This document shows positions 1 through 64,000 of a stretch of DNA of 64,000 nucleotides, in pieces; positions within the stretch are counted from its first letter, which is position 1, and every line of letters begins with the position of its first letter. Under the pieces are notes generated by a model, which saw only the letters and a list, made by a program, of their open reading frames with translations, was not told the DNA's origin and made no database searches. The stretch covers positions 124,001-188,000 of the forward strand of contig JACRPN010000009.1 in NCBI GenBank assembly GCA_016223145.1, written 5' to 3'. This stretch comes from Armatimonadota bacterium (lineage in GTDB: Bacteria > Armatimonadota > Fimbriimonadia > Fimbriimonadales > Fimbriimonadaceae). The position numbers and the translations under genes were made by a program.

Positions 1-1091
1 CTGCAGCGCTTCTGTACGGCCTCCAGCGCCTTTTCATCTTGCATGACGTTCTGAACCACTTCCGCCAGGTTCTGCGAGCTGGAGGGGATGAACTTATAGC
101 CGTTTTCGCCGGACTTGACGATCACGCCCATCCCACCGTGATCGGGAACGATGACCGGAAGCGCGCAGGCGAACGCCTCGGTGACCGAGAGCGGAAAGCC
201 CTCGTAGCACTGGGAAGGCATGATGAGCACCTTGGCGCTCTTCATGGCTTCGCGAACTTCTTCCGGCCCTTTCTGTCCCAGCCACTCGATGTTAGGCCGT
301 CGGCGTGCCGCGTCGGCCACGACGTCCTCCATCGGCCCGCCCCCGATGATCTTCAATTGGAGCGAATCCGGAACGATCGCCCATGCGGTGAGCAGGCGCT
401 GGATGCCCTTTTCGTGGGACAGCCGCCCAACAAAGAGGGCATAGCCGCCCTTGTGGCTCCCCACACCAGGGTCGGGGTCCACAAAGTTGGGTTTGATCGA
501 GATCTTCTCGGCTGGCAGGCCCGCCTGGGTGTACTTGGCCTTGGCAAAGGCGGTCAGAGCGATGTACTGGTCCACTTGCGTGGCCCAGGTCCGCCGCTTT
601 CGGTGATACCAAATCATCGCGGCAACGATCGCCGAAGCTGTCCGGCTCTCCCGATAGCAGGAGTGCATGACGCCGGGCCACGCAAAGGACTTGCCGACGC
701 AGGCCTCACAGACGTGTCCATCGCGGAACAAAAGCCCGTTGACGCATGTGACGCGAAAATTGTGGAGCGTCTGAACGGTGGCGGCTCCGGCCCGCCTGGC
801 CGCGTAGTAGCCTGCGGGAGAAATGAGCGGCAGCGTGTTGTGAAAGTGGACGATGTCGGCGCGATGCTCTTTGACAAGCGCATAGAGCTCTCGATACGAC
901 TTCCGGCTCCAGAAGGTGTTTTGGAGCAGTTCGAGGCGGCTGATATCCTCCACCTGACGGTTGTGCACATCGTAGGTCGTGACCAAATGGCCCGCGCCTT
1001 TCAGCATGGCCACTTCAGCCTCAAAGACCCCATCCTCTCCACCACGCAGCTTATAGCGGTTGTGGGCTACCACGATTCTAAGGGGATCCAT
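1..1091 (-). CDS. glycosyltransferase family 4 protein (3' end cut by window edge)
   Basis: About 363 residues are visible, reading from an ATG at 1091 off the left edge. The product opens with the Rossmann-like start MDPLRIVVAHNRYKLRGGED. It has HFHNTLPLISPAGYYAAR in the N-terminal domain, and the donor-binding E-x7-E motif (Glu297 to Glu305) in EGFPLSVTEAFACALPVIVP. It should transfer a sugar from a nucleotide donor onto an envelope or exopolysaccharide acceptor; the substrate cannot be read. It is divergent from a second glycosyltransferase at 1294 and close to an exosortase, consistent with an EPS cluster. A 370-aa open frame on the opposite strand is a codon-bias shadow. Confidence 0.9.
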   Translation of the reverse strand, partial: MDPLRIVVAHNRYKLRGGEDGVFEAEVAMLKGAGHLVTTYDVHNRQVEDISRLELLQNTFWSRKSYRELYALVKEHRADIVHFHNTLPLISPAGYYAARRAGAATVQTLHNFRVTCVNGLLFRDGHVCEACVGKSFAWPGVMHSCYRESRTASAIVAAMIWYHRKRRTWATQVDQYIALTAFAKAKYTQAGLPAEKISIKPNFVDPDPGVGSHKGGYALFVGRLSHEKGIQRLLTAWAIVPDSLQLKIIGGGPMEDVVADAARRRPNIEWLGQKGPEEVREAMKSAKVLIMPSQCYEGFPLSVTEAFACALPVIVPDHGGMGVIVKSGENGYKFIPSSSQNLAEVVQNVMQDEKALEAVQKRC

Positions 1092-1293
1092 GCGACAGTG
1101 TCTATCCTACCCACCGCTGCCGTAAAGTATCCTTACGCTTGGATAGCATGAAGTGGATCGCGGGTCTGGGGGCAGTTGATTCCGGTCCGAGCGGCAGGGC
1201 TCTTCCTGCGCGTTCCTCGCCGCTTCGCAAGGGAGCGAGCCGGCGCTCTGTGACGATCTTCAGGCTGGCAGCGTCCATTGCAGGGGAGTTCTG

Positions 1294-2316
1294 ATGGCTA
1301 GAAGGCTGGCGTTTATCGATCATTCTTTCCATCAGAAGACCCGTTCGAGCGACTTCTTTCTTGAACTGCTAGGTACCCAGTACGAGATCGTCCGGCTGTG
1401 GGACCACGGCTGGCGGGGTGGCCGCCGCGTCACGTCTGAGGAGATTCTGCAGCATTCGCCCGACGTGATCCTCTTCTGGCAGGCGGTCGGCACGATCCCG
1501 GAGCTGCGAAAGCTCAATCGGCCGTTCATCTGGATTCCGATGTACGACTCGGCGATCAACAAGACCGCATCGTTTTGGGCTTTGATGCGTACGCTCCCCG
1601 TGGGGATCGTGTCCTTCTGCGAGCGGATGACCAAAGACTTGGGGAGGCTGGAATTTGACGTCCTGCCGGTTCAGTACTACCCCGAGACTTCGATTCAAGG
1701 CCCTCCGCAGAGGGTCGGCGCCAGAAACCTGATGATCTGGCAGAGAACGGGGATTGGCATCGACACCGCGGCCAAGCTGATCGGCGGCCAAAAGCTCGAT
1801 CGCGTCGTGCTCAAGGTGGATCCGGACCCCGGATATCGGGCACAGGCCGCCAAATTGCCCAAGGTGGGCAGCGTCGAGGTCGAGGTGGTTTGGGGGCACC
1901 TCAGCAAGGAGGAATACATGGACCTCACGTCCCTCAGCACCATCTACCTCGCGCCCAGAAAGGTCGAAGGTATCGGAATGTCTTTCCTGGAGGCGATGGC
2001 CTCTGGTTCGGCCATCGTGGCTCCGAACCGGCCGACCATGAACGAATACCTCGAGCATGAGCGGACCGGATATCTCTATGATTTGAGAAGTCCGGCGCAG
2101 ATCGACCTCGAGAAGCTGGACGAAGTCCGCTCCAATGGCCTTGAGGCGCTGCGTCAAGGCAGACAAACTTGGCTCAAAAGCTGCGACGACGTACTGAAAT
2201 TCGTCGAACGGACCGATTTTGAAGGTAGGTTCATGGCTGCGTTCGAAACCCAGGCTCACCAGTGGCTCGATCGGATAAACCGAGTTCCGAAGTACTTGTG
2301 GAACCGATGGTTCTAG
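1294..2316 (+). CDS. glycosyltransferase, GT-B fold (family 4-like)
   Basis: This is a 340-residue product. The C-terminal half carries a GT4-type E-x7-E motif (Glu225 to Glu233) in KVEGIGMSFLEAMASGSAIV, followed by NRPTMNEYLEHERTGYLYD. The N-terminal half is less typical (FIDHSFHQKTRSSDFF), so the acceptor is unknown. GGGGAG lies about 7 nt before the ATG and supports this start. It is probably a cytoplasmic or membrane-associated sugar transferase of an envelope polysaccharide pathway, paired divergently with the GT4 gene to its left. The exosortase follows 130 bp downstream on the same strand. Family assignment is good; specificity is unknown. Confidence 0.82.
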   Translation: MARRLAFIDHSFHQKTRSSDFFLELLGTQYEIVRLWDHGWRGGRRVTSEEILQHSPDVILFWQAVGTIPELRKLNRPFIWIPMYDSAINKTASFWALMRTLPVGIVSFCERMTKDLGRLEFDVLPVQYYPETSIQGPPQRVGARNLMIWQRTGIGIDTAAKLIGGQKLDRVVLKVDPDPGYRAQAAKLPKVGSVEVEVVWGHLSKEEYMDLTSLSTIYLAPRKVEGIGMSFLEAMASGSAIVAPNRPTMNEYLEHERTGYLYDLRSPAQIDLEKLDEVRSNGLEALRQGRQTWLKSCDDVLKFVERTDFEGRFMAAFETQAHQWLDRINRVPKYLWNRWF

Positions 2317-2446
2317 CGTGGCGTTTCAGTAGAATCGCCAAGAAGAGATGAGAGAAGCCCCAATCAAGGGGCGTATGAACTTGGGCTGAGGGCCCGCTGG
2401 CACAAACTTTGCACCCTTTTCGTTTGAGTTACAAGGATAGCGTTCG

Positions 2447-3358
2447 ATGACAGATCATCAGGCAACCATGGAAGGGCCGCCTCCGCGCGAGGAGTCCTTT
2501 GTCGACAAGGCGATCAACGGCGCCCTTGCCGCCTATGCGTCCCCCGGCTTCTGGCCAGGCGTCGCGCTGGCCATTGGCATCTCAGCGTGCTATTGGAGCC
2601 TGTTCATGGGTCTTCCAGACCTGTGGGACAGCCCCGACGGCTATTACTCCCACGGATTCCTGGTTCCGTTTATTTCGGCTTATATCGTCGGAAAGAACTG
2701 GGAGAAGCTGAGGTCCCGTCCGGTGACCTTCGGATGGCTGGCCATTCCGTTCCTATTGCTCAACTTCTTCATCCTGCGTGCGGCCTTTGCGGCGGACCTT
2801 GTGGTCCTTCTCTCGTTCAGCTTGGTGGCCACCCTGATGCTCCTGACGTGGCTGATCGCGGGCTTCCGTTGGATGACCGGGCTCGCGCTGCCCATCCTCT
2901 ACCTCTTGTTCGCGCTTCCCATCTGGACGTTCGCCATCGAGGTCTATACGAACCCTCTTCAGAGCACCTCGACCGGCGTCGCCTTCAGCCTGCTCAAGCT
3001 GCTCGGCTTCAACCCAATGCGCGATCAGGCCAGCACGACGATCTACCTGGACCACTTCACGCTCGATGTCGGAGTTCCCTGCAGCGGCTTCAAGCTGATC
3101 ATCGCGGTCACGGCCTTTACGGTGTTCTTCACCCTGATCGCCAACCTAAGGTGGTGGTCAAACCTGGTGATGTTCGGCATGATCATCCCGCTGGGGCTGT
3201 TCATCAACGGGCTCCGCGTGGCCATGATTGGCATGGTCGGTGATGGGTTTGGTGCCGACGCGGGGATGGCGTTCCACGATTGGAGCGGCTACATTACGCT
3301 GCTCATCTGCTTCTTCATCTTGTTCAAAATCGCACGAGGTCTGGGATGGAAGGACTGA
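2447..3358 (+). CDS. exosortase (PEP-CTERM sorting transpeptidase-like)
   Basis: This is a 303-residue polytopic membrane protein with about eight hydrophobic segments. It has the exosortase/archaeosortase triad: Cys212 in GVPCSGFK, Arg257 in INGLRVAM and His277 in FHDWSGY. Exosortases recognise C-terminal PEP-CTERM signals, cut them and probably attach the substrate to the envelope or release it. AAGGA lies about 10 nt before the ATG. The next gene, an EpsI homologue, overlaps its end by 13 bp, the usual partner arrangement. A likely substrate with a PEP-CTERM tail is encoded at 36681-37373. The exosortase subtype cannot be decided by eye. Confidence 0.93.
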   Translation: MTDHQATMEGPPPREESFVDKAINGALAAYASPGFWPGVALAIGISACYWSLFMGLPDLWDSPDGYYSHGFLVPFISAYIVGKNWEKLRSRPVTFGWLAIPFLLLNFFILRAAFAADLVVLLSFSLVATLMLLTWLIAGFRWMTGLALPILYLLFALPIWTFAIEVYTNPLQSTSTGVAFSLLKLLGFNPMRDQASTTIYLDHFTLDVGVPCSGFKLIIAVTAFTVFFTLIANLRWWSNLVMFGMIIPLGLFINGLRVAMIGMVGDGFGADAGMAFHDWSGYITLLICFFILFKIARGLGWKD

Positions 3359-4005
3359 AAAAACGTATCTATGTCATCGCGCTTGCGTTGATCCTCGTTG
3401 GGGCATTCAACACCTATGCGGGCATCACGTCGTCGAGCGAACCCAAGACGGAAGCCTGGATGGAAGAGCGCGCACCCGACGTGGTCCTGAACATGGGTTA
3501 CGCGACCAGCGCGGACAATCCCGAACAGTCCTACCGGATGGACGAGACCACATACAAGACCTTGACGCCTTACGGCATCGTCGCACGGTCCTATTCGGGC
3601 AAATCGGGGGACTTTGACGCGGTGCTCATTGCCAGCCGCAGCCGGTCCAGCTTTCACGATCCCAGGGTCTGCTTCACCGCGCAGCGCTGGAAGATCCTCG
3701 ATGAGAGGCCCATCATGATTGAGACCAAGACTCGGGGCACGATTCCGGCGACCCTCGTTGTGATGGAGGGGCCGCGAACCCGGCAGATTGCGGCTTATTT
3801 CTATCGAGGTCCGACTGGCTTCAAGGGCTCAACCGTTCAGCTCAAGTTCGACATGTTCGTCCAGCGCTTGTTGGGCCGATCGGACGTGGATGGCGTCTTC
3901 TATCGGTTCATCCCGGGAAACACGAACTGCACCGAAGAGGAGCTGAAGCACTTCATCGCCGAGTATCTGGAAGAGGCCAAGAAAAGCAGCGGCGGCTACT
4001 TCTAG
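3346..4005 (+). CDS. EpsI family protein (exosortase-associated, DUF3485)
   Basis: The product is 219 residues from the ATG at 3346, which overlaps the exosortase 3' end by 13 bp. A longer open frame exists upstream, but this start puts a single N-terminal membrane anchor at residues 7-22, as in the family. The body has HDPRVCFTAQRWKI, the conserved His/Cys region of EpsI proteins, and ends in a soluble domain with FVQRLLGRSDVDGVFYRF. EpsI proteins are fused to or encoded next to exosortases and are needed for EPS-linked sorting, but their chemistry is unsettled. The overlap suggests translational coupling with the exosortase. Confidence 0.88.
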   Translation: MEGLKKRIYVIALALILVGAFNTYAGITSSSEPKTEAWMEERAPDVVLNMGYATSADNPEQSYRMDETTYKTLTPYGIVARSYSGKSGDFDAVLIASRSRSSFHDPRVCFTAQRWKILDERPIMIETKTRGTIPATLVVMEGPRTRQIAAYFYRGPTGFKGSTVQLKFDMFVQRLLGRSDVDGVFYRFIPGNTNCTEEELKHFIAEYLEEAKKSSGGYF

Positions 4006-4055
4006 CGGCGCTCGGATTCGCCCCTGTCGGGCGTTCCGTTTTGCATCGCCTCAGC

Positions 4056-4061
4056 TATACT
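4056..4061 (+). promoter_or_regulatory. -10 hexamer of a leaderless start
   Basis: TATACT lies 8 nt before the GTG start of the response regulator and there is no Shine-Dalgarno. Transcription would begin at or just before the start codon. The same arrangement recurs through the window. Confidence 0.6.
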
Positions 4062-4069
4062 CTCTTGCC

Positions 4070-4507
4070 GTGGCAAGAGTTCTAGTGATCGACGACGAAG
4101 AGGACGTGCTGTTGGCCGTCACGCGAAGACTCAAGCGCGACGGGATCGACGTCACCCCGGCCGCCAACTCGGAACAGGGCACTCTGAAGATCCTTCAAGC
4201 CGACGCCCCTTATGACGTGGTGATCACGGACATGAGCATGGAGAACCCCGAGAGCGGCCTGGAAGTGCTTCAGGCAGCGTTCTCGCGCGATCTGCTTGCC
4301 GAAGTCATCGTGATGACTGCCTACGGGAATGTGGCCAACGCCGTGGAATGCATGCGCCGCGGAGCGTTCGATTACGTCGAGAAGAACAAGCCCGGCGTGG
4401 ACACCTTTGAGCTTTTGGCGGAGAAGGTGCAGCTAGCGATGAACCAGCGCAGAAGGGACCTCAAGACCCTTGGAATGTGGGAGCACGCGACCCAGGCAAA
4501 GGGATAG
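4070..4507 (+). CDS. stand-alone response regulator receiver domain
   Basis: The product is 145 residues with a GTG start. It is a single CheY-like receiver with no output domain. The acidic pocket is in VIDDEED (residues 7-12), the phospho-acceptor is Asp54 in ITDMSM, Thr83 lies in VMTAYG and the conserved Lys is Lys104 in YVEKN. It would take a phosphate from a histidine kinase that is not in this window and signal by protein contact. It sits 64 bp after epsI but appears to have its own leaderless promoter, so regulation of the exosortase cluster is a guess from position only. Confidence 0.9.
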   Translation: MARVLVIDDEEDVLLAVTRRLKRDGIDVTPAANSEQGTLKILQADAPYDVVITDMSMENPESGLEVLQAAFSRDLLAEVIVMTAYGNVANAVECMRRGAFDYVEKNKPGVDTFELLAEKVQLAMNQRRRDLKTLGMWEHATQAKG

Positions 4508-4547
4508 GCGGACAGAGCTCCGGCAAGTTGTCCTTCCCGGCGTTTCG

Positions 4548-4787
4548 CTACTTCGCGATCTTGTTGCTGAGGAAGTCCAGCCCGATCATGATCGCAAAAA
4601 AGGCGATCCCAAGGCCCAGAATCATACGGGAAATGAAGTCGTCGATCGTGGCCTTGCCGCGGAAGGTGGTTCGTACCGATCCGCCGCCCGACATGGCATC
4701 GCCCTTGCCGGTGACGATGACCAGCATCGCGAAAAGAAACGCGACCAGCGCCCCCAGGGCAAGCAGAATACGGTAAGTGATCTCCAC
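4548..4787 (-). CDS. secG: protein-export membrane protein SecG
   Basis: The product is 79 residues with a GTG start and AAGGA 7 nt upstream. It has the SecG plan of two transmembrane helices (residues 7-26 and about 55-73) joined by a Gly-rich loop (GDAMSGGGSVRTTFRGKATI). SecG joins SecY and SecE in the translocon and assists SecA-driven export. A TATAAT box at 4815-4820 (minus strand), right at the end of the upstream DUF1385 gene, gives it its own promoter with a leader of about 20 nt. Confidence 0.88.
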   Translation of the reverse strand: MEITYRILLALGALVAFLFAMLVIVTGKGDAMSGGGSVRTTFRGKATIDDFISRMILGLGIAFFAIMIGLDFLSNKIAK

Positions 4788-4814
4788 GGTTTGTCCTTCA
4801 GACCTGAGCGACAG

Positions 4815-4820
4815 ATTATA
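4815..4820 (-). promoter_or_regulatory. -10 box of the secG promoter
   Basis: A perfect TATAAT on the minus strand lies 27 nt upstream of the secG GTG and 2 bp from the stop codon of the preceding gene. No clear -35 is seen; it would lie inside the DUF1385 coding sequence. Confidence 0.55.
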
Positions 4821-4821
4821 C

Positions 4822-5934
4822 CTACTGGAGCGTCAATCGCCCGAAGGTGTACTCGATCGCGGCGTAGATTGAGCCTGCGATCAGCGACCCGGCCATGGCG
4901 TGGAGCATGCCGCTCGCCCAGATGCGGCGGCCCATTCCGGGATACGGGCCCCGCTCGACGGCGTATTTCTCGAGTAGCTCCTTCGCAGAGCGAATGCCCA
5001 TCAAGACGTGCTTGTCGGTGGGGGGTCTTGTCGTGATGTACTTCTGCACCAGGCTCCCGATCGACCGCCAGCCGAAGAGCGCCACAATGGCCGCAACGAC
5101 CACGCGAAGCTCCTCGTAGGGGATCCAGTGGATCTGGTGGATGCCGACGAACAGGCTGACGCCGGTCGCGATATTGGTGCCGCAGCGGGGATGGATCCGG
5201 GGCATGCGCTTCACCACTTCGAGCTCCAGGGGTTCGCCGCGCTCGATGGCATGGACCGCCATGTGCTCCGCTGCGTGGATTCCCGCCATCGGCAGCAGGC
5301 GAAAGGAGAGAAGGAAGGCCGCGAGCGGCAGGGCGTTTCGCAGCCAGAAATCGCCGGCCGGCGTGTCTGCAAACTGCGGGACACGGGAGGCAACGCCCAT
5401 CCCAATGTAGTCGGCGAGCACGAAAAGAAGGAAAAGCAAAAAGCCGGTACAAATCAGGGCAAACCCCGATGCGCCGGCCTGCAGCTCACCGTTCGTGAGA
5501 TACACGCCGAACGGCGTGGCCATACCACCCACCAGTTGCGGCCTAGGCGGCTCGGAGGGTAGTTCCATCAGGTCGCTCACCCCCACCGCGCCGAAGTAGA
5601 AGCCGTCTGCATTCACCACAAACAGGTGGGAAAGCCCCAGATCGCTGAGTCGGCGCAGCGCTTCGGCGCCGGTCGCTGTGGGCTCGATGGTGTCCACCGC
5701 GGGCAGCATGATCGAGCTGACGGGCTCTTTCCAGTCCGCGCCAGAGGCCAAGGTCCTGGCGAGCGCGACGTCAGTGACAATTCCCACGAGCCGCCCCTCA
5801 TCGACCACCGGAAGCTGCCAGCCGGGGTTTTCGCGGAAGATGTGTCCCGCCCTGCTGAGGGAGTCGACCGGGTCGAGCGCGACGTCATGTCGCGTGAGCG
5901 CGCCGATCGGGGTGGCCAAGGGGTCCGCAGACAT
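4822..5934 (-). CDS. CBS-domain / DUF1385 fusion membrane protein
   Basis: The product is 370 residues. Residues 8-125 form a CBS pair, shown by LPVVDEGRLVGIVTDVAL and LFVVNADGFYFGAVGVSDL. The rest matches the DUF1385 (YqhQ-like) family: GGMATPFGVYL (136-146), a hydrophobic segment at about 157-181, HAAEHMAVHAIE (220-231) and HPRCGTN (248-254), then further membrane segments. The His/Cys motifs suggest a metal site, but no reaction is established. CBS pairs usually bind adenosine nucleotides, so the fusion suggests ligand control of the membrane domain. It is divergent from pfkA (87 bp apart). Confidence 0.85.
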   Translation of the reverse strand: MSADPLATPIGALTRHDVALDPVDSLSRAGHIFRENPGWQLPVVDEGRLVGIVTDVALARTLASGADWKEPVSSIMLPAVDTIEPTATGAEALRRLSDLGLSHLFVVNADGFYFGAVGVSDLMELPSEPPRPQLVGGMATPFGVYLTNGELQAGASGFALICTGFLLFLLFVLADYIGMGVASRVPQFADTPAGDFWLRNALPLAAFLLSFRLLPMAGIHAAEHMAVHAIERGEPLELEVVKRMPRIHPRCGTNIATGVSLFVGIHQIHWIPYEELRVVVAAIVALFGWRSIGSLVQKYITTRPPTDKHVLMGIRSAKELLEKYAVERGPYPGMGRRIWASGMLHAMAGSLIAGSIYAAIEYTFGRLTLQ

Positions 5935-6021
5935 GAAGTACCGTTCATTCTACTCGCGGACCAGGCTCAGTTGAGGGAGCGGACCGAGGACTATCCTGCC
6001 GATGTTAACATTGGGACCAAG

Positions 6022-6984
6022 ATGAAACGGATCGGCTTGATCACGAGCGGAGGCGACTCGCCCGGCATGAACGCGGCCGTCAGAGGGATCGTGCGCTCGG
6101 CGCTTCGGCGAGGTGTTTCCGTCGCGGGCTTCCTTCGGGGCTATGACGGGATCATCCAGAGTGACTGGATGGAGTTGGACTCGCGCGCGGTGGGCGGCAT
6201 CATCAACAAGGGCGGGACCATCCTTCGCTCGGCGCGCAGCGCCGAATTCAGGACCACCGAGGGCCGTGTCAAGGCGATCGAATCCATGAAGGCGCTGGGG
6301 GTCGAGGGGCTGGTGGTGGTCGGCGGCGACGGGTCGCTGACGGGCGCCTTGATGCTCCACAACGAGTTTGGGTTCCCGGTGATGGGCGTGCCGGGCTCGA
6401 TCGACAACGACATTGCGGGCACCGATTTCAGCATCGGCTTCGATACGGCGGTGAACACGGCGGTGGAGGCGATCGACCGCGTCCGTGACACGGCCTACTC
6501 CCACGACCGCGTGTTCGTGATCGAGGTGATGGGGCGACGTAACGGGTTCATCGCGCTGGAAGCGGGTCTGGCAGCTGGGGCGGAGGCCGTTCTGATTCCA
6601 GAGCGGCAGTACCAGATTGGTGCGATCTGCGAGGAGTTGGGAAAGTCCTGCGAGCGGGGCAAGAAGAGCAGCATCCTGGTGGTGGCGGAAGGGGCCGCGC
6701 GCGCCTCAGACATCAAGGAGCTGATTGAAAAGCGCACCGGATTCGACACCCGCTACCTGGTTTTGGGGCACATGCAGCGCGGTGGCAGCCCGACGGCATT
6801 TGACCGGGTTCTGGCGCTGCGGCTTGGGGCGTTCGCCGCGAACCGCTTGATCGACGGCCACACGGGCGAGATGGCCGGCGTGGTCAGCGGGGAGCTGGTC
6901 TCGCCACCCCTGGCCTATGTGCTTGCGACAACCCGTGAGGTTGATCCCGAGCGTCTGGAACTCGTCGACCTGATGGCGCACTAG
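6022..6984 (+). CDS. pfkA: ATP-dependent 6-phosphofructokinase
   Basis: The product is 320 residues from the ATG at 6022, the usual length for bacterial PfkA; the open frame continues upstream but the homologous protein starts at MKRIGLITSGGDSPGMNA. It phosphorylates fructose 6-phosphate to fructose 1,6-bisphosphate, the committed step of glycolysis. The active site shows GGDGSLTGA (101-109) and PGSIDND (124-130). Gly104 and PGS rather than PKT indicate ATP, not pyrophosphate, as donor. HMQRGGSPTAFDR forms the later substrate site. The allosteric behaviour cannot be read from sequence. Confidence 0.95.
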   Translation: MKRIGLITSGGDSPGMNAAVRGIVRSALRRGVSVAGFLRGYDGIIQSDWMELDSRAVGGIINKGGTILRSARSAEFRTTEGRVKAIESMKALGVEGLVVVGGDGSLTGALMLHNEFGFPVMGVPGSIDNDIAGTDFSIGFDTAVNTAVEAIDRVRDTAYSHDRVFVIEVMGRRNGFIALEAGLAAGAEAVLIPERQYQIGAICEELGKSCERGKKSSILVVAEGAARASDIKELIEKRTGFDTRYLVLGHMQRGGSPTAFDRVLALRLGAFAANRLIDGHTGEMAGVVSGELVSPPLAYVLATTREVDPERLELVDLMAH

Positions 6985-7169
6985 CGAACGGACAGAGGGA
7001 CAAAGGCAGGAGGAACAAGAATCGCGGATCGCGACCTCGGTGGACACCGGCCTGCACCAGCCCTTGGCGTGTTAGCGCCGACATCACCCCTTGGTTAACT
7101 GGCTCTACGCTAATCAACGTATGGCCCGGAGATCCGGTGCGTCCATAATCCAGGACTAGGGAGGAAATC

Positions 7170-9305
7170 ATGTTCTTACCGATCGCACTGTGCCTCGCGT
7201 GCGCGGCAGTCGAGGAGGCCGTCACATTCAGCTTCGAAGTTGGAAGGGCGGAGATGGCCGTTGCGGCCCTGGCCAAAGAAACGGGGCTCCCGATGAAGAC
7301 CGCGGGACCAGTTGGAACAGAAACCGTCTTCCTAAAGGTCGACGGACTCTCGGTTCAGGCCGTCATGGACTCGCTTGCCAGGACCACTGCGGCCGAATGG
7401 TCGAAGAAGGATGACGGCACGTATGTTCTGGCGCGTACCCAGGCGATCATCCGGCGGGAAACGCTGAGGGAGACAGACCGGAGACTGACCTTGCTGAACT
7501 CGTGGAGGGCAAAGCTTGTCAATTGCCTCCGCGTCCCGTTCGACGAGAGGACCCTGCTCGGGATCGTCAAAGAACGAGCGGCTCTAGAGGACAACAACGA
7601 GGATCAGAATCGCACTGAAGAGCAACAGCAGAGAACTTGGGATCGAATCCAGGAGCTGGATCGGTGCGATCCCGTCTATCGCGTGCTGGCAAGGTGTTTG
7701 CAGGGCCTCGACCTTAGGCCGGTGGCTACGCTACCTTCCCAGGCTTGTCTCGTGTATGCGCTCCACCCGAATGCGGTGCAGAAGCAGCTCCCGCCGTCGG
7801 CAGTCGACGCCTTGCGGCTCCTGCAACCTGAGCAAGTCGCATGGGGCAAGGCTTTGAAGACGAAGCCCCTAAAGGAAGGCGAAGATGCCGATTCGCGGTT
7901 TTGGACGGACCACACAATTCGGTTCTTTGCCTCGAACGGCCCGGGAAGCGTATTTGGCGCTCGGTCAGATCCGTGGGCCAGGACTTTGCCGTTCGAAGGC
8001 AATCCCACTGAGGTCCTGCTGACGGTCTCCGGCTATTCCGAAGACTCCTTCCGGTTCAGTGTTCAAGTATTCGGCTCAAAAGACCAACTCATCATGAGCT
8101 TCGATTGCGATGGCGCATCGACCTTTGACAAAAAGGAGGCTCTGTTCGGAGCCAAGGAACTGGAGTTCCCTACGCCGGCGCCATCCCCCGAAACCCGGGC
8201 CCTTTGGGCGCGCATGAAGGGAAGCGGCGAATCGGTCAAGGGCGCGATCAAGGTGCTACAACGCTTCCTCGACGACCCCGAAAGGAACGAGCCCCTTTGG
8301 CTTGGGAACCAGGAGATGTTGAGCACACTGGCTGACTTCAATAAGAGGAGCGTGATCGCGTGTTTGCCTGACGACACCAGGTTCGATTTCGACGAGGCCT
8401 TGGACTTGCACGATTACTTTAGGTCCACCGATCTGAGGATCGCCGAGACCGACAAGCTCATCGAGCTTGCGCCACGCCGATTCGCCAGCCATTGGGCGCA
8501 TCGCGCCAGCAGAGCGGCGATGGCCTCCTGCGCCATGTCCTACCGAACCCAGGGCAGGATCGATCTACTGACATACGTGGCGCTCGTCGCGCCACTGGGC
8601 GATTCTGCCGACAGGTCGTTTCCCGGGCTGTTCGTGCAGTTGATCGATCCGGACTATCGGTCGAGCTACGCCTCCTTTGAGCTGCCGTTTCAGTCGAACT
8701 TTGTCGGGCTCTTGTCGACCCTGAGCTCGGAACAGCTTGGTTTGCTGAAAGGCGGTCAGACAATCCCCTATGCAAGCCTCACCCCGAATCAGAAAGAACT
8801 CGCTTCGCGAATCGTTTTCGGTGTTCGGGTGAACGTCGAGATCGAGGGCTCGGCGCGCCGAGGGCTCTTCCAGGAAAGCCCTACTGAAGAGTTGCCAAAC
8901 GGCCTGCTCCAAGGTGCGGGCCTGTCAGCCGAATTCGGCGAGGACACGATCGCCGTGTTTCACAACCCGCTTGACCCGCGATTCGATGAGTTCTACTCGA
9001 CGAACCTCAAAAATACTCGCGGCCCCATGATGTGGAGCGGGCCGCCGCCGCGTGTACCTGAAGGGGGGATGGCCAATGCGACCGTGACGCTTCATCCGCA
9101 AAACTTCATCACGCTTAAGTGTGCTCTGTCGCCCGGGCACTTCGTCGTTGGGCACTTTGCCGAACCTCGAAGGAAGGCGACGCAGGCGCCTGTGCCGATT
9201 AACCAGCTTCCGGATGAGGTTCAGAAGAAGCTTGAAGCGACAGTGAAGTTCCTTGATGGTATGGGTGCTCGGTGGGGCGGCGAACACAAACCGCCTCCAC
9301 GCTAA
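7170..9305 (+). CDS. secreted protein with N-terminal STN-like domain, otherwise unknown
   Basis: The product is 711 residues. A perfect Shine-Dalgarno (GGGAGGAAATC) precedes the ATG. MFLPIALCLACAAVEEA is a short signal peptide. Residues about 18-90 (FSFEVGRAEMAVAALAKETG then VDGLSVQAVMDSLARTTAAE) resemble the secretin/TonB short N-terminal (STN) fold. The remaining 620 residues match nothing I recognise and contain no secretin or beta-barrel pattern. It is monocistronic, with 185 bp upstream and 222 bp of apparently empty sequence downstream. Its role is unknown; an exported binding or scaffolding protein is possible. Confidence 0.7.
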   Translation: MFLPIALCLACAAVEEAVTFSFEVGRAEMAVAALAKETGLPMKTAGPVGTETVFLKVDGLSVQAVMDSLARTTAAEWSKKDDGTYVLARTQAIIRRETLRETDRRLTLLNSWRAKLVNCLRVPFDERTLLGIVKERAALEDNNEDQNRTEEQQQRTWDRIQELDRCDPVYRVLARCLQGLDLRPVATLPSQACLVYALHPNAVQKQLPPSAVDALRLLQPEQVAWGKALKTKPLKEGEDADSRFWTDHTIRFFASNGPGSVFGARSDPWARTLPFEGNPTEVLLTVSGYSEDSFRFSVQVFGSKDQLIMSFDCDGASTFDKKEALFGAKELEFPTPAPSPETRALWARMKGSGESVKGAIKVLQRFLDDPERNEPLWLGNQEMLSTLADFNKRSVIACLPDDTRFDFDEALDLHDYFRSTDLRIAETDKLIELAPRRFASHWAHRASRAAMASCAMSYRTQGRIDLLTYVALVAPLGDSADRSFPGLFVQLIDPDYRSSYASFELPFQSNFVGLLSTLSSEQLGLLKGGQTIPYASLTPNQKELASRIVFGVRVNVEIEGSARRGLFQESPTEELPNGLLQGAGLSAEFGEDTIAVFHNPLDPRFDEFYSTNLKNTRGPMMWSGPPPRVPEGGMANATVTLHPQNFITLKCALSPGHFVVGHFAEPRRKATQAPVPINQLPDEVQKKLEATVKFLDGMGARWGGEHKPPPR

Positions 9306-9527
9306 GGCGACTCAAGAGTCTGAGGCAGCGCACACACTTTGCAGGGTCCCCATTGTCCCATCACCTACCTTCGCGCGACCTCCTATAGCGTGGTTGGCTC
9401 GATCCGCGATCTCCTTTGTAGCCCAAAGCCCGCGGGAGGTTGGTCAGCGCGCCATCACCGGGCTGACGCCTTGGGCTGGTTACGGCCGCTCCCATTGGGC
9501 TGCCAAGCGCTGGCGCCGAACCTGCGG

Positions 9528-10412
9528 CTACAGACCCTTCATTACGGGTCCATCCTTAGCCCAATGCCCTTTGCCCTCGCGAGAACAGGGCTGCAATTCC
9601 AGGGATTCGTTACGGGCCAGAGTTCGCGCCACCCACGCGTGGAGAGTTCCTTTTTCGGCAAAGCGTTGGGCGGCCGCCTCTGCCTCTGTCGCTGAGGGAA
9701 AGACGCCAAACGTGGCCGAACCCGAACCGCAAAGCAGTGCATGTTTTGCCCCTGTAGCCAAGAGGGCCTCCCGAGCCTCCAGTGACTCCCGCGGCGCCAC
9801 GCGCTCGAAGTCGTTGTAGAACGCCTCGTTCTCCGGGAAATCGTGCCATGCCCTGGGCGAGATGTCCAGCCCACGATAGGCGGCGGCCGTGTCGACCCCG
9901 ATCGGGGGGCGGACGATCAAGAGCGATTGCGGTTCGGTGTCCGGCAGTGGAGTCAACCGCTCGCCGTATCCTTCCCCTTTGGCTCGCCCGCCCACAAGAA
10001 AGAAGGGCACGTCCGCGCCGACCGCGCAGGCGATCTCGTGCTGCTCTCGCGGGCCGAGCCTGCCGTCCGTCAGAACGCCCAGCGCACGGATCAGCCCGGC
10101 GGCATCGGAACTCCCACCGCCCAACCCGCTCTGGGCCGGAATGCTCTTATCGAGCCGAATTGAGAGCGACGGCAAATCGGTGAACTCCGCCGCCAAGCGC
10201 AGGGCCTTCGTGAGCGTGTTCTCTGCGGGCAGCCCGGGCCAATCGCACTCGATCCTCGTGGGACCATCGGCAACTGAAATCACCAGCGTATCGCTCAGCG
10301 AAACCGCCTGAAAGACGGTCCGTATGGGGTGGTAGCCGATGGCGTCCGGCGGTCCCACAGACAGAAAGAGGTTGACCTTGGCCGGGCAGCGCACGGTGAG
10401 CCGCACACTCAT
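9528..10412 (-). CDS. ispE: 4-diphosphocytidyl-2-C-methyl-D-erythritol kinase
   Basis: The product is 294 residues and is the GHMP kinase of the MEP isoprenoid pathway, phosphorylating CDP-ME at the 2-hydroxyl. Visible signatures are PAKVNLFL (10-17, with Lys12), the ATP loop PAQSGLGGGSSDA (92-104) and GADVPFF with catalytic Asp134. The length is typical, with a slightly extended C-terminus. Its ATG overlaps the stop of the upstream membrane-protein gene (ATGA), so it is the last gene of a gatC-gatA-orf-ispE operon. The MEP route rather than mevalonate fits most bacteria. Confidence 0.94.
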   Translation of the reverse strand: MSVRLTVRCPAKVNLFLSVGPPDAIGYHPIRTVFQAVSLSDTLVISVADGPTRIECDWPGLPAENTLTKALRLAAEFTDLPSLSIRLDKSIPAQSGLGGGSSDAAGLIRALGVLTDGRLGPREQHEIACAVGADVPFFLVGGRAKGEGYGERLTPLPDTEPQSLLIVRPPIGVDTAAAYRGLDISPRAWHDFPENEAFYNDFERVAPRESLEAREALLATGAKHALLCGSGSATFGVFPSATEAEAAAQRFAEKGTLHAWVARTLARNESLELQPCSREGKGHWAKDGPVMKGL

Positions 10413-11227
10413 TCCCCCTGTTCCAGTTCCTGGGTTTTCGTGATCGGCAGGGGCGGCGGCGTCTGGTTGGGCAGCACGGCGACGGTCTGAGGGAACGGCG
10501 TCAGTTCAAGCTCTTCCAGGGCCTGGTCGATGGCGGCAAGCTGCATCTTGGCTTCCTGCAAAGCGTCGAGAAAGTCTTTGCTGGAGAGTTCCGGCGAGCG
10601 GCCGACCAGCCGGTAGCCGATCATCTTCATGCGCAGGGTGTCGATCGTGGTGGTGAGCACCGCGCACTGGGCCTCGGTACGCTGGACGCCCGCCATCACG
10701 CCTGCGAACCGGCTGCGGTACTCGGCGATGTTCTTGTCGGCAATGCGGTAGAGCTCTTTGGCCTGGGCGTCGTGCGAAGGCGGCTTCCAGGCTGGGGGCA
10801 TATGATAGAGGCCCTTCTCGGTCTGGGTGACCTCGTGGTCGATCAGGTCCGCGCGCCTAAGGGCATAGTAGAGCGAATTCGAGACCCGATGGATGTTCTT
10901 GGGCAACTCCTGAAGGTCTGCGATCTGGTCCTTGCGCATGCGCGCGAGCACCTCGTCGAACATCGCCAATCGGTCCTGCACGGTATGCCACATCGCCGCG
11001 TAGCGGCGATTGATGAAGCGCTTGTCGACGCTGGCCTTGTAGGCTGTGAGCAGGTGGACGACCGGCACGGCGGCAAACGCGGCGAGCGTCAGGGGGCCGT
11101 TCCCCAGAAGCGGGCCGGTGAAGATGCCAAACAGGGCCGCCAGCGAAACGATCGAAAGGAACACGCGGCCGGGCCGAAGGGCCTCCACCCTCCAGAGCCG
11201 CCTATCCTCACGCACGATATCGTCCAT
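10409..11227 (-). CDS. membrane-anchored protein of unknown function
   Basis: The product is 272 residues from the ATG at 11227, chosen because GGAG stands 5 nt before it; a GTG two codons earlier is also open. Two adjacent hydrophobic segments near residues 20-60 (FLSIVSLAALFGIFTG and NGPLTLAAFAAVPVVHLL) form a membrane hairpin. The rest is a largely helical cytoplasmic domain with coiled-coil character and a Pro-rich tail (QTPPPLPITKTQE). It is co-transcribed with gatCA and ispE (6-bp gap, 4-bp overlap). No family is recognised and no function is assigned. Confidence 0.65.
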   Translation of the reverse strand: MDDIVREDRRLWRVEALRPGRVFLSIVSLAALFGIFTGPLLGNGPLTLAAFAAVPVVHLLTAYKASVDKRFINRRYAAMWHTVQDRLAMFDEVLARMRKDQIADLQELPKNIHRVSNSLYYALRRADLIDHEVTQTEKGLYHMPPAWKPPSHDAQAKELYRIADKNIAEYRSRFAGVMAGVQRTEAQCAVLTTTIDTLRMKMIGYRLVGRSPELSSKDFLDALQEAKMQLAAIDQALEELELTPFPQTVAVLPNQTPPPLPITKTQELEQGE

Positions 11228-11239
11228 CGGCACTCCATA

Positions 11240-12688
11240 TTACGCGACGGGTGGCTTCGCCGTGGCACCCAGCGACTGCTCGGCGGCAAAGGCGAGCGCC
11301 AGCAGCGCCTCGTCTTGCGTTCGCTTGCCCAGGAGTTGCAAGCCCACCGGGAGCCCCTCCGAGAGCCCTCCAGGGATGGAAATTGCCGGAAAGCCGCCCA
11401 TATTCGCCGGGATCGCGCAGTAATCCAGAAGCTTGATGGCGAGGGGATCGTCGCTTAATGAGCCCAGTTCGAACGCGGTGATTGGACAGGTGGGGCTCAG
11501 GATGGCGTCCAAGCCGCGCAGGGCTTGGTCGAACTCTGCCGCCATCCTCGCGCGGACCTGGGTGGCTTTGCCGTAATAGGCGTCGTAATAGCCGGCCGAG
11601 AGAGCATAGGTCCCGATCAGGACGCGCATCTTGACCTCGTGGCCGAATCCCTCGGCGCGCGAGCGCTCGACGAAGTGGATGTGGTCCTTGCCCTCAGCGC
11701 GATGCCCGAAGCGGACCCCGTCGAACCGCGCCAGGTTGCTGCTGGCCTCTGCGGGGGCGATGATGTAGTAGGTCGTCACCCCATAGGCGATGGTGGGGAG
11801 GTCGATCTCTTCGACGCTTGCGCCTGCGCTCTCGAAAGCCTTGATCGCGCTTTCGAGCACAGCGATGACGGCCGGCGCGAAGGACTCGCCGGTGAGCTGT
11901 TTGGGAACGCCAAACCGCTTGCCCTTCAGCGAGCCCTGGCTCACTCGCGAGGCGTCGATGGGTGGGAGGGGCAAGGACGTGGCCTCGCGCCGATCGTGGC
12001 CCGTGATGGCCTGGGCGCACCAGGCGGCGTCCTCGACGCTTCTGGCGATTGGGCCAATCTGATCGAGGCTCGAAGCAAACGCCACAAGGCCGAAGCGCGA
12101 GCAGCGGCCATAGGTCGGTTTGAAGCCCACCACGCCGCAGAGTGAGGCGGGCTGACGGATGGAGCCCCCCGTGTCAGAACCCAGCGCCAAGGGGGCCATC
12201 CCAGCGCTCACGGCTGCGGCCGAGCCCCCCGAGCTTCCCCCCGCAGAACGAGACGGAGCCCAGGGATTGTGGCAAACGCCAAACGCGCCGGTCTCGGTGG
12301 AGCCGCCCATGGCGAACTCATCCATGTTGGTTTTGCCGAGCACCACGAGCCCTTCTGCCTTGAGCTTCTCGGCCACGGTGGCGTCGTAAGGCGGGATGTA
12401 GCTTCGCAGCATGTTGCTTGCGCAAGTGGTCCGGATATCGCGCGTGCTGATGTTGTCTTTGAGGGCGATGGGAACGCCGGTGAGCGGACCGGCATCGCCC
12501 GAGTCGATCAGAGCTTGGGCCGCGTCGGCTTGGGAGAGGCATTCCTGCTCGCAGACCGTGATGAAGGCATTGAGTTCGGAGTTGAGCCGGGCGATTCGGC
12601 TGAGGTGCTCCAGCGCAGCCTCGCGACAGGAAATCTCCTTCGCAGCCAGCTTTCCCGCCAGCGTTTTTGCAGAAAGGTCCGCCAGCAA
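11240..12688 (-). CDS. gatA: Asp-tRNA(Asn)/Glu-tRNA(Gln) amidotransferase subunit A
   Basis: The product is 482 residues. It has the amidase-signature Ser-cisSer-Lys triad: Lys77 in ALKDN, Ser152 in SAGGSSGGSAAA and Ser176 in GSDTGGSIRQP. GatA frees ammonia from glutamine, which GatB uses to convert misacylated Glu-tRNA(Gln) or Asp-tRNA(Asn). It lies 6 bp after gatC; gatB is not in the window. The presence of gatCA implies indirect aminoacylation of at least one amide tRNA. Length and motifs agree fully with the family. Confidence 0.96.
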   Translation of the reverse strand: MLADLSAKTLAGKLAAKEISCREAALEHLSRIARLNSELNAFITVCEQECLSQADAAQALIDSGDAGPLTGVPIALKDNISTRDIRTTCASNMLRSYIPPYDATVAEKLKAEGLVVLGKTNMDEFAMGGSTETGAFGVCHNPWAPSRSAGGSSGGSAAAVSAGMAPLALGSDTGGSIRQPASLCGVVGFKPTYGRCSRFGLVAFASSLDQIGPIARSVEDAAWCAQAITGHDRREATSLPLPPIDASRVSQGSLKGKRFGVPKQLTGESFAPAVIAVLESAIKAFESAGASVEEIDLPTIAYGVTTYYIIAPAEASSNLARFDGVRFGHRAEGKDHIHFVERSRAEGFGHEVKMRVLIGTYALSAGYYDAYYGKATQVRARMAAEFDQALRGLDAILSPTCPITAFELGSLSDDPLAIKLLDYCAIPANMGGFPAISIPGGLSEGLPVGLQLLGKRTQDEALLALAFAAEQSLGATAKPPVA

Positions 12689-12694
12689 CCGAGA

Positions 12695-12985
12695 TCAGTC
12701 CTCGATGATGGTGGGTACGACGAAGAGGCCTGCCTTGGAAACGGGCGCGTTCCTCAGGGCTTCATGATGTGCCAGCCCGATTTCGTACTCGTCTTCGGCC
12801 CATGCGCCGCTGGTGGGCACCGCAGCAACGGGCGCCGAGATGCCGGCCACGTTCAGGCCCTGGATATTGCTGAAATGCCCAAGAAGCGCGTTAAGCTCTC
12901 CTTGAAAGGTCAGTATTTCGATTTCGTCCAGTTCCAGCCGCGCCAGTCGAGCGACATGTCGTACTTCGTCGATTGAGATCGACAT
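12695..12985 (-). CDS. gatC: Asp-tRNA(Asn)/Glu-tRNA(Gln) amidotransferase subunit C
   Basis: The product is 96 residues, normal for GatC. MSISIDEVRHVARLARLELD is the typical N-terminal helix; the C-terminus is the extended belt that wraps GatA and GatB. It is the first gene of the gatC-gatA-orf-ispE operon. Its start lies only 6 nt after a TACAAT box with no Shine-Dalgarno, so the message is probably leaderless. Confidence 0.93.
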   Translation of the reverse strand: MSISIDEVRHVARLARLELDEIEILTFQGELNALLGHFSNIQGLNVAGISAPVAAVPTSGAWAEDEYEIGLAHHEALRNAPVSKAGLFVVPTIIED

Positions 12986-12991
12986 GCACGG

Positions 12992-13019
12992 ATTGTAGCA
13001 CAGGGACTCGCCGTTTGAA
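12992..13019 (-). promoter_or_regulatory. promoter of the gatCA-ispE operon (leaderless)
   Basis: On the minus strand a TTCAAA (-35, 13014-13019) is separated by 16 nt from TACAAT (-10, 12992-12997), and the ATG of gatC follows 6 nt later. This is the best two-box example of the leaderless promoters seen in this window. Confidence 0.6.
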
Positions 13020-13096
13020 GAACGTGTTTTCTCGCTGTATTACTGGATTTCCCCGACCTTGGCCAGGCCGCGTGCGTATGTACATATCGGCAGAGC

Positions 13097-15193
13097 ATGC
13101 AGAACCCCAGATTTACCGTGGTCACGAGCTGCGTTGTGGCGCTCAGCCTCATCGGTGCCGCGTCGCACCTGTTGGCCCCCTTGCTGCCGAAGGAGAACTA
13201 TAACGCGCTTCAATATGAGCCGACCGCATTCCTGAAGAAGGGCGGGGCGCAAATGGTGCGCTGGCGCCTCATGGGCCAAGAGGCGTTTGCCGAAGCCCGC
13301 CGCACCGGAAAGCCCATCCTCTTGTTTGTAGGGGTCCCCTGGTCCGACCCGTCGAAGGCCGCCGATCGCGAGTTCTTCTCGGACCGGGACGCGGTGTCCT
13401 ATCTCAACAACCATTTTGTGTGCATCCGTGTGGATGGTGAGCAGGACCCGACTTGGATCTCCACCTATTTTCCGGTAAGCAGGATGTCGCTGGGCATCTT
13501 GGCTGGGCTTCAGCTCTGGCTGCTCGAACCCGAGGGCTCCATGATCGAATCCGCCGGAGCTTTTGGCACCGTGGTGTCCATCAGCCCAGAGTCGTTCAAC
13601 TCGAGCATCTTGCGACTGCAGGGCGACTTTGACAAGGTGCGAACTAAGGACCCCTCCGCACCCAACCAGAGTTCCTTGCACGCCCAGGACATCGAACTGC
13701 TGACCACGCCTTCTGCCGGCGAGCCGCCCAATTTCGCGATTCAAGGGCAGACGCTCGCCAGTTGGCCAAGGAGTCCGTTTGGCGGTTTCCGGATCGCCGA
13801 TCGAATCGAGCCGATGGCCGGACCCTTTCGGTACTTGCTGCGCTCAGGGGCACACCAAGAGCTTCGACAGCGGCTCGACCCTTTGATTCGCTCACCGCTG
13901 GTGGATTGGCTGGACGGGGGGTTTTTCGCCTCCATAGATTCCCGTCTCCCCCCGGCCGTGGACTTCGACAAGGTTGCCGTCCCCAATGCGGACATGATGG
14001 CGCTGCTGGCCCAAGCGGCCCTGGTCCTTGAGGATCCGGTCTACCGTGAGGTAGCGGTAAAGACCTTTGACAGCCTGGTCGACGAGTTTCAGAACGATGG
14101 GCTGATATCGAGCTGCCGTCTCAGCTCACCCGAACGGATGGGCCGGAGCAAACGCGCCAGCTTCTCGCCGCAAGTCATGCGCGACGTCCTTAGCCCCGAA
14201 GATCGCGAATGGGCGAGAACGCAGCTTGGGCTCAGAGTCGAAGAAAACCCGGCCATGTGCCTGTGGCTGAAACGCCCGGAGGAGGTGCTGAGCCAGCGGG
14301 AGCGGTTCGAATCCGTGCGATCCAAGCTACTATCCGGCAATGCGGATGAGCGGGAGTACGGCTCCTCGACGCTTCTCGATGTGAACGGCTTCGTCATCGC
14401 GAGGCTGCTCGAGTGTGCGCGCCTCTGGAATGACCCGCGACGGCTCGAAGTTGCTCAAAAGCTGTTCGAGCGTTTGGAATGGTTCCGGTCGGGCGACGAC
14501 GTGAAGCACTCCTCAGACCCCAACGTCCGCGCGAGCGCCTATTTGGGCGATTACCTGGCCTATTCGGAGGCAGCGCTGCAGTCGTACTTTGCCTCGGGAG
14601 ACTCGGAGGCCTTCAACTTGGGGCTGCGGGTGCTGCAGCGAGCCCAATTCCTCTTCGGGTCCGATGTGCCGGGCGTATGGAACACTCGCATCAAGGCGCC
14701 CACCCAACCCGGTCCCAAAAACGTGATGGCCCCGGAGGTGGTGGATGCCTTTCGAGACTCGCTGACCTCGAAGGCCATCACGCTGTTGAACGCCTATGGC
14801 CGCTTGATTCGCGACCCCGGTGCAGAGTCGCGGCAGGACCGCATGGACGTTTCCGCACGGCTTAGCCAGGAGTCCATTTCAATGGTGCTGCAGTTCGGCA
14901 GGCTCTCCGAAAGGCTGGCGTTGATTGGTTCTGCCTACTTCTCGGCCTCGATCGGCGTATTGGACGACCGGTACGCCGTGGCCGTGGGGCCGCATTCCAC
15001 GGACCTGGCCTGTGCGCTCTCCAGAAAGATCCCGACGCGTCTGTGCGCGCCTGCGACGGGCCTCGTGCGCCGCGACCTTCAGAAGCGGAAGCCGGGCGTT
15101 TATGTCATTCGCGGCTCATCCATAGCAGGGCCGCTTACGGTGGACGAGGCGGCCGTCATGCTCTCACCGCAGTTCACGCTGCCTGACCAATAG
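13097..15193 (+). CDS. exported DUF255/YyaL-like protein lacking the thioredoxin Cys motif
   Basis: The product is 698 residues with an N-terminal signal anchor (residues 7-30). Residues 52-120 align by pattern with the thioredoxin-like DUF255 domain: WRLMGQEAFAEARRTGKPIL, then FFSDRDAVSYLNNHFVCIRV. Where the family has its Cys-x-x-Cys, this protein has PWSDPSKAA (81-89), so no redox pair is present. The long C-terminal part is alpha-helical, as in YyaL/SSP411 six-hairpin proteins. It is probably a degenerate, exported member whose redox function is lost. It is monocistronic. Confidence 0.65.
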   Translation: MQNPRFTVVTSCVVALSLIGAASHLLAPLLPKENYNALQYEPTAFLKKGGAQMVRWRLMGQEAFAEARRTGKPILLFVGVPWSDPSKAADREFFSDRDAVSYLNNHFVCIRVDGEQDPTWISTYFPVSRMSLGILAGLQLWLLEPEGSMIESAGAFGTVVSISPESFNSSILRLQGDFDKVRTKDPSAPNQSSLHAQDIELLTTPSAGEPPNFAIQGQTLASWPRSPFGGFRIADRIEPMAGPFRYLLRSGAHQELRQRLDPLIRSPLVDWLDGGFFASIDSRLPPAVDFDKVAVPNADMMALLAQAALVLEDPVYREVAVKTFDSLVDEFQNDGLISSCRLSSPERMGRSKRASFSPQVMRDVLSPEDREWARTQLGLRVEENPAMCLWLKRPEEVLSQRERFESVRSKLLSGNADEREYGSSTLLDVNGFVIARLLECARLWNDPRRLEVAQKLFERLEWFRSGDDVKHSSDPNVRASAYLGDYLAYSEAALQSYFASGDSEAFNLGLRVLQRAQFLFGSDVPGVWNTRIKAPTQPGPKNVMAPEVVDAFRDSLTSKAITLLNAYGRLIRDPGAESRQDRMDVSARLSQESISMVLQFGRLSERLALIGSAYFSASIGVLDDRYAVAVGPHSTDLACALSRKIPTRLCAPATGLVRRDLQKRKPGVYVIRGSSIAGPLTVDEAAVMLSPQFTLPDQ

Positions 15194-15274
15194 GCGCTCG
15201 CCAAACGCGCATTCTTGCTCTGCGAGCGCGCAGGTGTCTGCAAATCTCGCTTCATTGCGCCATAATCTGCCCTC

Positions 15275-15362
15275 GGAGAGGTCGCATAGTGGTCTAGTGC
15301 GCCGCACTCGAAATGCGGTGAGGTGCAAGCCTCCGTGGGTTCGAATCCCACCCTCTCCGCCA
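15275..15362 (+). tRNA. tRNA-Ser (CGA)
   Basis: The acceptor GGAGAGG (15275-15281) pairs with CCTCTCC (15352-15358), followed by discriminator G and an encoded CCA (15360-15362). The anticodon stem is CCGCA/TGCGG (15302-15306/15314-15318) around the loop CTCGAAA, giving anticodon CGA at 15309-15311. A long variable arm (GAGG...CCTC) and the T-loop GTTCGAATC confirm a type II serine tRNA reading UCG. Confidence 0.97.
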
Positions 15363-15390
15363 TTAGGTTCCTTTTTCGGCTCGTCGAGTG

Positions 15391-16449
15391 TCAAGCCTCG
15401 GTCTCTTCCACAGCCAAGATGGCCACGGGCGCAGCCTTCCCCTTTAGGACATGCTCCCCAACCGGAACCTGTCGAAGTCCATGAGGAACTGAATCCAGCG
15501 CTCCGGCGATCGCCGAGGACACCAGCAGGTCTCTCCCCAGTTCCGCGCACTTGCCGACGATCCGAGCCGTCGTGTTGAGGACGTCGCCTTGATAGACGAT
15601 CTCGGTCTTTCCGTAGCCGACTTCTGCAGCCACGACACGGCCGCAGTGCACTCCTGCCTTGAAGGCCGGAACGACCCCAAATTCTCTTTCGTAGCGTTCG
15701 GACTTGGCGGCGATCTCTCGCTTGAGCTCGAAGAAGAACCGCAGGCACTTGGCGTCGTTGAAACCGTGTTTGAGCGTCCAGTAGATCACGGCCTCGTCAC
15801 CGATGAAATGGGAGACCTGGCCCTTGTGAGCCTCCAAAACCTCACCGACGTCCCGAAAGAACCACTGGCTGAGGCGGCTGAATTTCAGGTTGCCCAGGGA
15901 CTCCGCCAACGGGGTTGAGTCTTTGAGGTCGAGGAACATGAAGATCCGCTCCTCTTCTTTGGGCTGATGATAGCGGCCCAACACCCAGTTCACGAGGACT
16001 CCGTGACCCAACTTGGAATTGATCTGGGCGATGCAGAGGCAGACGATGCCGAAGAGCCCGGTGACCCAGTAGGCCCGGATCAGATCGGGGTTGGTGCCCA
16101 TCTGCTGCAGCAGTTCGCGCTGAAAGGCTATCGAAAAGGGCGATTGTCGCCCAGTGCCCATCCCTATGATGTTGCTCGCCAGATAGAAGCCGATGAAGCC
16201 GACCACCAGGAGAGCCAAGGTTTGAAGCGCGAGCGCGACCACAAAGGAATAGCGCCGGGAATAGGGCACCAAGAAGAGCAGGATGCCGCCGACCGCGGGC
16301 CCCCCAAAGAGCCCGATCGTCAGTGATGCGGGGACCGCCAGGCTCCAGGGAATCTTGAACATAAGCGCCATGAAGGCTAGCGGAGACAGCGTGGCGTAAA
16401 AGGTGCCCCACGCCACCCATTGCAGCTTGGCCTTCGCGCGGCGGTTCAT
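15391..16449 (-). CDS. membrane-bound class III adenylate/guanylate cyclase
   Basis: The product is 352 residues. About four transmembrane segments occupy residues 12-142. A class III cyclase homology domain follows: metal-binding Asp174 in MFLDLKDST and Asp218 in FIGDEAVIYW, then AGVHCGRVVAAEVG and the transition-state pair Asn292/Arg296 in LNTTARI. It should make cAMP (or cGMP) from the nucleoside triphosphate; purine choice cannot be fixed by eye. The short N-terminal membrane module has no recognised sensor. It lies 67 bp downstream of the ABC exporter on the same strand and may share its transcript. Confidence 0.88.
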   Translation of the reverse strand: MNRRAKAKLQWVAWGTFYATLSPLAFMALMFKIPWSLAVPASLTIGLFGGPAVGGILLFLVPYSRRYSFVVALALQTLALLVVGFIGFYLASNIIGMGTGRQSPFSIAFQRELLQQMGTNPDLIRAYWVTGLFGIVCLCIAQINSKLGHGVLVNWVLGRYHQPKEEERIFMFLDLKDSTPLAESLGNLKFSRLSQWFFRDVGEVLEAHKGQVSHFIGDEAVIYWTLKHGFNDAKCLRFFFELKREIAAKSERYEREFGVVPAFKAGVHCGRVVAAEVGYGKTEIVYQGDVLNTTARIVGKCAELGRDLLVSSAIAGALDSVPHGLRQVPVGEHVLKGKAAPVAILAVEETEA

Positions 16450-16516
16450 GGTGAAGACGACGTATCAGAATGCCATTCGGGTTGCGGGACCGCCTTTGCC
16501 CCGATGAAAGGCCCGG

Positions 16517-18328
16517 TTAGGTAGTGGATGGTTCCTTGTGGCTCTCAAACTGCTCGTGATAGAGCCTGGAATAGAGCCCGTTGAGATCGAGAAGCTGCTT
16601 GTGGTTGCCCCGCTCGACAATTCGCCCGTGGTCCAGGACCAGGATGAGGTCGGCCGCCAGGATCGTGGAGAGCCGGTGCGCGATGGCGAAGGTCGTGCGG
16701 CCCTTCATGAGCTTGGTGAGCGAGGCCTGGATCAGCCGCTCGGAGCGGGTATCGAGCGCGGAGGTGGCCTCATCGAGGATCAGGATTTTGGGGTTGCGCA
16801 GGATGGCCCGTGCGATCGCCAGGCGCTGCTTTTCGCCCCCGGAGAGCTTGTAGCCGCGTTCGCCTACGACCGTGCCGTAGCCCTCGGGCAGGGTGGCGAT
16901 ATGCTCATGGATGGCGGCCTGCTTGCAGGCTTCGATCAATTCTTCATCCGTTGCGTCGGGCTTGGCGATGCGCAGGTTCTCCCGGATGGTCGTGTGCATC
17001 AGGTAGGTCTCCTGTGTGACGGCGCCCATCAGCTTGGCAAGGGACTCCAGCTTGATGTCCTTCAGGTCGATGCCGTCCAGTTTGACGCTGCCCTCGTCGG
17101 GATCGTAAAGGCGCGGAAGCAGGTAGGTCATCGTGGTCTTTCCGGCTCCGCTGGGACCCACAAGCGCCACCAAGTTGCCCGGCTCCGCGACGAAGTCCAC
17201 CTCATCGAGCGTCCAATGCTCCGATTCCTCTTCGTACTTGAAGCGGATGCCTTCAAACGAAATCCTCCCTTGCACCAGCTCGACAGGCAATTCCTTGGCG
17301 TCCGGGCTATCCTGTACGTCGCGCGGCATATCGAGGTACTGGAACAGGCGCTCGAACAGCGCGAAACTCCCCATGATCTCGACCTGGGCGCTCAGCAGCC
17401 CGGTGAGCGGGAAGAACAGGCGCACCTGAAGGCCCGTGAAGGCAACGATTTTGCCTACGGTGATGCTCGGATCGTGCCGAGCGATCAAGAGCCAGCCCGC
17501 GAGCCAGTACACCAATGCCGGCGCGAGCTGCGTGATCAGCCGGATCATGCCGAAGAACAGGTACTGGAGCACGGCGCCCTTGACCTGCCACTTGGCCATT
17601 TCCTGGTTCTCGACGTCGAACTGTTTGGCCAGCACATGCTGGCTCCCGGCGGTCTTTGTGAGCAGGACGCCGCTGACCGAAAGCGTCTCCTGCATCATGG
17701 AGTTCAGTGAGCCGGTGGCTTCCTGCATCCCTGTGCGCACTTTGCGGGCGTATTCGCCCACGTATCGCCCGATGAACATAAAGCCCGGCACCATCGCGAT
17801 GCTGAGTACCGTGAGCCGCCAATCCATGAGGAACATCGCCGTCGAGGTCGAGATGACGATCGCAATGTTGGAGAGTTGGTCGGTGATGGTGTTGCTGACG
17901 ACCGTCTGGACGCCCTGCACGTCGCTGATGAGCCTTGTTTGGATCTCGCCCGTGCGCGTGCTGGTGAAGAACCTCAGCGACATGCTCTGAAGGTGCACGT
18001 AGAGCGTGCGCCGCAGATCGCACATGATCTTCTGCCCGATGACCACGCTCTGATAGCCATAGAGCAGGGTCAGGGAGGCGCCGACGAGCACCACCAGGAC
18101 CGTGAAGATCGAGTACTCGATGATCTTGCCGAGGTCCTGGCGCTGAAGGCCCTGGTCGATGATGATCTGGACGAAATAGGGCGGAACGATGCCAAAGAGC
18201 ACCGCCACAATGACCACCATGCCCGTTAAGAGCACCTCGCCCCTGTAGGGTTTGAACAAGGCGACGACCCGGCGGAGAATCTCGCGATCCATCGGCCGGG
18301 CCGTCGGTTTGGCTTCCCGCACAGCCAT
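16517..18328 (-). CDS. ABC transporter, fused permease and ATPase (MsbA/exporter type)
   Basis: The product is 603 residues. An N-terminal six-helix exporter domain (residues about 25-330) is fused to a nucleotide-binding domain. Visible motifs are Walker A GPSGAGKTT (about 390-399), signature LSGGEKQRLAIARA (about 495), Walker B ILILDEATSAL and the H-loop AIAHRLST. It probably works as a homodimer exporting a lipid, glycolipid, peptide or drug; the substrate is not deducible. A TATTCT box 8 nt before the ATG and no Shine-Dalgarno suggest a leaderless message. Confidence 0.92.
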   Translation of the reverse strand: MAVREAKPTARPMDREILRRVVALFKPYRGEVLLTGMVVIVAVLFGIVPPYFVQIIIDQGLQRQDLGKIIEYSIFTVLVVLVGASLTLLYGYQSVVIGQKIMCDLRRTLYVHLQSMSLRFFTSTRTGEIQTRLISDVQGVQTVVSNTITDQLSNIAIVISTSTAMFLMDWRLTVLSIAMVPGFMFIGRYVGEYARKVRTGMQEATGSLNSMMQETLSVSGVLLTKTAGSQHVLAKQFDVENQEMAKWQVKGAVLQYLFFGMIRLITQLAPALVYWLAGWLLIARHDPSITVGKIVAFTGLQVRLFFPLTGLLSAQVEIMGSFALFERLFQYLDMPRDVQDSPDAKELPVELVQGRISFEGIRFKYEEESEHWTLDEVDFVAEPGNLVALVGPSGAGKTTMTYLLPRLYDPDEGSVKLDGIDLKDIKLESLAKLMGAVTQETYLMHTTIRENLRIAKPDATDEELIEACKQAAIHEHIATLPEGYGTVVGERGYKLSGGEKQRLAIARAILRNPKILILDEATSALDTRSERLIQASLTKLMKGRTTFAIAHRLSTILAADLILVLDHGRIVERGNHKQLLDLNGLYSRLYHEQFESHKEPSTT

Positions 18329-18375
18329 AGGGCTGGAGAATACCTATCGTGCTAAGGGAGTTTCGCAGAAGGTGT

Positions 18376-18398
18376 CGCCCAGGCGTCCCGCCTGGGCG
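18376..18398 (-). terminator. hairpin after the subtilase gene
   Basis: CGCCCAGGCG (18376-18385) and CGCCTGGGCG (18389-18398) form a perfect 10-bp stem with a 3-nt loop, 57 bp past the subtilase stop. No T-run follows on the minus strand, so intrinsic termination is uncertain. Confidence 0.45.
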
Positions 18399-18454
18399 GC
18401 TTGCGCTCAGAGACTGTGGTCTCCGAGAGCCATTGAGCGTTTCTCAACACCCCC

Positions 18455-20188
18455 TTAGTTGGTCTTCTCGGTGTACTGAAGGTTCGCGTACCCGATTCCA
18501 AGGGTGTAGGGCACAGGCGCCTGGCGTCCCTTGGTGGTGGTGCTCACCGCGCGGACGAGCGCCTTCACCTCTTTCGAGGTCGAGATGAACCGCGCTGCGT
18601 TGACACTGATCTTCTTCGACTTGATTTGGAACTCGGACGTGACGGGGTACTGGTTGATCAGCTCCCACTTGCCCGTTGAGGTGTTCCAGACGTAGACAAA
18701 GGCCGTGACCAGCGTGAGCGGCGTTTCCTTGGTCTGGAAGAAGAACTCCATTGTGTTGACTTTCGCCTTTGTGGTGTCCGGATGCCAGGTGATGACGGCG
18801 CCGGCGGTCTGACCCGTCTTGCCCGACTTCACCGAGCGGATGCTGTAGTAGGCGCCTCCGACGTTCGGCAGCTTGATGTCGTTGACCGTTCCGCCCATGT
18901 ACGTCCCCTCAAACACCGAAATGGCGTCCGGGGCGGTGTCGATCGGGTTCGACGCAGCGGCTGCTTGAAGGGCTTTGAACACGTTGATACGCCCGAATCC
19001 GAAGATCGAGGGCGGGCCGATCGGGTCGCAAGTGGATTCCAAGATGTCCTGAACCTGCTGGGCGGTCAAGGAAGGGTTGGCCGACACGATCAATGCGCAG
19101 GCGCCGTTGGCCACGGGTGCAGCCATGCTGGTACCGCTGGAACCACCGTAGCCACCACCGAGAGTTGTGCTCAAGATGTTGGTGCCGGGAGCGAAGACGT
19201 GAACGCCACGTCCATAGGCCGAAAAGCCGGCTTTCTGGTCGGCTTCGTTTGATGCGCCGACGACGATGACGTCCGGCCAAGAGAAGCCCGAGAGGTCTCG
19301 GTTGTCGTTACCTGCGGCCCAAAGCAGGTTAGCATTGGCCACGTTCTTGCAGTAGGTGCCTGCTGTGCCGACGGTGTCTGAGTCCACTCCGGAATAGCTG
19401 ACGCTGACCGTACGGCAGCCGTGGTCCGCCGCATAGCGGGCCGCCTTGGTCAGGATATCCATGGCCGATCCGCCGCCGGCACTATTCGAGACGCGGACCA
19501 TCATGGTTTTGAAGTTCCATCCGACGCCCGCCACGCCTTTGGCATTGCTTCCAATCGCTGCAGCGTCGCCCGTTACATGCGTGCCGTGGCCGTGGATATC
19601 CTGCACGTCGCCGCCGTCCACCTCGGCCTTGTTGTCCACGGCGTTATAGCCGGGGACCCGGTTCGGGCCGATGTCTTCGTGGTTTCGATCCACACCAGTA
19701 TCGCAAATGCCCACGGTGACGGTGTTTGAGCCCGTGAAGATGTCCCAAGCCTGAGGCGCCTGGATGGTCTGATGGTGCCATTGCTGCGGAAAGAGAGGGT
19801 CGTTCGGGTCGTTCAGCGGGTAGCAGATGAAGTTCGGATGCGCATATTCGTAGTCCCCCGACTTCATGAGCAGGAGCGAGAAGGAGTTCTCGTTGTAGCC
19901 CTTAGGAATCTTGACGATGAACTCGTCGGTGGCCCCGACATACTCGCGCGTGATGCCCTGCATGCGCTTACGCGCGCGGTTCTCGACCGTGATGACCATC
20001 GCGTCGGTGTAGCCCAGCGCTTTGAGAGTCGTGGGCTGAACCGGGCGAACAATCATCTCCCCAGAGAACTCGATCACGCCCTCTTTTTCCCAGTACTTGC
20101 CGGGTGATTGAACCTGGGCAAGCCCCAAAGCGGAAAGGGCGATCAGGCCCCAAGTGAGCAGTAGCGATTTAGAAGTGCGACCCGTCAT
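18455..20188 (-). CDS. secreted S8 family serine peptidase (subtilase)
   Basis: The product is 577 residues. A signal peptide (about 1-25) and a propeptide-like region to about 130 precede the S8 catalytic domain. The triad is Asp163 (VGICDTGVD), His201 (IHGHGTHVTG) and Ser354 (SSGTSMAAP), with oxyanion Asn294 (AAGNDN). About 170 C-terminal residues (from about 405) form a beta-rich extra domain, possibly for substrate or surface binding. There is no PEP-CTERM tail. It is probably a secreted endopeptidase active after removal of its propeptide. It lies alone between the ABC exporter and the DUF2961 gene. Confidence 0.93.
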   Translation of the reverse strand: MTGRTSKSLLLTWGLIALSALGLAQVQSPGKYWEKEGVIEFSGEMIVRPVQPTTLKALGYTDAMVITVENRARKRMQGITREYVGATDEFIVKIPKGYNENSFSLLLMKSGDYEYAHPNFICYPLNDPNDPLFPQQWHHQTIQAPQAWDIFTGSNTVTVGICDTGVDRNHEDIGPNRVPGYNAVDNKAEVDGGDVQDIHGHGTHVTGDAAAIGSNAKGVAGVGWNFKTMMVRVSNSAGGGSAMDILTKAARYAADHGCRTVSVSYSGVDSDTVGTAGTYCKNVANANLLWAAGNDNRDLSGFSWPDVIVVGASNEADQKAGFSAYGRGVHVFAPGTNILSTTLGGGYGGSSGTSMAAPVANGACALIVSANPSLTAQQVQDILESTCDPIGPPSIFGFGRINVFKALQAAAASNPIDTAPDAISVFEGTYMGGTVNDIKLPNVGGAYYSIRSVKSGKTGQTAGAVITWHPDTTKAKVNTMEFFFQTKETPLTLVTAFVYVWNTSTGKWELINQYPVTSEFQIKSKKISVNAARFISTSKEVKALVRAVSTTTKGRQAPVPYTLGIGYANLQYTEKTN

Positions 20189-20345
20189 GACTGTATTCCG
20201 GCTCCTTTAAGTTGGCGCAGAACGGACGCGCCAGAGGCGTGCCTTTCGATATTATGATGGCACTTCGAGGCGCTAAGGTTCGGTTTTTGTAAGGATTGAG
20301 TTCAAAATCAGCCCCGTTGAGCTTGAAGGCCGGAGCAGGACATCC

Positions 20346-21983
20346 CTAATTGTACAAAGTAGGGTTCTTCGTCCAGTCTTTGCCCTTGTCCCATCCCATC
20401 TGCGCCACGCGTGGCCTACGCTCCCTTAGCCGCACCGACTCCAGCCCGAGATAGAACCCTTCCGAACGCGGGTTTTTGCCCACACATTCGAGGCGGAGTT
20501 TGTAGTAGCCCGGCTCCGGCCAAAAGTCGAGCAGGTGGACTTCGACCTGCTTGATGTCTTGCGAATACAGGTCGAAAGCGCCTTGAAGCTTGACTTTCTG
20601 CAGCGCTCCTGGAGGGACAAGGTAAGCCTGATATCGCCCGAAATCATAGGAGGCCGTGCAGTTCAAGAGCAGCCTTAGCGGCTCCTTCTTTTCGACCGTA
20701 AAGTGGATATCAACATACGCGCCCTCCTGGGACTTTGGCATGTAGAGCAATTGCTCCGCATCGTGAATGTCCAGGTATTGCTTCTCAGCAGCGCCCAAGC
20801 CATGGAAATGTGAGTCGAGGAAGTCCTTTGCCGCCACGGTAACCCTCTCAAGGCTGGGGAGCTTCCGGGCCTTGGCGTCGGGCGCGCGTGCTGCAAAAGT
20901 TGATTCGCCGGTCTGGTACCAGAAAGCCACGCTGGAAAAGTCGTCCTCGCGCTCGTTCCAGCTCATGGCGCGGTTCTCCTTATTCTCATCAGGAGAGATC
21001 CAGCCCCAATGCTCGATAGTGACCTTGATGCCCTTTTCAAACACGATGGGGTCGTTGAGATGCCATCTGTAGGCGCTGGTATGGCCGCCGACGATGCCCC
21101 ACTGGTCGAAGTAAGGCACACCGAAGTAAGGCGTGGTGGTGGTTTTGAGCCCCCAGGCCGACAGGAAGTAGTCCTCGGTGCCTGTGCCCTGGATCGAAGG
21201 TTCCTTCTCGCCGTCGATGTAGATGCGCTCATCCCCCTCGCCGAACCAGCTAGGCGACCGCGTCCTCACGGCGAGAACCGTGCCCACGTAGTGGCCCTTG
21301 CCCGTGGTTTCCAGGATCGTGTAGTCCTTGCCGTTCTCGACGGGATATTCCTGTCGGTATTGGGCGTGGAAATAGGGGGTGTCGTTCGGGATGCGGTCCC
21401 TTTTGATCCAGTCGATGTTGTAATAGAGCAGGCTGATTGGCTTTTCGCTTTGATTGATGATCTCGATCCGAGCCGACTTGCGGAACGGCATGTGCCAAAA
21501 GCAGTTGTAGCTGTCGCCGTCTTCTAAGACCACCGGAAGGCTGATGACCTGATCGCGCCGCCCGAAACAGCTGGCGAAAAAGTCGCCGACAGGCGCCTCG
21601 ACCGCCGGCTTCTTGCTGCCGTCCCAGTAGATCCTGAGCAGCATCTCTTGGTGGTTCGCCGAGCCTTGCTTCGCCCAGTCCTGTCGCTCTGGACCGAGAA
21701 ACGTCATCCAGATATGGGTGATGACGCCCGGCCCCTTGGCATCCATAAGCACGTGCGTCTCGCCGGGATTCACGCGGAAGTTGTCGCGATTGGAGTGTTC
21801 GAGGAGATCGGTGGTGGTGGGGGCCGTACGGTCGTACTTGCCGTCCTTGCCCATGCGGAAGGTGGAGGTTTCGCGTTTGGATTTGCCCTGGATGGGCTTA
21901 GCGAGTCCGGCGAGGGGTCCCGATTCCTGGGCCAACGCCCACCCAACCAGAAGCAAGGCCGAAAGAAGAGCAGCCGTTTTCAT
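20346..21983 (-). CDS. exported DUF2961 family protein
   Basis: The product is 545 residues from the ATG at 21983. The open frame runs further up, but that part crosses the repeat block at 22051-22140, while this ATG begins a clean signal peptide (MKTAALLSALLLVGWALAQ). The body shows the DUF2961 jelly-roll pattern: GVITHIWMTFLG, YWDGSKKPAVEAPVGDFFAS and GTGTEDYFLSAWG. Some members of this family act on fructose- or arabinose-containing glycans, but many are uncharacterised. Its export and the neighbouring glycan-related genes fit a carbohydrate role outside the cytoplasm. Confidence 0.85.
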   Translation of the reverse strand: MKTAALLSALLLVGWALAQESGPLAGLAKPIQGKSKRETSTFRMGKDGKYDRTAPTTTDLLEHSNRDNFRVNPGETHVLMDAKGPGVITHIWMTFLGPERQDWAKQGSANHQEMLLRIYWDGSKKPAVEAPVGDFFASCFGRRDQVISLPVVLEDGDSYNCFWHMPFRKSARIEIINQSEKPISLLYYNIDWIKRDRIPNDTPYFHAQYRQEYPVENGKDYTILETTGKGHYVGTVLAVRTRSPSWFGEGDERIYIDGEKEPSIQGTGTEDYFLSAWGLKTTTTPYFGVPYFDQWGIVGGHTSAYRWHLNDPIVFEKGIKVTIEHWGWISPDENKENRAMSWNEREDDFSSVAFWYQTGESTFAARAPDAKARKLPSLERVTVAAKDFLDSHFHGLGAAEKQYLDIHDAEQLLYMPKSQEGAYVDIHFTVEKKEPLRLLLNCTASYDFGRYQAYLVPPGALQKVKLQGAFDLYSQDIKQVEVHLLDFWPEPGYYKLRLECVGKNPRSEGFYLGLESVRLRERRPRVAQMGWDKGKDWTKNPTLYN

Positions 21984-22050
21984 GGGTACAAGCTGGAGTT
22001 CGTCTCGCGCTGCGAGGAGTCCTGCTTGAGGATAAGGGGGCGAGGTCGGT

Positions 22051-22098
22051 GAGACGGTGAGACGGTGAGTGGGTGAGACGGTGAGTGGGAGAGCGGGT
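22051..22098. repeat. degenerate octamer tandem repeat (six units)
   Basis: The units are TGAGACGG, TGAGACGG, TGAGTGGG, TGAGACGG, TGAGTGGG and AGAGCGGG. It runs directly into the left inverted repeat around the DUF4870 gene. Confidence 0.85.
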
Positions 22099-22140
22099 GA
22101 CGAAATCTGACCTGTGGGGCAGACTCTCAGTCTGCCTTTA
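22074..22140. repeat. left copy of a ~67-bp inverted repeat around the DUF4870 gene
   Basis: This segment matches the reverse complement of 22608-22674 with about four mismatches. It consists of octamer repeats, an AATCTGACCTGTG link and the 19-bp palindrome GGCAGACTCTCAGTCTGCC (22119-22137; 8-bp arms, loop CTC). Confidence 0.85.
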
Positions 22141-22218
22141 GTGTGCGATGCAACCTGGAGCAGCTTAGCAACGTCCGACAAGTCGATGAGCCATTTGCCG
22201 ACGCCGCTCACGTCCCCA

Positions 22219-22620
22219 ATGGAAAGGACAATGGGCGCCCTCGTCCATCTTCTGGGGATCGTAGGCCCTATCTGGCTCCCCCTGCTCGCTTGGGCATTCG
22301 CCAAGCCGTTTTCGGCTTTCGTTTCGGCACATGCTTGGCGCGAATTGCGGGACGCCATGGTCTGGAAGGCGTTTCTGCTGCTCGTGATGGCGGTGTCGCT
22401 GTCCTTCTCAGTGGCCCGCATCGTCCACCACTTTCAGACAGGGTGGCAGGAGTTCAGTTGGGAGGAAGTCGCGACGAGGGCCGCCATCAGCCTGGCAGTC
22501 TTTCTGGTTCTTTGGACTTGGAACTTGGTGCAGGCGATCTTGGCGGCGCGAGCCGCTTGGATGGGCCGATGGCCAAAAGGGTCGGGCGTCGATCCGGCGC
22601 TGGCGCGAAAGGCAGACTGA
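22219..22620 (+). CDS. small DUF4870/Tic20-like membrane protein
   Basis: The product is 133 residues from the ATG at 22219; a GTG-started extension reaches back into the repeat and looks spurious. Three to four hydrophobic helices are present: VHLLGIVGPIWLPLLAWAF, AFLLLVMAVSLSFSVARIV and ISLAVFLVLWTWNLVQAILA. The pattern matches DUF4870/Tic20-like small membrane proteins, whose function is not settled. The last codons (RKAD) and stop come from the right-hand inverted repeat. The gene is bracketed by near-identical inverted repeats and lies between two minus-strand genes, suggesting a mobilised or captured single-gene unit. Confidence 0.6.
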   Translation: MERTMGALVHLLGIVGPIWLPLLAWAFAKPFSAFVSAHAWRELRDAMVWKAFLLLVMAVSLSFSVARIVHHFQTGWQEFSWEEVATRAAISLAVFLVLWTWNLVQAILAARAAWMGRWPKGSGVDPALARKAD

Positions 22621-22674
22621 GAATCTGCCCCACAGGTCAGATTCCGTCGCCCACTCTCCCACTCACCGTCTCAC
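22608..22674. repeat. right copy of the ~67-bp inverted repeat
   Basis: This is the inverted partner of 22074-22140. It contains a palindrome variant (22611-22629, one arm mismatch) and then octamer repeats. Confidence 0.85.
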
Positions 22675-22738
22675 CGACTCGCCGACTCCCCCACTCTCCC
22701 ACTCACCCACTCACCTACTCACCCTCTCACCCCTTCTC
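22636..22738. repeat. degenerate octamer tandem repeat (about twelve units)
   Basis: The period is 8 nt with units such as CCACTCTC, CCACTCAC, CGTCTCAC, CGACTCGC, CTACTCAC and CCTCTCAC. It ends 2 bp before the SRPBCC stop codon and overlaps the right inverted repeat. Confidence 0.85.
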
Positions 22739-22739
22739 C

Positions 22740-23189
22740 CTAGTCCCCGGCCTTCCACTCATCGAACCCAATCGGGCGGCCCTTTTCGAGGTAGTTCTTG
22801 AGGGAATCCAGTGCCCAGGACCAACCTTCTGTCAGATTCTCCACCTCCGACTCGTCAAAGAGGTCCGTGTGATGGATTTGGACTTCTGTCTCGTCGGCAG
22901 AAGGAGACTCAAACCGCACCTCGACCACGCTGCCGGGGTGGTGGATCTTCTGCTCCCAGGTGAATCGGATGGACTCCATCGGCTCGATATCGAGGAACGT
23001 GCCCGCGTCGTGGTCGCCGTTTTCGTATCGGCCGCCAACGTGGAAGTCCTGGCGGGTCCCCTCCGAAAACCATGCTGACATCTGGCTCGAATCGGCCCAC
23101 GCCTCCCAAACCCTCTCCAACGGACAACGAATCAAACCATGGACGAACACGCGGTGCTCCGAGCGGCTCATGCCTCCCGATTCGCTCAT
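22740..23189 (-). CDS. SRPBCC domain protein (AHSA1-like)
   Basis: The product is 149 residues from the ATG at 23189; a second ATG at 23171 is also possible. The open frame extends upstream but has no family similarity there. It shows the START/Bet v1-like pattern VFVHGLIRCPLERVWEAWAD, then FSEGTRQDFHVGGRYE and FTWEQKIHHPGSVVEVRFES, and ends with LDSLKNYLEKG. Such proteins bind hydrophobic ligands or act as Hsp90-activator-like folds; many are unassigned. It is divergent from the lipoprotein gene at 23279. Confidence 0.8.
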   Translation of the reverse strand: MSESGGMSRSEHRVFVHGLIRCPLERVWEAWADSSQMSAWFSEGTRQDFHVGGRYENGDHDAGTFLDIEPMESIRFTWEQKIHHPGSVVEVRFESPSADETEVQIHHTDLFDESEVENLTEGWSWALDSLKNYLEKGRPIGFDEWKAGD

Positions 23190-23278
23190 CGCCAATCCCA
23201 ATCCTTCCAGAACTGTAAGGGAGCATGGGCGGCCGGGACTCCGGCGGACTCCAGGAAGGTACATTGGACTCACACAAG

Positions 23279-23659
23279 ATGAAGGTCTTTCCACTGCTTT
23301 TGGCTGCGATCATCTCCGTGCTTGCCCTTTCGGGCTGCGCGAAGAGCCCTCTTGCCGGGACTTGGCGGCTCGAACTGAGCCCGCTCGCACAGCGGATGAG
23401 GAACGAGGGTCAAACGGTCGAGGCCACCATCGAGTTCTACAACGACGGCACGTGGGAGTCCAACATGGTGTTTGGCGCCAAGACCAGCAAGACCTCCGGC
23501 ATCTTTGAATACAAGGACAAGCTGCTCAAGCTGACCATGACGAACAAGGACGGAGAAGTCATCGCGGCCAAGCCCGAGGAGATCCGGCTCTCAAACGACG
23601 AGACCTGGTTTGCGTTCCCGGTCATCAAGGGGCTTGGCCGTTTCGTGCGCGAGAAATGA
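23279..23659 (+). CDS. small lipoprotein
   Basis: The product is 126 residues from the ATG at 23279. It has a type II signal peptide with lipobox ALSGC (Cys about 20). The mature part (LAGTWRLELSPLAQRMRNEG, then TIEFYNDGTWESNMVFG) has a short beta-rich pattern like lipocalin-type lipoproteins. Its stop overlaps the ATG of the SMP-30 gene (ATGA), so the two are translationally coupled. Function is unknown. Confidence 0.72.
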   Translation: MKVFPLLLAAIISVLALSGCAKSPLAGTWRLELSPLAQRMRNEGQTVEATIEFYNDGTWESNMVFGAKTSKTSGIFEYKDKLLKLTMTNKDGEVIAAKPEEIRLSNDETWFAFPVIKGLGRFVREK

Positions 23660-24516
23660 CCATGCTCATACCCCTTCTGTTCGCCGTTTCTTCTGAGGCT
23701 CAGGAGAGTTTCCTTGCCCCGGGCGCGCCGATCGAGGTAGTGGCCAAGGGTCTTCAGTTCACAGAAGGCCCCTGCGCCATGCCGGACGGGAGCCTGGTCT
23801 TCAGCGACATCCCCGCCAACAAGATGTACCGCTGGAAAGATAGCAAGCTCGAGGTATATCGAAACCCGAGCCACAACGCCAATGGGCACACCCTGGACCC
23901 GCAGGGTCGTCTGGTGAGCTGCGAGCACGGCGCGAGGCGCGTCGAGAGGCAAGAAAAGGACGGCAGGATGACCGTGCTCGCCGAGAGCTGGGAAGGAAAG
24001 AGGCTGAACAGCCCGAACGACGTGGCGATCCGAAAAGACGGTGCGATCTTCTTCACCGATCCCCCCTACGGCATTCAGCCCAGCCAGGTCGAGCACGACT
24101 TTAACGGCGTGTATGCGATTGTGGACGGCAAGATGAAGCTGCTCGACAAGAGCTTTGATCGGCCGAACGGGCTGGTCTTCAGCCCCGACGAGAAGCTCCT
24201 TTATGTGGCGGACACGAGCAAGGGGCATATTCGGCGGTTTGAGGTGGCCCATGACGGATCGCTCTCGGGTGGCGTGGATGCTTGGGCAAAGACGCCCAAT
24301 CCGGACGGTCTGCGCGTAGACTCCGAAGGCCGCGTGTGGAGCGCGAGCAGCGATGGGGTGAACGTCATTTCGCGCGAAGGGAAGGTGCTCGAAGTCATCA
24401 AGTTCCCGGAGCAGCCGGCGAACCTGACGTTCAGCAGAGATGGGAAGACCCTCTACGTCACGGCTCGGACGGGCGTGTATTCGGTGAAGGTGCGCGTGAG
24501 GGGCCTGGCGCCCTAA
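23656..24516 (+). CDS. exported SMP-30/gluconolactonase family protein
   Basis: The product is 286 residues with a short signal peptide (MLIPLLFAVSSEAQ). It is a six-bladed beta-propeller of the SMP-30/gluconolactonase/LRE family. The metal-site signatures are LQFTEGP near the start, LNSPNDVAI in the middle and FSPDEKLLYVAD later. Family members hydrolyse sugar lactones or other lactones with a divalent metal. It overlaps the upstream lipoprotein stop and, convergently, the last 4 bp of the MFS gene. Confidence 0.88.
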   Translation: MTMLIPLLFAVSSEAQESFLAPGAPIEVVAKGLQFTEGPCAMPDGSLVFSDIPANKMYRWKDSKLEVYRNPSHNANGHTLDPQGRLVSCEHGARRVERQEKDGRMTVLAESWEGKRLNSPNDVAIRKDGAIFFTDPPYGIQPSQVEHDFNGVYAIVDGKMKLLDKSFDRPNGLVFSPDEKLLYVADTSKGHIRRFEVAHDGSLSGGVDAWAKTPNPDGLRVDSEGRVWSASSDGVNVISREGKVLEVIKFPEQPANLTFSRDGKTLYVTARTGVYSVKVRVRGLAP

Positions 24517-25718
24517 GCGCTTGGCTCCAAATCAGGGACTGACACTTCAGTGCCCCCCGCGTGGCCTTTGGGCAGCTTCAGGGTGGCTGTCAGGGCGACG
24601 ATCGCCAATCCCACTCCGATGAAGAACGGCATCTGGTAGTTGCCAGTGGCTTTCCACACCAGGGCGCCAATGATCGGCAGCGTGACCGCCGCGACGTGGT
24701 TCATGGTCGTCCCCATCGCCAGGCACGGCGTGAGCTCGCCGGGCCGCACGATGCGATGCAGGTAAGTTGTGAACCCAATCGAGAACCCGAAGAGGAAGTT
24801 GTCGGCGACGTAGAGCGCCATCAGCCAGGTGGCATTCGGGATGGTCGCGTAGCCGGTGAACACCACGATCAGGCCGATGGCATAGATCGTAAGCGGCAGG
24901 CGCTCGCCCACCCGGTCGATCAGCCTGCCCATGGACTTCGAAACGAACACCGAAACGAGGGCGTTGATCAGCGAGAGCTTGAGCACGGCGTCGAGCGGCG
25001 TGTGATAGACCTTGATCAGCGTGAACAGCGCGAAGATCATGAAAATCTGGCGGCGGCAACCATCCAGAAAGACCAGCAGGTAATAGAGACCGTACTCACG
25101 GCGAATGATCAGCCGCTGGCGCTTTCCGCCCGAGGAGTGATGGCTCAGCGTTCCGCTGACGATAGCCGCTGCAAAGATGGCGGCCCCCGCGCCCCAGAAG
25201 AAGACGCTGTAGTTCTCCCTCGGGAGTAAGGGCGTGGCCACCAGATAGGCTATGGCGTAGGCCGCCACAGTCGCCATCGACCCGATCCCCCGGATTCGGC
25301 CGAGGTGCATCCCACCCTCGACTCCCTTCGCAAGATTGAGCGTGATTGCCGGCTGCACGGTCGAATAGAGGTGAAAACCCACGGACCAAAAAACGGTGAT
25401 GGCGGTGAGACCCCAGAACGTGGTTGCCTGGCCTGTGAGGGCGATGCCGATCCCGGTGATGGCGAGCCCGAGCGCAGCGATGCGGCTTTCCGCGAGTGCC
25501 ACCAAGATGCCGGCCATCAGGGCGGCGATGAGGCCGGGGACTTCGCGCATGGACTCCAGCCCGCCGAGCCCGACCTCGTCCCCATGCAGAACCTCGCGAA
25601 AGAAGTTCTGGAAGACGCCCATATAGATGTTGAAGCCGAAGGTGAAAAGGAAGGTCAGGAGGGCGAGCTTCTGCCAGTCCAGCGCAAGCCGCCGGGCCTC
25701 TCGATCTCGGCCTTCCAT
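24513..25718 (-). CDS. MFS transporter
   Basis: The product is 401 residues from the ATG at 25718 (MEGRDREARRL); an earlier ATG in the same frame adds 21 residues without hydrophobic or family pattern. About 11-12 hydrophobic segments are visible, with a central loop (GGKRQRLIIRREYGLYY) dividing two halves. GRIRGIGSMATV and SKSMGRLIDRVGERLPL resemble MFS loop motifs. The substrate is unknown. Its 3' end overlaps the SMP-30 gene by 4 bp. Confidence 0.82.
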   Translation of the reverse strand: MEGRDREARRLALDWQKLALLTFLFTFGFNIYMGVFQNFFREVLHGDEVGLGGLESMREVPGLIAALMAGILVALAESRIAALGLAITGIGIALTGQATTFWGLTAITVFWSVGFHLYSTVQPAITLNLAKGVEGGMHLGRIRGIGSMATVAAYAIAYLVATPLLPRENYSVFFWGAGAAIFAAAIVSGTLSHHSSGGKRQRLIIRREYGLYYLLVFLDGCRRQIFMIFALFTLIKVYHTPLDAVLKLSLINALVSVFVSKSMGRLIDRVGERLPLTIYAIGLIVVFTGYATIPNATWLMALYVADNFLFGFSIGFTTYLHRIVRPGELTPCLAMGTTMNHVAAVTLPIIGALVWKATGNYQMPFFIGVGLAIVALTATLKLPKGHAGGTEVSVPDLEPSA

Positions 25719-25771
25719 TGGTGGTAGGTTAGCAGACGGGAAGTGCGAAGGACCGCTCGGCTGTCCCAGAA

Positions 25772-25826
25772 GCCCCCTCAACCCCGTTCACTGCGTTCAC
25801 GGACCCTCTCCCACAAGGGGCGAGGG
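25772..25826 (-). repeat. palindromic interspersed element, copy 1 (reverse orientation)
   Basis: The reverse complement reads CCCTCGCCCC, then TGTGGGAGAGG, then GTGAACGCAGTGAAC, then TTGAGGGGGC. It is the same element as at 29081, 34772 and 49071. It is intergenic. Confidence 0.75.
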
Positions 25827-25852
25827 TGTTCCCCGCCCCCTGCCTCACCCTT

Positions 25853-25938
25853 TCACGATGCACCGTCTCGCCGACTCACCGTATCCCGGTTTCTCCGTTT
25901 CTCCCACTCCCCGTCTCTCCCATTCACCGGCTCATCCC
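25853..25938. repeat. degenerate octamer tandem repeat (about ten units)
   Basis: The period is 8 nt, with units such as CTCGCCGA, CTCACCGT, TTCTCCGT, TTCTCCCA, CTCCCCGT and TTCACCGG. It is intergenic and ends just before the TATCCT box of the DinB gene. Confidence 0.8.
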
Positions 25939-25957
25939 TAGGTATCCTCAGGGCGCC

Positions 25958-26440
25958 ATGTCCGACTTCGCACAATCTTGGAAGCTCTCTCGGTCCCGGT
26001 TCCTCGCCGCCCTCGAGGGCATGAGCCAGGAGCAGCTCAACTGGCGCATTCATGAGGGAACCCTGACGATGGCCGAGATGGCGATGCACGTTGCCGGGGT
26101 CGAAGTCTCCTTTGCCTCGCAGCTCACTGAGCGCGAACTTTCCACCGAGGAAGCCCGCATCAAGGCCGCGGCGACGGACGGCGTGGTCAACGACAAGCCG
26201 TTTCCGTTCACGAGCTCGGAGATGACGCCGGAGTTCGTGGCGGCCTCGCTCGCGGCAGCCGCCGCCATCGCGGGCCCAGTTATCGAGGCCGCCGATCCAA
26301 AAGTGCGGACAAAGGAGATTGTCAGTGCTTTGGGGCCGGTGATCACGGGCGACGGGGCGTTTGCACGGCTCGGCTTTCACGCCGGTTATCACCAGGGACA
26401 AGCGCATTTCATCCAGACCGCACCGGGATTCCCCAAATAG
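25958..26440 (+). CDS. DinB-like four-helix protein
   Basis: The product is 160 residues from the ATG at 25958; the open frame upstream only translates repeats. MSDFAQSWKLSRSRFLAALE is the first helix, and MAMHVAGVEVSF and GFHAGYHQGQAHFI carry the His residues that bind metal in the DinB/YfiT four-helix fold. Members include thiol transferases and uncharacterised enzymes. TATCCT sits 9 nt before the ATG, a leaderless arrangement. The P-loop kinase starts 5 bp after its stop, so the two probably form an operon. Confidence 0.8.
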   Translation: MSDFAQSWKLSRSRFLAALEGMSQEQLNWRIHEGTLTMAEMAMHVAGVEVSFASQLTERELSTEEARIKAAATDGVVNDKPFPFTSSEMTPEFVAASLAAAAAIAGPVIEAADPKVRTKEIVSALGPVITGDGAFARLGFHAGYHQGQAHFIQTAPGFPK

Positions 26441-26445
26441 GCGCC

Positions 26446-27018
26446 ATGCGCGTCGATCCGGCAGAGTTCGATCTCGGCAACTGTAGGCGCATCCTGGTCT
26501 GCGGCCCCACGGGTTCGGGCAAGTCCACCCTCGCCAGGGCCATCTCGAAGAAGCTCGACGTTGACTACGTGGAGCTCGACAGCCTGTTCCACGAGCCGAA
26601 CTGGCACTCTGCGCCGGATCCGGTGTTCTTCGAGCGGATAGCACAAGCCATCGAGGGCGACGCTTGGGTGGTGGACGGCAACTACTCGCGCACAAGACAC
26701 CTGACCCTGCCCAGGGCCGATCTGGTCATCTGGCTGCACTTCCCGCTCGGTTTCACCTTCCGACGGCTGCTCTGGCGAACCGTCCGCCGCTGCTGGAGGA
26801 AAGAGGTGCTTTGGAAGGGCTGCAGGGAGAATTGGAAGACGAGCTTCCTAAGCCGCGACAGCATTCTCCTGTGGCTGCTCAAGTCTCATTCCCTAAACCT
26901 AGCGCGCCTCAGAGAGTTCAAAGACGAGTCCCAGTCGGCGCTTATTCCCCTGCTGGAGTTTCGGCGACCGAAGAACTTTGACCGGTGGGTTTCTGAAATT
27001 GGCTTGGAACTCACGTAG
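26446..27018 (+). CDS. P-loop nucleotide kinase-like protein (FlaR/topology-modulation type)
   Basis: The product is 190 residues. Walker A is GPTGSGKST (20-28). The pattern VDYVELDSLFHEPNWHSAPD followed by WVVDGNYSRTR and LPRADLVIWLHFPLGFTFRR is typical of the adenylate-kinase-like proteins often called DNA topology modulation protein FlaR. The real substrate is unknown; a small-molecule kinase activity is the usual inference. It is coupled to the DinB gene (5-bp gap). Confidence 0.82.
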   Translation: MRVDPAEFDLGNCRRILVCGPTGSGKSTLARAISKKLDVDYVELDSLFHEPNWHSAPDPVFFERIAQAIEGDAWVVDGNYSRTRHLTLPRADLVIWLHFPLGFTFRRLLWRTVRRCWRKEVLWKGCRENWKTSFLSRDSILLWLLKSHSLNLARLREFKDESQSALIPLLEFRRPKNFDRWVSEIGLELT

Positions 27019-27060
27019 GTCGCGGCTAAAATGAACCGCCAGACGCCTTGAGGAATAACG

Positions 27061-27888
27061 ATGCAACCCACCTTAACCCCAAGCCCCGAGAATGTGCGTT
27101 TCTATCAAGAGAACGGTTATCTGCTTGTCAGGGGCCTCTTCAGCGCCGTAGAGTGCGCGAAGCTTAGCGACTACTTCACCACCATGGTGGAGCGCGGCGG
27201 CGACGGCTGGGCCGAGGGCGGGGTTCATCCTGATTCCGAGGACCCGCTCAAGCGGTATCCCCGCCTTCTTCAGCCGCATCGAGGGGACCAGGTCGCCTTC
27301 GATTACATGGTCGACGAGCGCATCCGGCAACATTTGACGGCGTTCTACAATCGTGAGCCTTTGGCGGTGCAGACGATGGTCTACTTCAAGCCGCCCGGCG
27401 CCAAGGGGCAGGCGCTGCACCAGGACCAGCGCTACCTACGTGCCGAGCCTGGAACCTGCATGGCGGCGTGGCTGGCGCTCGAAGACATCGACGAGGAGAA
27501 CGGCTGCTTGCAGATCGTGCCGGGTTCGCACGACCTCCCGATGCTATGCCCGGGCGAATCAGATGCAAAGAAAAGCTTCACCTTCGACCAGGTGCCGGTC
27601 CCAAAAGACTGCCGGACCGAGCTGGTCCGGATGAAGACCGGGGACATGCTGTTTTTCAATGGCTCGCTCATCCACGGATCAGGCCCGAACCTCTCGAAGA
27701 CACGGTTTCGACGCATCATCGTCGGCCACTACATTGAGGGTGAGGCCGAAAAGGTGGCGCAGTACTACTTCCCGGTGTATCGCTTCGATGGCACGATCGT
27801 GGAGGGCCTGGAAGCCAACCCTTGGGGCGGTGGACCTTGCGGAAACCTGGTGGATCGCGAAGGCAGGCACGGGGTCTTCTCAAGATAG
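27061..27888 (+). CDS. phytanoyl-CoA dioxygenase (PhyH) family protein
   Basis: The product is 275 residues. It is a cupin-fold Fe(II)/2-oxoglutarate oxygenase: His120 and Asp122 in ALHQDQRYL, distal His205 in GSLIHGSGPN, and 2-oxoglutarate-binding Arg near 217-218 (TRFRRIIVGHY). GCLQIVPGSH is the conserved PhyH segment. It hydroxylates an unknown small substrate; bacterial homologues act on ectoine, antibiotics or fatty-acyl groups. It is 42 bp after the kinase gene, with no strong context for substrate. Confidence 0.88.
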   Translation: MQPTLTPSPENVRFYQENGYLLVRGLFSAVECAKLSDYFTTMVERGGDGWAEGGVHPDSEDPLKRYPRLLQPHRGDQVAFDYMVDERIRQHLTAFYNREPLAVQTMVYFKPPGAKGQALHQDQRYLRAEPGTCMAAWLALEDIDEENGCLQIVPGSHDLPMLCPGESDAKKSFTFDQVPVPKDCRTELVRMKTGDMLFFNGSLIHGSGPNLSKTRFRRIIVGHYIEGEAEKVAQYYFPVYRFDGTIVEGLEANPWGGGPCGNLVDREGRHGVFSR

Positions 27889-27896
27889 GGAAGGCC

Positions 27897-28607
27897 CTAC
27901 GATCTTCGCGAGCGATACGGCTTTTCTTGCCCGAACTTGAGGCTCTCCGCCATCCGTTTGGCCTGCTTTCTTACCTCATCGGCATCGCCTGAGACGCATG
28001 CAGTGACCGATCGTTTGCCATCCACAACCCCAAATACCAGGACATGGGCCGAGTTGCCGAGCCGCGTCGTGTCCGTCTCCGCGACCCAGCAATCGCGAGA
28101 GCCGAGGGTGGACTTCTTGACGACAAGCCATTTGCCTTGCCGCTCGCCATGCATCATTCCAAAAACCTGCCATTCCGATTGGATCGCCTGCTCGACCATC
28201 AGGTCGGCCTCCACCGGATACCGGCAGTAGGTTAGGGCGACCGCCGTGGTTTTGAACTCGATGCCGAAGTTGACGAAGGCTTCGCTGCTCGCGACCATCG
28301 AATGGGAATAGGGGTCCGCTTCCAGACCCATCTCCGGGTTCGCGGGAAGGTCCATTTCGAATCCGGCGTAGGTGAACGCGCAATGCGCCCATCCTCCTGC
28401 CGCCGGGTGGGTCTGATACTCCGGTGGAAGGTACTTCGCCGCCACCGCATAGGCAGGGTTTTCCTGGATTTGCTTCACACCACTCATCAGGAAGAGGACC
28501 ATGCCTCCGACAAAGAGGCCGCCGAACACGATCGACCCCACGAGCACCCAGATCAAGACCGAGTTGCTCTTGCGTGCGGGAGGCTGAAAGCCGGGTGTGG
28601 GCGCCAT
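27897..28607 (-). CDS. single-pass membrane protein of unknown function
   Basis: The product is 236 residues from the ATG at 28607, with TAAGGT 7 nt before it (leaderless type). A Pro-rich start (MAPTPGFQPPARKS) leads to one membrane helix (NSVLIWVLVGSIVFGGLFVG) and an extracytoplasmic domain of about 190 residues with several Cys (CAFTYAG, CRYPVEAD, SRDCWVAE, TACVSGD). No family is recognised. It is divergent from the MBL-rhodanese gene 72 bp away. Confidence 0.65.
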   Translation of the reverse strand: MAPTPGFQPPARKSNSVLIWVLVGSIVFGGLFVGGMVLFLMSGVKQIQENPAYAVAAKYLPPEYQTHPAAGGWAHCAFTYAGFEMDLPANPEMGLEADPYSHSMVASSEAFVNFGIEFKTTAVALTYCRYPVEADLMVEQAIQSEWQVFGMMHGERQGKWLVVKKSTLGSRDCWVAETDTTRLGNSAHVLVFGVVDGKRSVTACVSGDADEVRKQAKRMAESLKFGQEKPYRSRRS

Positions 28608-28665
28608 GCCTATTACCTTATCAGGTTCCAAGTCGCTTTGAGAAGATGTTCTCGCGCCGGAGGCG

Positions 28666-28671
28666 TAAAAT
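28666..28671 (+). promoter_or_regulatory. -10 hexamer of the MBL-rhodanese gene (leaderless)
   Basis: TAAAAT lies 8 nt upstream of the ATG at 28680; there is no Shine-Dalgarno between them. Confidence 0.55.
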
Positions 28672-28679
28672 GGAAAGCA

Positions 28680-30104
28680 ATGACCTTCAAGCGCTTCTTT
28701 GATCGAGGCCTCGCCCAAGCGAGCTACATGATCGGCTGCCCCGGAACCGGTGAAGCGGTCATCATCGACCCCAACCGCGATTTCGATCAGTACCTTCAAG
28801 CCGCCGAAGCCGAGGGTCTTCGGATCGCCATTGTCACCGAGACCCACATCCACGCGGACTACCTATCGGGTTCCCGCGAATTGGCTGCGCGGACGGGCGC
28901 AACGCTCTATCTGAGCGACGAAGGCGATGCAGACTGGAAATATGCCTTCGGCAGCGAGCCAAACGTGCGGCTTGTGAAGGACGGCGACACCTTTGGAACC
29001 GGCGCGGTCCAGCTCAAAGTGCTCCACACCCCGGGGCACACCCCCGAGCACATCTGCTTTTTGCTGACCGACCTCTCCGCCTCTCCCCTTTTGGGAGAGG
29101 CCGGTGAACGTAGCGAACCGAGTGAGGGGGGAACCCCCGTTGCGCTCTTTTCAGGCGACTTCATCTTCGTAGGAGACGTGGGCCGCCCGGACCTTCTCGA
29201 AAACGCCGCCGGCATCAAAGGCACTGCCGAGCCCGGAGCGCGGCGGCTGCATCAGTCGCTCCAGAGAATCCGAGCCTATCCGGACCACCTCCTGGTCTGG
29301 CCGGCGCACGGCGCAGGTTCAGCCTGCGGCAAGGCCTTGGGCGGATCGCCAGTCAGCACTTTGGGCTATGAGAAAGCCACGAACTGGGCATTCCAGATTG
29401 CCGGCGAGGATGATTTTGTGATGGAGGTCCTTACCGGCCAGCCCGACGCGCCGCCCTATTTCGGACGCATGAAGGTTCAGAACAAGCAAGGGCCCGGGAT
29501 GCTCGCCGACCGGCCGGACTTCGCGAGGACCGGCTCGCCCCTTCCGGGTGCGCTGACCCTCGACGTCCGGCCGTGCGAGGCCTTTCAAGATCGGCACCTT
29601 GCCGGAAGTTTGAACATCAGTGTGTGCCGCTCATTCGTGGCCTATGCCGGCTGGCTAATTCCCGCGGATCGTCCAGTCTCCCTCATTGCAGCGAGCGAAC
29701 AGGACGCGCGCTATGCCCGCCGCGAGTTGAGCTTGATAGGAGTCGACAACGTGGTGTCCTGGTCTGGGCCCGATGCCATCGAGAGCGCTTCTTCACGGCA
29801 GCTTGCATCGGCGGACCACACGGATAGCGGGCATTTGTCGCCGGATGCCGTTCGGCTCGATGTGCGGGCCGCTGCGGAGTTTGAGGAAGGCCACTATCCC
29901 GGCGCGGTGAACATCCACTATGGAAGGCTGCCCGCGTTGGCGGGGAGTCTGCCCAAGGACCGGCGAATCGAGGTGTACTGCCACGCGGGGGAGCGCTCGG
30001 CAGTGGCGGTGTCGGTGCTGGCCTCGATGGGTTTCACGGATGTTGCGCACATTCGTGACGGCTATGTCGGAATGGTGGATCGGGGTTTGGTGCCGGCCGG
30101 CTAG
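28680..30104 (+). CDS. MBL-fold persulfide dioxygenase-like / double rhodanese fusion
   Basis: The product is 474 residues from the ATG at 28680. The metallo-beta-lactamase domain (about 1-240) has THIHADYLSG (His56, His58, Asp60), HTPGH (His116, His120), SGDFIFVGDVGRPDL (Asp160) and WPAHG (His210), the ETHE1/persulfide dioxygenase pattern. Two rhodanese domains follow. The second has the catalytic loop CHAGERS with Cys434; the first has IAASEQDAR and no Cys. The layout is like CstB-type proteins of sulfane-sulfur detoxification. Residues about 133-152 are an insertion made by a palindromic repeat. It overlaps the flippase gene convergently by 4 bp. Confidence 0.88.
   Translation: MTFKRFFDRGLAQASYMIGCPGTGEAVIIDPNRDFDQYLQAAEAEGLRIAIVTETHIHADYLSGSRELAARTGATLYLSDEGDADWKYAFGSEPNVRLVKDGDTFGTGAVQLKVLHTPGHTPEHICFLLTDLSASPLLGEAGERSEPSEGGTPVALFSGDFIFVGDVGRPDLLENAAGIKGTAEPGARRLHQSLQRIRAYPDHLLVWPAHGAGSACGKALGGSPVSTLGYEKATNWAFQIAGEDDFVMEVLTGQPDAPPYFGRMKVQNKQGPGMLADRPDFARTGSPLPGALTLDVRPCEAFQDRHLAGSLNISVCRSFVAYAGWLIPADRPVSLIAASEQDARYARRELSLIGVDNVVSWSGPDAIESASSRQLASADHTDSGHLSPDAVRLDVRAAAEFEEGHYPGAVNIHYGRLPALAGSLPKDRRIEVYCHAGERSAVAVSVLASMGFTDVAHIRDGYVGMVDRGLVPAG
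29081..29130 (+). repeat. palindromic interspersed element, copy 2 (inside coding sequence)
   Basis: CTCTCCCCTTTTGGGAGAGG is followed by CCGGTGAACGTAGCGAACC and GAGTGAGGGGG. It is the same element as at 25772, 34772 and 49071, here read in frame as ASPLLGEAGERSEPSEGG within the MBL domain. Confidence 0.8.
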
Positions 30105-31390
30105 CCGCGTGATTCCGCCAGTTTACGCCTTCCAAACACAAACCACATACCTGTCCAGATGACCAGCGACATGGCAAGGGCCGAGGCCACCTGTCCCCAG
30201 GCGATTCCCGAAGCGCCCATGTGCGGCAATAGGGTCAGCCCGACGCTTACCCCCACGATCATCCCCGCCAAGCTGCCCAGCGCGTTCCATTCGTGCCGGC
30301 CCTTGCCGAGCAGCCCCATCGAGAGGATGCCGGACCCCGCGAGCACCACATAGCGCAGCAGCAGGATCGCGGTATAGCCAATCGCGCCCAGATAATTGGG
30401 ATAGATGAAATGGATGATCAGCCAGGTGAGGCCGAGGAGGGCGACGGCGATTCCCAGGCTGGAGGCAAAGAGCTTGCCCTGGAACTGCAGCATTTTGCGG
30501 CGCATCCAGGCATCGTCATGGGACCTCTCACTGTAGAACGGCGCGGCGATGTTCTGGGCGGTAGCGGTGATCTGCATCGCCGCCAAGGAAAAGATCGCGC
30601 CCATCTGGTAATCCGGAATCTGGCTTCGGTCCTTCACGAAATGGTCCAGCAGGTAGGAATCGGCATAAACCATCGCGACGCTGAGGCTGCTGCTGACCCA
30701 GGCCTGGAACGATAGTCTGTCGAACTTTGGAGGCCGGACTGGACGGACAGCAAAAGTTTTCGGTCCCACCGCTCTCACAATGGGCACCAGCGCTGCCAGG
30801 AACCCAAAGAGGAGCCCGTACAGAAACCCCGGCATGCCGAAGATCCAGGTTGCCAGCACCGCGAGCACGAAGTTCTGGCCCCGCACAGCGGCGATCATCC
30901 TGGCGGTTTCGACGAGCTTCCTCTGAGACTGCAGATACCAGCTGCAGGCGTCCATGAGGTTCTGGAGCGGCACCGTCCAGACGAGCACCATGGCCCATCC
31001 GGCGATCTGCGCCGAAGGGGTCAGGTACCCCGCCTGGACCACTCCGCAGAAGATGAGCGCGGCCGCGAGCGCCGTGAACGCCAATCGCCGAATCCCGTAA
31101 CTGAAGATCGCCTGCTTTTCGTCCTCGGGGCGGTTCTCCGAGCAGAACTTGAGGAGCGTGACGTTCGCGCCGAACGCAGAAACCGGGATGAGCACCATCA
31201 GGTACGACTGGAGCACGCGTAGGCTTCCCAGTTCCTCTTTGGTCACAAGCTTGGCGACCACGAAGATCATCGCCACGCTGAGGAACTGGCCGAGGAAGTT
31301 GCCGGTGAGCAGGTGAAAAAAACCCTTGCCGTGCAAAAAACGGCTCTGGTCTTTCAGTCGGCTCCAAGGGCTTCGCGCCGGTTCGGGCAT
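30101..31390 (-). CDS. polysaccharide flippase (Wzx/MATE-like)
   Basis: The product is 429 residues with about 12 hydrophobic helices. The start FFHLLTGNFLGQFLSVAMIF, followed by VAKLVTKEELGSLRVLQSYL, matches the polysaccharide biosynthesis (Wzx/RfbX) family of the MOP superfamily. These flip lipid-linked oligosaccharides across the inner membrane. It follows the TIM-barrel gene by 27 bp on the same strand. The specific glycan is unknown. Confidence 0.84.
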   Translation of the reverse strand: MPEPARSPWSRLKDQSRFLHGKGFFHLLTGNFLGQFLSVAMIFVVAKLVTKEELGSLRVLQSYLMVLIPVSAFGANVTLLKFCSENRPEDEKQAIFSYGIRRLAFTALAAALIFCGVVQAGYLTPSAQIAGWAMVLVWTVPLQNLMDACSWYLQSQRKLVETARMIAAVRGQNFVLAVLATWIFGMPGFLYGLLFGFLAALVPIVRAVGPKTFAVRPVRPPKFDRLSFQAWVSSSLSVAMVYADSYLLDHFVKDRSQIPDYQMGAIFSLAAMQITATAQNIAAPFYSERSHDDAWMRRKMLQFQGKLFASSLGIAVALLGLTWLIIHFIYPNYLGAIGYTAILLLRYVVLAGSGILSMGLLGKGRHEWNALGSLAGMIVGVSVGLTLLPHMGASGIAWGQVASALAMSLVIWTGMWFVFGRRKLAESRG

Positions 31391-31417
31391 CAGGCTCTTG
31401 GGATTATGGCTTTACGG

Positions 31418-32164
31418 CTACTCCCGGATGCCTTTGGCTCGGAAGTACTTCACGCTGGCTTCCACGCTTTCGAGCGGGTGCCTCGGCGCAACGTCGTACT
31501 CGATCGAACCGACCTCCACACCCGATTCGGTGCAGGCTGCCAGAACGGAGTCCCAGTCCACCACGCCGGCTCCGGGCTCGGCGAAAACGGGCTCGGGCTT
31601 GTCGAGGCCGTCCTTCAGATGGACCTGCTTGACGCGCTTGCCGAGCTTCTTGAGATAGGCCGCGGGGTCTTCCTTGCCGAACCAGACCCAAAAGAGGTCG
31701 ACCTGGGCTTTCAGTTCGTCTGGATCGCTGCTCTCAAAAAGTACGTCGAGGCCCAGCTTGCCCTCTTGCTTGGCGAATTCGAAGGCATGGTTGTGATAGC
31801 CGAGTTGGAGCCCGGCGGCCTTTAGCTTCTTGCCGATTGGCGCGATACGTGCGGCGAACTTGTCCCAGCCCTCTTTGTAGTCGGCTTCGCCGAGCCATGG
31901 GATGACGATGAAATCGTTTCCGAGGGTCTTGTGGTCGGCGATGACTTTGTCGAGGTCGCCCTCCAGTTCGCCAAGGCCGACATGGGCGCCGGTGACGCCG
32001 AGGCCGGTGTCGTCGAGGATGGCCTTGAGCTCGGCGGCGGGAAGGCCGTACGTGCCCGCAAGCTCGACGTAGTGGAGTCCCATTTTCTTCAGCGATCGCA
32101 GGGTGCCCAGCAGGTCGGAAGAGGCCTGGTCCCTGACGGAATAAAGCTGCACGGAGAGTTTCAT
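31418..32164 (-). CDS. sugar phosphate isomerase/epimerase (xylose isomerase-like TIM barrel)
   Basis: The product is 248 residues. MKLSVQLYSVRDQASSDLLG, GLHYVELAGTYGLPA, LQLGYHNHAFEF, ALVDLFWVWFG-like spacing (AQVDLFWVWFG) and HLKDGLDKP are the AP-endonuclease-2/IolE-like signatures, with metal ligands expected from the Glu/His/Asp positions. It has no signal peptide, unlike the Tat-exported relative at 37498. It probably interconverts a keto-sugar or inositol derivative. It is the first gene of a two-gene unit with the flippase. Confidence 0.86.
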   Translation of the reverse strand: MKLSVQLYSVRDQASSDLLGTLRSLKKMGLHYVELAGTYGLPAAELKAILDDTGLGVTGAHVGLGELEGDLDKVIADHKTLGNDFIVIPWLGEADYKEGWDKFAARIAPIGKKLKAAGLQLGYHNHAFEFAKQEGKLGLDVLFESSDPDELKAQVDLFWVWFGKEDPAAYLKKLGKRVKQVHLKDGLDKPEPVFAEPGAGVVDWDSVLAACTESGVEVGSIEYDVAPRHPLESVEASVKYFRAKGIRE

Positions 32165-32319
32165 GACAGCCTCATTCTGGCGGAGGGAATGGGGAGATTG
32201 CAGATGGCCAACCGGCCACCCGCCAAATCATAGAAAGGGGACCGCCGGGTCCGCGGACCAAACATCCACGGACGGGGAAACGGGCTGAATGTCCGTGCTC
32301 CGTCCGGCTCCTGTCCCCT

Positions 32320-32327
32320 GGTATAAT
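32320..32327 (+). promoter_or_regulatory. extended -10 promoter of atpD
   Basis: A perfect TATAAT (32322-32327) is preceded by TGG, giving an extended -10 (TG-n-TATAAT). No clear -35 is seen. The 5' leader to the atpD ATG would be about 58 nt, unlike the leaderless genes nearby. Confidence 0.6.
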
Positions 32328-32367
32328 GCCGCCTGTTCCCAGGGTGCGCTCGTAGAGTGTCCCGTAA

Positions 32368-33831
<1,464 letters not shown>

Positions 33832-33904
33832 GAAGGGCAGCTTGCCCGTGCTTGAAGCTCCGCGGCACTGCCATGGAGTGCCGGTTGGCAGTCGACCTGA
33901 AGAT

Positions 33905-33938
33905 AACCCCGCACAGCCCTGAACGGTTGTGCGGGGTT
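33905..33938 (+). terminator. hairpin terminator after atpD
   Basis: AACCCCGCACA (33905-33915) pairs with TGTGCGGGGTT (33928-33938); the stem can extend by three more pairs. A TTGTCGTTTGTTT tract follows, fitting intrinsic termination. Confidence 0.75.
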
Positions 33939-34087
33939 GTCGTTTGTTTCCCTTGAGGTCGCTCGAAGCTGAAACTCACCCATCAGGGTTTCGGAACGTG
34001 ATGGGTCGCTCGCGGGAGGCCTTGTTGCGCTCGGCGCCATCGGCCTTGGGTGAAGGAGTTCGGCCCGGTCCGAAGAAGTAGGAGTCC

Positions 34088-34750
34088 ATGATCTCCCGGC
34101 GCTATATCCCCACATGGAGGCGCCCCAAGCCGAAACCCAAGCGCTGGCTACCGACGCAGGCTTTTGGCGTTCTTAGCGTGGTTGCGGGGGTTTTGCTCTG
34201 GTACCCCCTTTTTGCCCCGTTCTGGAGTCAGGCGGACTCTTCTGCTGACGTCGGACACGCCACCGTGGCGACGCCCTTCGTAACGCATGCGGCGAGAGTC
34301 CCTCGGCCCCAAACGGGCCGCCCCGACTGGACCGGCGTGAACATGCCCATCAGCGTTCAGCTTTCGAAGGGACACAAGGATGCTTGGACCCTATTTGCGG
34401 TTCTGGGGTTGATCGGCATGATCCTGATGGTGCGCTTGGCGGCATCGGGCAACCCGGGGATCGCCTTTGTCCTGGCCATGGACCTCGGCCTCCTTGGCGG
34501 CATCGCCTCGACCGACCCCTATTCGGTCAACCACCTGTTCATGTTCATCTGTGCGGCGCTTATCTCCAGCACCTGGCTCGCGCTGGCGGCCCGCGAGATG
34601 GAAGACCCTTGGATTACAGCCCTAGTCATCTGCGCCATCGTCGGCATGGGGCTCTGCTTCAAGTCGATGGGGTTCGGTGAGCGCGTGCTCATTGCGAGCA
34701 TGGTGCTCGGGATGAACCTGATGTACTACCGGCACGTGGCTGTGGAATAG
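34088..34750 (+). CDS. multi-pass membrane protein of unknown function
   Basis: The product is 220 residues. AGGAG lies 4-5 nt before the ATG. A basic start (MISRRYIPTWRRPKPKPKRW) precedes one helix (FGVLSVVAGVLLWYPLFAPF), a periplasmic segment of about 60 residues, then four closely packed helices (DAWTLFAVLGLIGMILMVRL onward). No family is recognised. It lies between atpD and atpC on the same strand, so a role linked to the ATP synthase is possible but unproven; a terminator after atpD argues for separate transcription. Confidence 0.6.
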   Translation: MISRRYIPTWRRPKPKPKRWLPTQAFGVLSVVAGVLLWYPLFAPFWSQADSSADVGHATVATPFVTHAARVPRPQTGRPDWTGVNMPISVQLSKGHKDAWTLFAVLGLIGMILMVRLAASGNPGIAFVLAMDLGLLGGIASTDPYSVNHLFMFICAALISSTWLALAAREMEDPWITALVICAIVGMGLCFKSMGFGERVLIASMVLGMNLMYYRHVAVE

Positions 34751-34771
34751 GAAGGGTGCGCAAATGGACCA

Positions 34772-34822
34772 CCTCGCCCCCCTGGGGAGAGGTCGGTGAG
34801 CGCAGCGAACCGGGTGAGGGGG
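34772..34822 (+). repeat. palindromic interspersed element, copy 3
   Basis: CCTCGCCCCCCTGGGGAGAGG is followed by TCGGTGAGCGCAGCGAACC and GGGTGAGGGGGC. It is intergenic, just upstream of atpC. Confidence 0.78.
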
Positions 34823-34900
34823 CTCAGTCTTCGGATCACATGCAACATAGACCGCCGAAACCATAGCCCTATGAGCCCCAAAGGTATACTCCCAGCTTCC

Positions 34901-35308
34901 ATGGCAGCTACGTTCCACCTCTCCGTCGTCGCCCCCGACCGCAGCGTCGTGGAGCAAGAGGTCGTGTCCGTGATCGCTCCGGGCGCGGCTGGGTACTTCG
35001 GAGTGCTCAAGAACCATGTGCCGCTGGTGGTGGCCCTCAAGCCGGGTCTTCTGGAGTACGTTTCGGCCACGCATGACCGCCATTACGTAGCGCTCAAGGG
35101 CGGCTTCTTCGAGCTTGCGAACGACAGAGCCACGATCCTTGCCGATGCAGCTGAGCCGGCGACCGAAATCGACATCGCCCGGGCTGAGAAGGACCTGGAA
35201 GAGGCGCGCAGGGCGCTCAGAGGCGAAGATTCCCCGATGGACACCGACGACGCGGTGGTCGAGGTGGAGTGGGCGGTCATCCGCCAGAAAGCCGCGCGGT
35301 TGGCCTGA
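34901..35308 (+). CDS. atpC: F0F1 ATP synthase subunit epsilon
   Basis: The product is 135 residues from the ATG at 34901; an upstream in-frame ATG only translates repeat DNA. MAATFHLSVVAPDRSVVEQE and GYFGVLKNHVPLVVALKPG are the N-terminal beta-sandwich signatures. The C-terminal helical part (IARAEKDLEEARRAL) is the regulatory arm. TATACT lies 10 nt before the ATG, so it appears to have its own leaderless promoter and is not simply co-transcribed with atpD. Confidence 0.9.
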   Translation: MAATFHLSVVAPDRSVVEQEVVSVIAPGAAGYFGVLKNHVPLVVALKPGLLEYVSATHDRHYVALKGGFFELANDRATILADAAEPATEIDIARAEKDLEEARRALRGEDSPMDTDDAVVEVEWAVIRQKAARLA

Positions 35309-35363
35309 CGCAGCCAGAGAGTCAGCCCTTTTCCCTCGACTCATTGAGGGGTAAAGTCCCCGC

Positions 35364-36623
35364 ATGTCCGCCGTCGCGCCCAGCCGCACCCTCCTCGAAG
35401 AAGTCACCGCCATCCGTCATGAGATTCACAGGCATCCGGAGCTCGCCTATGAGGAGTTCCACACCAGCGAAGTGGTTCAGCGTGAGCTGAAAGCGGCGGG
35501 GGTCGAGTTCGTTGCTGGTTTGGCGGGTGGGACGGGGGTTTTGGGTTGGTTGCCGGCGACGGTGGAGGGTGGCCAGGTTGCCAGGTCATCAGGTTCTCAG
35601 GTTACGGACTCCGAACACCTGAACACCCGATCACCTGAACACCCATTCCCCAGGACCATCGCGTTACGCGCGGACATGGACGCGCTTCCCATCCACGAGA
35701 CGACCGGAAAGGACTACGCCAGCACTATTCCCGGCAAGATGCACGCCTGCGGGCACGATGGGCACACCTCGATTCTCCTTGGGGTTGCGAAAACCCTTGC
35801 GGCGATGGACGAGAGACCCAACAACGTGCTTCTGCTCTTTCAGCCTGCCGAAGAGGGAGGCGCGGGCGGCAAGCGCATGGTCGAGGACGGAGCGCTTTCC
35901 GGAAAAGTGATCGGGACGAAGGCCGACCGGATCTTTGGGCTTCACGGATGGACAACGCTTCCGCTTGGCAAGGTGGCGACCCGCGTCGGTCCCATGATGG
36001 CGGCGACCGATAATTTCGACATCACCATTCGAGGTCAAGGAGGCCATGCGGCCGCGCCCCACACCGGTATCGACCCCATCGTCTGCGCGGCGCACGTGGT
36101 GGTCGCCCTCCAAGGCATTGCCTCGCGGAACATCGACCCCTTTGACTCCATTGTGATCACGGTTGGCCAGATCGATGGCGGTACCGCGACGAACATCATC
36201 CCCCACACCGCTTCCATCAAGGGAACGGTGCGCACGCTGTTGCCGGAAACCCGCAAGCTGGCTGAGCGCCGACTCAAACAAGTTGCAACAGGGGTCGCCG
36301 AAGCCCACAACGCCAAGGCAGAGATTGTCTGGATGCCTGGCTATCCCTGCACCAGCAACTCGGCCGAAGCGGTCGCGGACTTCATGGAGGCTGCGACGCG
36401 CGCGTTGGGAGCCGAAGCGGTGAGCGACCAGGGGCTTCCCACGATGGGTGGCGAGGACTTCAGCTACTACGGTTCCGAGTGCCCTGCCTGCTTCTTCCAG
36501 CTTGGCGTGATCCCCCCTGGGCAAGAATCCGTGCCAGGAGTTCATACCCCCGAGTTCGATTTCAACGACGACGCCATCGAGATCGGAATCAAGGTGTTCG
36601 TCGAACTGGCGACGGCGTATTAA
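35364..36623 (+). CDS. M20 family amidohydrolase (hippurate hydrolase-like)
   Basis: The product is 419 residues. MHACGHDGHTSILLG (Cys129, His131) and FQPAEEGGAGGKRM carry the metal ligands of the M20D amidohydrolases, which remove acyl groups from amino acids or conjugates. TPEFDFNDDAI is the conserved end. Residues about 69-97 are an insertion encoded by octamer repeats, between the first beta-strand region (GVLGWLPA) and IALRADMDALPI, which are adjacent in normal members. TAAAGT 6 nt before the ATG suggests leaderless expression. The substrate is not fixed. Confidence 0.9.
   Translation: MSAVAPSRTLLEEVTAIRHEIHRHPELAYEEFHTSEVVQRELKAAGVEFVAGLAGGTGVLGWLPATVEGGQVARSSGSQVTDSEHLNTRSPEHPFPRTIALRADMDALPIHETTGKDYASTIPGKMHACGHDGHTSILLGVAKTLAAMDERPNNVLLLFQPAEEGGAGGKRMVEDGALSGKVIGTKADRIFGLHGWTTLPLGKVATRVGPMMAATDNFDITIRGQGGHAAAPHTGIDPIVCAAHVVVALQGIASRNIDPFDSIVITVGQIDGGTATNIIPHTASIKGTVRTLLPETRKLAERRLKQVATGVAEAHNAKAEIVWMPGYPCTSNSAEAVADFMEAATRALGAEAVSDQGLPTMGGEDFSYYGSECPACFFQLGVIPPGQESVPGVHTPEFDFNDDAIEIGIKVFVELATAY
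35571..35646. repeat. octamer repeat block inside the M20 gene
   Basis: Four units ending CAGGT (35571-35602) are followed by four units of the ACACCTGA type (35615-35646). The two halves are partly complementary (AGGT versus ACCT), so they can fold into a hairpin. The block is in frame and adds about 29 residues. Confidence 0.85.
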
Positions 36624-36624
36624 G

Positions 36625-36669
36625 AAAGACAACGCCGCTCCGGCTCAAAGCCGGAGCGGCGTTGTCTTT
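36625..36669. terminator. bidirectional terminator between the M20 and PEP-CTERM genes
   Basis: A perfect 21-bp stem (36625-36645 with 36649-36669) has a 3-nt loop, with AAAGAC on one side and GTCTTT on the other. It sits 2 bp after the M20 stop and serves both converging genes. Confidence 0.88.
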
Positions 36670-36680
36670 CCGAAAAGGAA

Positions 36681-37373
36681 TCAGCGTCGCTTGCGAAGGA
36701 GCATCAGGGCGCCAATGCCCAGGGCGGCCAGGGTCGCCGGCTCGGGAACGGTGCCGTCGTAGTTCACGTCGTCCACGCCAATGTAGTTCGAGTTGGCCCC
36801 GAAGAAGCCGCCATTGTGAACGTAGTAGCGAAGGGCGAACCTCCCGTCGGTCGGGGCATTGAGCCCGGATACCGTCGCGGAGTACTGGGTCCAAGTCTCC
36901 GGATAGCCGGAGGCCGCTTCGCTAGAGTTGACGTCGACCAGCAAGGTGGAGAAGTCCCCCACACCCTCGGCGCCCGAACCCACGTTTGAGCTGGCGCCAT
37001 TGGTGCTCAACCTCAACTGGAGGCGATCCGGGAAGCCGGAGGCGTCGACCGTCCGGGTCCAGAACGAGAACGTGTCGCCGTTGCGAAGCGTGCGCATGGG
37101 CGTGATCAGCCAGCCGCTGAGGGTTTCTTGGCCGGTGGTTCCGCCCGTAAACTGCCAGTTGGCGCCGATGTAGGAGTCGCCTGCGCCGCTGAGGGCCGGA
37201 AAGACTGTGTCATTGCCCTGGAACCAATTGTTCTGGGCACTGTCGCTGTGGTTGATCATGTCCCAACCCATGCCGGCCAGCAGGGACACGTCGTCGAAGC
37301 CTTCGGAAAAGTCTTGCGCGATTGCGCCCGCAGAGAGCGCCGCAAGGGCGGCCCAAGCCAAAGAACGTTTCAT
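36681..37373 (-). CDS. PEP-CTERM sorted extracellular protein
   Basis: The product is 230 residues. GGAGGAAAT directly before the ATG is a strong Shine-Dalgarno. A signal peptide (MKRSLAWAALAALSAGAIAQ) precedes a beta-rich domain resembling choice-of-anchor J proteins (GWDMINHSDSAQNNWFQGN, then GDTFSFWTRTVDASGFPDRL and YIGVDDVNY). The C-terminus is a complete PEP-CTERM signal: VPEPATLAALGIGALMLLRKRR split as PEP motif (about 210-212), membrane helix and basic RKRR tail. It is the likely substrate of the exosortase at 2447-3358. Confidence 0.92.
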   Translation of the reverse strand: MKRSLAWAALAALSAGAIAQDFSEGFDDVSLLAGMGWDMINHSDSAQNNWFQGNDTVFPALSGAGDSYIGANWQFTGGTTGQETLSGWLITPMRTLRNGDTFSFWTRTVDASGFPDRLQLRLSTNGASSNVGSGAEGVGDFSTLLVDVNSSEAASGYPETWTQYSATVSGLNAPTDGRFALRYYVHNGGFFGANSNYIGVDDVNYDGTVPEPATLAALGIGALMLLRKRR

Positions 37374-37497
37374 ATTTCCTCCAAATCAAAAAGAACCCAC
37401 CCAGCCAAACCGGCCGGAAGTGCCTTCTTATAGTAGTTGAAAGTGACCCCCGTTGCAATACCAGCCGGCAATACCGCTGGGAAAGCCCGTATTTATG

Positions 37498-38424
37498 CTA
37501 GGCCGGATCGCAGCTGCGGTAAGCCTGGATCAGCGCCAACTCGCCTTCCTTGCCAGGCTTCTGGTTGCCATGCTCCATCCCCAAGACGCCCTGAAACCCC
37601 TTTGCCTTGATGTGGGCGAAGATGTTCTTGTAGTTCATTTCACCGGTGGTCGGCTCGTTGCGCCCCGGGTTGTCGCCAATCTGGAAGTAGCCGATCTCCG
37701 ACCATGCCGCATCGATATTCGGGATGATGTTCCCCTCTTGGATTTGAGCGTGATACATGTCGAACAGGATCTTGCAGGCCGGGCTGTTTACGGCGCGGCA
37801 AATCTCATAGGCCTGCGGAACGTCGGTGAGGAACAGGTTCGGGTGGTCGCGGAAGTTGAGCACCTCGATCACCATAGTCAGACCGTGCGGCTCGAATATC
37901 TCGCAAGCGCGCCTGAAGGCTTCAACCACATAGGCGGTCTGATAGCCCATGTGCCGGCGGCGGTCGCAGGTCCCCGGCACCACGGTCATCCACTTGGTGT
38001 TCATGCGCTTGGCGACGTCGACACATTCCCGACACTCGGCAAGGAACTTGTCGAGGTGCTCCTTTCGACCCGTCGTTAGGGTCGGGTTGGTCCAGTCGAT
38101 CGAGGTCGCCACGAATATCCCCATTTGAACCCCTCGGTCAGCCATGGCCTTGGCGATCCGCTCCTGATCCTTCACCGAGTAGCCCTTCATGCCGTTTTCC
38201 TCCCAGGCGCGAAAGCCCTGGTCGGCGGCGAAGTGGATCTGATCCACGGGATCGTCTCCCGCATGGTTGCGAAACATGCCGAAATGCGGCGCGAACTTCA
38301 TGGAAAACGGCTTGGATTGCATGGGGTCCCTCACGGTGCTGGAGGCGCTTGCGGTCTTGATCAGCGGCAGCGAGCTTGCCGCGAGACCAGCTTTCAGAAG
38401 CGAACGGCGGGTGGGTTTGGGCAT
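37498..38424 (-). CDS. Tat-exported hydroxypyruvate isomerase-like TIM barrel protein
   Basis: The product is 308 residues. The start MPKPTRRSLLKAGLAASSLP is a twin-arginine signal (Arg6-Arg7). The TIM barrel has Hyi/xylose-isomerase-like metal-site regions: HFAADQGFRAWEENGMKG, TMVIEVLNFRDHPNLFLTD, KILFDMYHAQIQEGN and GVLGMEHGNQ. Such enzymes isomerise keto-sugars or act as epimerases; hydroxypyruvate is only the name-giving substrate. It lies 49 bp after the Gfo/Idh/MocA gene on the same strand, and both carry Tat signals, so they probably form one exported sugar-oxidation unit. Confidence 0.87.
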   Translation of the reverse strand: MPKPTRRSLLKAGLAASSLPLIKTASASSTVRDPMQSKPFSMKFAPHFGMFRNHAGDDPVDQIHFAADQGFRAWEENGMKGYSVKDQERIAKAMADRGVQMGIFVATSIDWTNPTLTTGRKEHLDKFLAECRECVDVAKRMNTKWMTVVPGTCDRRRHMGYQTAYVVEAFRRACEIFEPHGLTMVIEVLNFRDHPNLFLTDVPQAYEICRAVNSPACKILFDMYHAQIQEGNIIPNIDAAWSEIGYFQIGDNPGRNEPTTGEMNYKNIFAHIKAKGFQGVLGMEHGNQKPGKEGELALIQAYRSCDPA

Positions 38425-38473
38425 GGCGGGAAAGCGCGACGGGCGGCCCCCTGAGGCCGCCCGTGCCTGGTGA

Positions 38474-39805
38474 TCAGGCCAGCTTGGTCTTTCCGGGCAT
38501 GGCGATCGACGGAACGGCGATCGGGCCGAACTCGAAGCGCGCTGGAACGAGCTTCTCGTTCGAGTTTAAAGCCTGCTCCCAGGTCACTTCGGCGCCGGTG
38601 TAGCCGGCCATCCGGCCCATGATGGCGGTCAGAGTGGTCTCGGCGATGCGGTGCCCCTCGTTGACGTAGTCGCCGCTCTTCATGGCCTTGATCAGGTCCT
38701 TATGCTCGAGCATGTAGGGGTCCGGCTTCTTGTTCATGTCGGGGTAGCTGTAGTCGCTGCCGCCGCTCGATCCGCCCTGGCTCGGGCCCTTCGGGAAGTA
38801 GGACTTGGAAGCGCTGCCCTGACTCATCCTAATCCGACTTGCAGCGTCCGAGGTGCCTTTCGTACCGACGATCAGCTCCGAGACGCGCGAAGCCGTGTTG
38901 TCGATCTGCCGGCAAGAGCTGGTCTGAATAACCCCGTTCGCATAGGTGAACTGGGTCATGAAGTGATCGTAGATGTTGCCGAAGATCGCGTCGGTACGGA
39001 CCTGGCGGCCCGCGAGGCAGATCGCCTTCACGGGGTGCGCGTTCATCGCCCAGTTGCAGATGTCGATGTTGTGGACGTGCTGCTCGACGATGTGGTCGCC
39101 CGAGGACCAGGTGAAGTACAGCCAGTTGCGGAGCTGCCACTCCATCTCGCTCATCTGGGGAGTCTTGGCGACGCTCCAGAGGCCGCCCTGGTTCCAGTAG
39201 GAATAGAGCGCCCGGATCTCGCCGATTGCGCCATCGTGGATGCGCTTCATGATGTCGAGGTAAGCAAGATCGTGCCGGCGCTGGGTGCCGCAGACCACGT
39301 TGAGCTTCTTCTGCGTCGCCAAGTCGGAAGCGGCGAGGAACTGGCGAATACCCGGGGCATCTGTGGCGACCGGCTTTTCGGTGAATACGTGGCATCCACC
39401 CTCGATCGCCGCCGCGTAGTGGATCGGACGGGCATAGGGCGGGGTCGCGAGGATGACGTAGTCCGGCTTGGTGGCGACCACGCCTTTGTAGGCGTCCCAA
39501 CCGACAAACTCCCGGTCCTTGGTGACCTGGAAGCGCTCCTTCTCTTTGATGTTGTCCCTGAGATAGTTGCGCGAGCCGTCGAGGCGATCCTGAAACACGT
39601 CGCCGAGGGCCCAAACGACCACGCCCGGATCGGCATCGAGGCTGTTGAACATGGCGCCCGTGCCGCGGCCTCCGCAGCCGATCACGCCGACTCTGATGGT
39701 GTTCTTGGCCTGGGAGAACACGCCTGCTGGAAAGGTTAATGCTGCCGCCGTCGCCGCGCTGCGTGCCAGGACTTCGCGCCGAGACGGGCCGTTGTTTCGC
39801 GCCAT
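38474..39805 (-). CDS. Tat-exported Gfo/Idh/MocA family oxidoreductase
   Basis: The product is 443 residues. A Tat signal (SRREVLARSAATAAALTFPA) is followed by the Rossmann motif IRVGVIGCGGRGTGA. The EKPVATDAPG segment supplies the conserved Lys of the family, and HVHNIDICNWAM resembles the sugar-site His region. It should oxidise or epimerise a sugar with a tightly bound NAD(P), as in other Tat-exported members. TATGCT 6 nt before the ATG suggests leaderless expression. It is the first gene of the unit with the Hyi-like gene. Confidence 0.9.
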   Translation of the reverse strand: MARNNGPSRREVLARSAATAAALTFPAGVFSQAKNTIRVGVIGCGGRGTGAMFNSLDADPGVVVWALGDVFQDRLDGSRNYLRDNIKEKERFQVTKDREFVGWDAYKGVVATKPDYVILATPPYARPIHYAAAIEGGCHVFTEKPVATDAPGIRQFLAASDLATQKKLNVVCGTQRRHDLAYLDIMKRIHDGAIGEIRALYSYWNQGGLWSVAKTPQMSEMEWQLRNWLYFTWSSGDHIVEQHVHNIDICNWAMNAHPVKAICLAGRQVRTDAIFGNIYDHFMTQFTYANGVIQTSSCRQIDNTASRVSELIVGTKGTSDAASRIRMSQGSASKSYFPKGPSQGGSSGGSDYSYPDMNKKPDPYMLEHKDLIKAMKSGDYVNEGHRIAETTLTAIMGRMAGYTGAEVTWEQALNSNEKLVPARFEFGPIAVPSIAMPGKTKLA

Positions 39806-39910
39806 GCAGCAAGCATAGCCGGAATCGGTTTGCAGTGCAAGGGGGCGCTGAAACGACTGGAGACGGAGAGTCGCGAAAAGGGTGAGTTGAACGTGTCCGG
39901 GTTCCCGTAG

Positions 39911-39929
39911 GGCAGACTCTCCGTCTGCC
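39911..39929. repeat. 19-bp palindrome copy (GGCAGAC/GTCTGCC)
   Basis: GGCAGACTCTCCGTCTGCC has 7-bp arms. It is preceded by CCGTA and followed by TTTCC, as in the copies at 22119, 51939 and 51990. It lies in the 254-bp gap between the Gfo and SUMF1 genes, which holds no other recognisable feature. Confidence 0.8.
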
Positions 39930-40059
39930 TTTCCGCTCGAAGGCTCATTTCAACGTGAAGTCGTCCTAGTAGAGGGCGGTCTGGCGCGGGTCCGGAGTCT
40001 CTTGCCCCATCCCTTACCGCCTTTTCTGTTGCCGGAACGTGCGACGCAGAGGCTGCTCC

Positions 40060-40854
40060 TCACCCCTCGCAGACAACCCGCAAACCCACAAAGAACCCAT
40101 CCGAGAGCCACCAGCGGCTCTTGGGCATCTGAGGATCGGTCTTGTTCCAAGATCGGTCCTGGTGTGCGCGCGTGGATGGGTTCACCGTCGACCCCTTGTC
40201 CATCCAGCACCCCCCGCAGAGCACGGGCTCGCCGGTCATGTCTTTGCACCACTCGCCCGCATTGCCAAGCATGTCATAGAGGCCCCAAGCATTGGGTTTC
40301 TTCTGCTTGACCGGGTGGGTCTTCTCTTTCGCGTTGTCCGAGACCCACGCCAGGTCAGTGATCTTGCTCTCCAGCTTGTCCTTACCTGCGCGGGCGGCAT
40401 ATTCCCACTCGGCCTCCGTGGGGAGGCGGTACTTCTTGCCGGTTTTTGCGCTGAGCCAGGCGCAGAACATTTGCGCCGAGTTGAAGGTGGCGCAGAGCGC
40501 CGGATAGCCCTCATGGCCGAACCCGTGGTCCGGCGCGCCGTAGGGCTTGCTCGGCCGAGAGCGAACGATGGCCGCGGTGGTGTGCTCTTCGACAGGCACA
40601 TCGAGCTTGAACGCGTAAACGTCAAAAACGTCCCAAGTCACCTCGGTTTCCCCGATGAACAGGCCCTTGATCTCGTAGGTTCGGTCCTGGAGGGTGATCT
40701 TGCCGTCTGGGAGCGGGACCATCCGAAAGCTTGCGAGCGAGTCCGGTATCTTCTGTTCGTAGGGCGCCCGGTCTTGTGGGTTGTGCGACGGTACACCGGT
40801 CACCACGGCGCCGGCAGAAGAGGCAATGGTCAGTAAGGCAACGCTCAGCATCAT
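40060..40854 (-). CDS. exported SUMF1/formylglycine-generating-like protein
   Basis: The product is 264 residues with a signal peptide (MMLSVALLTIASSAGAVV). The FGE-sulfatase fold is shown by GLFIGETEVTWDVFDVYAF, KYRLPTEAEWEYAARAG, GLYDMLGNAGEWCKDM and FFVGLRVVCEG. True formylglycine generation needs a specific Cys pair that is not clearly present, so it may be a non-catalytic or differently acting member. No sulfatase gene is visible in the window. Its 5' end overlaps the ApbE 5' end on the other strand by 29 bp. Confidence 0.84.
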   Translation of the reverse strand: MMLSVALLTIASSAGAVVTGVPSHNPQDRAPYEQKIPDSLASFRMVPLPDGKITLQDRTYEIKGLFIGETEVTWDVFDVYAFKLDVPVEEHTTAAIVRSRPSKPYGAPDHGFGHEGYPALCATFNSAQMFCAWLSAKTGKKYRLPTEAEWEYAARAGKDKLESKITDLAWVSDNAKEKTHPVKQKKPNAWGLYDMLGNAGEWCKDMTGEPVLCGGCWMDKGSTVNPSTRAHQDRSWNKTDPQMPKSRWWLSDGFFVGLRVVCEG

Positions 40855-41815
40855 CTTGGGAGTCTCGGTTCTTGGACGCTTGGGCGGCGGCTCGGTTGCG
40901 GCTCCGAGCTCGGCTGAATCCTTCGCCCTTCGCCCTTCGCCCTTCGCCCTCGCTAGGTTCGAGTATAGCCAGATTCACATGGGAATCCGGGTGAACCTCA
41001 CCCTCTATGCCCGCTCGGAGGAGGCAGCGGAAAGGGCAGCCCGCGCCGGATTTGGCGAATTCGCACGCCTCGAACAGATCATGAGCGACTACCGCCCCGA
41101 CAGCGAACTGATGCGATTCTGCGCGAAGGCGGGGCAAGGGCCGCAGCCCATCGGAAAGGACCTGTTCCGGGTGCTTTGGCACGCCCAGGACGTGGCAAGG
41201 CTCTCGAGTGGGGCGTTCGACGTGACATGCAGCCCGGTGGTCCGGCTCTGGCGGCAGGCGCGCAAGGACGGCAAGATGCCGCCGGCCGAGGCCCTGCAAA
41301 GCGCGCTTAAGCTGGTCGGCTGGAAGAAACTCAAGCTCGATCGCCGTGCACAAACCGCGGAACTGACGGTTCCCGGCATGCTCCTGGACCTGGGAGGCGT
41401 CGCAAAGGGCGACGCCTGCGACTTCGCCTTGGCGGCCATCAAGAAGGCTGGAATTCGATCTGCCATGGTGGAGTGCGGCGGCGACATCACACTGGGTGCC
41501 GCGCCCCCTGGGAGTTGGGGTTGGCCGATCAAGATACTGGGTTCAAGCGAGCAGGTGCAGCACCTCTCCAATGTCGCCATTTCCACCTCGGGCGACGCCT
41601 ATCAGTTTGTCGAGATCGACGGCAAGCGGTATTCGCACATCTGCGATCCTCGGACCGGTTTGGGGCTCTCCAACCGCCTCCAGGCGACCGTCATCGCTAA
41701 TAGAGGGCTCCGGTCGGACCCGCTCACGAAAGTGATCTGTGTGCTGGGGCCGGGAGTTGGGCGGAGACTGGCTTGCCGCGAAGGCGCGGCCGCAGTCTTC
41801 ATTGTGACCCCCTGA
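40826..41815 (+). CDS. ApbE-like FAD:protein FMN transferase
   Basis: The product is 329 residues from the ATG at 40826. This start gives a signal peptide (MVSKATLSIILGVSVLG), and AGAAGAGG stands just upstream. The fold signatures are EYSQIHMGIRVNLTLYA, SDYRPDSELMRFC, SGAFDVTCSPVVRLW, LLDLGGVAKGDACD and YSHICDPRTGLG. ApbE proteins attach FMN to Thr/Ser of Rnf/Nqr-type subunits outside the cytoplasm. No flavinylated partner is in the window. Residues just after the signal (ESFALRPSPFALA) are encoded by a heptamer repeat. Confidence 0.87.
   Translation: MVSKATLSIILGVSVLGRLGGGSVAAPSSAESFALRPSPFALARFEYSQIHMGIRVNLTLYARSEEAAERAARAGFGEFARLEQIMSDYRPDSELMRFCAKAGQGPQPIGKDLFRVLWHAQDVARLSSGAFDVTCSPVVRLWRQARKDGKMPPAEALQSALKLVGWKKLKLDRRAQTAELTVPGMLLDLGGVAKGDACDFALAAIKKAGIRSAMVECGGDITLGAAPPGSWGWPIKILGSSEQVQHLSNVAISTSGDAYQFVEIDGKRYSHICDPRTGLGLSNRLQATVIANRGLRSDPLTKVICVLGPGVGRRLACREGAAAVFIVTP
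40920..40953. repeat. heptamer repeat (TTCGCCC) in the ApbE leader
   Basis: Four units of TTCGCCC plus a partial unit are read in frame directly after the signal peptide. The same heptamer, as GGGCGAR, occurs at 48811 and near 58272-58317. Confidence 0.85.
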
Positions 41816-41865
41816 TTCACTGCCAACTGGCGTCTGAATCGGGCGAAGCGCGAAGAAAGGTTCGG

Positions 41866-41871
41866 TATCCT
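41866..41871 (+). promoter_or_regulatory. -10 hexamer of the PSCyt1/DUF1553 gene (leaderless)
   Basis: TATCCT ends 7 nt before the ATG at 41879, with no Shine-Dalgarno between them. Confidence 0.55.
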
Positions 41872-41878
41872 CGCGTTC

Positions 41879-44800
41879 ATGTCTTCGCTTGGCAAAGCGA
41901 TCCCATTATTGTCGGCCGTCCTTGGTGGCTGGAGCCTGCTGCTTCAGCCCGCCATAGGAGGGCAAGGATCGAGCAGCAAGCAGAGGATCAGCTTTTCCAA
42001 GGACATCCTTCCCATCCTTTCGGACAAGTGCTTCCTTTGCCACGGTCCCGACCCTTCTTCGCGACAAGCAGGGCTGAGGCTCGACATCGCCGAAGGCGCC
42101 TTTGCCGAGCGTGGGACCGGTCGCTGGGCGGTCGTGCCGCGCCAACCGGGAAAGAGCCTGCTGATCCAGAAGATCAACGGCAAAGACGCTCCGATGCCGC
42201 CCCCTTACAGCGGAAAGAAGCTCACGCAAGCCGAAAGGGAACTGCTCCGACGCTGGATCGAGGAGGGCGCGGCCTACGGACGGCTTTGGTCTTTCGAGCC
42301 GCTGCCTACAAGGGTGAAGGTCCCAACGGCCGGCGCAAGATGGGCCAAGGACCCCCTCGATCGATTCGTGTTTGGCCGTCTTCAGAAGGTCGGTTTGGCC
42401 CCGAGCAGGGAAGCTCCCCGGTGGCGATGGCTCCGGCGCGCGACGTTTGACCTCACGGGTCTGCCGCCGACCGAAGAAGAGATTGACGCCTTCAACACGG
42501 ACCGACGAAAGGACGCCTATGAACGTGCCGCTGACCGCATGCTCGCCAGCCCCCATTTCGGCGAGCGCTTGGCTGTGGAGTGGCTGGATGCAGCGCGGTA
42601 CTCCGACAGTTACGGCTATCAGTCCGACCTTCTCATGCCTAGCTGGCCTTTCCGGGACTGGGTGGTCTCGGCGTTCAACGCGAACAAGCCCTACGATCAG
42701 TTTCTGACCGAACAGATCGCCGGGGATCTGCTTCCGAACGCGACGCGGGACGAGATTTTGGCAACGGCGTTCAACCGGCTTCACCGCCAATCGAACGAAG
42801 GCGGTTCGATCGCCGAGGAGTTCAAGACCGAATACGCCGTGGACCGGGTGAACACCTTTGGCACGGCGGTTCTAGGTCTGACCGTAGGCTGTGCCCGGTG
42901 CCACGACCACAAATTCGATCCCCTGACGCAGAAGGAGTACTACCAACTCTACGGGTACTTCAACAACATCAAGGAGTACGGTCTGCTGCTCAGCACCGAG
43001 ATCGTGCCCACGCCCTCGCTCTTGCTGCCGACTCAAGAGCAGGCGACGAAGCTGGCCGAAGCGAGGAAGGCGGTCGAAGTTGCGAAAAAGCGGCATGTGC
43101 TGGCTCAATGGGAAGGCGCCGGTACCGGACTACTGCAGGCCGTTAAGATCCAGTCGGTCCAGGTGCACGGAGTCTTGGGCCGATTCGAGCTGGATACTCC
43201 TGGAGACAAGTACCCGAACCTAACTGGAGGCGCAGCGGCCGCGCAGCCCTTGGGCCAAGTGGCGCTCGTGGACGGCCATCAGGGCAAAGCGGCCTTGCTG
43301 GATGGCGACAACGGGGTTGTGGTGCGCGGCCTTCCGGCACGCGAGCGATGGGAGCCTTTCTCTTGGAGCTTCTGGGTGCAGGACCCCAGACAGAAGGGGC
43401 CGGTCGTAGTTCTTCACCGCACGGGTGGCACGGACGTCGGCTTCTGTGGCTTCGACCTGATGCTCGAAGACGGGTTCCTCACGGCGCGCGTCATGCGGCA
43501 CTGGCCCGGGAACGCCGTGGCAGTTCGCTCCGAGGTCCGCGTGCCGAAGGGCGCCTGGGCCCATGTGGGCTGGAGTTGGGACGGAAGCGGCGATGCATCG
43601 GGGCTCAAGCTCTACCTGAACGGGCGCCTTGTCGCCACAGAAACGATCGTGAACAGGCTTTGGAAGAAGATCAACGCTTACGGTGATCTAGGAGGGAGCG
43701 GTGGCGATTGGTGCTTCGGGCAACGATTCCGCGATGCAGGGTTCAAGGGCGGCAAGATCGACGACGTGGTGTTCGTCGGGCGGGCGGTCTGCGAACCCGA
43801 AATGAGCGTGCTCGCGGGTGGCGACCCTGTCGAGGCCTTGTCTGGCAGACAACTCGAATACGCTGCCGCGATCGACCCGGGCTTCCAAAGCACGATGGCC
43901 GAGCTGCGGAAAGCGCAGGAGCATCTCGCCAACGTCGAAGAGCCGATTCGGGAGATTTCGGTCATGGCTGAGGCCAATCCCGAGATCCCGGCCTATCTGC
44001 TCGCCCGGGGGGCCTACGACGCGCCCAAGAACGAGAAGACCCGCGTCCGTCGCGGGGTTCCGGCCTCTCTGCCACCGCTCGGGACGAAAGGTAAGAACGA
44101 CCGGCTCGCCCTGGCGCGCTGGGCCACCCAGCCCAACCACCCTCTCACCGCGAGGGTAGCCGTCAACCGCTTCTGGCAGATGCTCTTCGGGGTCGGGCTC
44201 GTGGAGACGAGCGAGAACTTCGGCACCCAAGGCGCCCAACCCTCGAACCCGGAGCTCCTGGACTACCTGGCTCGGGAGTTTGTGGATTCTGGGTGGGACG
44301 TAAAGAAGCTCCTCCGACGAATTGTGTTGTCGGCGACCTATAGGCAGGACTCCTCACTGCTGGGTCCGGAAGCCCAACGAAAAGCCAAGAAAGCCAAGGA
44401 CCCTCAAGACCGCTTCTTCTCCCGCGGACCGAGCCGCAGGCTCAGCGCGGAGATGGTCCGTGATCTGGCGCTTTCCGCGAGCGGCCTGCTCACCGACAAG
44501 CTAGGAGGGCCGCCCGTCAACCCTTATCAGCCCGCGGGAATCTGGCAGGAGAACAACACGATGAGCCCCGGATTTGTGCAGAGCAAGGGCGCCGACCTTT
44601 ACCGGCGCAGCCTCTACACCACCTGGAAGCGCACCACCCCGGCCCCGAACATGATGCTCTTCGACGCCACCTCGCGCGAGGCGTGCACCATGCGACGGCC
44701 CGCGACGAATACGCCCCTGCAAGCCCTGGTGCTCCTAAACGACATTCAGTTCGTCGAGGCGTGCCGGGTGCTGGCGGAGCGCCTCTTGAAGTCGCCAGGT

Positions 44801-45055
44801 ACGGAAGTCACCCATCTGCAGACCGCCTTTCGCAGGCTATCCGGACGGCGCGCAGACCCGGCCGAGATGGCCTCTTTGCTGCGGCTCTTGGGCGAGCAAA
44901 GAGCCCTGTTTCGAACTGGCGAGCAGTTTGCTGAGAAGCTGCTGAAAGTGGGAGACAGCAAGGCGGACAGGGACCTCGACCCTATCGAAGTGGCGTCGCT
45001 GACAGTGGCTGTTCAGGCGATTTTGAGTTCCGATGCGGTCATTTGGAAGCGATGA
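41879..45055 (+). CDS. PSCyt1-DUF1549-LamG-DUF1553 exported protein
   Basis: The product is 1058 residues. A signal peptide is followed by a planctomycete-type cytochrome domain with CFLCH (51-55). DUF1549 follows, carrying a second CxxCH in CARCHDHKFDP (338-342). Then comes a LamG/concanavalin-like insert (about 440-650), and finally DUF1553 (PSD1), with NRFWQMLFGVGLVETSENFG and MRRPATNTPLQALVLLND. These large proteins are encoded with DUF1501 partners and are thought to work on polysaccharide outside the cytoplasm; the reaction is unknown. A Spy-like gene and DUF1501 follow as an apparent operon. Confidence 0.93.
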   Translation: MSSLGKAIPLLSAVLGGWSLLLQPAIGGQGSSSKQRISFSKDILPILSDKCFLCHGPDPSSRQAGLRLDIAEGAFAERGTGRWAVVPRQPGKSLLIQKINGKDAPMPPPYSGKKLTQAERELLRRWIEEGAAYGRLWSFEPLPTRVKVPTAGARWAKDPLDRFVFGRLQKVGLAPSREAPRWRWLRRATFDLTGLPPTEEEIDAFNTDRRKDAYERAADRMLASPHFGERLAVEWLDAARYSDSYGYQSDLLMPSWPFRDWVVSAFNANKPYDQFLTEQIAGDLLPNATRDEILATAFNRLHRQSNEGGSIAEEFKTEYAVDRVNTFGTAVLGLTVGCARCHDHKFDPLTQKEYYQLYGYFNNIKEYGLLLSTEIVPTPSLLLPTQEQATKLAEARKAVEVAKKRHVLAQWEGAGTGLLQAVKIQSVQVHGVLGRFELDTPGDKYPNLTGGAAAAQPLGQVALVDGHQGKAALLDGDNGVVVRGLPARERWEPFSWSFWVQDPRQKGPVVVLHRTGGTDVGFCGFDLMLEDGFLTARVMRHWPGNAVAVRSEVRVPKGAWAHVGWSWDGSGDASGLKLYLNGRLVATETIVNRLWKKINAYGDLGGSGGDWCFGQRFRDAGFKGGKIDDVVFVGRAVCEPEMSVLAGGDPVEALSGRQLEYAAAIDPGFQSTMAELRKAQEHLANVEEPIREISVMAEANPEIPAYLLARGAYDAPKNEKTRVRRGVPASLPPLGTKGKNDRLALARWATQPNHPLTARVAVNRFWQMLFGVGLVETSENFGTQGAQPSNPELLDYLAREFVDSGWDVKKLLRRIVLSATYRQDSSLLGPEAQRKAKKAKDPQDRFFSRGPSRRLSAEMVRDLALSASGLLTDKLGGPPVNPYQPAGIWQENNTMSPGFVQSKGADLYRRSLYTTWKRTTPAPNMMLFDATSREACTMRRPATNTPLQALVLLNDIQFVEACRVLAERLLKSPGTEVTHLQTAFRRLSGRRADPAEMASLLRLLGEQRALFRTGEQFAEKLLKVGDSKADRDLDPIEVASLTVAVQAILSSDAVIWKR

Positions 45056-45145
45056 TGGGACTAAACTGGCGTGGAACCGCAGGAGCTGCGCGAAACGTAT
45101 CCGCAGACAGACTCCGGAGGGCAGTTCCGGAAGGATGAAACAACG

Positions 45146-45832
45146 ATGAAACTCTCCAAGATTTTCGCCATTGCCGCGCTGATCGCCGCCGCCGTGGCCC
45201 CTGTCAGCGCTCAGGGCTTCCGAATGATGGGCGGCGGCGGAGCAGGCAGCCCCCTGAACATCATGTTCAGCTTCAATTTCCAGGACCGTGAGTTCACCGT
45301 CCGCAGCGACGTCTCGAAGGAACTCAAGCTTACCGACGACCAGAAGAGCAAGCTCTTGGCATGGAATCAAGCGCAGATGGAATCGATGCGCGGCTCATTC
45401 CAGCCCGGCGGACAGCCTCCTAGCCAGGAAGAAATGCAGGCCATGGCCAAGAAGCGAGCCGAAGCCGAAGCCAAGATCACCAAGGAAGTGCTCGACGAAA
45501 CCCAGGCCAAGCGCCTTCGCGAGCTCTGGGTGCAGCGCACCGGCAACGCGATCATCCTGAACGCCGACGTCCAAAAAGAACTGGGAATCACCGACGACCA
45601 GAAGAAGAAGGCCGCCGACCTCCAGAAGAGGCAGGGCGAGGCGAACCAGTCCATCATGCAGAAAGCCCGCGATGGCGAGATCGAGTTCTCCGAGGTTCGC
45701 GACCTGATGGCGAAGAACACCAAGGCGCTGAACGACGAACTCGGCAAGATCCTCACGAAAGAACAGGCCGACAGGCTCAAAGCCATGGGCGGCGCGCCGT
45801 TCAAGTTCGATCCGGACAACTTCGGAGGCTAA
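45146..45832 (+). CDS. Spy/CpxP-like periplasmic protein
   Basis: The product is 228 residues from the ATG at 45146. A signal peptide (MKLSKIFAIAALIAAAVAPV) precedes a helical, charged protein with two copies of an LTxxQ-type motif: VSKELKLTDDQKSKLLAW and VQKELGITDDQKKKAADL. This is the pattern of Spy/CpxP chaperone-like proteins. It is placed between PSCyt1/DUF1553 and DUF1501, and its TAA is immediately followed by the DUF1501 ATG. A role in folding or stabilising the exported pair is a reasonable inference. Confidence 0.75.
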   Translation: MKLSKIFAIAALIAAAVAPVSAQGFRMMGGGGAGSPLNIMFSFNFQDREFTVRSDVSKELKLTDDQKSKLLAWNQAQMESMRGSFQPGGQPPSQEEMQAMAKKRAEAEAKITKEVLDETQAKRLRELWVQRTGNAIILNADVQKELGITDDQKKKAADLQKRQGEANQSIMQKARDGEIEFSEVRDLMAKNTKALNDELGKILTKEQADRLKAMGGAPFKFDPDNFGG

Positions 45833-47353
45833 ATGAGCCGACCCGCTTCGCGCCGTTCTGACGATGTGCTCCTAGGCCTGACGCGCCGGGAGTTCTTCGG
45901 CAGGACGGCGCGGGGCTTTGGAGGCGTCGCCTTGGCGTCGCTCCTTTCGGAAACGGCTGCAGGGAGCCTCGGACCTCGGACCTCGGACCTTGGACCTCAG
46001 AAGGGCTTGGCCGGAGTCGATCATCCCGCCAAAGCCAAGCGCATCATCTATCTCTTTCAAGCGGGCGGGCCCGCCCAGCAAGACCTCTTCGACGACAAGC
46101 CGCTCCTACGCGAGAAACACGGCGAAGCCCTCCCGGACTCCATCAAGCGCAAGCAGCGCCTGACCGCCATGACCAGCAACCAGAGCGTGCTTCCGCTCGC
46201 CGGGTCGCCGTTCAAGTTCGCCCAGCACGGCCAGTCGGGCGCCTGGCTCAGCGAGCTTCTGCCGCAGATTGGCAGTGTGGCTGATGAGTGCTGCTTCATC
46301 CGCTCGATGTTCACCGAGGCGATCAACCACGACCCAGCGATCACCTTTTTCCAGACCGGCAGCCAGATTGCGGGGAGGCCGTCGTTTGGTTCATGGATGT
46401 CCTATGGCTTGGGCTCGATGAACCAGGACTTACCCGCGTTCGTCGTGCTCGCGAGCGTGAACAAGGGCGACCAGCCGCTCTATGCGCGGCTTTGGGGTAG
46501 CGGATTCTTGGATTCCCGGTACGAGGGCGTTCGCTTCCGCTCCGGCGGCGACCCGGTGCTGTATCTTTCCAATCCGGACGGCATCTGCAATTCCGGCCGT
46601 CGGGCCATGCTCGACCGCCTCAGCGAGATCAACAAGCACCAGTTCGAGCGCGAGCTGGACCCGGAAATCGAAAGCCGGATCGCGCAGTATGAGCTCGCCT
46701 ACCGAATGCAGACCAGCGTGCCGGAGGTCACCGACCTGAGCAAGGAGCCGCAGGAGGTGTTCGACCTCTACGGCCCCGACGCGAAGAAGCCTGGGACGTT
46801 CGCCTCGAACTGTCTGCTGGCGCGGCGGCTGGCGCAGAAAGGCGTGCGCTTCATCCAGCTCTATCACCAAGGGTGGGACCACCACGGCGGCCTCAAGGGC
46901 GGCATGGCGGTGCAGTGCCGTGAGACTGACCAGCCGACTGCGGCGCTCATCAAGGATCTCAAGCGGCTGGGGATGCTTGACGACACGCTGATCGTTTGGG
47001 GCGGCGAGTTTGGGCGCACCAGCTACTCCCAAGGGCCCCTTGATCCGAACGCCTTCGGGCGCGACCACCACCCGCGCTGCTTTACGGTCTTTCTGGCGGG
47101 CGGAGGCGTGAAGGCGGGAACGACCTACGGGCGGACCGATGCCTACGGCTACAACATCGCCGACGCCGATGGCAACCCGATCGAGCCCACCAAGGACAAC
47201 TTCACCGAGGGCGCGGTGCACGTCCACGACCTGCACGCCACGCTGCTATGGCTGATGGGCGTGGACCACAAGAAGCTGTCTTTCCCCTATCAGGGACGGG
47301 ATTTCCGGCTCACCGACGTGCACGGGCACGTGGTGGAAGCCTTGTTGGCATAG
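45833..47353 (+). CDS. Tat-exported DUF1501 protein
   Basis: The product is 506 residues, starting directly after the Spy-like stop. A twin-arginine signal has Arg18-Arg19 in LTRREFFGRTARGFGG. The mature part has DUF1501 signatures: FQAGGPAQQDLFDDKP, CCFIRSMFTEAINHDPA, GWDHHGG and VWGGEFGRTSY, a fold related to alkaline phosphatase/sulfatase. Residues 45-57 (SLGPRTSDLGPQK) come from an in-frame heptamer repeat between the signal and mature domain. DUF1501 is the usual partner of DUF1553 proteins; activity is unproven. Confidence 0.92.
   Translation: MSRPASRRSDDVLLGLTRREFFGRTARGFGGVALASLLSETAAGSLGPRTSDLGPQKGLAGVDHPAKAKRIIYLFQAGGPAQQDLFDDKPLLREKHGEALPDSIKRKQRLTAMTSNQSVLPLAGSPFKFAQHGQSGAWLSELLPQIGSVADECCFIRSMFTEAINHDPAITFFQTGSQIAGRPSFGSWMSYGLGSMNQDLPAFVVLASVNKGDQPLYARLWGSGFLDSRYEGVRFRSGGDPVLYLSNPDGICNSGRRAMLDRLSEINKHQFERELDPEIESRIAQYELAYRMQTSVPEVTDLSKEPQEVFDLYGPDAKKPGTFASNCLLARRLAQKGVRFIQLYHQGWDHHGGLKGGMAVQCRETDQPTAALIKDLKRLGMLDDTLIVWGGEFGRTSYSQGPLDPNAFGRDHHPRCFTVFLAGGGVKAGTTYGRTDAYGYNIADADGNPIEPTKDNFTEGAVHVHDLHATLLWLMGVDHKKLSFPYQGRDFRLTDVHGHVVEALLA
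45969..45996. repeat. heptamer repeat (TCGGACC) in the DUF1501 leader
   Basis: Four units are present: TCGGACC three times and TTGGACC. It is read in frame at the junction of the Tat signal and the mature domain. Confidence 0.85.
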
Positions 47354-47358
47354 AGCCA

Positions 47359-47388
47359 CATATGTACACATGAGCATGTGTACATATG
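47359..47388. promoter_or_regulatory. 14-bp-arm palindrome, probable VapB operator
   Basis: CATATGTACACATG and CATGTGTACATATG are perfectly inverted with an AG spacer. It lies 24 nt upstream of the antitoxin ATG and overlaps the likely promoter zone; a TATCTT box follows at 47400-47405. This is the expected site for autorepression by a ribbon-helix-helix antitoxin. Confidence 0.75.
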
Positions 47389-47411
47389 CGTATGTGTGGT
47401 ATCTTACTATC

Positions 47412-47678
47412 ATGCGCAACATGACGATCGCGTTGGACGATCCCACCTTCGAAGCGATGCAGCGCTACGCGAAGGCACGTGGCATTTCCATGAATGCGTT
47501 GATCAGAGAGTCGGTTCGAAGAACCATCGAGGCCTCGGATGTCACCGGACTAGAAGAGACATTTCGCTTGGCCAAGGAACTCAAGAGCAAGTCAAGTGGA
47601 AAACGCTGGACCCGTGAGGAGATCTACTCGGGACGGAGGTTCGATTGGCCAAGGTCTTCTTCGACACGAACATCCTGA
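47412..47678 (+). CDS. VapB-like ribbon-helix-helix antitoxin
   Basis: The product is 88 residues from the ATG at 47412. MRNMTIALDDPTFEAMQRYA followed by ARGISMNALIRESVRRTIEA is a ribbon-helix-helix DNA-binding domain; the remaining tail would wrap the toxin. TATCTT 6 nt before the ATG implies leaderless expression. The last 34 nt overlap the toxin reading frame. A strong palindrome upstream is the probable operator. Confidence 0.85.
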   Translation: MRNMTIALDDPTFEAMQRYAKARGISMNALIRESVRRTIEASDVTGLEETFRLAKELKSKSSGKRWTREEIYSGRRFDWPRSSSTRTS

Positions 47679-48070
47679 TTTACTCTTGCGACGAGCGAGA
47701 TCTGGGCAGACAGGTTGTTGCTCAAGAGCTTCTGATCAAACACGGCAGAGAGGGAAACGGGGTGATCTCGTCTCAAACGCTGTTCGAGTTCTTCGACGTT
47801 TCTATTCGCAAGCTAAAAGTCCATCCAGTCGACGCCAAACGGATGGCACAAGGCTTCCTCCACTTCGAGATGGTTGAGCCCAGTGCCGAAGTGATCATGG
47901 GGGCCATGGACTTAGTCGCCCTAGACAGCATTTCAACGTGGGACGCCCTGATTCTGAGTTCGGCCATCGCCGGCAAGTGCAAGACCGTGTACTCGGAAGA
48001 CATGCAGCACGGCCGGAAGCTGCGTGGATTGACGATTATCAACCCGTTCAAAGACCAGGCGACTACCTGA
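47645..48070 (+). CDS. VapC-like PIN-domain toxin
   Basis: The product is 141 residues with a TTG start inside the antitoxin gene. PIN nuclease acidic residues are visible in VFFDTNILIYSCDE (Asp7), QTLFEFFDV (Glu), STWDALILSSA (Asp) and YSEDMQHGRKL (Asp). VapC toxins are Mg-dependent RNases, often cutting tRNA or rRNA. Its 3' end overlaps the DUF1080 3' end on the other strand by 8 bp. Confidence 0.88.
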   Translation: MAKVFFDTNILIYSCDERDLGRQVVAQELLIKHGREGNGVISSQTLFEFFDVSIRKLKVHPVDAKRMAQGFLHFEMVEPSAEVIMGAMDLVALDSISTWDALILSSAIAGKCKTVYSEDMQHGRKLRGLTIINPFKDQATT

Positions 48071-49004
48071 TCTCCATCAACTCGATCTTCCTGAACTCGC
48101 ACGGGTGGCTCTCGGATTGCAGAGAGATCCAGCCTTCAGAAAGCATATTCTCGCCTTTGGCCGCTTCGATCAGGACCTTGCCGTCGGCGTCGTTGGGATC
48201 GAGCTGCGGGGCGTCGTATTCCATCACGGGTTTGCCGTTGATGCGGTGGATGATATGCGTGACAGACTGGAGATTCTGCCCCACGAGCGTCGACGTCGTT
48301 CGGACCTCAAACTCCGCCGTCACCCACTGATCGCCGTGAAAGGTCGGGGAGGTGGAGTTGGTGCAGTGCTGCGTCCAGAACTTGCCGCCGAGCACGATGT
48401 TGGTCCCGGGAGTGCAGACATTGCCCGTGGGCCGCTCGCCTTTGCCATCGCCGCCGAGGAGCTGGGCCTCGATGGAGACGGGGAAATCCTGGTCTTTCCT
48501 GATCGTTTTCGGGTCCTGGCAGATCAGCATCGCGCCGGAGTTCCTAAACGCCCAGCCGGGACCGTCGGCGATCTGGTCTCCGGTAAAGCGGTATTCGAAC
48601 CTTAGGATGTAGCTCTTCAGCTTCGCCTTGTAGAAGATGTGCCCGAACCGCCCCTCGAACTTGCCGCCGTAGCCGTCGTAATTGACCTGCATCGCGCCGT
48701 CCACCACCCGGAACGTATTGGCGAAGTTGTCGCCAAGCGCGTAGCCCCTGATTTTCGGCGTCTAGCCATCCAGATTTTTGCCGTTGAAGATGGAAGTCCA
48801 CTTGCCCTGGGGGCGAGAGGCGAGGGGCGAAGGGCGAGGAGGGACCGGAGTTAGGAGAGCCAATCCGCCGCACGAGCAGGTGGGCGTTCCTTCCGGCGGG
48901 CAGGATTCGGGTCCACTGACTGCCTTGCGCGCCACGGGAATCGCCAGTGCGATAGCCGCAACCGCAAACAGCGGCGCATTCGATCCGAATAAGGGCGGCT
49001 TCAT
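48063..49004 (-). pseudogene. DUF1080 (3-keto-disaccharide hydrolase-like) gene interrupted by one TAG
   Basis: One reading frame runs from an ATG at 49004 to a stop at 48063 (314 codons) and is broken only by TAG at 48762-48764. Before it comes a signal peptide (PLFAVAAIALAIPVARKAV) and WTSIFNGKNLDG; after it comes TPKIRGYALGDNFANTFRVV. DUF1080 proteins normally read NGKNLDGW here, so TGG has probably become TAG. The C-terminal part is intact (FGHIFYKAKLKSYILRFEYR to KIELMEIR). It is a fresh pseudogene, a sequencing error or a readthrough case. Residues after the signal contain a GGGCGAR repeat. Confidence 0.85.
48811..48838. repeat. heptamer repeat (GGGCGAR) in the DUF1080 leader
   Basis: Four units are present: GGGCGAG, AGGCGAG, GGGCGAA and GGGCGAG. 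It is the reverse-complement family of TTCGCCC at 40920. Confidence 0.82.
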
Positions 49005-49070
49005 GGTGTTACGCTATTCTACGTTGAATGAGGGGCGTTGGAGGTGAGGGAGGATTCAGATGGGTGACCA

Positions 49071-49121
49071 CCTCTCCCCTCGTGGGAGAGGTCGGTGAGC
49101 GTAGCGAACCGGGTGAGGGGG
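49071..49121 (+). repeat. palindromic interspersed element, copy 4
   Basis: CCTCTCCCCTCGTGGGAGAGG is followed by TCGGTGAGCGTAGCGAACC and GGGTGAGGGGGC. It is intergenic. A further inverted stretch (49185-49224, CCTCCCCCTATCCCGAT / ATCGGGACAAGGGGAGG) follows before the DUF6159 stop. Confidence 0.8.
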
Positions 49122-49230
49122 CGAATCCGGGATGCGCGATCCGGAACCTCCACCCCCTAACCCTCCCGTAAGGCGCGGGATCTTCGACCTCCCCCTATCC
49201 CGATGATCGGGACAAGGGGAGGGGGAATCC

Positions 49231-50091
49231 TCAATGGCCAAACCGCCCGATTCGATCTCGGAACTGCGGTTTGGATCGGAACGCCGCAGAGAAATCCGTC
49301 TGTTCGAAGCCCGAGGGCGTATCCCCGGTCGAGGCGTACACATACAGCGCCGTCTGATAGATCCCCTGCATCGCAGTTCCGACCACCATCAAACCGATCC
49401 ACCATAGGCCCATCAGAATTGCGACCGGCACAATCAGCACCGACATACCCGTGAAGGCGACCAGCACCATGAACGGTATCGGAGCGAAGAAGAGCACCAG
49501 CATCGCCAGCCCCATGCCACCCGCGCCGATCAGGCGTTCACCCCACGTCTTTTTGAACATGCCGGCCGACTCGCCGATGGCCGCCACGGGTGAGCCCTTC
49601 TCGATGACCACGATCGGAATCACGAAGTAGGTCACGATGCTCCAGGCGATTCCGAACACCGCCTCGACGATGCGTCCGACCACGCCGAGGTTTTCGCCGA
49701 TGATCTTGAGAATGACCCCAACAGTCGCGGCGATGGCGGTCCAGCCCAGAATCGCTGGCATTCGCTTGATAGCCGCGTGCATCCCATCTCCCATCGTCGG
49801 GTTGCCTCCCATCAGGCTCTGATGGGCGCAGGCCACCAGCCCCGAGTTGAAGAAGATCACGATGAAGTAGGTCACGAAGTAGAAGGCAAACGCAAGCGGG
49901 ATCTCCACCGACGGGCGAACCTGCTCGACGTCCTTGAACCCGACCAGCAGCCAATAGGGCACGATGAACGCCGCACTGGCGAGGATCGTGAACAGTGCCG
50001 AAATGACGGGGAAAGCCATAAGGCTTGGCGTCTTGCGAAGAACGGCCCAACTTTCCTTCATCAGGACCCAACTGCGCGTGAACCTATCCAT
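49231..50091 (-). CDS. DUF6159-like multi-pass membrane protein
   Basis: The product is 286 residues from the ATG at 50091, six nt after TATACT. MDRFTRSWVLMKESWAVLRK opens the protein, followed by at least five hydrophobic helices (FPVISALFTILASAAFIVPY, FAFYFVTYFIVIFFNSGLVA, ILGWTAIAATVGVILKIIGE and others). The layout of long coupled helices around a GDGMHAAIKRM loop resembles DUF6159 proteins. Function is unknown. The extended frame upstream is not used. Confidence 0.75.
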   Translation of the reverse strand: MDRFTRSWVLMKESWAVLRKTPSLMAFPVISALFTILASAAFIVPYWLLVGFKDVEQVRPSVEIPLAFAFYFVTYFIVIFFNSGLVACAHQSLMGGNPTMGDGMHAAIKRMPAILGWTAIAATVGVILKIIGENLGVVGRIVEAVFGIAWSIVTYFVIPIVVIEKGSPVAAIGESAGMFKKTWGERLIGAGGMGLAMLVLFFAPIPFMVLVAFTGMSVLIVPVAILMGLWWIGLMVVGTAMQGIYQTALYVYASTGDTPSGFEQTDFSAAFRSKPQFRDRIGRFGH

Positions 50092-50180
50092 GCGTTCAGT
50101 ATAGGGCATCCGATTGGGACAGTGGCTCGTTTGGGACCAAATGCCGACGACGATCCGTGTCGGCGGGTCGGGACCGGCAG

Positions 50181-51755
50181 CTAGGGCCTGCGCGGCGGCT
50201 GTCCCGTCACGGCGCGCCAGACGGCCCTCACCAGAACGATCGGCAGCAACAGGAGCAGGCCGAGCAGGAGAGCCGTGCCGCCAAGGCATGAAAGGCCCTT
50301 TCCGAGTCGGGCAACCGGCGCGAACTCGGGCCGTGTGAGCCGCTTGACGCGAGCCAGCGCTTCCATGGGGTTCGCCGAGGCTATGCGGCCGGCGTCGAGA
50401 AGCTCCACCGTCTGGTCCTCAGGAAACCGTGCTTTCAGCTTCGATACGAGGGCGACGTGCTCGTCCTTTCGCTCGATTTGGTCCAATGCCACGGCGATCA
50501 AAGCTCCATCGGCGGGTGTCTGCCACCCGCTCGAAACGGCTTCCGAGACAAAGCCGTCCAGCTCCTGGTGTTGCACTTTCCAGGCGGCGATGAGTCGGAT
50601 CGCATGGAAGCAACCTTTGGGGTGATGTTTGAGAAGGGCCTCGTTCGCGATCTCCAGGGCTTTCTCAGGGTGCCCCTCTTCGATCTCGAGCTCGGCGCAG
50701 AACTCGAACCACTCAGCGGACTTCTGTCCCTCACCTTCCATTTCGGCGAGAATCGCTCGGACCTCGGCCCAGTTCTTCTGGTTCTTTGCAACCTGAAGAA
50801 GCACCGAATACGCGACGCCAAAGAAGAGCCGGGCTTCAGGCTCAGCGAGGACTTGGCGCGCCGACTGGGAGGCATCGCGCCAACGCCGCCTCTTCATACT
50901 CTCGATGGCCCGATCGACCAGGGGACGGAAGCGCAGGAGCTTGTCGCATTGTTTCACCCTCTCCTCACACCGTCTCGCCTCCATCAGGTCGCCCCTTTCG
51001 ATGGCGATCGCTTTGAGCACGCTCCAGGCTTCTGTCCGATTCGGGTTAATGTCCAGCGCGTTTTGCGCCGAGATCTTGGCTTCATCGAACTTGCCCAGCG
51101 CCCTTTGAGACTGCGCCAGAAGGGACCATGCGGAAGAGGATTCCGGGCCCGCGGCGACGGCGAAGCGGCCGTGCTCTTCGGCCAGGACGAAATCGCGGGC
51201 TTTCTGCGCAAATCGGCCCTTGACGCACCAAACGTCACTGTGCTCGGGAAAACGCTCTGCGGCCTCCTCCAGCGTTTCATTGGCGCTCGGGGAACCCATC
51301 GCCAACTGCGTGTAGGCCAGCGCGGTCCAGTGCGCGACGCGCTCCGGGGCTTCTGCTCGAGCCCGGATCAGGAGGGTCTCTGCCTCCTCGAACTGGCCCT
51401 TGACCGTCAAGATGCCAGCCCGGGCAGCCAGGATGTCGGGCGCCTCGGCGATTGCCGCTGGGACCTCGTCGAGAAGGCTTGCTGCTCCGTCGATATCGCC
51501 CAGCATGGCCCTTGCCATCGATTTCCAGAACCATGAGCGTGCCCTGAGCGGGTCAAGTTGTGTTGCTTTGTCGGCGTGCAGGATCGTGTCTTCGTATTGT
51601 CCGGCGTCGATGTCGCCTTGCGCAAAGAACTCCCAGGCCTCGGCCGATTCGGGGTGGGCTTCGGCGAAGCGTCCCCTTTCCTTGAGCGGAAAGCGTGAGC
51701 CGCTCAGGTCGCGCCAGCTTTGCGCATCGACGACAGGCGTCGTCTCTTCAGGCAT
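50181..51755 (-). CDS. tetratricopeptide repeat protein with C-terminal membrane anchor
   Basis: The product is 524 residues from the ATG at 51755 (MPEETTPVVDAQSW), 8 nt after TACACT. Many TPR-like helical pairs are visible, for example AWEFFAQGDIDAGQYEDTIL, ARSWFWKSMARAMLGDIDGA and ALGKFDEAKISAQNALDINP. One membrane helix lies near the C-terminus (LGGTALLLGLLLLLPIVLV), so it is probably tail-anchored with the TPR array in the cytoplasm. It would bind a partner protein; none is indicated. Confidence 0.82.
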   Translation of the reverse strand: MPEETTPVVDAQSWRDLSGSRFPLKERGRFAEAHPESAEAWEFFAQGDIDAGQYEDTILHADKATQLDPLRARSWFWKSMARAMLGDIDGAASLLDEVPAAIAEAPDILAARAGILTVKGQFEEAETLLIRARAEAPERVAHWTALAYTQLAMGSPSANETLEEAAERFPEHSDVWCVKGRFAQKARDFVLAEEHGRFAVAAGPESSSAWSLLAQSQRALGKFDEAKISAQNALDINPNRTEAWSVLKAIAIERGDLMEARRCEERVKQCDKLLRFRPLVDRAIESMKRRRWRDASQSARQVLAEPEARLFFGVAYSVLLQVAKNQKNWAEVRAILAEMEGEGQKSAEWFEFCAELEIEEGHPEKALEIANEALLKHHPKGCFHAIRLIAAWKVQHQELDGFVSEAVSSGWQTPADGALIAVALDQIERKDEHVALVSKLKARFPEDQTVELLDAGRIASANPMEALARVKRLTRPEFAPVARLGKGLSCLGGTALLLGLLLLLPIVLVRAVWRAVTGQPPRRP

Positions 51756-51783
51756 GTGATTCCAGTGTAGTCCATATCCCATC

Positions 51784-51810
51784 GCCGGCACGGTACCGGC
51801 GGCTACGGTT
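51784..51810. repeat. 27-bp repeat, copy upstream of the TPR gene
   Basis: GCCGGCACGGTACCGGCGGC plus TACGGTT differs in one base from 53352-53378. Both copies lie 18-28 nt upstream of a minus-strand start codon. Confidence 0.8.
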
Positions 51811-51817
51811 GGGAAGC

Positions 51818-51890
51818 AGGGACGAAGGGACGGGGGGTGAGGGGATGGAGGGATGAAGCGATGAAGAGATAAGGAGTTGAAGTGATTGAG
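51818..51890. repeat. degenerate octamer tandem repeat (about nine units)
   Basis: The units include GACGAAGG, GACGGGGG, GTGAGGGG, ATGGAGGG, ATGAAGCG, ATGAAGAG and TTGAAGTG. Confidence 0.8.
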
Positions 51891-51914
51891 AGCAATGGTC
51901 CAAGTGGGCTGAGG

Positions 51915-52016
51915 ACAAGGAAGCTCTCGGACCCGTGGGGCAGACTCTCAGTCTGCCTTCTCCGCACAAGGAAGTCCTCGGACCCGTGGGGCAGACTCTC
52001 AGTCTGCCTTGGCTGC
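51915..52016. repeat. 51-bp tandem duplication, each unit with the 19-bp palindrome
   Basis: Two units, 51915-51965 and 51966-52016, share ACAAGGAAG, CTCGGACCCGTG and the perfect palindrome GGCAGACTCTCAGTCTGCC (51939-51957 and 51990-52008). Confidence 0.87.
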
Positions 52017-52045
52017 TTGGGCTCACCGACAAGGGGGCAAAGCTG

Positions 52046-52086
52046 CCACGATTCACGAATCACGGATCACGGATCACGGTCCACGA
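52046..52086. repeat. heptamer repeat at the serpin 3' end
   Basis: The units are CACGATT, CACGAAT, CACGGAT, CACGGAT, CACGGTC and CACGATC. The serpin stop codon (52074-52076) lies inside it, so the repeat supplies the last residues of the protein. Confidence 0.82.
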
Positions 52087-53333
52087 TCAGGCTCGTACCC
52101 ACCCGTCTGGCTCGGATCGCCGCAGATGCCGAGGAACACGACGGCGCCAGAGGGGTTGTGAACGATCAGGTAGAGGAACGGCCGGCGAAACAGGAAGCGC
52201 AGGGCATCGCCTGACTTCGTAATCTTTGCCAGCGTCGTTTGAGAGGCGCGGGTGCCTGATTCATCGACCTCGATCCTGGCGGCCTGCCGGACATCGTCGA
52301 GGAAGCGCCCACTCGAGAGGTCCGGCGCGATTGGCGAGCAATCCAGTCGCATGTAGGCAGATCGAATGCCCAGCGACTGGAGGGTCGCATTCAGGTTCAA
52401 AGTGCTCTGGAAGTTGAACTTTGGCAAGCCGATGCTAAACTTGTTCGGGGTGAACCTCTTGAGCACGTGCTCGATGCCCTCTGCGCGGAGTTTGGGAAGA
52501 AGCGACAAGACATCCTCACCGACAGGCGGCAGAAAGGCAGCCATCGAAAACTGGCCGCCCTTGTAGTTGAGGAGAACCCCCTCAAGCCCCTCTTCCTTCA
52601 GGCACTTGGCACGGAAGCTTCGGCCGAACATGATCGGCACGTTGACCTCCTTGCCGGCAAGGGTCGTGAAGGTCGAGTGGTTAGTCTTTGAGGGGTCGAA
52701 CTCAATCTCCCATCGCGCCTCAAAGTGGCTTGCGTTCAGAAAGGCCACATCCATGTTAGGATCGACCGAATCCAGGATGCTCGGGATCATGCCATTCGTG
52801 TTGTCCCGGGTCCAGTCGTTGATGTCCTTCGTGGCCGTCGTAGGATCGCCCGAGAGAAACACCTTTCCCGCATAGTCCGACTCGATCTTCTCCTCAAATG
52901 TGCGAGAAACGGCGCCCGGGCGTGCGATGAACACAGCGTTCGCCAGGGCCAACGGACGCTCCGGATCGGAGAGCACCGAGTCGGTCAAGGTGTGAGCCCG
53001 CCTGCCGAGGTCTTCATCCGCAATGCCTGCAAGCCCGAGCGCCATTTTGACTTCGTCCCTCTCCGGCCCCCGTGAGCCTTCCAAGAGTAACCCGAGACAC
53101 TGCGAAAGTCCGAGGGGCGAGATCAAGAGGTTCTGCCGGTCTGGGTCTTCCTTGTACAGGGCCCCCGCCACCTTGAAACCGAAAACGTTCGAGGCCTGAA
53201 CCAGAGATCCTGTTTTGACGAGTTGCTCCGCTGGTGGCGCCGTACGGATCGGTGTCTTGCGCCCGAAAGCCCACCAGCCTCCAGCGACGAGCGCAACCGT
53301 GATTCCAACCGCAATCAGGTGTGTGCGGCACAT
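52074..53333 (-). CDS. serpin-family protease inhibitor, membrane-anchored or exported
   Basis: The product is 419 residues from the ATG at 53333, 6 nt after TATACT. An N-terminal signal/anchor (HLIAVGITVALVAGGWWAFG) precedes the serpin fold: NLLISPLGLSQCLGLLLEGS, NDWTRDNTNGMIPSILDSVD and FLNASHFEARWEIEFD. The hinge of the reactive loop reads VDESGTRASQTTLAKI and fits the inhibitory pattern (Gly P15, Thr P14, Ala P12), and RPFLYLIVHNPSGAVVFLG closes the fold. The loop predicts a P1 near Ser, but the cut site is uncertain. The C-terminal tail is encoded by a heptamer repeat. The target protease is unknown; a subtilase is encoded at 18455-20188. Confidence 0.9.
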   Translation of the reverse strand: MCRTHLIAVGITVALVAGGWWAFGRKTPIRTAPPAEQLVKTGSLVQASNVFGFKVAGALYKEDPDRQNLLISPLGLSQCLGLLLEGSRGPERDEVKMALGLAGIADEDLGRRAHTLTDSVLSDPERPLALANAVFIARPGAVSRTFEEKIESDYAGKVFLSGDPTTATKDINDWTRDNTNGMIPSILDSVDPNMDVAFLNASHFEARWEIEFDPSKTNHSTFTTLAGKEVNVPIMFGRSFRAKCLKEEGLEGVLLNYKGGQFSMAAFLPPVGEDVLSLLPKLRAEGIEHVLKRFTPNKFSIGLPKFNFQSTLNLNATLQSLGIRSAYMRLDCSPIAPDLSSGRFLDDVRQAARIEVDESGTRASQTTLAKITKSGDALRFLFRRPFLYLIVHNPSGAVVFLGICGDPSQTGGYEPDRGP

Positions 53334-53351
53334 AGCGGCAGTATAGTCCGC

Positions 53352-53378
53352 GCCGGCACGGAACCGGCGGCTACGGTT
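53352..53378. repeat. 27-bp repeat, copy upstream of the serpin gene
   Basis: GCCGGCACGGAACCGGCGGC plus TACGGTT matches 51784-51810 except for one base. Confidence 0.8.
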
Positions 53379-53504
53379 TGGAGCTGGCACAGAGAGATGA
53401 TTAGGTGAAGCGATGAAGAGATGAAGGGACCTACCTGTTGAGGCGAGGAGGGAGAGGCTTGCTTAGTTTGGGAAATGGCTGCGGTCCCTGGGCTCGGTCC
53501 TTGG

Positions 53505-53599
53505 GTGCCTCCACGCTTCAGCGTGGTGGAAGTAGAAGACGTCACTGCTCCGATTCAGGCTGCAGGCTACGAGCGCACCACGCTGAAGCGTGGAGGCAC
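53505..53599. repeat. 23-bp perfect inverted repeat pair
   Basis: The left arm is 53505-53527 and the right arm 53577-53599, 49 bp apart. Each arm contains its own palindrome CCACGC-TTCA-GCGTGG. It could form one long stem or two small hairpins. Confidence 0.85.
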
Positions 53600-53842
53600 T
53601 CGGAGCTGCAAGCAAGGACGTGATCCCCACCCTCTGGGGGTGGCCTGCCGCAAGGGGGCTAGGTACCGCACCGAAATCCCGCACCGCGGAGCAGGTGCCA
53701 GAGGACGGCCGACCAATCGCCCAGAGCCGGCGGTCTGCGACCCCTCTGGGGTCGGAGAAACTTAGGGTGTTAATCGGTCCAGCCCGGCGTCTGTGACGCC
53801 CGGCTAGCGGTCTCGGACCCCTCTGGGGTCGGCGGCCAAAGC

Positions 53843-55348
53843 CTACGCCAACAGCCCGTCCGCCACCTGGCCTTCGACGTCGGTCAGTCGGAACTCGCGG
53901 CCTTGGTGCTTGAAGGTCAGGCGGGTGTGCTCGATCCCCAGACAATGCAGGATCGTCGCCTGCAGGTCGTGGATGTGCATCGGTTTGTCGGCGACCGAAA
54001 TTCCGAAATCGTCCGTCGCGCCATAAATCTGGCCCCTCTTGATGCCGCCGCCCGCCATCCAGATCGTGAACGCGCTGCGCAGGTGGTCCCGCCCCGCATC
54101 CTGCTTGCTCGGCTTGTTCTGGCTCATCGGCTGCCGCCCGAACTCCCCACCCCAGATAACAAGCGTGCTATCCAGCATTCCGCGCGCCTTCAGGTCCTTG
54201 ATGAGCGCCGCGCCACCTTGGTCCACCTGTTTGCAGCGGTCCGGCAGTCCCGTGATCAGGTTTTGGTCGCCGCCGCCATGGTGGTCCCATCCGCCGTGGT
54301 CGATCTGCACGAACCGCACGCCGCGCTCCACCAGCCTCCGCGCGAGCAGGCAGTTGTTGCTGAAGCTGCCCTCGCCCGGCTTCGCGCCGTACATTTCGAG
54401 CGTGGCCTGCGATTCGCTGGAGATGTCCATCAAACCCGGCACGCTGGTCTGCATTTTGTAGGCCATCTCATAGGCCTCGATGCGCGTCGCGATCTCGGGG
54501 TCGCCAATCCCGGCAAGCGATCCGTGGTTGATCTCTTTGATTGCGTCGAGGGTCTGACGGCGCAGGTCGGCGTCCACGCCGGGAGGGTTGTTCAGATAGA
54601 GTACGGGCTCGCCCGCTGATCGGAAAGGAACGCCTTGGTAAACGCTGGGCAGGAAGCCGCTGCCCCAGCAGGTGGTGCCGCAACGCCCCGATTTGCCGCT
54701 GGTGAGCACGATGAACCCGGGTAGATCCTCACACTCGGAGCCCAGCCCGTAGGTGACCCACGAGCCCATCGTCGGGCGGCCCTGGCGCGGAGAACCGGTG
54801 CTGAAAAGGAGCTGCGCGGGCACGTGGTTGATCTCGTTCGTGTGCATCGAACGGATGAACGTGACCTCGTCCACGATCTCGGCGGTGTGGGGCAGGAGCT
54901 CGGAGATCCACATGCCGCTCTGGCCGTACTGCTTGAAGCTCCAGGGCGACTGGAAGACCAGCTTCGTGTTGCGGTCGGTGCTGGTGAACGGTCCGAGGCG
55001 AAGGCCCGCCAAGGCCGATTCGGGGATCGGCTGGCCATCAAGTTTGGCGAGAGCGGGCTTGTAGTCAAAAAGGTCCGGCTGGCTGGGCGCGCCGGTCATG
55101 TTGAGGAAGATGACGGCCTTGGCCTTGGGAGTGAAGTGGGGGGCTTTGGGGGCAAAGGGGTCGCTTCGTTTACCTTGGCTCTTGTCGGACATGTCGGACA
55201 GGTCAGACCTGTCCGACACCATGCTCGAAGCAAACAGCCGCTCATTCAGCATCATCGCAAGCCCGACGCTGCCGATGACCGATGCGCCCGACCGCTCCAG
55301 GAAGTAACGTCGGGTGATCTCTTTGAGGGCCTGTTCGCGCGGGTCCAT
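53843..55348 (-). CDS. DUF1501 protein (second copy)
   Basis: The product is 501 residues. A Tat-like start (EITRRYFLERSGASVIGSVG) is followed by FLNMTGAPSQPDLFDYKP, VTFIRSMHTNEINHVPA, GGWDHHGGGDQN and VIWGGEFGRQP, the same signatures as the copy at 45833. Residues after the signal (SDRSDLSDMSDKS) are encoded by a 9-mer repeat, at the same place where the other DUF1501 carries its repeat. GATAAT stands 8 nt before the ATG (leaderless). Its DUF1553-type partner is probably the gene at 59131-62235, separated by VOC, GH97 and Hsp20 genes. Confidence 0.92.
   Translation of the reverse strand: MDPREQALKEITRRYFLERSGASVIGSVGLAMMLNERLFASSMVSDRSDLSDMSDKSQGKRSDPFAPKAPHFTPKAKAVIFLNMTGAPSQPDLFDYKPALAKLDGQPIPESALAGLRLGPFTSTDRNTKLVFQSPWSFKQYGQSGMWISELLPHTAEIVDEVTFIRSMHTNEINHVPAQLLFSTGSPRQGRPTMGSWVTYGLGSECEDLPGFIVLTSGKSGRCGTTCWGSGFLPSVYQGVPFRSAGEPVLYLNNPPGVDADLRRQTLDAIKEINHGSLAGIGDPEIATRIEAYEMAYKMQTSVPGLMDISSESQATLEMYGAKPGEGSFSNNCLLARRLVERGVRFVQIDHGGWDHHGGGDQNLITGLPDRCKQVDQGGAALIKDLKARGMLDSTLVIWGGEFGRQPMSQNKPSKQDAGRDHLRSAFTIWMAGGGIKRGQIYGATDDFGISVADKPMHIHDLQATILHCLGIEHTRLTFKHQGREFRLTDVEGQVADGLLA
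55183..55218. repeat. 9-mer repeat in the second DUF1501 leader
   Basis: The units are TGTCGGACA twice, GGTCAGACC and TGTCCGACA. It includes a perfect 13-bp palindrome (55192-55218) and is in frame just after the Tat signal. Confidence 0.82.
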
Positions 55349-55357
55349 GTGTGCCTA

Positions 55358-56053
55358 TTATCCTCTGTGTTTCGAGCGTTCGGGCTTCAAACAAAGCTGC
55401 GTGTTGCCCAAATGCAGCACGTCAGTGCTGGGTCCACCATGCCGCAGCACGGCATTTGCCGGATGCATCTCTGCCTTTCGGCCACAGCTTCCGAACCACT
55501 CGCGCCCATCCGAAACCACGATTGCGAGGGCCCCTGCCTCCCCCACGGCGGCGAAATCTGCTGCCGGCGACCCATAGACGGGCAGGCCCGCGGCTCTAAG
55601 TTGGGTGAGCGCGGCGGAGACATCCAGAACTGGGACTCCGAGCTCGCTGACATACAGAAGCCCAGCGGAATCGAACTCACCTGGACGCGCATTGTCCAAG
55701 CCATGCCTAGCGATGCACTCCAAGATGTTGCCAGCCGGATCCTTGAAGTAGAACGCCTCCGCGTTCCAGGATGCGAAGGAGTGCAGCTTTACACCGCTGG
55801 TGGCGAGCACCTCCGTTCGCTCTTGCACCCAGTCGAGTGCAGAGGCTATCTGATTGCACGGAATATCGAAAGCAAGGTGATAGGTAGCGGGCGGGCCCTC
55901 CGATTGACCGTGAAATGTCAGTTCGGTGTCGCCAAGCTCGATCCGGATCGCGTCTCCTTCGCGAATGACGGGCAGTCCGAGCTTTGATTCATAGAACGCT
56001 GCCTGCGAGGTGAGGTCGGCGGCAACGAGATCGACGGAGGAGTAGCCGGGCAT
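55358..56053 (-). CDS. VOC (glyoxalase/bleomycin resistance) superfamily protein
   Basis: The product is 231 residues from the ATG at 56053, 6 nt after CACAAT. Two paired beta-alpha-beta-beta-beta modules are visible: SVDLVAADLTSQAAFYESKL with AFYFKDPAGNILECIARHG, and GLLYVSELGVPVLDVSAALT with ALAIVVSDGREWF. ECIARHG carries the typical metal-ligand Glu. Substrate is unknown. It is divergent from the GH97 gene, whose GTG start lies 36 bp away. Confidence 0.82.
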   Translation of the reverse strand: MPGYSSVDLVAADLTSQAAFYESKLGLPVIREGDAIRIELGDTELTFHGQSEGPPATYHLAFDIPCNQIASALDWVQERTEVLATSGVKLHSFASWNAEAFYFKDPAGNILECIARHGLDNARPGEFDSAGLLYVSELGVPVLDVSAALTQLRAAGLPVYGSPAADFAAVGEAGALAIVVSDGREWFGSCGRKAEMHPANAVLRHGGPSTDVLHLGNTQLCLKPERSKHRG

Positions 56054-56089
56054 CGCTCTATTGTGGCGATTCGGATGTAAGATCGGAAC

Positions 56090-58192
56090 GTGTCGGGACT
56101 CATCGCATTCGTCGTCCTCGCCTGCCAACTGCCTTTGCCTGTCCTTGGTGATGATTCCAGGTCCAATGTCTCCGGTGGAGCTCTTCGGGAAGCGAATGGG
56201 ATGGGTGGCAACGGCGATGCCTACCCTTCCAGGCGGAATAGGATGAATGGCCCAGACTCCAACAGTTTCATTCAGACAGGATCGCCCGATGGACGGCTCA
56301 AACTCACCCTCCACTTCCCCGAGCCGGGCGAAAGCCGATCTCCTGAGTGGTCGCTCTCCTTCGATGGCAAGCCGCTGCTTGAGGGATGCTGTCTGAGCCT
56401 CTCTGTTGCCTCGAGGGGCGACCTTCTGGCGAATGCCGAGGTCACCAGAATCCAGGAATTCTCCCACCGGGAGACGGTACCGGTGCTCTTCGGAAAGTGC
56501 GCGAAAGCCGTCGACGCCTACCGCGCGGTAGCCATCCGGATGCGTTCTCTCGACGGCGGCGACATCGGCCTCGAGTTTCGCTGTTACGACGATGCCGTCG
56601 CCTTCAGGTACGAGGTGTTCATGCTGCCGGGGACCAAGAGCATCGCCGTTTCCAGTGAAGAAACGACGTTCCGCCCATCCGGCAATCCGACAGCCTACGC
56701 CCAGTACCTTCAGAACTTCACGACCTCGCACGAGGTGAACCACACCGTTTTGCCGCTCAAAAAGCTGATGGGCGGCCGACTCCTGGACACTCCGCTCACC
56801 CTTCAGCGCAAAGACGGCATCTGCCTCTCGATTACCGAAGCCGCGCTAACTCGTTATGCGGGCATGTCGCTGATGCGGCCCGTCGGCGACGTGGACGGCG
56901 ACCTCGTCTGCCGGCTCTCGCCGAGGCCCGATGGCAACAAGGTCGCCGGGAACCTCCCGCTCAAGACGCCATGGCGCGTCGTCCTCGTTGGCAAGAACCC
57001 AGGCGCCTTGCTCGAATCCAACACCCTTTTCTGCCTCAATCCTCCCAACGCCATCGGCGACACTTCCTGGGTCAAGCCAGGCAAGATGACCTGGACCTGG
57101 TGGAACAACTACCTCTTTGAGCACGAACGCGGCGCCCCGATCTTCACCACCGAGGTCCAGAAAAAGCACATCGACTGGTGCGCCAAGAACGGAATTGACT
57201 TTCACGATGTGGTGGCCGATGAGCGCGACCATCCTTGGTATTTCAACGGCCAAGACGGCCTCTTTCCCGCCCCTAATGCCGACGTCACGCGGGTTCGGCC
57301 CGAGCTGGACTTGGCCGCCGTGTCCGCCTATGCCAAGGCGAAGGGAGTGCGCCTCTGGACGTGGGTCCACCAGGGCGCGCTTCGGGGAAGGGGCCTCGAC
57401 GCCGTATTTGCGAGGTTCGCCGAAATGGGGTGGAGCGGCATGATGGTGGACTTTTTCGACCGGGACGACCAGGACACGGTCGAGTTCGCAGAGCGGATCC
57501 TCCGGGCCGCTGCCAAGCATCGAATCCTCATCCATTTCCACGGCATGTACAAACCGACGGGTTGGCAGCGCACCTATCCGAACCTGATGAACCACGAAGG
57601 TTCGCGGAACCTCGAATACATGAAGTGGAGCGACACCTGCCCTCCGGAACACACGCTGACGGTGGCGTTCAATCGGCTGGTCGCCGGCCCGATGGATTAC
57701 CACCTGGGAGGCTTTCGCTCGGTGCCGAGGGCGGAGTTCAAGCCGCAGAACGTGGCGCCAGTCCTCTTGGGTACGCGCTGCTTCAACCTGGCGCTTTACG
57801 TCTGCATCGACAACCCCAACCCGATGGTGGCCGACTATCCGATGGCCTACGAGGGGCAGAAGGGCTTCGACTTCATCCAGGAGGTCCCCACGTGGTGGGA
57901 CGAAACGCGGGTGCTGAAGGCCGAGATCGGCAAGCTGTTGGTGGTGGCGAGGCGGAAGGGACCAGACTGGTGGATCGGCGGTGCTTCCGCCGGCAAGCCG
58001 CGTGTGGTGGACGTGCCTCTCACCTTCTTGACCCAGAGGTTCTATGCGATCACGACCTGGTCCGACGGGACCGATGCCGAGCGGAATCCAAACGATCTAT
58101 CCGCGTCCACCGTGATCGTCGCCGGGCAGAAATCGCTTCGGATTCGGTGTGCGACCGACGGCGGCTTCGTGTGCCGCCTAAGGCAGCACTAG
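56090..58192 (+). CDS. exported GH97 family glycoside hydrolase
   Basis: The product is 700 residues with a GTG start, 6 nt after TAAGAT. A signal peptide is followed by the N-terminal beta-sandwich (SPDGRLKLTLHF and others), then the TIM barrel of GH97: MTWTWWNNYLFE, FHDVVADERDHPWYF, MMVDFFDRDDQDTVEF, LIHFHGMYKPTGWQRTYPNL and MNHEGSRNLEYMKWSDT. The Asp in VDFFDRDDQ matches the nucleophile position of retaining GH97 enzymes, suggesting an alpha-galactosidase-like or related activity rather than the inverting glucosidase type. Substrate needs assay. Confidence 0.9.
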   Translation: MSGLIAFVVLACQLPLPVLGDDSRSNVSGGALREANGMGGNGDAYPSRRNRMNGPDSNSFIQTGSPDGRLKLTLHFPEPGESRSPEWSLSFDGKPLLEGCCLSLSVASRGDLLANAEVTRIQEFSHRETVPVLFGKCAKAVDAYRAVAIRMRSLDGGDIGLEFRCYDDAVAFRYEVFMLPGTKSIAVSSEETTFRPSGNPTAYAQYLQNFTTSHEVNHTVLPLKKLMGGRLLDTPLTLQRKDGICLSITEAALTRYAGMSLMRPVGDVDGDLVCRLSPRPDGNKVAGNLPLKTPWRVVLVGKNPGALLESNTLFCLNPPNAIGDTSWVKPGKMTWTWWNNYLFEHERGAPIFTTEVQKKHIDWCAKNGIDFHDVVADERDHPWYFNGQDGLFPAPNADVTRVRPELDLAAVSAYAKAKGVRLWTWVHQGALRGRGLDAVFARFAEMGWSGMMVDFFDRDDQDTVEFAERILRAAAKHRILIHFHGMYKPTGWQRTYPNLMNHEGSRNLEYMKWSDTCPPEHTLTVAFNRLVAGPMDYHLGGFRSVPRAEFKPQNVAPVLLGTRCFNLALYVCIDNPNPMVADYPMAYEGQKGFDFIQEVPTWWDETRVLKAEIGKLLVVARRKGPDWWIGGASAGKPRVVDVPLTFLTQRFYAITTWSDGTDAERNPNDLSASTVIVAGQKSLRIRCATDGGFVCRLRQH

Positions 58193-58319
58193 GGCGAAGT
58201 GCTAGGGGCTCTCACGCTGAGAACGCAGAGTGGCCGCTGGGAACGCAGGGTAGTGCCTGCGGATGCTGGAGGAAGGGCGAGGGTCGACAAGAGAGGGGCG
58301 AAGCGCGAAGGGCGAGGGG

Positions 58320-58461
58320 GATGTCATCCCGAGCGAAGCGAGGGATCTGCTGCCAAGAAGTCGGGACCCACAGTTCACGGCCCGTTCAGGGAGTCCAGGG
58401 GCCCGTGCCTCAAGCCCTCCCCTCTCCCCATCAGATTCCTCGCCTTGCTCGGGATGACATC
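58320..58461. repeat. 29-bp inverted repeat pair
   Basis: GATGTCATCCCGAGCGAAGC (58320 onward, arm 58320-58348) pairs with 58433-58461, with about three mismatches and an 84-bp interval. It resembles a small non-autonomous element. Confidence 0.78.
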
Positions 58462-58520
58462 CTCCTGTCGCAGCAATTATTACCTCCCCAATGGACCATA
58501 ATGCCTATATCATCAAAACA

Positions 58521-58550
58521 CTTGATATTAGGGAACTCAAGACCGATAAT
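58521..58550 (+). promoter_or_regulatory. probable hsp20 promoter
   Basis: TTGATA (58522-58527) and GATAAT (58545-58550) are 17 bp apart, a good housekeeping promoter. The same bases also read CTTGATA, 15 nt, CCGATAAT, similar to a heat-shock sigma-32 promoter. Confidence 0.65.
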
Positions 58551-58608
58551 ATGCGTTAGAAAGCATTGACAGCCCCGCAGATGGGGCCATGCAATGAGGA
58601 AAAGAACC

Positions 58609-59073
58609 ATGACCAGACCAATCGCAACGCTCTTTCCTGTTCGACCTTTCGACCGCCTTGCGCTCGACGTGGACCGCGCTTTCGACGCCCTGTGGGGCGG
58701 CAGCTTGGCCCCTGGCAACGTGGCTTCCGTCGGCCTCGTGCCGGTTGATATCTATGAGAAAGAGGGCGCGCTCCACTTCGTCGCCTCGGTTCCCGGCATC
58801 AAGCCCGAAGAGCTGGAGGTAACGGTCGAAAACGACGTGCTCTCGCTCAAAGGCGCCTTTTCGCAGGCTTGGGAATCCGACGAGGACGCCAAGGTTCATC
58901 GGCGCGAGATGCGCTCAGGTTCCTTTACTCGGTCTTTCCAGTTGCCGGAAAATCTGGACCTGGACAGCGTCGACGCAACCTTCTCGCATGGCATCGTGAC
59001 GGTGAAGATCCCGATCAAGGTCGAGGTCAAGCCGGAACCCAAGCGAATCGAAGTCAAGACTCAACTCGACTAG
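58609..59073 (+). CDS. small heat shock protein, Hsp20 family
   Basis: The product is 154 residues from the ATG at 58609, with GAGGAAA about 7 nt upstream. The alpha-crystallin domain (about 43-140) shows VDIYEKEGALHFVASVPGIK, EELEVTVENDVLSLKGAF and SGSFTRSFQLPENLDLDSVD, and ends with FSHGIVTVKIPIK. It acts as an ATP-independent holdase. It has a clear Shine-Dalgarno and a long leader, unlike most neighbours, and a promoter that could be heat inducible. A terminator follows. Confidence 0.94.
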   Translation: MTRPIATLFPVRPFDRLALDVDRAFDALWGGSLAPGNVASVGLVPVDIYEKEGALHFVASVPGIKPEELEVTVENDVLSLKGAFSQAWESDEDAKVHRREMRSGSFTRSFQLPENLDLDSVDATFSHGIVTVKIPIKVEVKPEPKRIEVKTQLD

Positions 59074-59094
59074 CCTCCCCTCAACCCTCCCTCG

Positions 59095-59127
59095 AAAGGG
59101 CGGCCCGGCACCTCGGGCCGCCCTTTT
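59095..59127. terminator. bidirectional terminator between hsp20 and PSCyt1/DUF1553
   Basis: AAAGGGCGGCCCG (59095-59107) pairs with CGGGCCGCCCTTT (59114-59126), loop 6 nt, with T- and A-flanks. It lies between two converging genes. Confidence 0.85.
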
Positions 59128-59130
59128 CTT

Positions 59131-62100
59131 TCAGTTCTTGACGAGGGTCTCGTCGAGGTTCAGAAGAACATTGCCGACCACCGTCCACGCCGCCGTCTCG
59201 GCATGCCCAAGCGCGCTCGCAGGCGTGCGGCAAGCCTCCAAGAACCGTCTGGCCTCGTCCGGAGCGGCCTGATACTTGGCAAAGGCCTTGTCGAAAAGCT
59301 GGCGTAAGGCCGCCAGGTCGCGCTTTTGAGGCTGACGTCCGGTACACCTTCTGAAGCCGGCAGCCAGCCCGACATCCAGATTCCTCCCCACCGTCTTGCC
59401 CCGCAAAAGGAACGGATCCCAGGCGGCCTCTTCCATCTGCCTTCCCAGGGTTCCGGCGCACTCGATGAACACCGGATCGTTGAGGGTGTTCAGCGCTTGA
59501 AGCGGCGTGTTGGTGCGCACCCTCTTGGCCACGCATGTGTCGCGCTGCTTGAGGTCGAACGTGAGCGCCATCGGGTAGGGCGCCGTGCGCCGCCAATAGG
59601 TGTACATGCCCCGCCGATATCGGTTGGGCCCGGTTTCGTCGACCCACCGGTCCTTCGTATCGTAGAAGGTGAAGCTATTCTCCCAGACTCCGGGCGGCTG
59701 CGGCGGCATCACGCTTGGGCCCCCGATCGTGGGGTTCAGGCGGCCGCTCGCGGTCAGGGCGATATCCCGTATTCCCTCTGCGTCCAGCCTGAATCGGGGC
59801 CCACGAGCGAGCAGCGCATTGGCGGGATCGCGTGAGACGAGGGCCTTCGAGGACGCCGCCGATTGCCGGTAGGTCGCCGACGTGACGATGAGCCTGAGCA
59901 AGGCCTTTCGATCCCAGCCGCGAGCCATGAACTCGGTGGCGAGCCAATCGAGGAGTTCCGGGTGGGTCGGCGGATCGCCCTGGCTACCGAAGTCCTCCAT
60001 CGTCACCACCAAACCCCGTCCAAAACAGCCCTCCCAAAGCCGGTTCACCTCCACGCGGGCGGTCAGCGGGTTGCTCTTCGAGGCCAGCCACTGGGCGAGC
60101 CCCAAGCGGTCGGGACGGGTGGCCCAACCTCCGAGGGCGCTCGGCGTGTGGGGAAGCACCGTAGATCCTGGAGTGCGGAAATCGCCGCGCTTGAGGAGGG
60201 CGTTGGGTCGGGGCTGCTCGACCTCGCGAAGGATCATCGTGGTGGGAAGTTGCGCCTCGAGCCCCTCCTTGTGAGCTTTCAGTTCTTTCACCCGAGCGGC
60301 GGCCTCAGCGAGCTCTGGCGCGATGCTCAGATAGTAGGTCTTGATCGCCGCCAGTTCGTCTGTCGTCCGGCTTCCGGCTGCTTTCGCGAGCGCCGATGCG
60401 GCAGGAGCCGGCAGCGGCGCGGCTTCAGCCAGGTCCGGGTCGGACGTCACGGCCACCCGAAAGCGGCCCAGATTGTGGTTCGCGTGCCGAGATTGGTGGT
60501 TCAGGGTCAACTCGAGCGTGTCACCCGCCTTTGCCGCAGCAGACCCTCGAACCTTAAGCTGAAGCTCGTGATGAACCCTCTGCTCAGGCAGAAATCCGGC
60601 GATGGCCCAGCCAGGCAGGTCGCCGTCGGCGAGCACCGACATGGGGTCATGCCCGCCCTGCGTGAAGTCGGCCTGCGCGCGATCGAATATGATCGGCGAC
60701 GTCGAACCGTCTGCGTGGCGCAGGTTCGCGACAACCCGCCTCAGCACGAAGTTGCCGTTGAAGTTTCTCCCGGAACTGCCCTCTGGGAGGCTGGGATCGG
60801 GAATCGCCTCGATCTTCAGTCCGAAAAGGCTCCCGCCGGGCAAGTCGTACCGCACCTGATACCGGTCCTCGATGGGATCGGCGCCGGAGGCCAGCAGCGA
60901 ATGATCCGGCAGCTCGGTGAGCGTGGCTCGGGCGGTCCATTCTCGCGGTTTCAGGACCTTCCAGCCGGCACGATGCTGTTCTTCCCACTCAGGCATTTTG
61001 GTGAGGGCGGTGGGGGTCCGGGTCAGCAGGTCGGTTTCAGCGCGCGCGAGCCTTTCTTCCAGATCGCTGAGCTTGGCTCTGCTGCCAGGATCGGCGACTC
61101 GGATCGTCGGGCTGATATCGCGGCCGTTGTCGGCGGTTTGGTTCAAAAAGGCATAAAGCCCGTAATAGTCGCGCTGGGGGAAGGGGTCGTACTTGTGATC
61201 GTGGCACTGGGCGCACGCCATCGTGCTCCCGAGGAAGCTGGTCGCCACCGCGTCGAGACGGTCCATGACCGCCACGACCCGGAACTCCTCGGGGTCGATG
61301 CCGCCCTCGTCGTTGAGCATCGAGTTGCGCAGGAAGCCGGTCGCGACAAGCTGGTCCTGCGTGGGATGGGGCAGCAGGTCTCCGGCAAGCTGTTGGATCA
61401 CGAATTGATCGTAAGGCAGGTTCTTGTTGAAGGCCTGGATCAGCCAATCGCGCCAAGGCCACATCGAGCGGGGAAGGTCCTTTTCGTAGCCGTTCGTGTC
61501 GGCATAACGCCCTAGGTCCAGCCAGGCCCGCGCCATCTTTTCGCCGAAGTGTGGTGAAGCGAGGAGCGTGTCGACGAGCCGTTCATAGGCGTCGGGGCGT
61601 CGGTCGGCCAAAAAAGCGTCAAGCTGGGCTAGCGTGGGCGGGAGTCCGGTCAGGTCGAGAGAGAGCCTTCGGCAAAGGTTTTCGCGTGAGGCTTCTGGGC
61701 TGGGCCGGAGCCCCTCCTTTTCGAGCCTCGCAAGCACAAACCGGTCGATGGCGTTCTTCGGCCACTTGGTGTCGCGGACGTTGGGGAGTTGCGGCCGGAC
61801 GGGAGCGATGTAGGCCCAATGCTTTCGCTTTGCTCCGCTGGTTTTGGCTCCGGCGTCGATCCAGGCCCGGAGCGCGGCGACGTCCTGGGCCTTCATGGGT
61901 GCAAAACCCATCGGCATGCGCGGCTTGCCGCCCTGCCCGAGCACGCGCTGGACCACGAGGCTCTTGGCGCTGTTGCCGGGAAGAACGGCCTTACCGCTCG
62001 CGCCTCCCTTCAAAAGGCCCTCGAGGGAATCGAGCACGAGGCCGCCGCTGGGCGCTGCCGAACCGTGGCAGCTCGCGCAGTGCGCCTTCAAGAGCGCAAG

Positions 62101-62235
62101 CACCTTTGCCGGATCGGCTCCTGAACTTGGAGACTGCTTGGATTGAGGTCCGCCGGAGGCAGCAAAAACCAAAGCGGTCGGCGCCAGGGCGAAAAGCGCC
62201 CTGGCGGCCCATGTCGTAGCCCCGTGGAAATCCAT
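59131..62235 (-). CDS. PSCyt1-DUF1549-DUF1553 exported protein (second copy)
   Basis: The product is 1034 residues. A signal peptide is followed by the cytochrome-like domain with CASCH (53-57), DUF1549 with CAQCHDHKYDPFP, a middle region without an obvious LamG fold, and DUF1553 with VNRLWEGCFGRGLVVTMEDF and RVRTNTPLQALNTLND. It is the counterpart of the protein at 41879. Its presumed DUF1501 partner (53843) is not adjacent. It probably works outside the cytoplasm on a polysaccharide; no reaction is known. Confidence 0.93.
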   Translation of the reverse strand: MDFHGATTWAARALFALAPTALVFAASGGPQSKQSPSSGADPAKVLALLKAHCASCHGSAAPSGGLVLDSLEGLLKGGASGKAVLPGNSAKSLVVQRVLGQGGKPRMPMGFAPMKAQDVAALRAWIDAGAKTSGAKRKHWAYIAPVRPQLPNVRDTKWPKNAIDRFVLARLEKEGLRPSPEASRENLCRRLSLDLTGLPPTLAQLDAFLADRRPDAYERLVDTLLASPHFGEKMARAWLDLGRYADTNGYEKDLPRSMWPWRDWLIQAFNKNLPYDQFVIQQLAGDLLPHPTQDQLVATGFLRNSMLNDEGGIDPEEFRVVAVMDRLDAVATSFLGSTMACAQCHDHKYDPFPQRDYYGLYAFLNQTADNGRDISPTIRVADPGSRAKLSDLEERLARAETDLLTRTPTALTKMPEWEEQHRAGWKVLKPREWTARATLTELPDHSLLASGADPIEDRYQVRYDLPGGSLFGLKIEAIPDPSLPEGSSGRNFNGNFVLRRVVANLRHADGSTSPIIFDRAQADFTQGGHDPMSVLADGDLPGWAIAGFLPEQRVHHELQLKVRGSAAAKAGDTLELTLNHQSRHANHNLGRFRVAVTSDPDLAEAAPLPAPAASALAKAAGSRTTDELAAIKTYYLSIAPELAEAAARVKELKAHKEGLEAQLPTTMILREVEQPRPNALLKRGDFRTPGSTVLPHTPSALGGWATRPDRLGLAQWLASKSNPLTARVEVNRLWEGCFGRGLVVTMEDFGSQGDPPTHPELLDWLATEFMARGWDRKALLRLIVTSATYRQSAASSKALVSRDPANALLARGPRFRLDAEGIRDIALTASGRLNPTIGGPSVMPPQPPGVWENSFTFYDTKDRWVDETGPNRYRRGMYTYWRRTAPYPMALTFDLKQRDTCVAKRVRTNTPLQALNTLNDPVFIECAGTLGRQMEEAAWDPFLLRGKTVGRNLDVGLAAGFRRCTGRQPQKRDLAALRQLFDKAFAKYQAAPDEARRFLEACRTPASALGHAETAAWTVVGNVLLNLDETLVKN

Positions 62236-62294
62236 ACTTAGGCTTCCATTATGCAGAGGTTCTTGGCACCTTCCAAGGGGCCGTTCAAAGGATA

Positions 62295-62750
62295 CTAGGG
62301 TCCCTTGCCGTCCGAGCCGCTTCCTTGCGCCTCAGACCTCCTTTCCAGGCCCCAGAGCCAGAGTTCCAGCTTGGGATCATCACCGATCTTGGCGATGACC
62401 TCATCCTTTTCGCCGATGAGGACGCCATCTTCCGGCAGGTGCTGGGCGGCAAGCGTTGTGCCGGGATCGAGCGCGTCGGCGCGGTAGATGGGCTTGTCGT
62501 TGTTTGTGAAGTCGAAGGACCCCTGCGTTCCCGTCAAGCGGCCGGTTCCCCAAACCTCGGCAACCGGGAGGTCGCCCTCCACCTTCCAGGTAGGCATCGC
62601 GACGAGATAGGTCTTGCCATCCTCGGGGCTCCGCCATTCTTTGATGTCGGAGCGGAGAAGCATGACCGTCGGGGCCGGCTCACCTGAGCAGCCCGCAAGT
62701 GCCAGCGTAGCCACTGCTAGGAGCAGCAACGCCTTAAGCGTCTGTTTCAT
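62295..62750 (-). CDS. lipoprotein of unknown function
   Basis: The product is 151 residues from the ATG at 62750, with GGAAGGAA as Shine-Dalgarno. A type II signal peptide has lipobox LALAGC (about 15-20). The mature part (VMLLRSDIKEWRSPEDGKTY, then WGTGRLTGTQGSFDFTNND) has no recognised family. It is separate from the cytochrome-type gene downstream (59-bp gap). Confidence 0.72.
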   Translation of the reverse strand: MKQTLKALLLLAVATLALAGCSGEPAPTVMLLRSDIKEWRSPEDGKTYLVAMPTWKVEGDLPVAEVWGTGRLTGTQGSFDFTNNDKPIYRADALDPGTTLAAQHLPEDGVLIGEKDEVIAKIGDDPKLELWLWGLERRSEAQGSGSDGKGP

Positions 62751-63095
62751 TGTTTTCCTTCCTGTTGAGCGTTCGCGCCTCCGGTGTCGTAACCCGAGGG
62801 CGTCCAACTAGCACAACCGGCCCCAAGGCGGGCCGGTTCCTGACAGGGCCCGCGCGGATTGGGGCGGGCTGCGCCGCCCCTCTTTTCGGAGAAAACGGGC
62901 AGCCGACCCCGAAGGAGACTACTGAGAGGTGTCCCCACAGGAGACTATTGATGAGGTGTCCCCGCATGGGACAGCAGAGAGTAGCCAGGGGTTGAGCGAA
63001 GTGAAACCCCAGGTTTGCGTCACCTCGAAACCAGCACCCCAACGGGGTGCCACCATTCCATTGAGGCAATTCCGGGCGGACCCCGAAGAGAGATC
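62751..63095. other. 345-bp repeat-rich region upstream of priA
   Basis: No gene is supported. It contains a direct repeat (62914-62938 and 62940-62963, GGAGACTA-TGA-GAGGTGTCCCC type), a near-perfect inverted repeat CCAGGGGTT/AACCCCAGG (62985-63013) and a perfect 7-bp hairpin GCACCCC-AAC-GGGGTGC (63034-63050). Confidence 0.72.
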
Positions 63096-64000
63096 GTGGA
63101 GTATCTTCTCACCACGTTGCCATCCCCCTCGTCCACCGATCTCCTCTCGCTCGTCGACGTCGCGTTCGACCCACGAACCGGCGGCCGCAGCGGGCTGTTC
63201 ACCTACCGCGTGGATCGCAAGGTGGACGAGGGCCAGGCGGTGCTGGTCCCCATTGGCGGGAGGCCGGCGGTCGGCTTCGTGTCTCGCTTCTATCTGACTC
63301 ATCCACTGGATCTGCCCTTTCCGGAATCCCAACTCCGATCGGTGATCGGACCCATCGAGGGCCTGAGCCTGCCCAGGCCGCTCATGGATCTTCTTAGGCA
63401 CGTCGCCGACGAATATCTTTGTCCGTTGCCGGTGGCTCTCGGCGCCGCCATACCGCCCGGGACCCTTGAGCGCATGGTGAGCCGGTGGACCCTCGACGAA
63501 GACCGGCTGGCGCAGATTCCGTTCACCCTGGACACCCTCGCCAAAGAAGCTGTCGATGCGCTCCGAGCAGCGGGGGGAAGCCTCCTAGCAGGAAGGGGTA
63601 AGCGCCTTCTGCCAGGGGCGGACAAGGCGCTCAAACTGCTCCGTGCAAAGGGGATCGTCGCGCACACCCTTGAGCTGGGATACGAGGCCCAGGCAAGAAA
63701 GCCGTCGAAAATGCTCCGACTCTCCGCTGATCCCGATATGGTCGACAACTTTCTTTGTCGGCAGGCAAGGCGCAAGCCCGCACAGGCGCTCGTGCTCCTT
63801 CGTCTCTCGGAGCTGGATTCCCCCGCCTTGACGGGTGCCGATATCAAGTCGCTCTGTGGCGTCACCGACGCCACGATCAAATCCTTGCTCGAGGCCGGAC
63901 TTATCGAGCCGCTGCCTGAAGAGTCTTCTCGAAAGCGGCGCCCTCCCACCCCGAATCCGCATCAGAAAATCGCCATCGAGGCCATACTTGACCCGCTCCA
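63096..64000 (+). CDS. priA: primosomal protein N' (PriA helicase), N-terminal part
   Basis: About 301 codons are visible from a GTG at 63096 to the right edge, without a stop. VDVAFDPRTGGRSGLFTYRV, then VDEGQAVLVPIGGRPAVGFV and HVADEYLCPLPVALGAAIPP, match the PriA 3'-DNA-binding domain; a winged-helix part follows, and NPHQKIAIEAILDP begins the helicase core at the edge. PriA restarts stalled replication forks. GAAGAGAG lies just before the GTG. The zinc-binding and helicase motifs lie outside the window. Confidence 0.87.
   Translation, partial: MEYLLTTLPSPSSTDLLSLVDVAFDPRTGGRSGLFTYRVDRKVDEGQAVLVPIGGRPAVGFVSRFYLTHPLDLPFPESQLRSVIGPIEGLSLPRPLMDLLRHVADEYLCPLPVALGAAIPPGTLERMVSRWTLDEDRLAQIPFTLDTLAKEAVDALRAAGGSLLAGRGKRLLPGADKALKLLRAKGIVAHTLELGYEAQARKPSKMLRLSADPDMVDNFLCRQARRKPAQALVLLRLSELDSPALTGADIKSLCGVTDATIKSLLEAGLIEPLPEESSRKRRPPTPNPHQKIAIEAILDPL

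Follow-up and report, generated by a model that had tools for sequence, protein, structure and literature searches.

Inverted copies of a species-specific GTAG-superfamily REP element around a DUF4870-like gene in an Armatimonadota bacterium

The window analysed here is a stretch of 64,000 nucleotides from the genome of an Armatimonadota bacterium (Fimbriimonadaceae), a 3.87-Mb draft of 23 contigs that is 97% complete. At about 22 kb, the window contains a small gene standing between two inverted arms, with the following features:

22045..22100, plus strand: left octamer array of GGTGAGNN units, an array type present at dozens of loci in the genome
22101..22113, plus strand: left linker to the REP tag, ending AATCTGACCT, common to the right arm only
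22111..22138, plus strand: left REP CCTGTGGGGCAGACTCTCAGTCTGCCTT, a DNA hairpin of -8.3 kcal/mol
22186..22620, plus strand: bracketed DUF4870-like gene, 144 aa, with its stop codon within the right REP
22609..22636, minus strand: right REP CCTGTGGGGCAGATTCTCAGTCTGCCTT, with one C-to-T stem change and the GTGG tag outward
22634..22646, minus strand: right linker, a copy of the left linker
22647..22740, minus strand: right octamer array of about 11 units, between the convergent ends of the DUF4870-like (+) and AHSA1 (-) genes

A repeat search of the window placed the arms at 22045-22139 and 22608-22702. They are inverted, 95 nt each and 87% complementary (12 mismatches across the pair), with 468 nt between them. 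A sequence-only reading of this DNA had described inverted copies of about 67 bp with about four mismatches, and this description holds with the left start shifted by one base: in the register 22073-22139/22608-22674, the four mismatches are at 22094, 22098, 22103 and 22124. The octamer repeats, 13-nt link and 19-nt hairpin that it saw were all recovered, each arm being composed of a purine-rich octamer array, a 13-nt linker and a tagged hairpin. The period-8 arrays were located by TRF at 22047-22085 and 22650-22732. Within the left REP, the GTGG tag occupies 22114-22117, the stem 22118-22125/22129-22136 and the loop 22126-22128. The tags of the two REPs point outward in a head-head arrangement, and the right REP, with its stem change, folds less well than the left one. 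In the right arm (22607-22643, minus strand), pairing between the linker AATCTG and the CAGATT of the altered stem can compete with the REP hairpin. The window contains exactly two occurrences of the 33-nt core AATCTGACCTGTGGGGCAGACTCTCAGTCTGCC, with zero expected from shuffles, and the linker AATCTGACCTGTGGGGCAGAC, with up to two mismatches allowed, has only two sites in the 3.87-Mb genome, both in the arm pair. Two arm components are not limited to this locus, as hairpin and octamer arrays are each dispersed genome-wide. Rfam returned nothing over the window but one tRNA, and an intrinsic terminator was rejected as a candidate at the locus.

The bracketed gene is predicted to encode a small membrane protein of 144 aa, with an alternative start at 22219. 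Its last codons come from the right repeat, as had been proposed (AAG GCA GAC TGA, 22609-22620). One small gene does lie between the arms, but its DUF4870 label is marginal, the Pfam match scoring 22.8-23.5 bits, below the curated cut-off of 25. Homologs share 23-45% identity with it and were matched in 18/61 genomes, its own counted. The gene has one copy in its own genome and is absent from both congeners.

The tagged hairpin of the arms belongs to a dispersed REP family. The element is 28 nt long, CCCGTRG-GGCAGACT-CTC-AGTCTGCC-TT, and 42 copies were assembled across the genome; the hairpin GGGGCAGACTNNNAGTCTGCC and its GTRG-tagged form account for about 40 copies over most contigs. Among the 42 copies, conservation spans positions -7 to +20 of the palindrome and is at background level beyond on both sides. 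Twenty-seven copies have the tag GTGG and eight have GTAG (together 35/42), with G at -1 in all 42 copies and G at -4 in 40 of them. The stem has 8 bp and the 3-nt CTC loop is fixed in orientation, and CT stands directly after the stem (3' T) in 29/42 copies. The single strand folds alone into a hairpin (-8.3 kcal/mol, z -3.6). Stem covariation did not exceed that of shuffles, the stem being too conserved and its changes sparse. Judged from ORF-based gene calls only, the copies are mainly extragenic and occur as singles and dimers, including eight pairs less than 600 bp apart, and at least five genes carry an in-frame copy. Three more copies lie in the window, at 39907-39929, 51935-51957 and 51986-52008 (+), the latter two forming a 51-bp tandem duplication that includes the 5' flank.

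The GGCAGACT REP has zero copies in both congeners and is near zero across 60 relatives. Because both congeners are without any copy, its spread in this lineage is recent, the REP having been dispersed and inserted after the split from the two congeners. The exact tagged hairpin was also found as single copies in three unrelated MAGs (Anaerolineae, Planctomycetota and Verrucomicrobia), all with the loop TTT and not CTC, and these matches are uninformative about relatives because of that loop. Elements related to this REP may occur in several phyla. A search of the available literature on Armatimonadetes and REP elements found no report.

In published descriptions, GTAG-superfamily REPs carry a GTRG tag directly before a stem of 6-13 bp, with a GTGG-degenerated tag in some families; they occur as singles and as inverted or tandem dimers, including head-head ones; their termini give stop codons to neighbouring ORFs; in-frame copies lie within genes, including many DNA-repair genes; and many REPs are away from any RAYT, while REPtrons may be lost (PMC3733652, Di Nocera et al. 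2013). The REP of Stenotrophomonas maltophilia has 23 nt, a perfect 8-bp stem and a 3-nt loop, and the group 3 TnpA-REP cuts CT next to the stem (PMC8266576). The GGCAGACT REP agrees with these elements in its GTRG tag 5' of an 8-bp stem, its 3-nt loop and its 23 nt. It also shares with the GTAG superfamily the dispersed singles, the tandem and inverted dimers, the in-frame copies (repair genes included), the stop-supplying termini and the presence of RAYTs in the genome. It differs in that its tag is mostly GTGG, as reported for O. terrae GTAG-20, in the lack of an adjacent cognate RAYT, in a dimer that spans 490 bp and a gene, and in the octamer arrays frequent nearby. The arms are thus two copies of a species-specific GTAG-superfamily REP rather than the termini of a private cassette. 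The GGCAGACT family is new as a sequence and known as a kind, and the locus is mostly ordinary.

As judged from alignments with relatives, it is the SRAP gene rather than the 22-kb locus that shows the family to be mobile. This gene for an SOS response associated peptidase (PF02586; G000:C8:296132-297016) carries an inverted REP cluster in frame, made up of three REPs and a partial one. The cluster adds about 46 aa that are missing in 16/16 aligned relatives, both congeners included. In mfd (G000:C8:397577), a single REP lies in frame near the TRCF domain, where the protein has about 6-8 residues more than its counterparts in 18 relatives; the insertion falls within a loop of variable length, which makes mfd weaker evidence of mobility than SRAP. 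RibD_C, M28-peptidase and sialidase-like genes also contain in-frame REPs; the sialidase-like gene was identified by eye only. The usual coding frame of the REP reads RGADSQSA. SRAP and mfd are two DNA-repair genes with REPs, which echoes an unexplained bias towards repair genes in PMC3733652.

Genes of the RAYT type are present elsewhere in the genome, with 12 Y1_Tnp matches compared to four in each congener. Four of the five proteins tested match the NCBIfam model REP_Tyr_transpos (NF047646; E<=5e-18), two of them above the curated cut-off. The genome also carries dozens of copies of a sister REP family built in the same way, GTRG-CCCAGGCG-TCT-CGCCTGGG, which is absent from the two congeners. 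At C9:2795, a RAYT gene lies between inverted copies of GTAG-CCCAGGCG-TCT-CGCCTGGG with tags outward (39-nt arms, 92%, 748 nt between), and at C10:37844 another lies between copies of a different GTAG hairpin (31-nt inverted arms, 97%, 594 nt between). Further RAYT genes are located at C13:96151 and C3:61424, among others. There are thus two complete REPtrons, each with a different REP family (L117, 2348-3173, G000:C9; L118, 2521-3232, G000:C10). A copy of the sister REP, GTCGCCCAGGCGTCCCGCCTGGG, is located in the window at 18374-18396 (G000:C9:142374), between ABC transporter and subtilase genes. Both the GGCAGACT family and the sister family are apparently undescribed, and among the compared genomes they are private to one species. 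No GGCAGACT REP flanks a RAYT gene within 1.5 kb at any RAYT locus in the genome, the best matches near RAYTs being 16-18 of 27. The enzyme that would mobilise the GGCAGACT family is therefore inferred, and its cognate RAYT may have been lost or left unassembled. The sequence-only reading had called the bracketed structure non-autonomous or a repeat pair; this part stands, in that the ends are members of a dispersed REP family like those that RAYTs move in trans.

A second species-specific repeat is formed by the octamer arrays, which often adjoin REPs. The pattern of four GGTGAGNN units has 124 matches in the genome, compared to 24 for the reversed-pattern control. Degenerate 7-8-nt purine-rich arrays of the types GGTGAGNN, GGGACAAA and GGATGAA recur in this species, at 25861-25938 in the window and at dozens of loci. 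Arrays of 7-8-nt units lie within 143 nt of a REP on the 5' side in 18/41 cases and on the 3' side in 8/41, compared to 4.8% for random positions that were not confined to intergenic DNA, so that the association of REPs with arrays is suggestive. Known intergenic arrays of 7-8-nt units (such as the heptamer SSRs of Xanthomonas and Nostoc; PMC4692102) have similarly degenerate, G-rich units. Differing from those arrays, the GGTGAGNN unit is often 5' of REPs and is private to one species among the 37 genomes compared, with one poor match in 36 relatives.

The flanks of the REP copies bear on how the two arms came to be alike. The 23 nt upstream of the arm REPs are identical at 20 positions, the top value of all 861 REP pairs; a tandem pair reaches at most 18/23, and non-local pairs have a mean of 6.56 and a maximum of 16. 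The 3' flanks match at 7/23, which is at background level. Homology of the arms thus ends at the 3' boundary of the REP and extends far on its 5' side. Eight REP pairs have members less than 600 bp apart; some of these pairs are not independent of each other, and a gene stands between the members in just one of them. The eight have a 5' flank mean of 10.75/23 versus 6.56 for non-local pairs (p about 0.001 without the 22-kb pair), and a 3' flank mean of 6.25 versus a background of 6.24. Independent insertions would have only the 28-nt element in common, and with the 20/23 upstream match the duplicated unit is therefore probably array, linker and REP together. The long common linker and array thus point to a local inverted duplication.

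We suggest that the GGCAGACT REP is a non-autonomous element that would be moved in trans, as a single strand, by an HUH transposase of the RAYT/TnpA-REP type. The enzyme would recognise the tagged hairpin and cut C|T beside it; this cut site is proposed because 29 of the 42 copies have CT directly after the stem. At the 22-kb locus, one REP would have landed beside an octamer array, and local copying would then have placed a second unit of octamer array, linker and REP in the opposite strand at a distance of about 490 bp, across the DUF4870-like gene. Either a RAYT or template switching at the hairpin could bring about such REP-anchored copying, and both fit the data. Against this account, no RAYT gene is flanked by this REP, the spacing of 490 bp exceeds the 20-100 bp usual for REP dimers, and local copying is deduced from the eight close pairs. 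The gene itself was probably bracketed by accident, the right REP simply supplying its stop codon. We consider this account as a whole, in which species-specific GTAG-superfamily REPs are moved in trans by a RAYT and copied locally around an ordinary gene, to be probable (about 0.77).

Alternatively, the outward-tagged REP pair could form a REPtron-like mobile cassette that a RAYT moves in one piece, with the DUF4870-like gene in the place of the RAYT gene. The layout and spacing do resemble the REP-bracketed RAYT genes of the same genome (748 and 594 nt between arms), the gene is sporadic among the 61 genomes, and no other two REP flanks match as closely as those of the arms. As in a REPtron, one small gene lies between outward-tagged REPs, but it encodes a DUF4870-like membrane protein and no transposase. 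In a REPIN, the two partners sit near one another, at about 100 bp, and the same unit is found repeatedly. The arm pair shares with the REPIN/BIME (PMC3116915) its two inverted REPs of one family with tags outward, but it is unique in the genome and its spacer of about 470 nt holds a gene. The sequence-only reading had likewise proposed a gene cassette and suggested looking for the same ends around other genes. This is not borne out: the REP end is seen 42 times and mostly alone, lone REPs without a gene being the rule, and no other pair among these 42 copies was found to bracket a gene. The gene is single-copy, with no second cassette found, and its composition is ordinary (GC 0.618; GC3 0.745 versus 0.76-0.85 in its neighbours). 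Plasmid searches gave no match, and none of its homologs in the 14 relatives examined has flanking inverted repeats. The congeners and about ten other genomes have DUF2961 orthologs, but with no neighbour in common with the locus. Because no relative shares the neighbourhood, occupied and empty sites cannot be compared there, and a target-site duplication would be unrecognisable because of the octamer arrays on both sides. The congeners are without the gene, yet synteny at the locus is not conserved, and a gene gain may have occurred. There is no evidence that the REP pair moves the gene, and we regard the mobile cassette as unlikely.

A function in RNA is a quite improbable explanation of the arms. 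In this case, the right REP would serve as a 3' hairpin that protects or ends the mRNA, and the left REP as a leader or a barrier between divergent promoters. The right REP overlaps the stop codon and stands between convergent gene ends, a usual REP position (PMC3733652), whereas the left REP is flanked by divergent genes, which is uncommon for a REP. The search for an intrinsic terminator-like site found none, and a conserved role cannot be demonstrated for a REP family private to one species. An assembly artefact, in which a repeat was falsely inverted or collapsed, is conceivable in a draft of 23 contigs with octamer arrays that are hard to assemble, but it deserves hardly any weight, as the arms differ at 12/95 positions, their array lengths differ, and the unique sequence between and outside them encodes coherent genes.

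The genome offers two REP families with clear signs of recent spread, from which the mobility and target choice of REPs could be read by comparing genomes. The 5' but not 3' flank that neighbouring copies have in common hints at the mode of REP copying. If a gene had indeed been moved by an inverted REP pair, this would be a possible route for gene shuffling by REPs and RAYTs. The most useful parts of these results are the recent, species-specific burst of REPs and the 5'-sided flank likeness of neighbouring copies.
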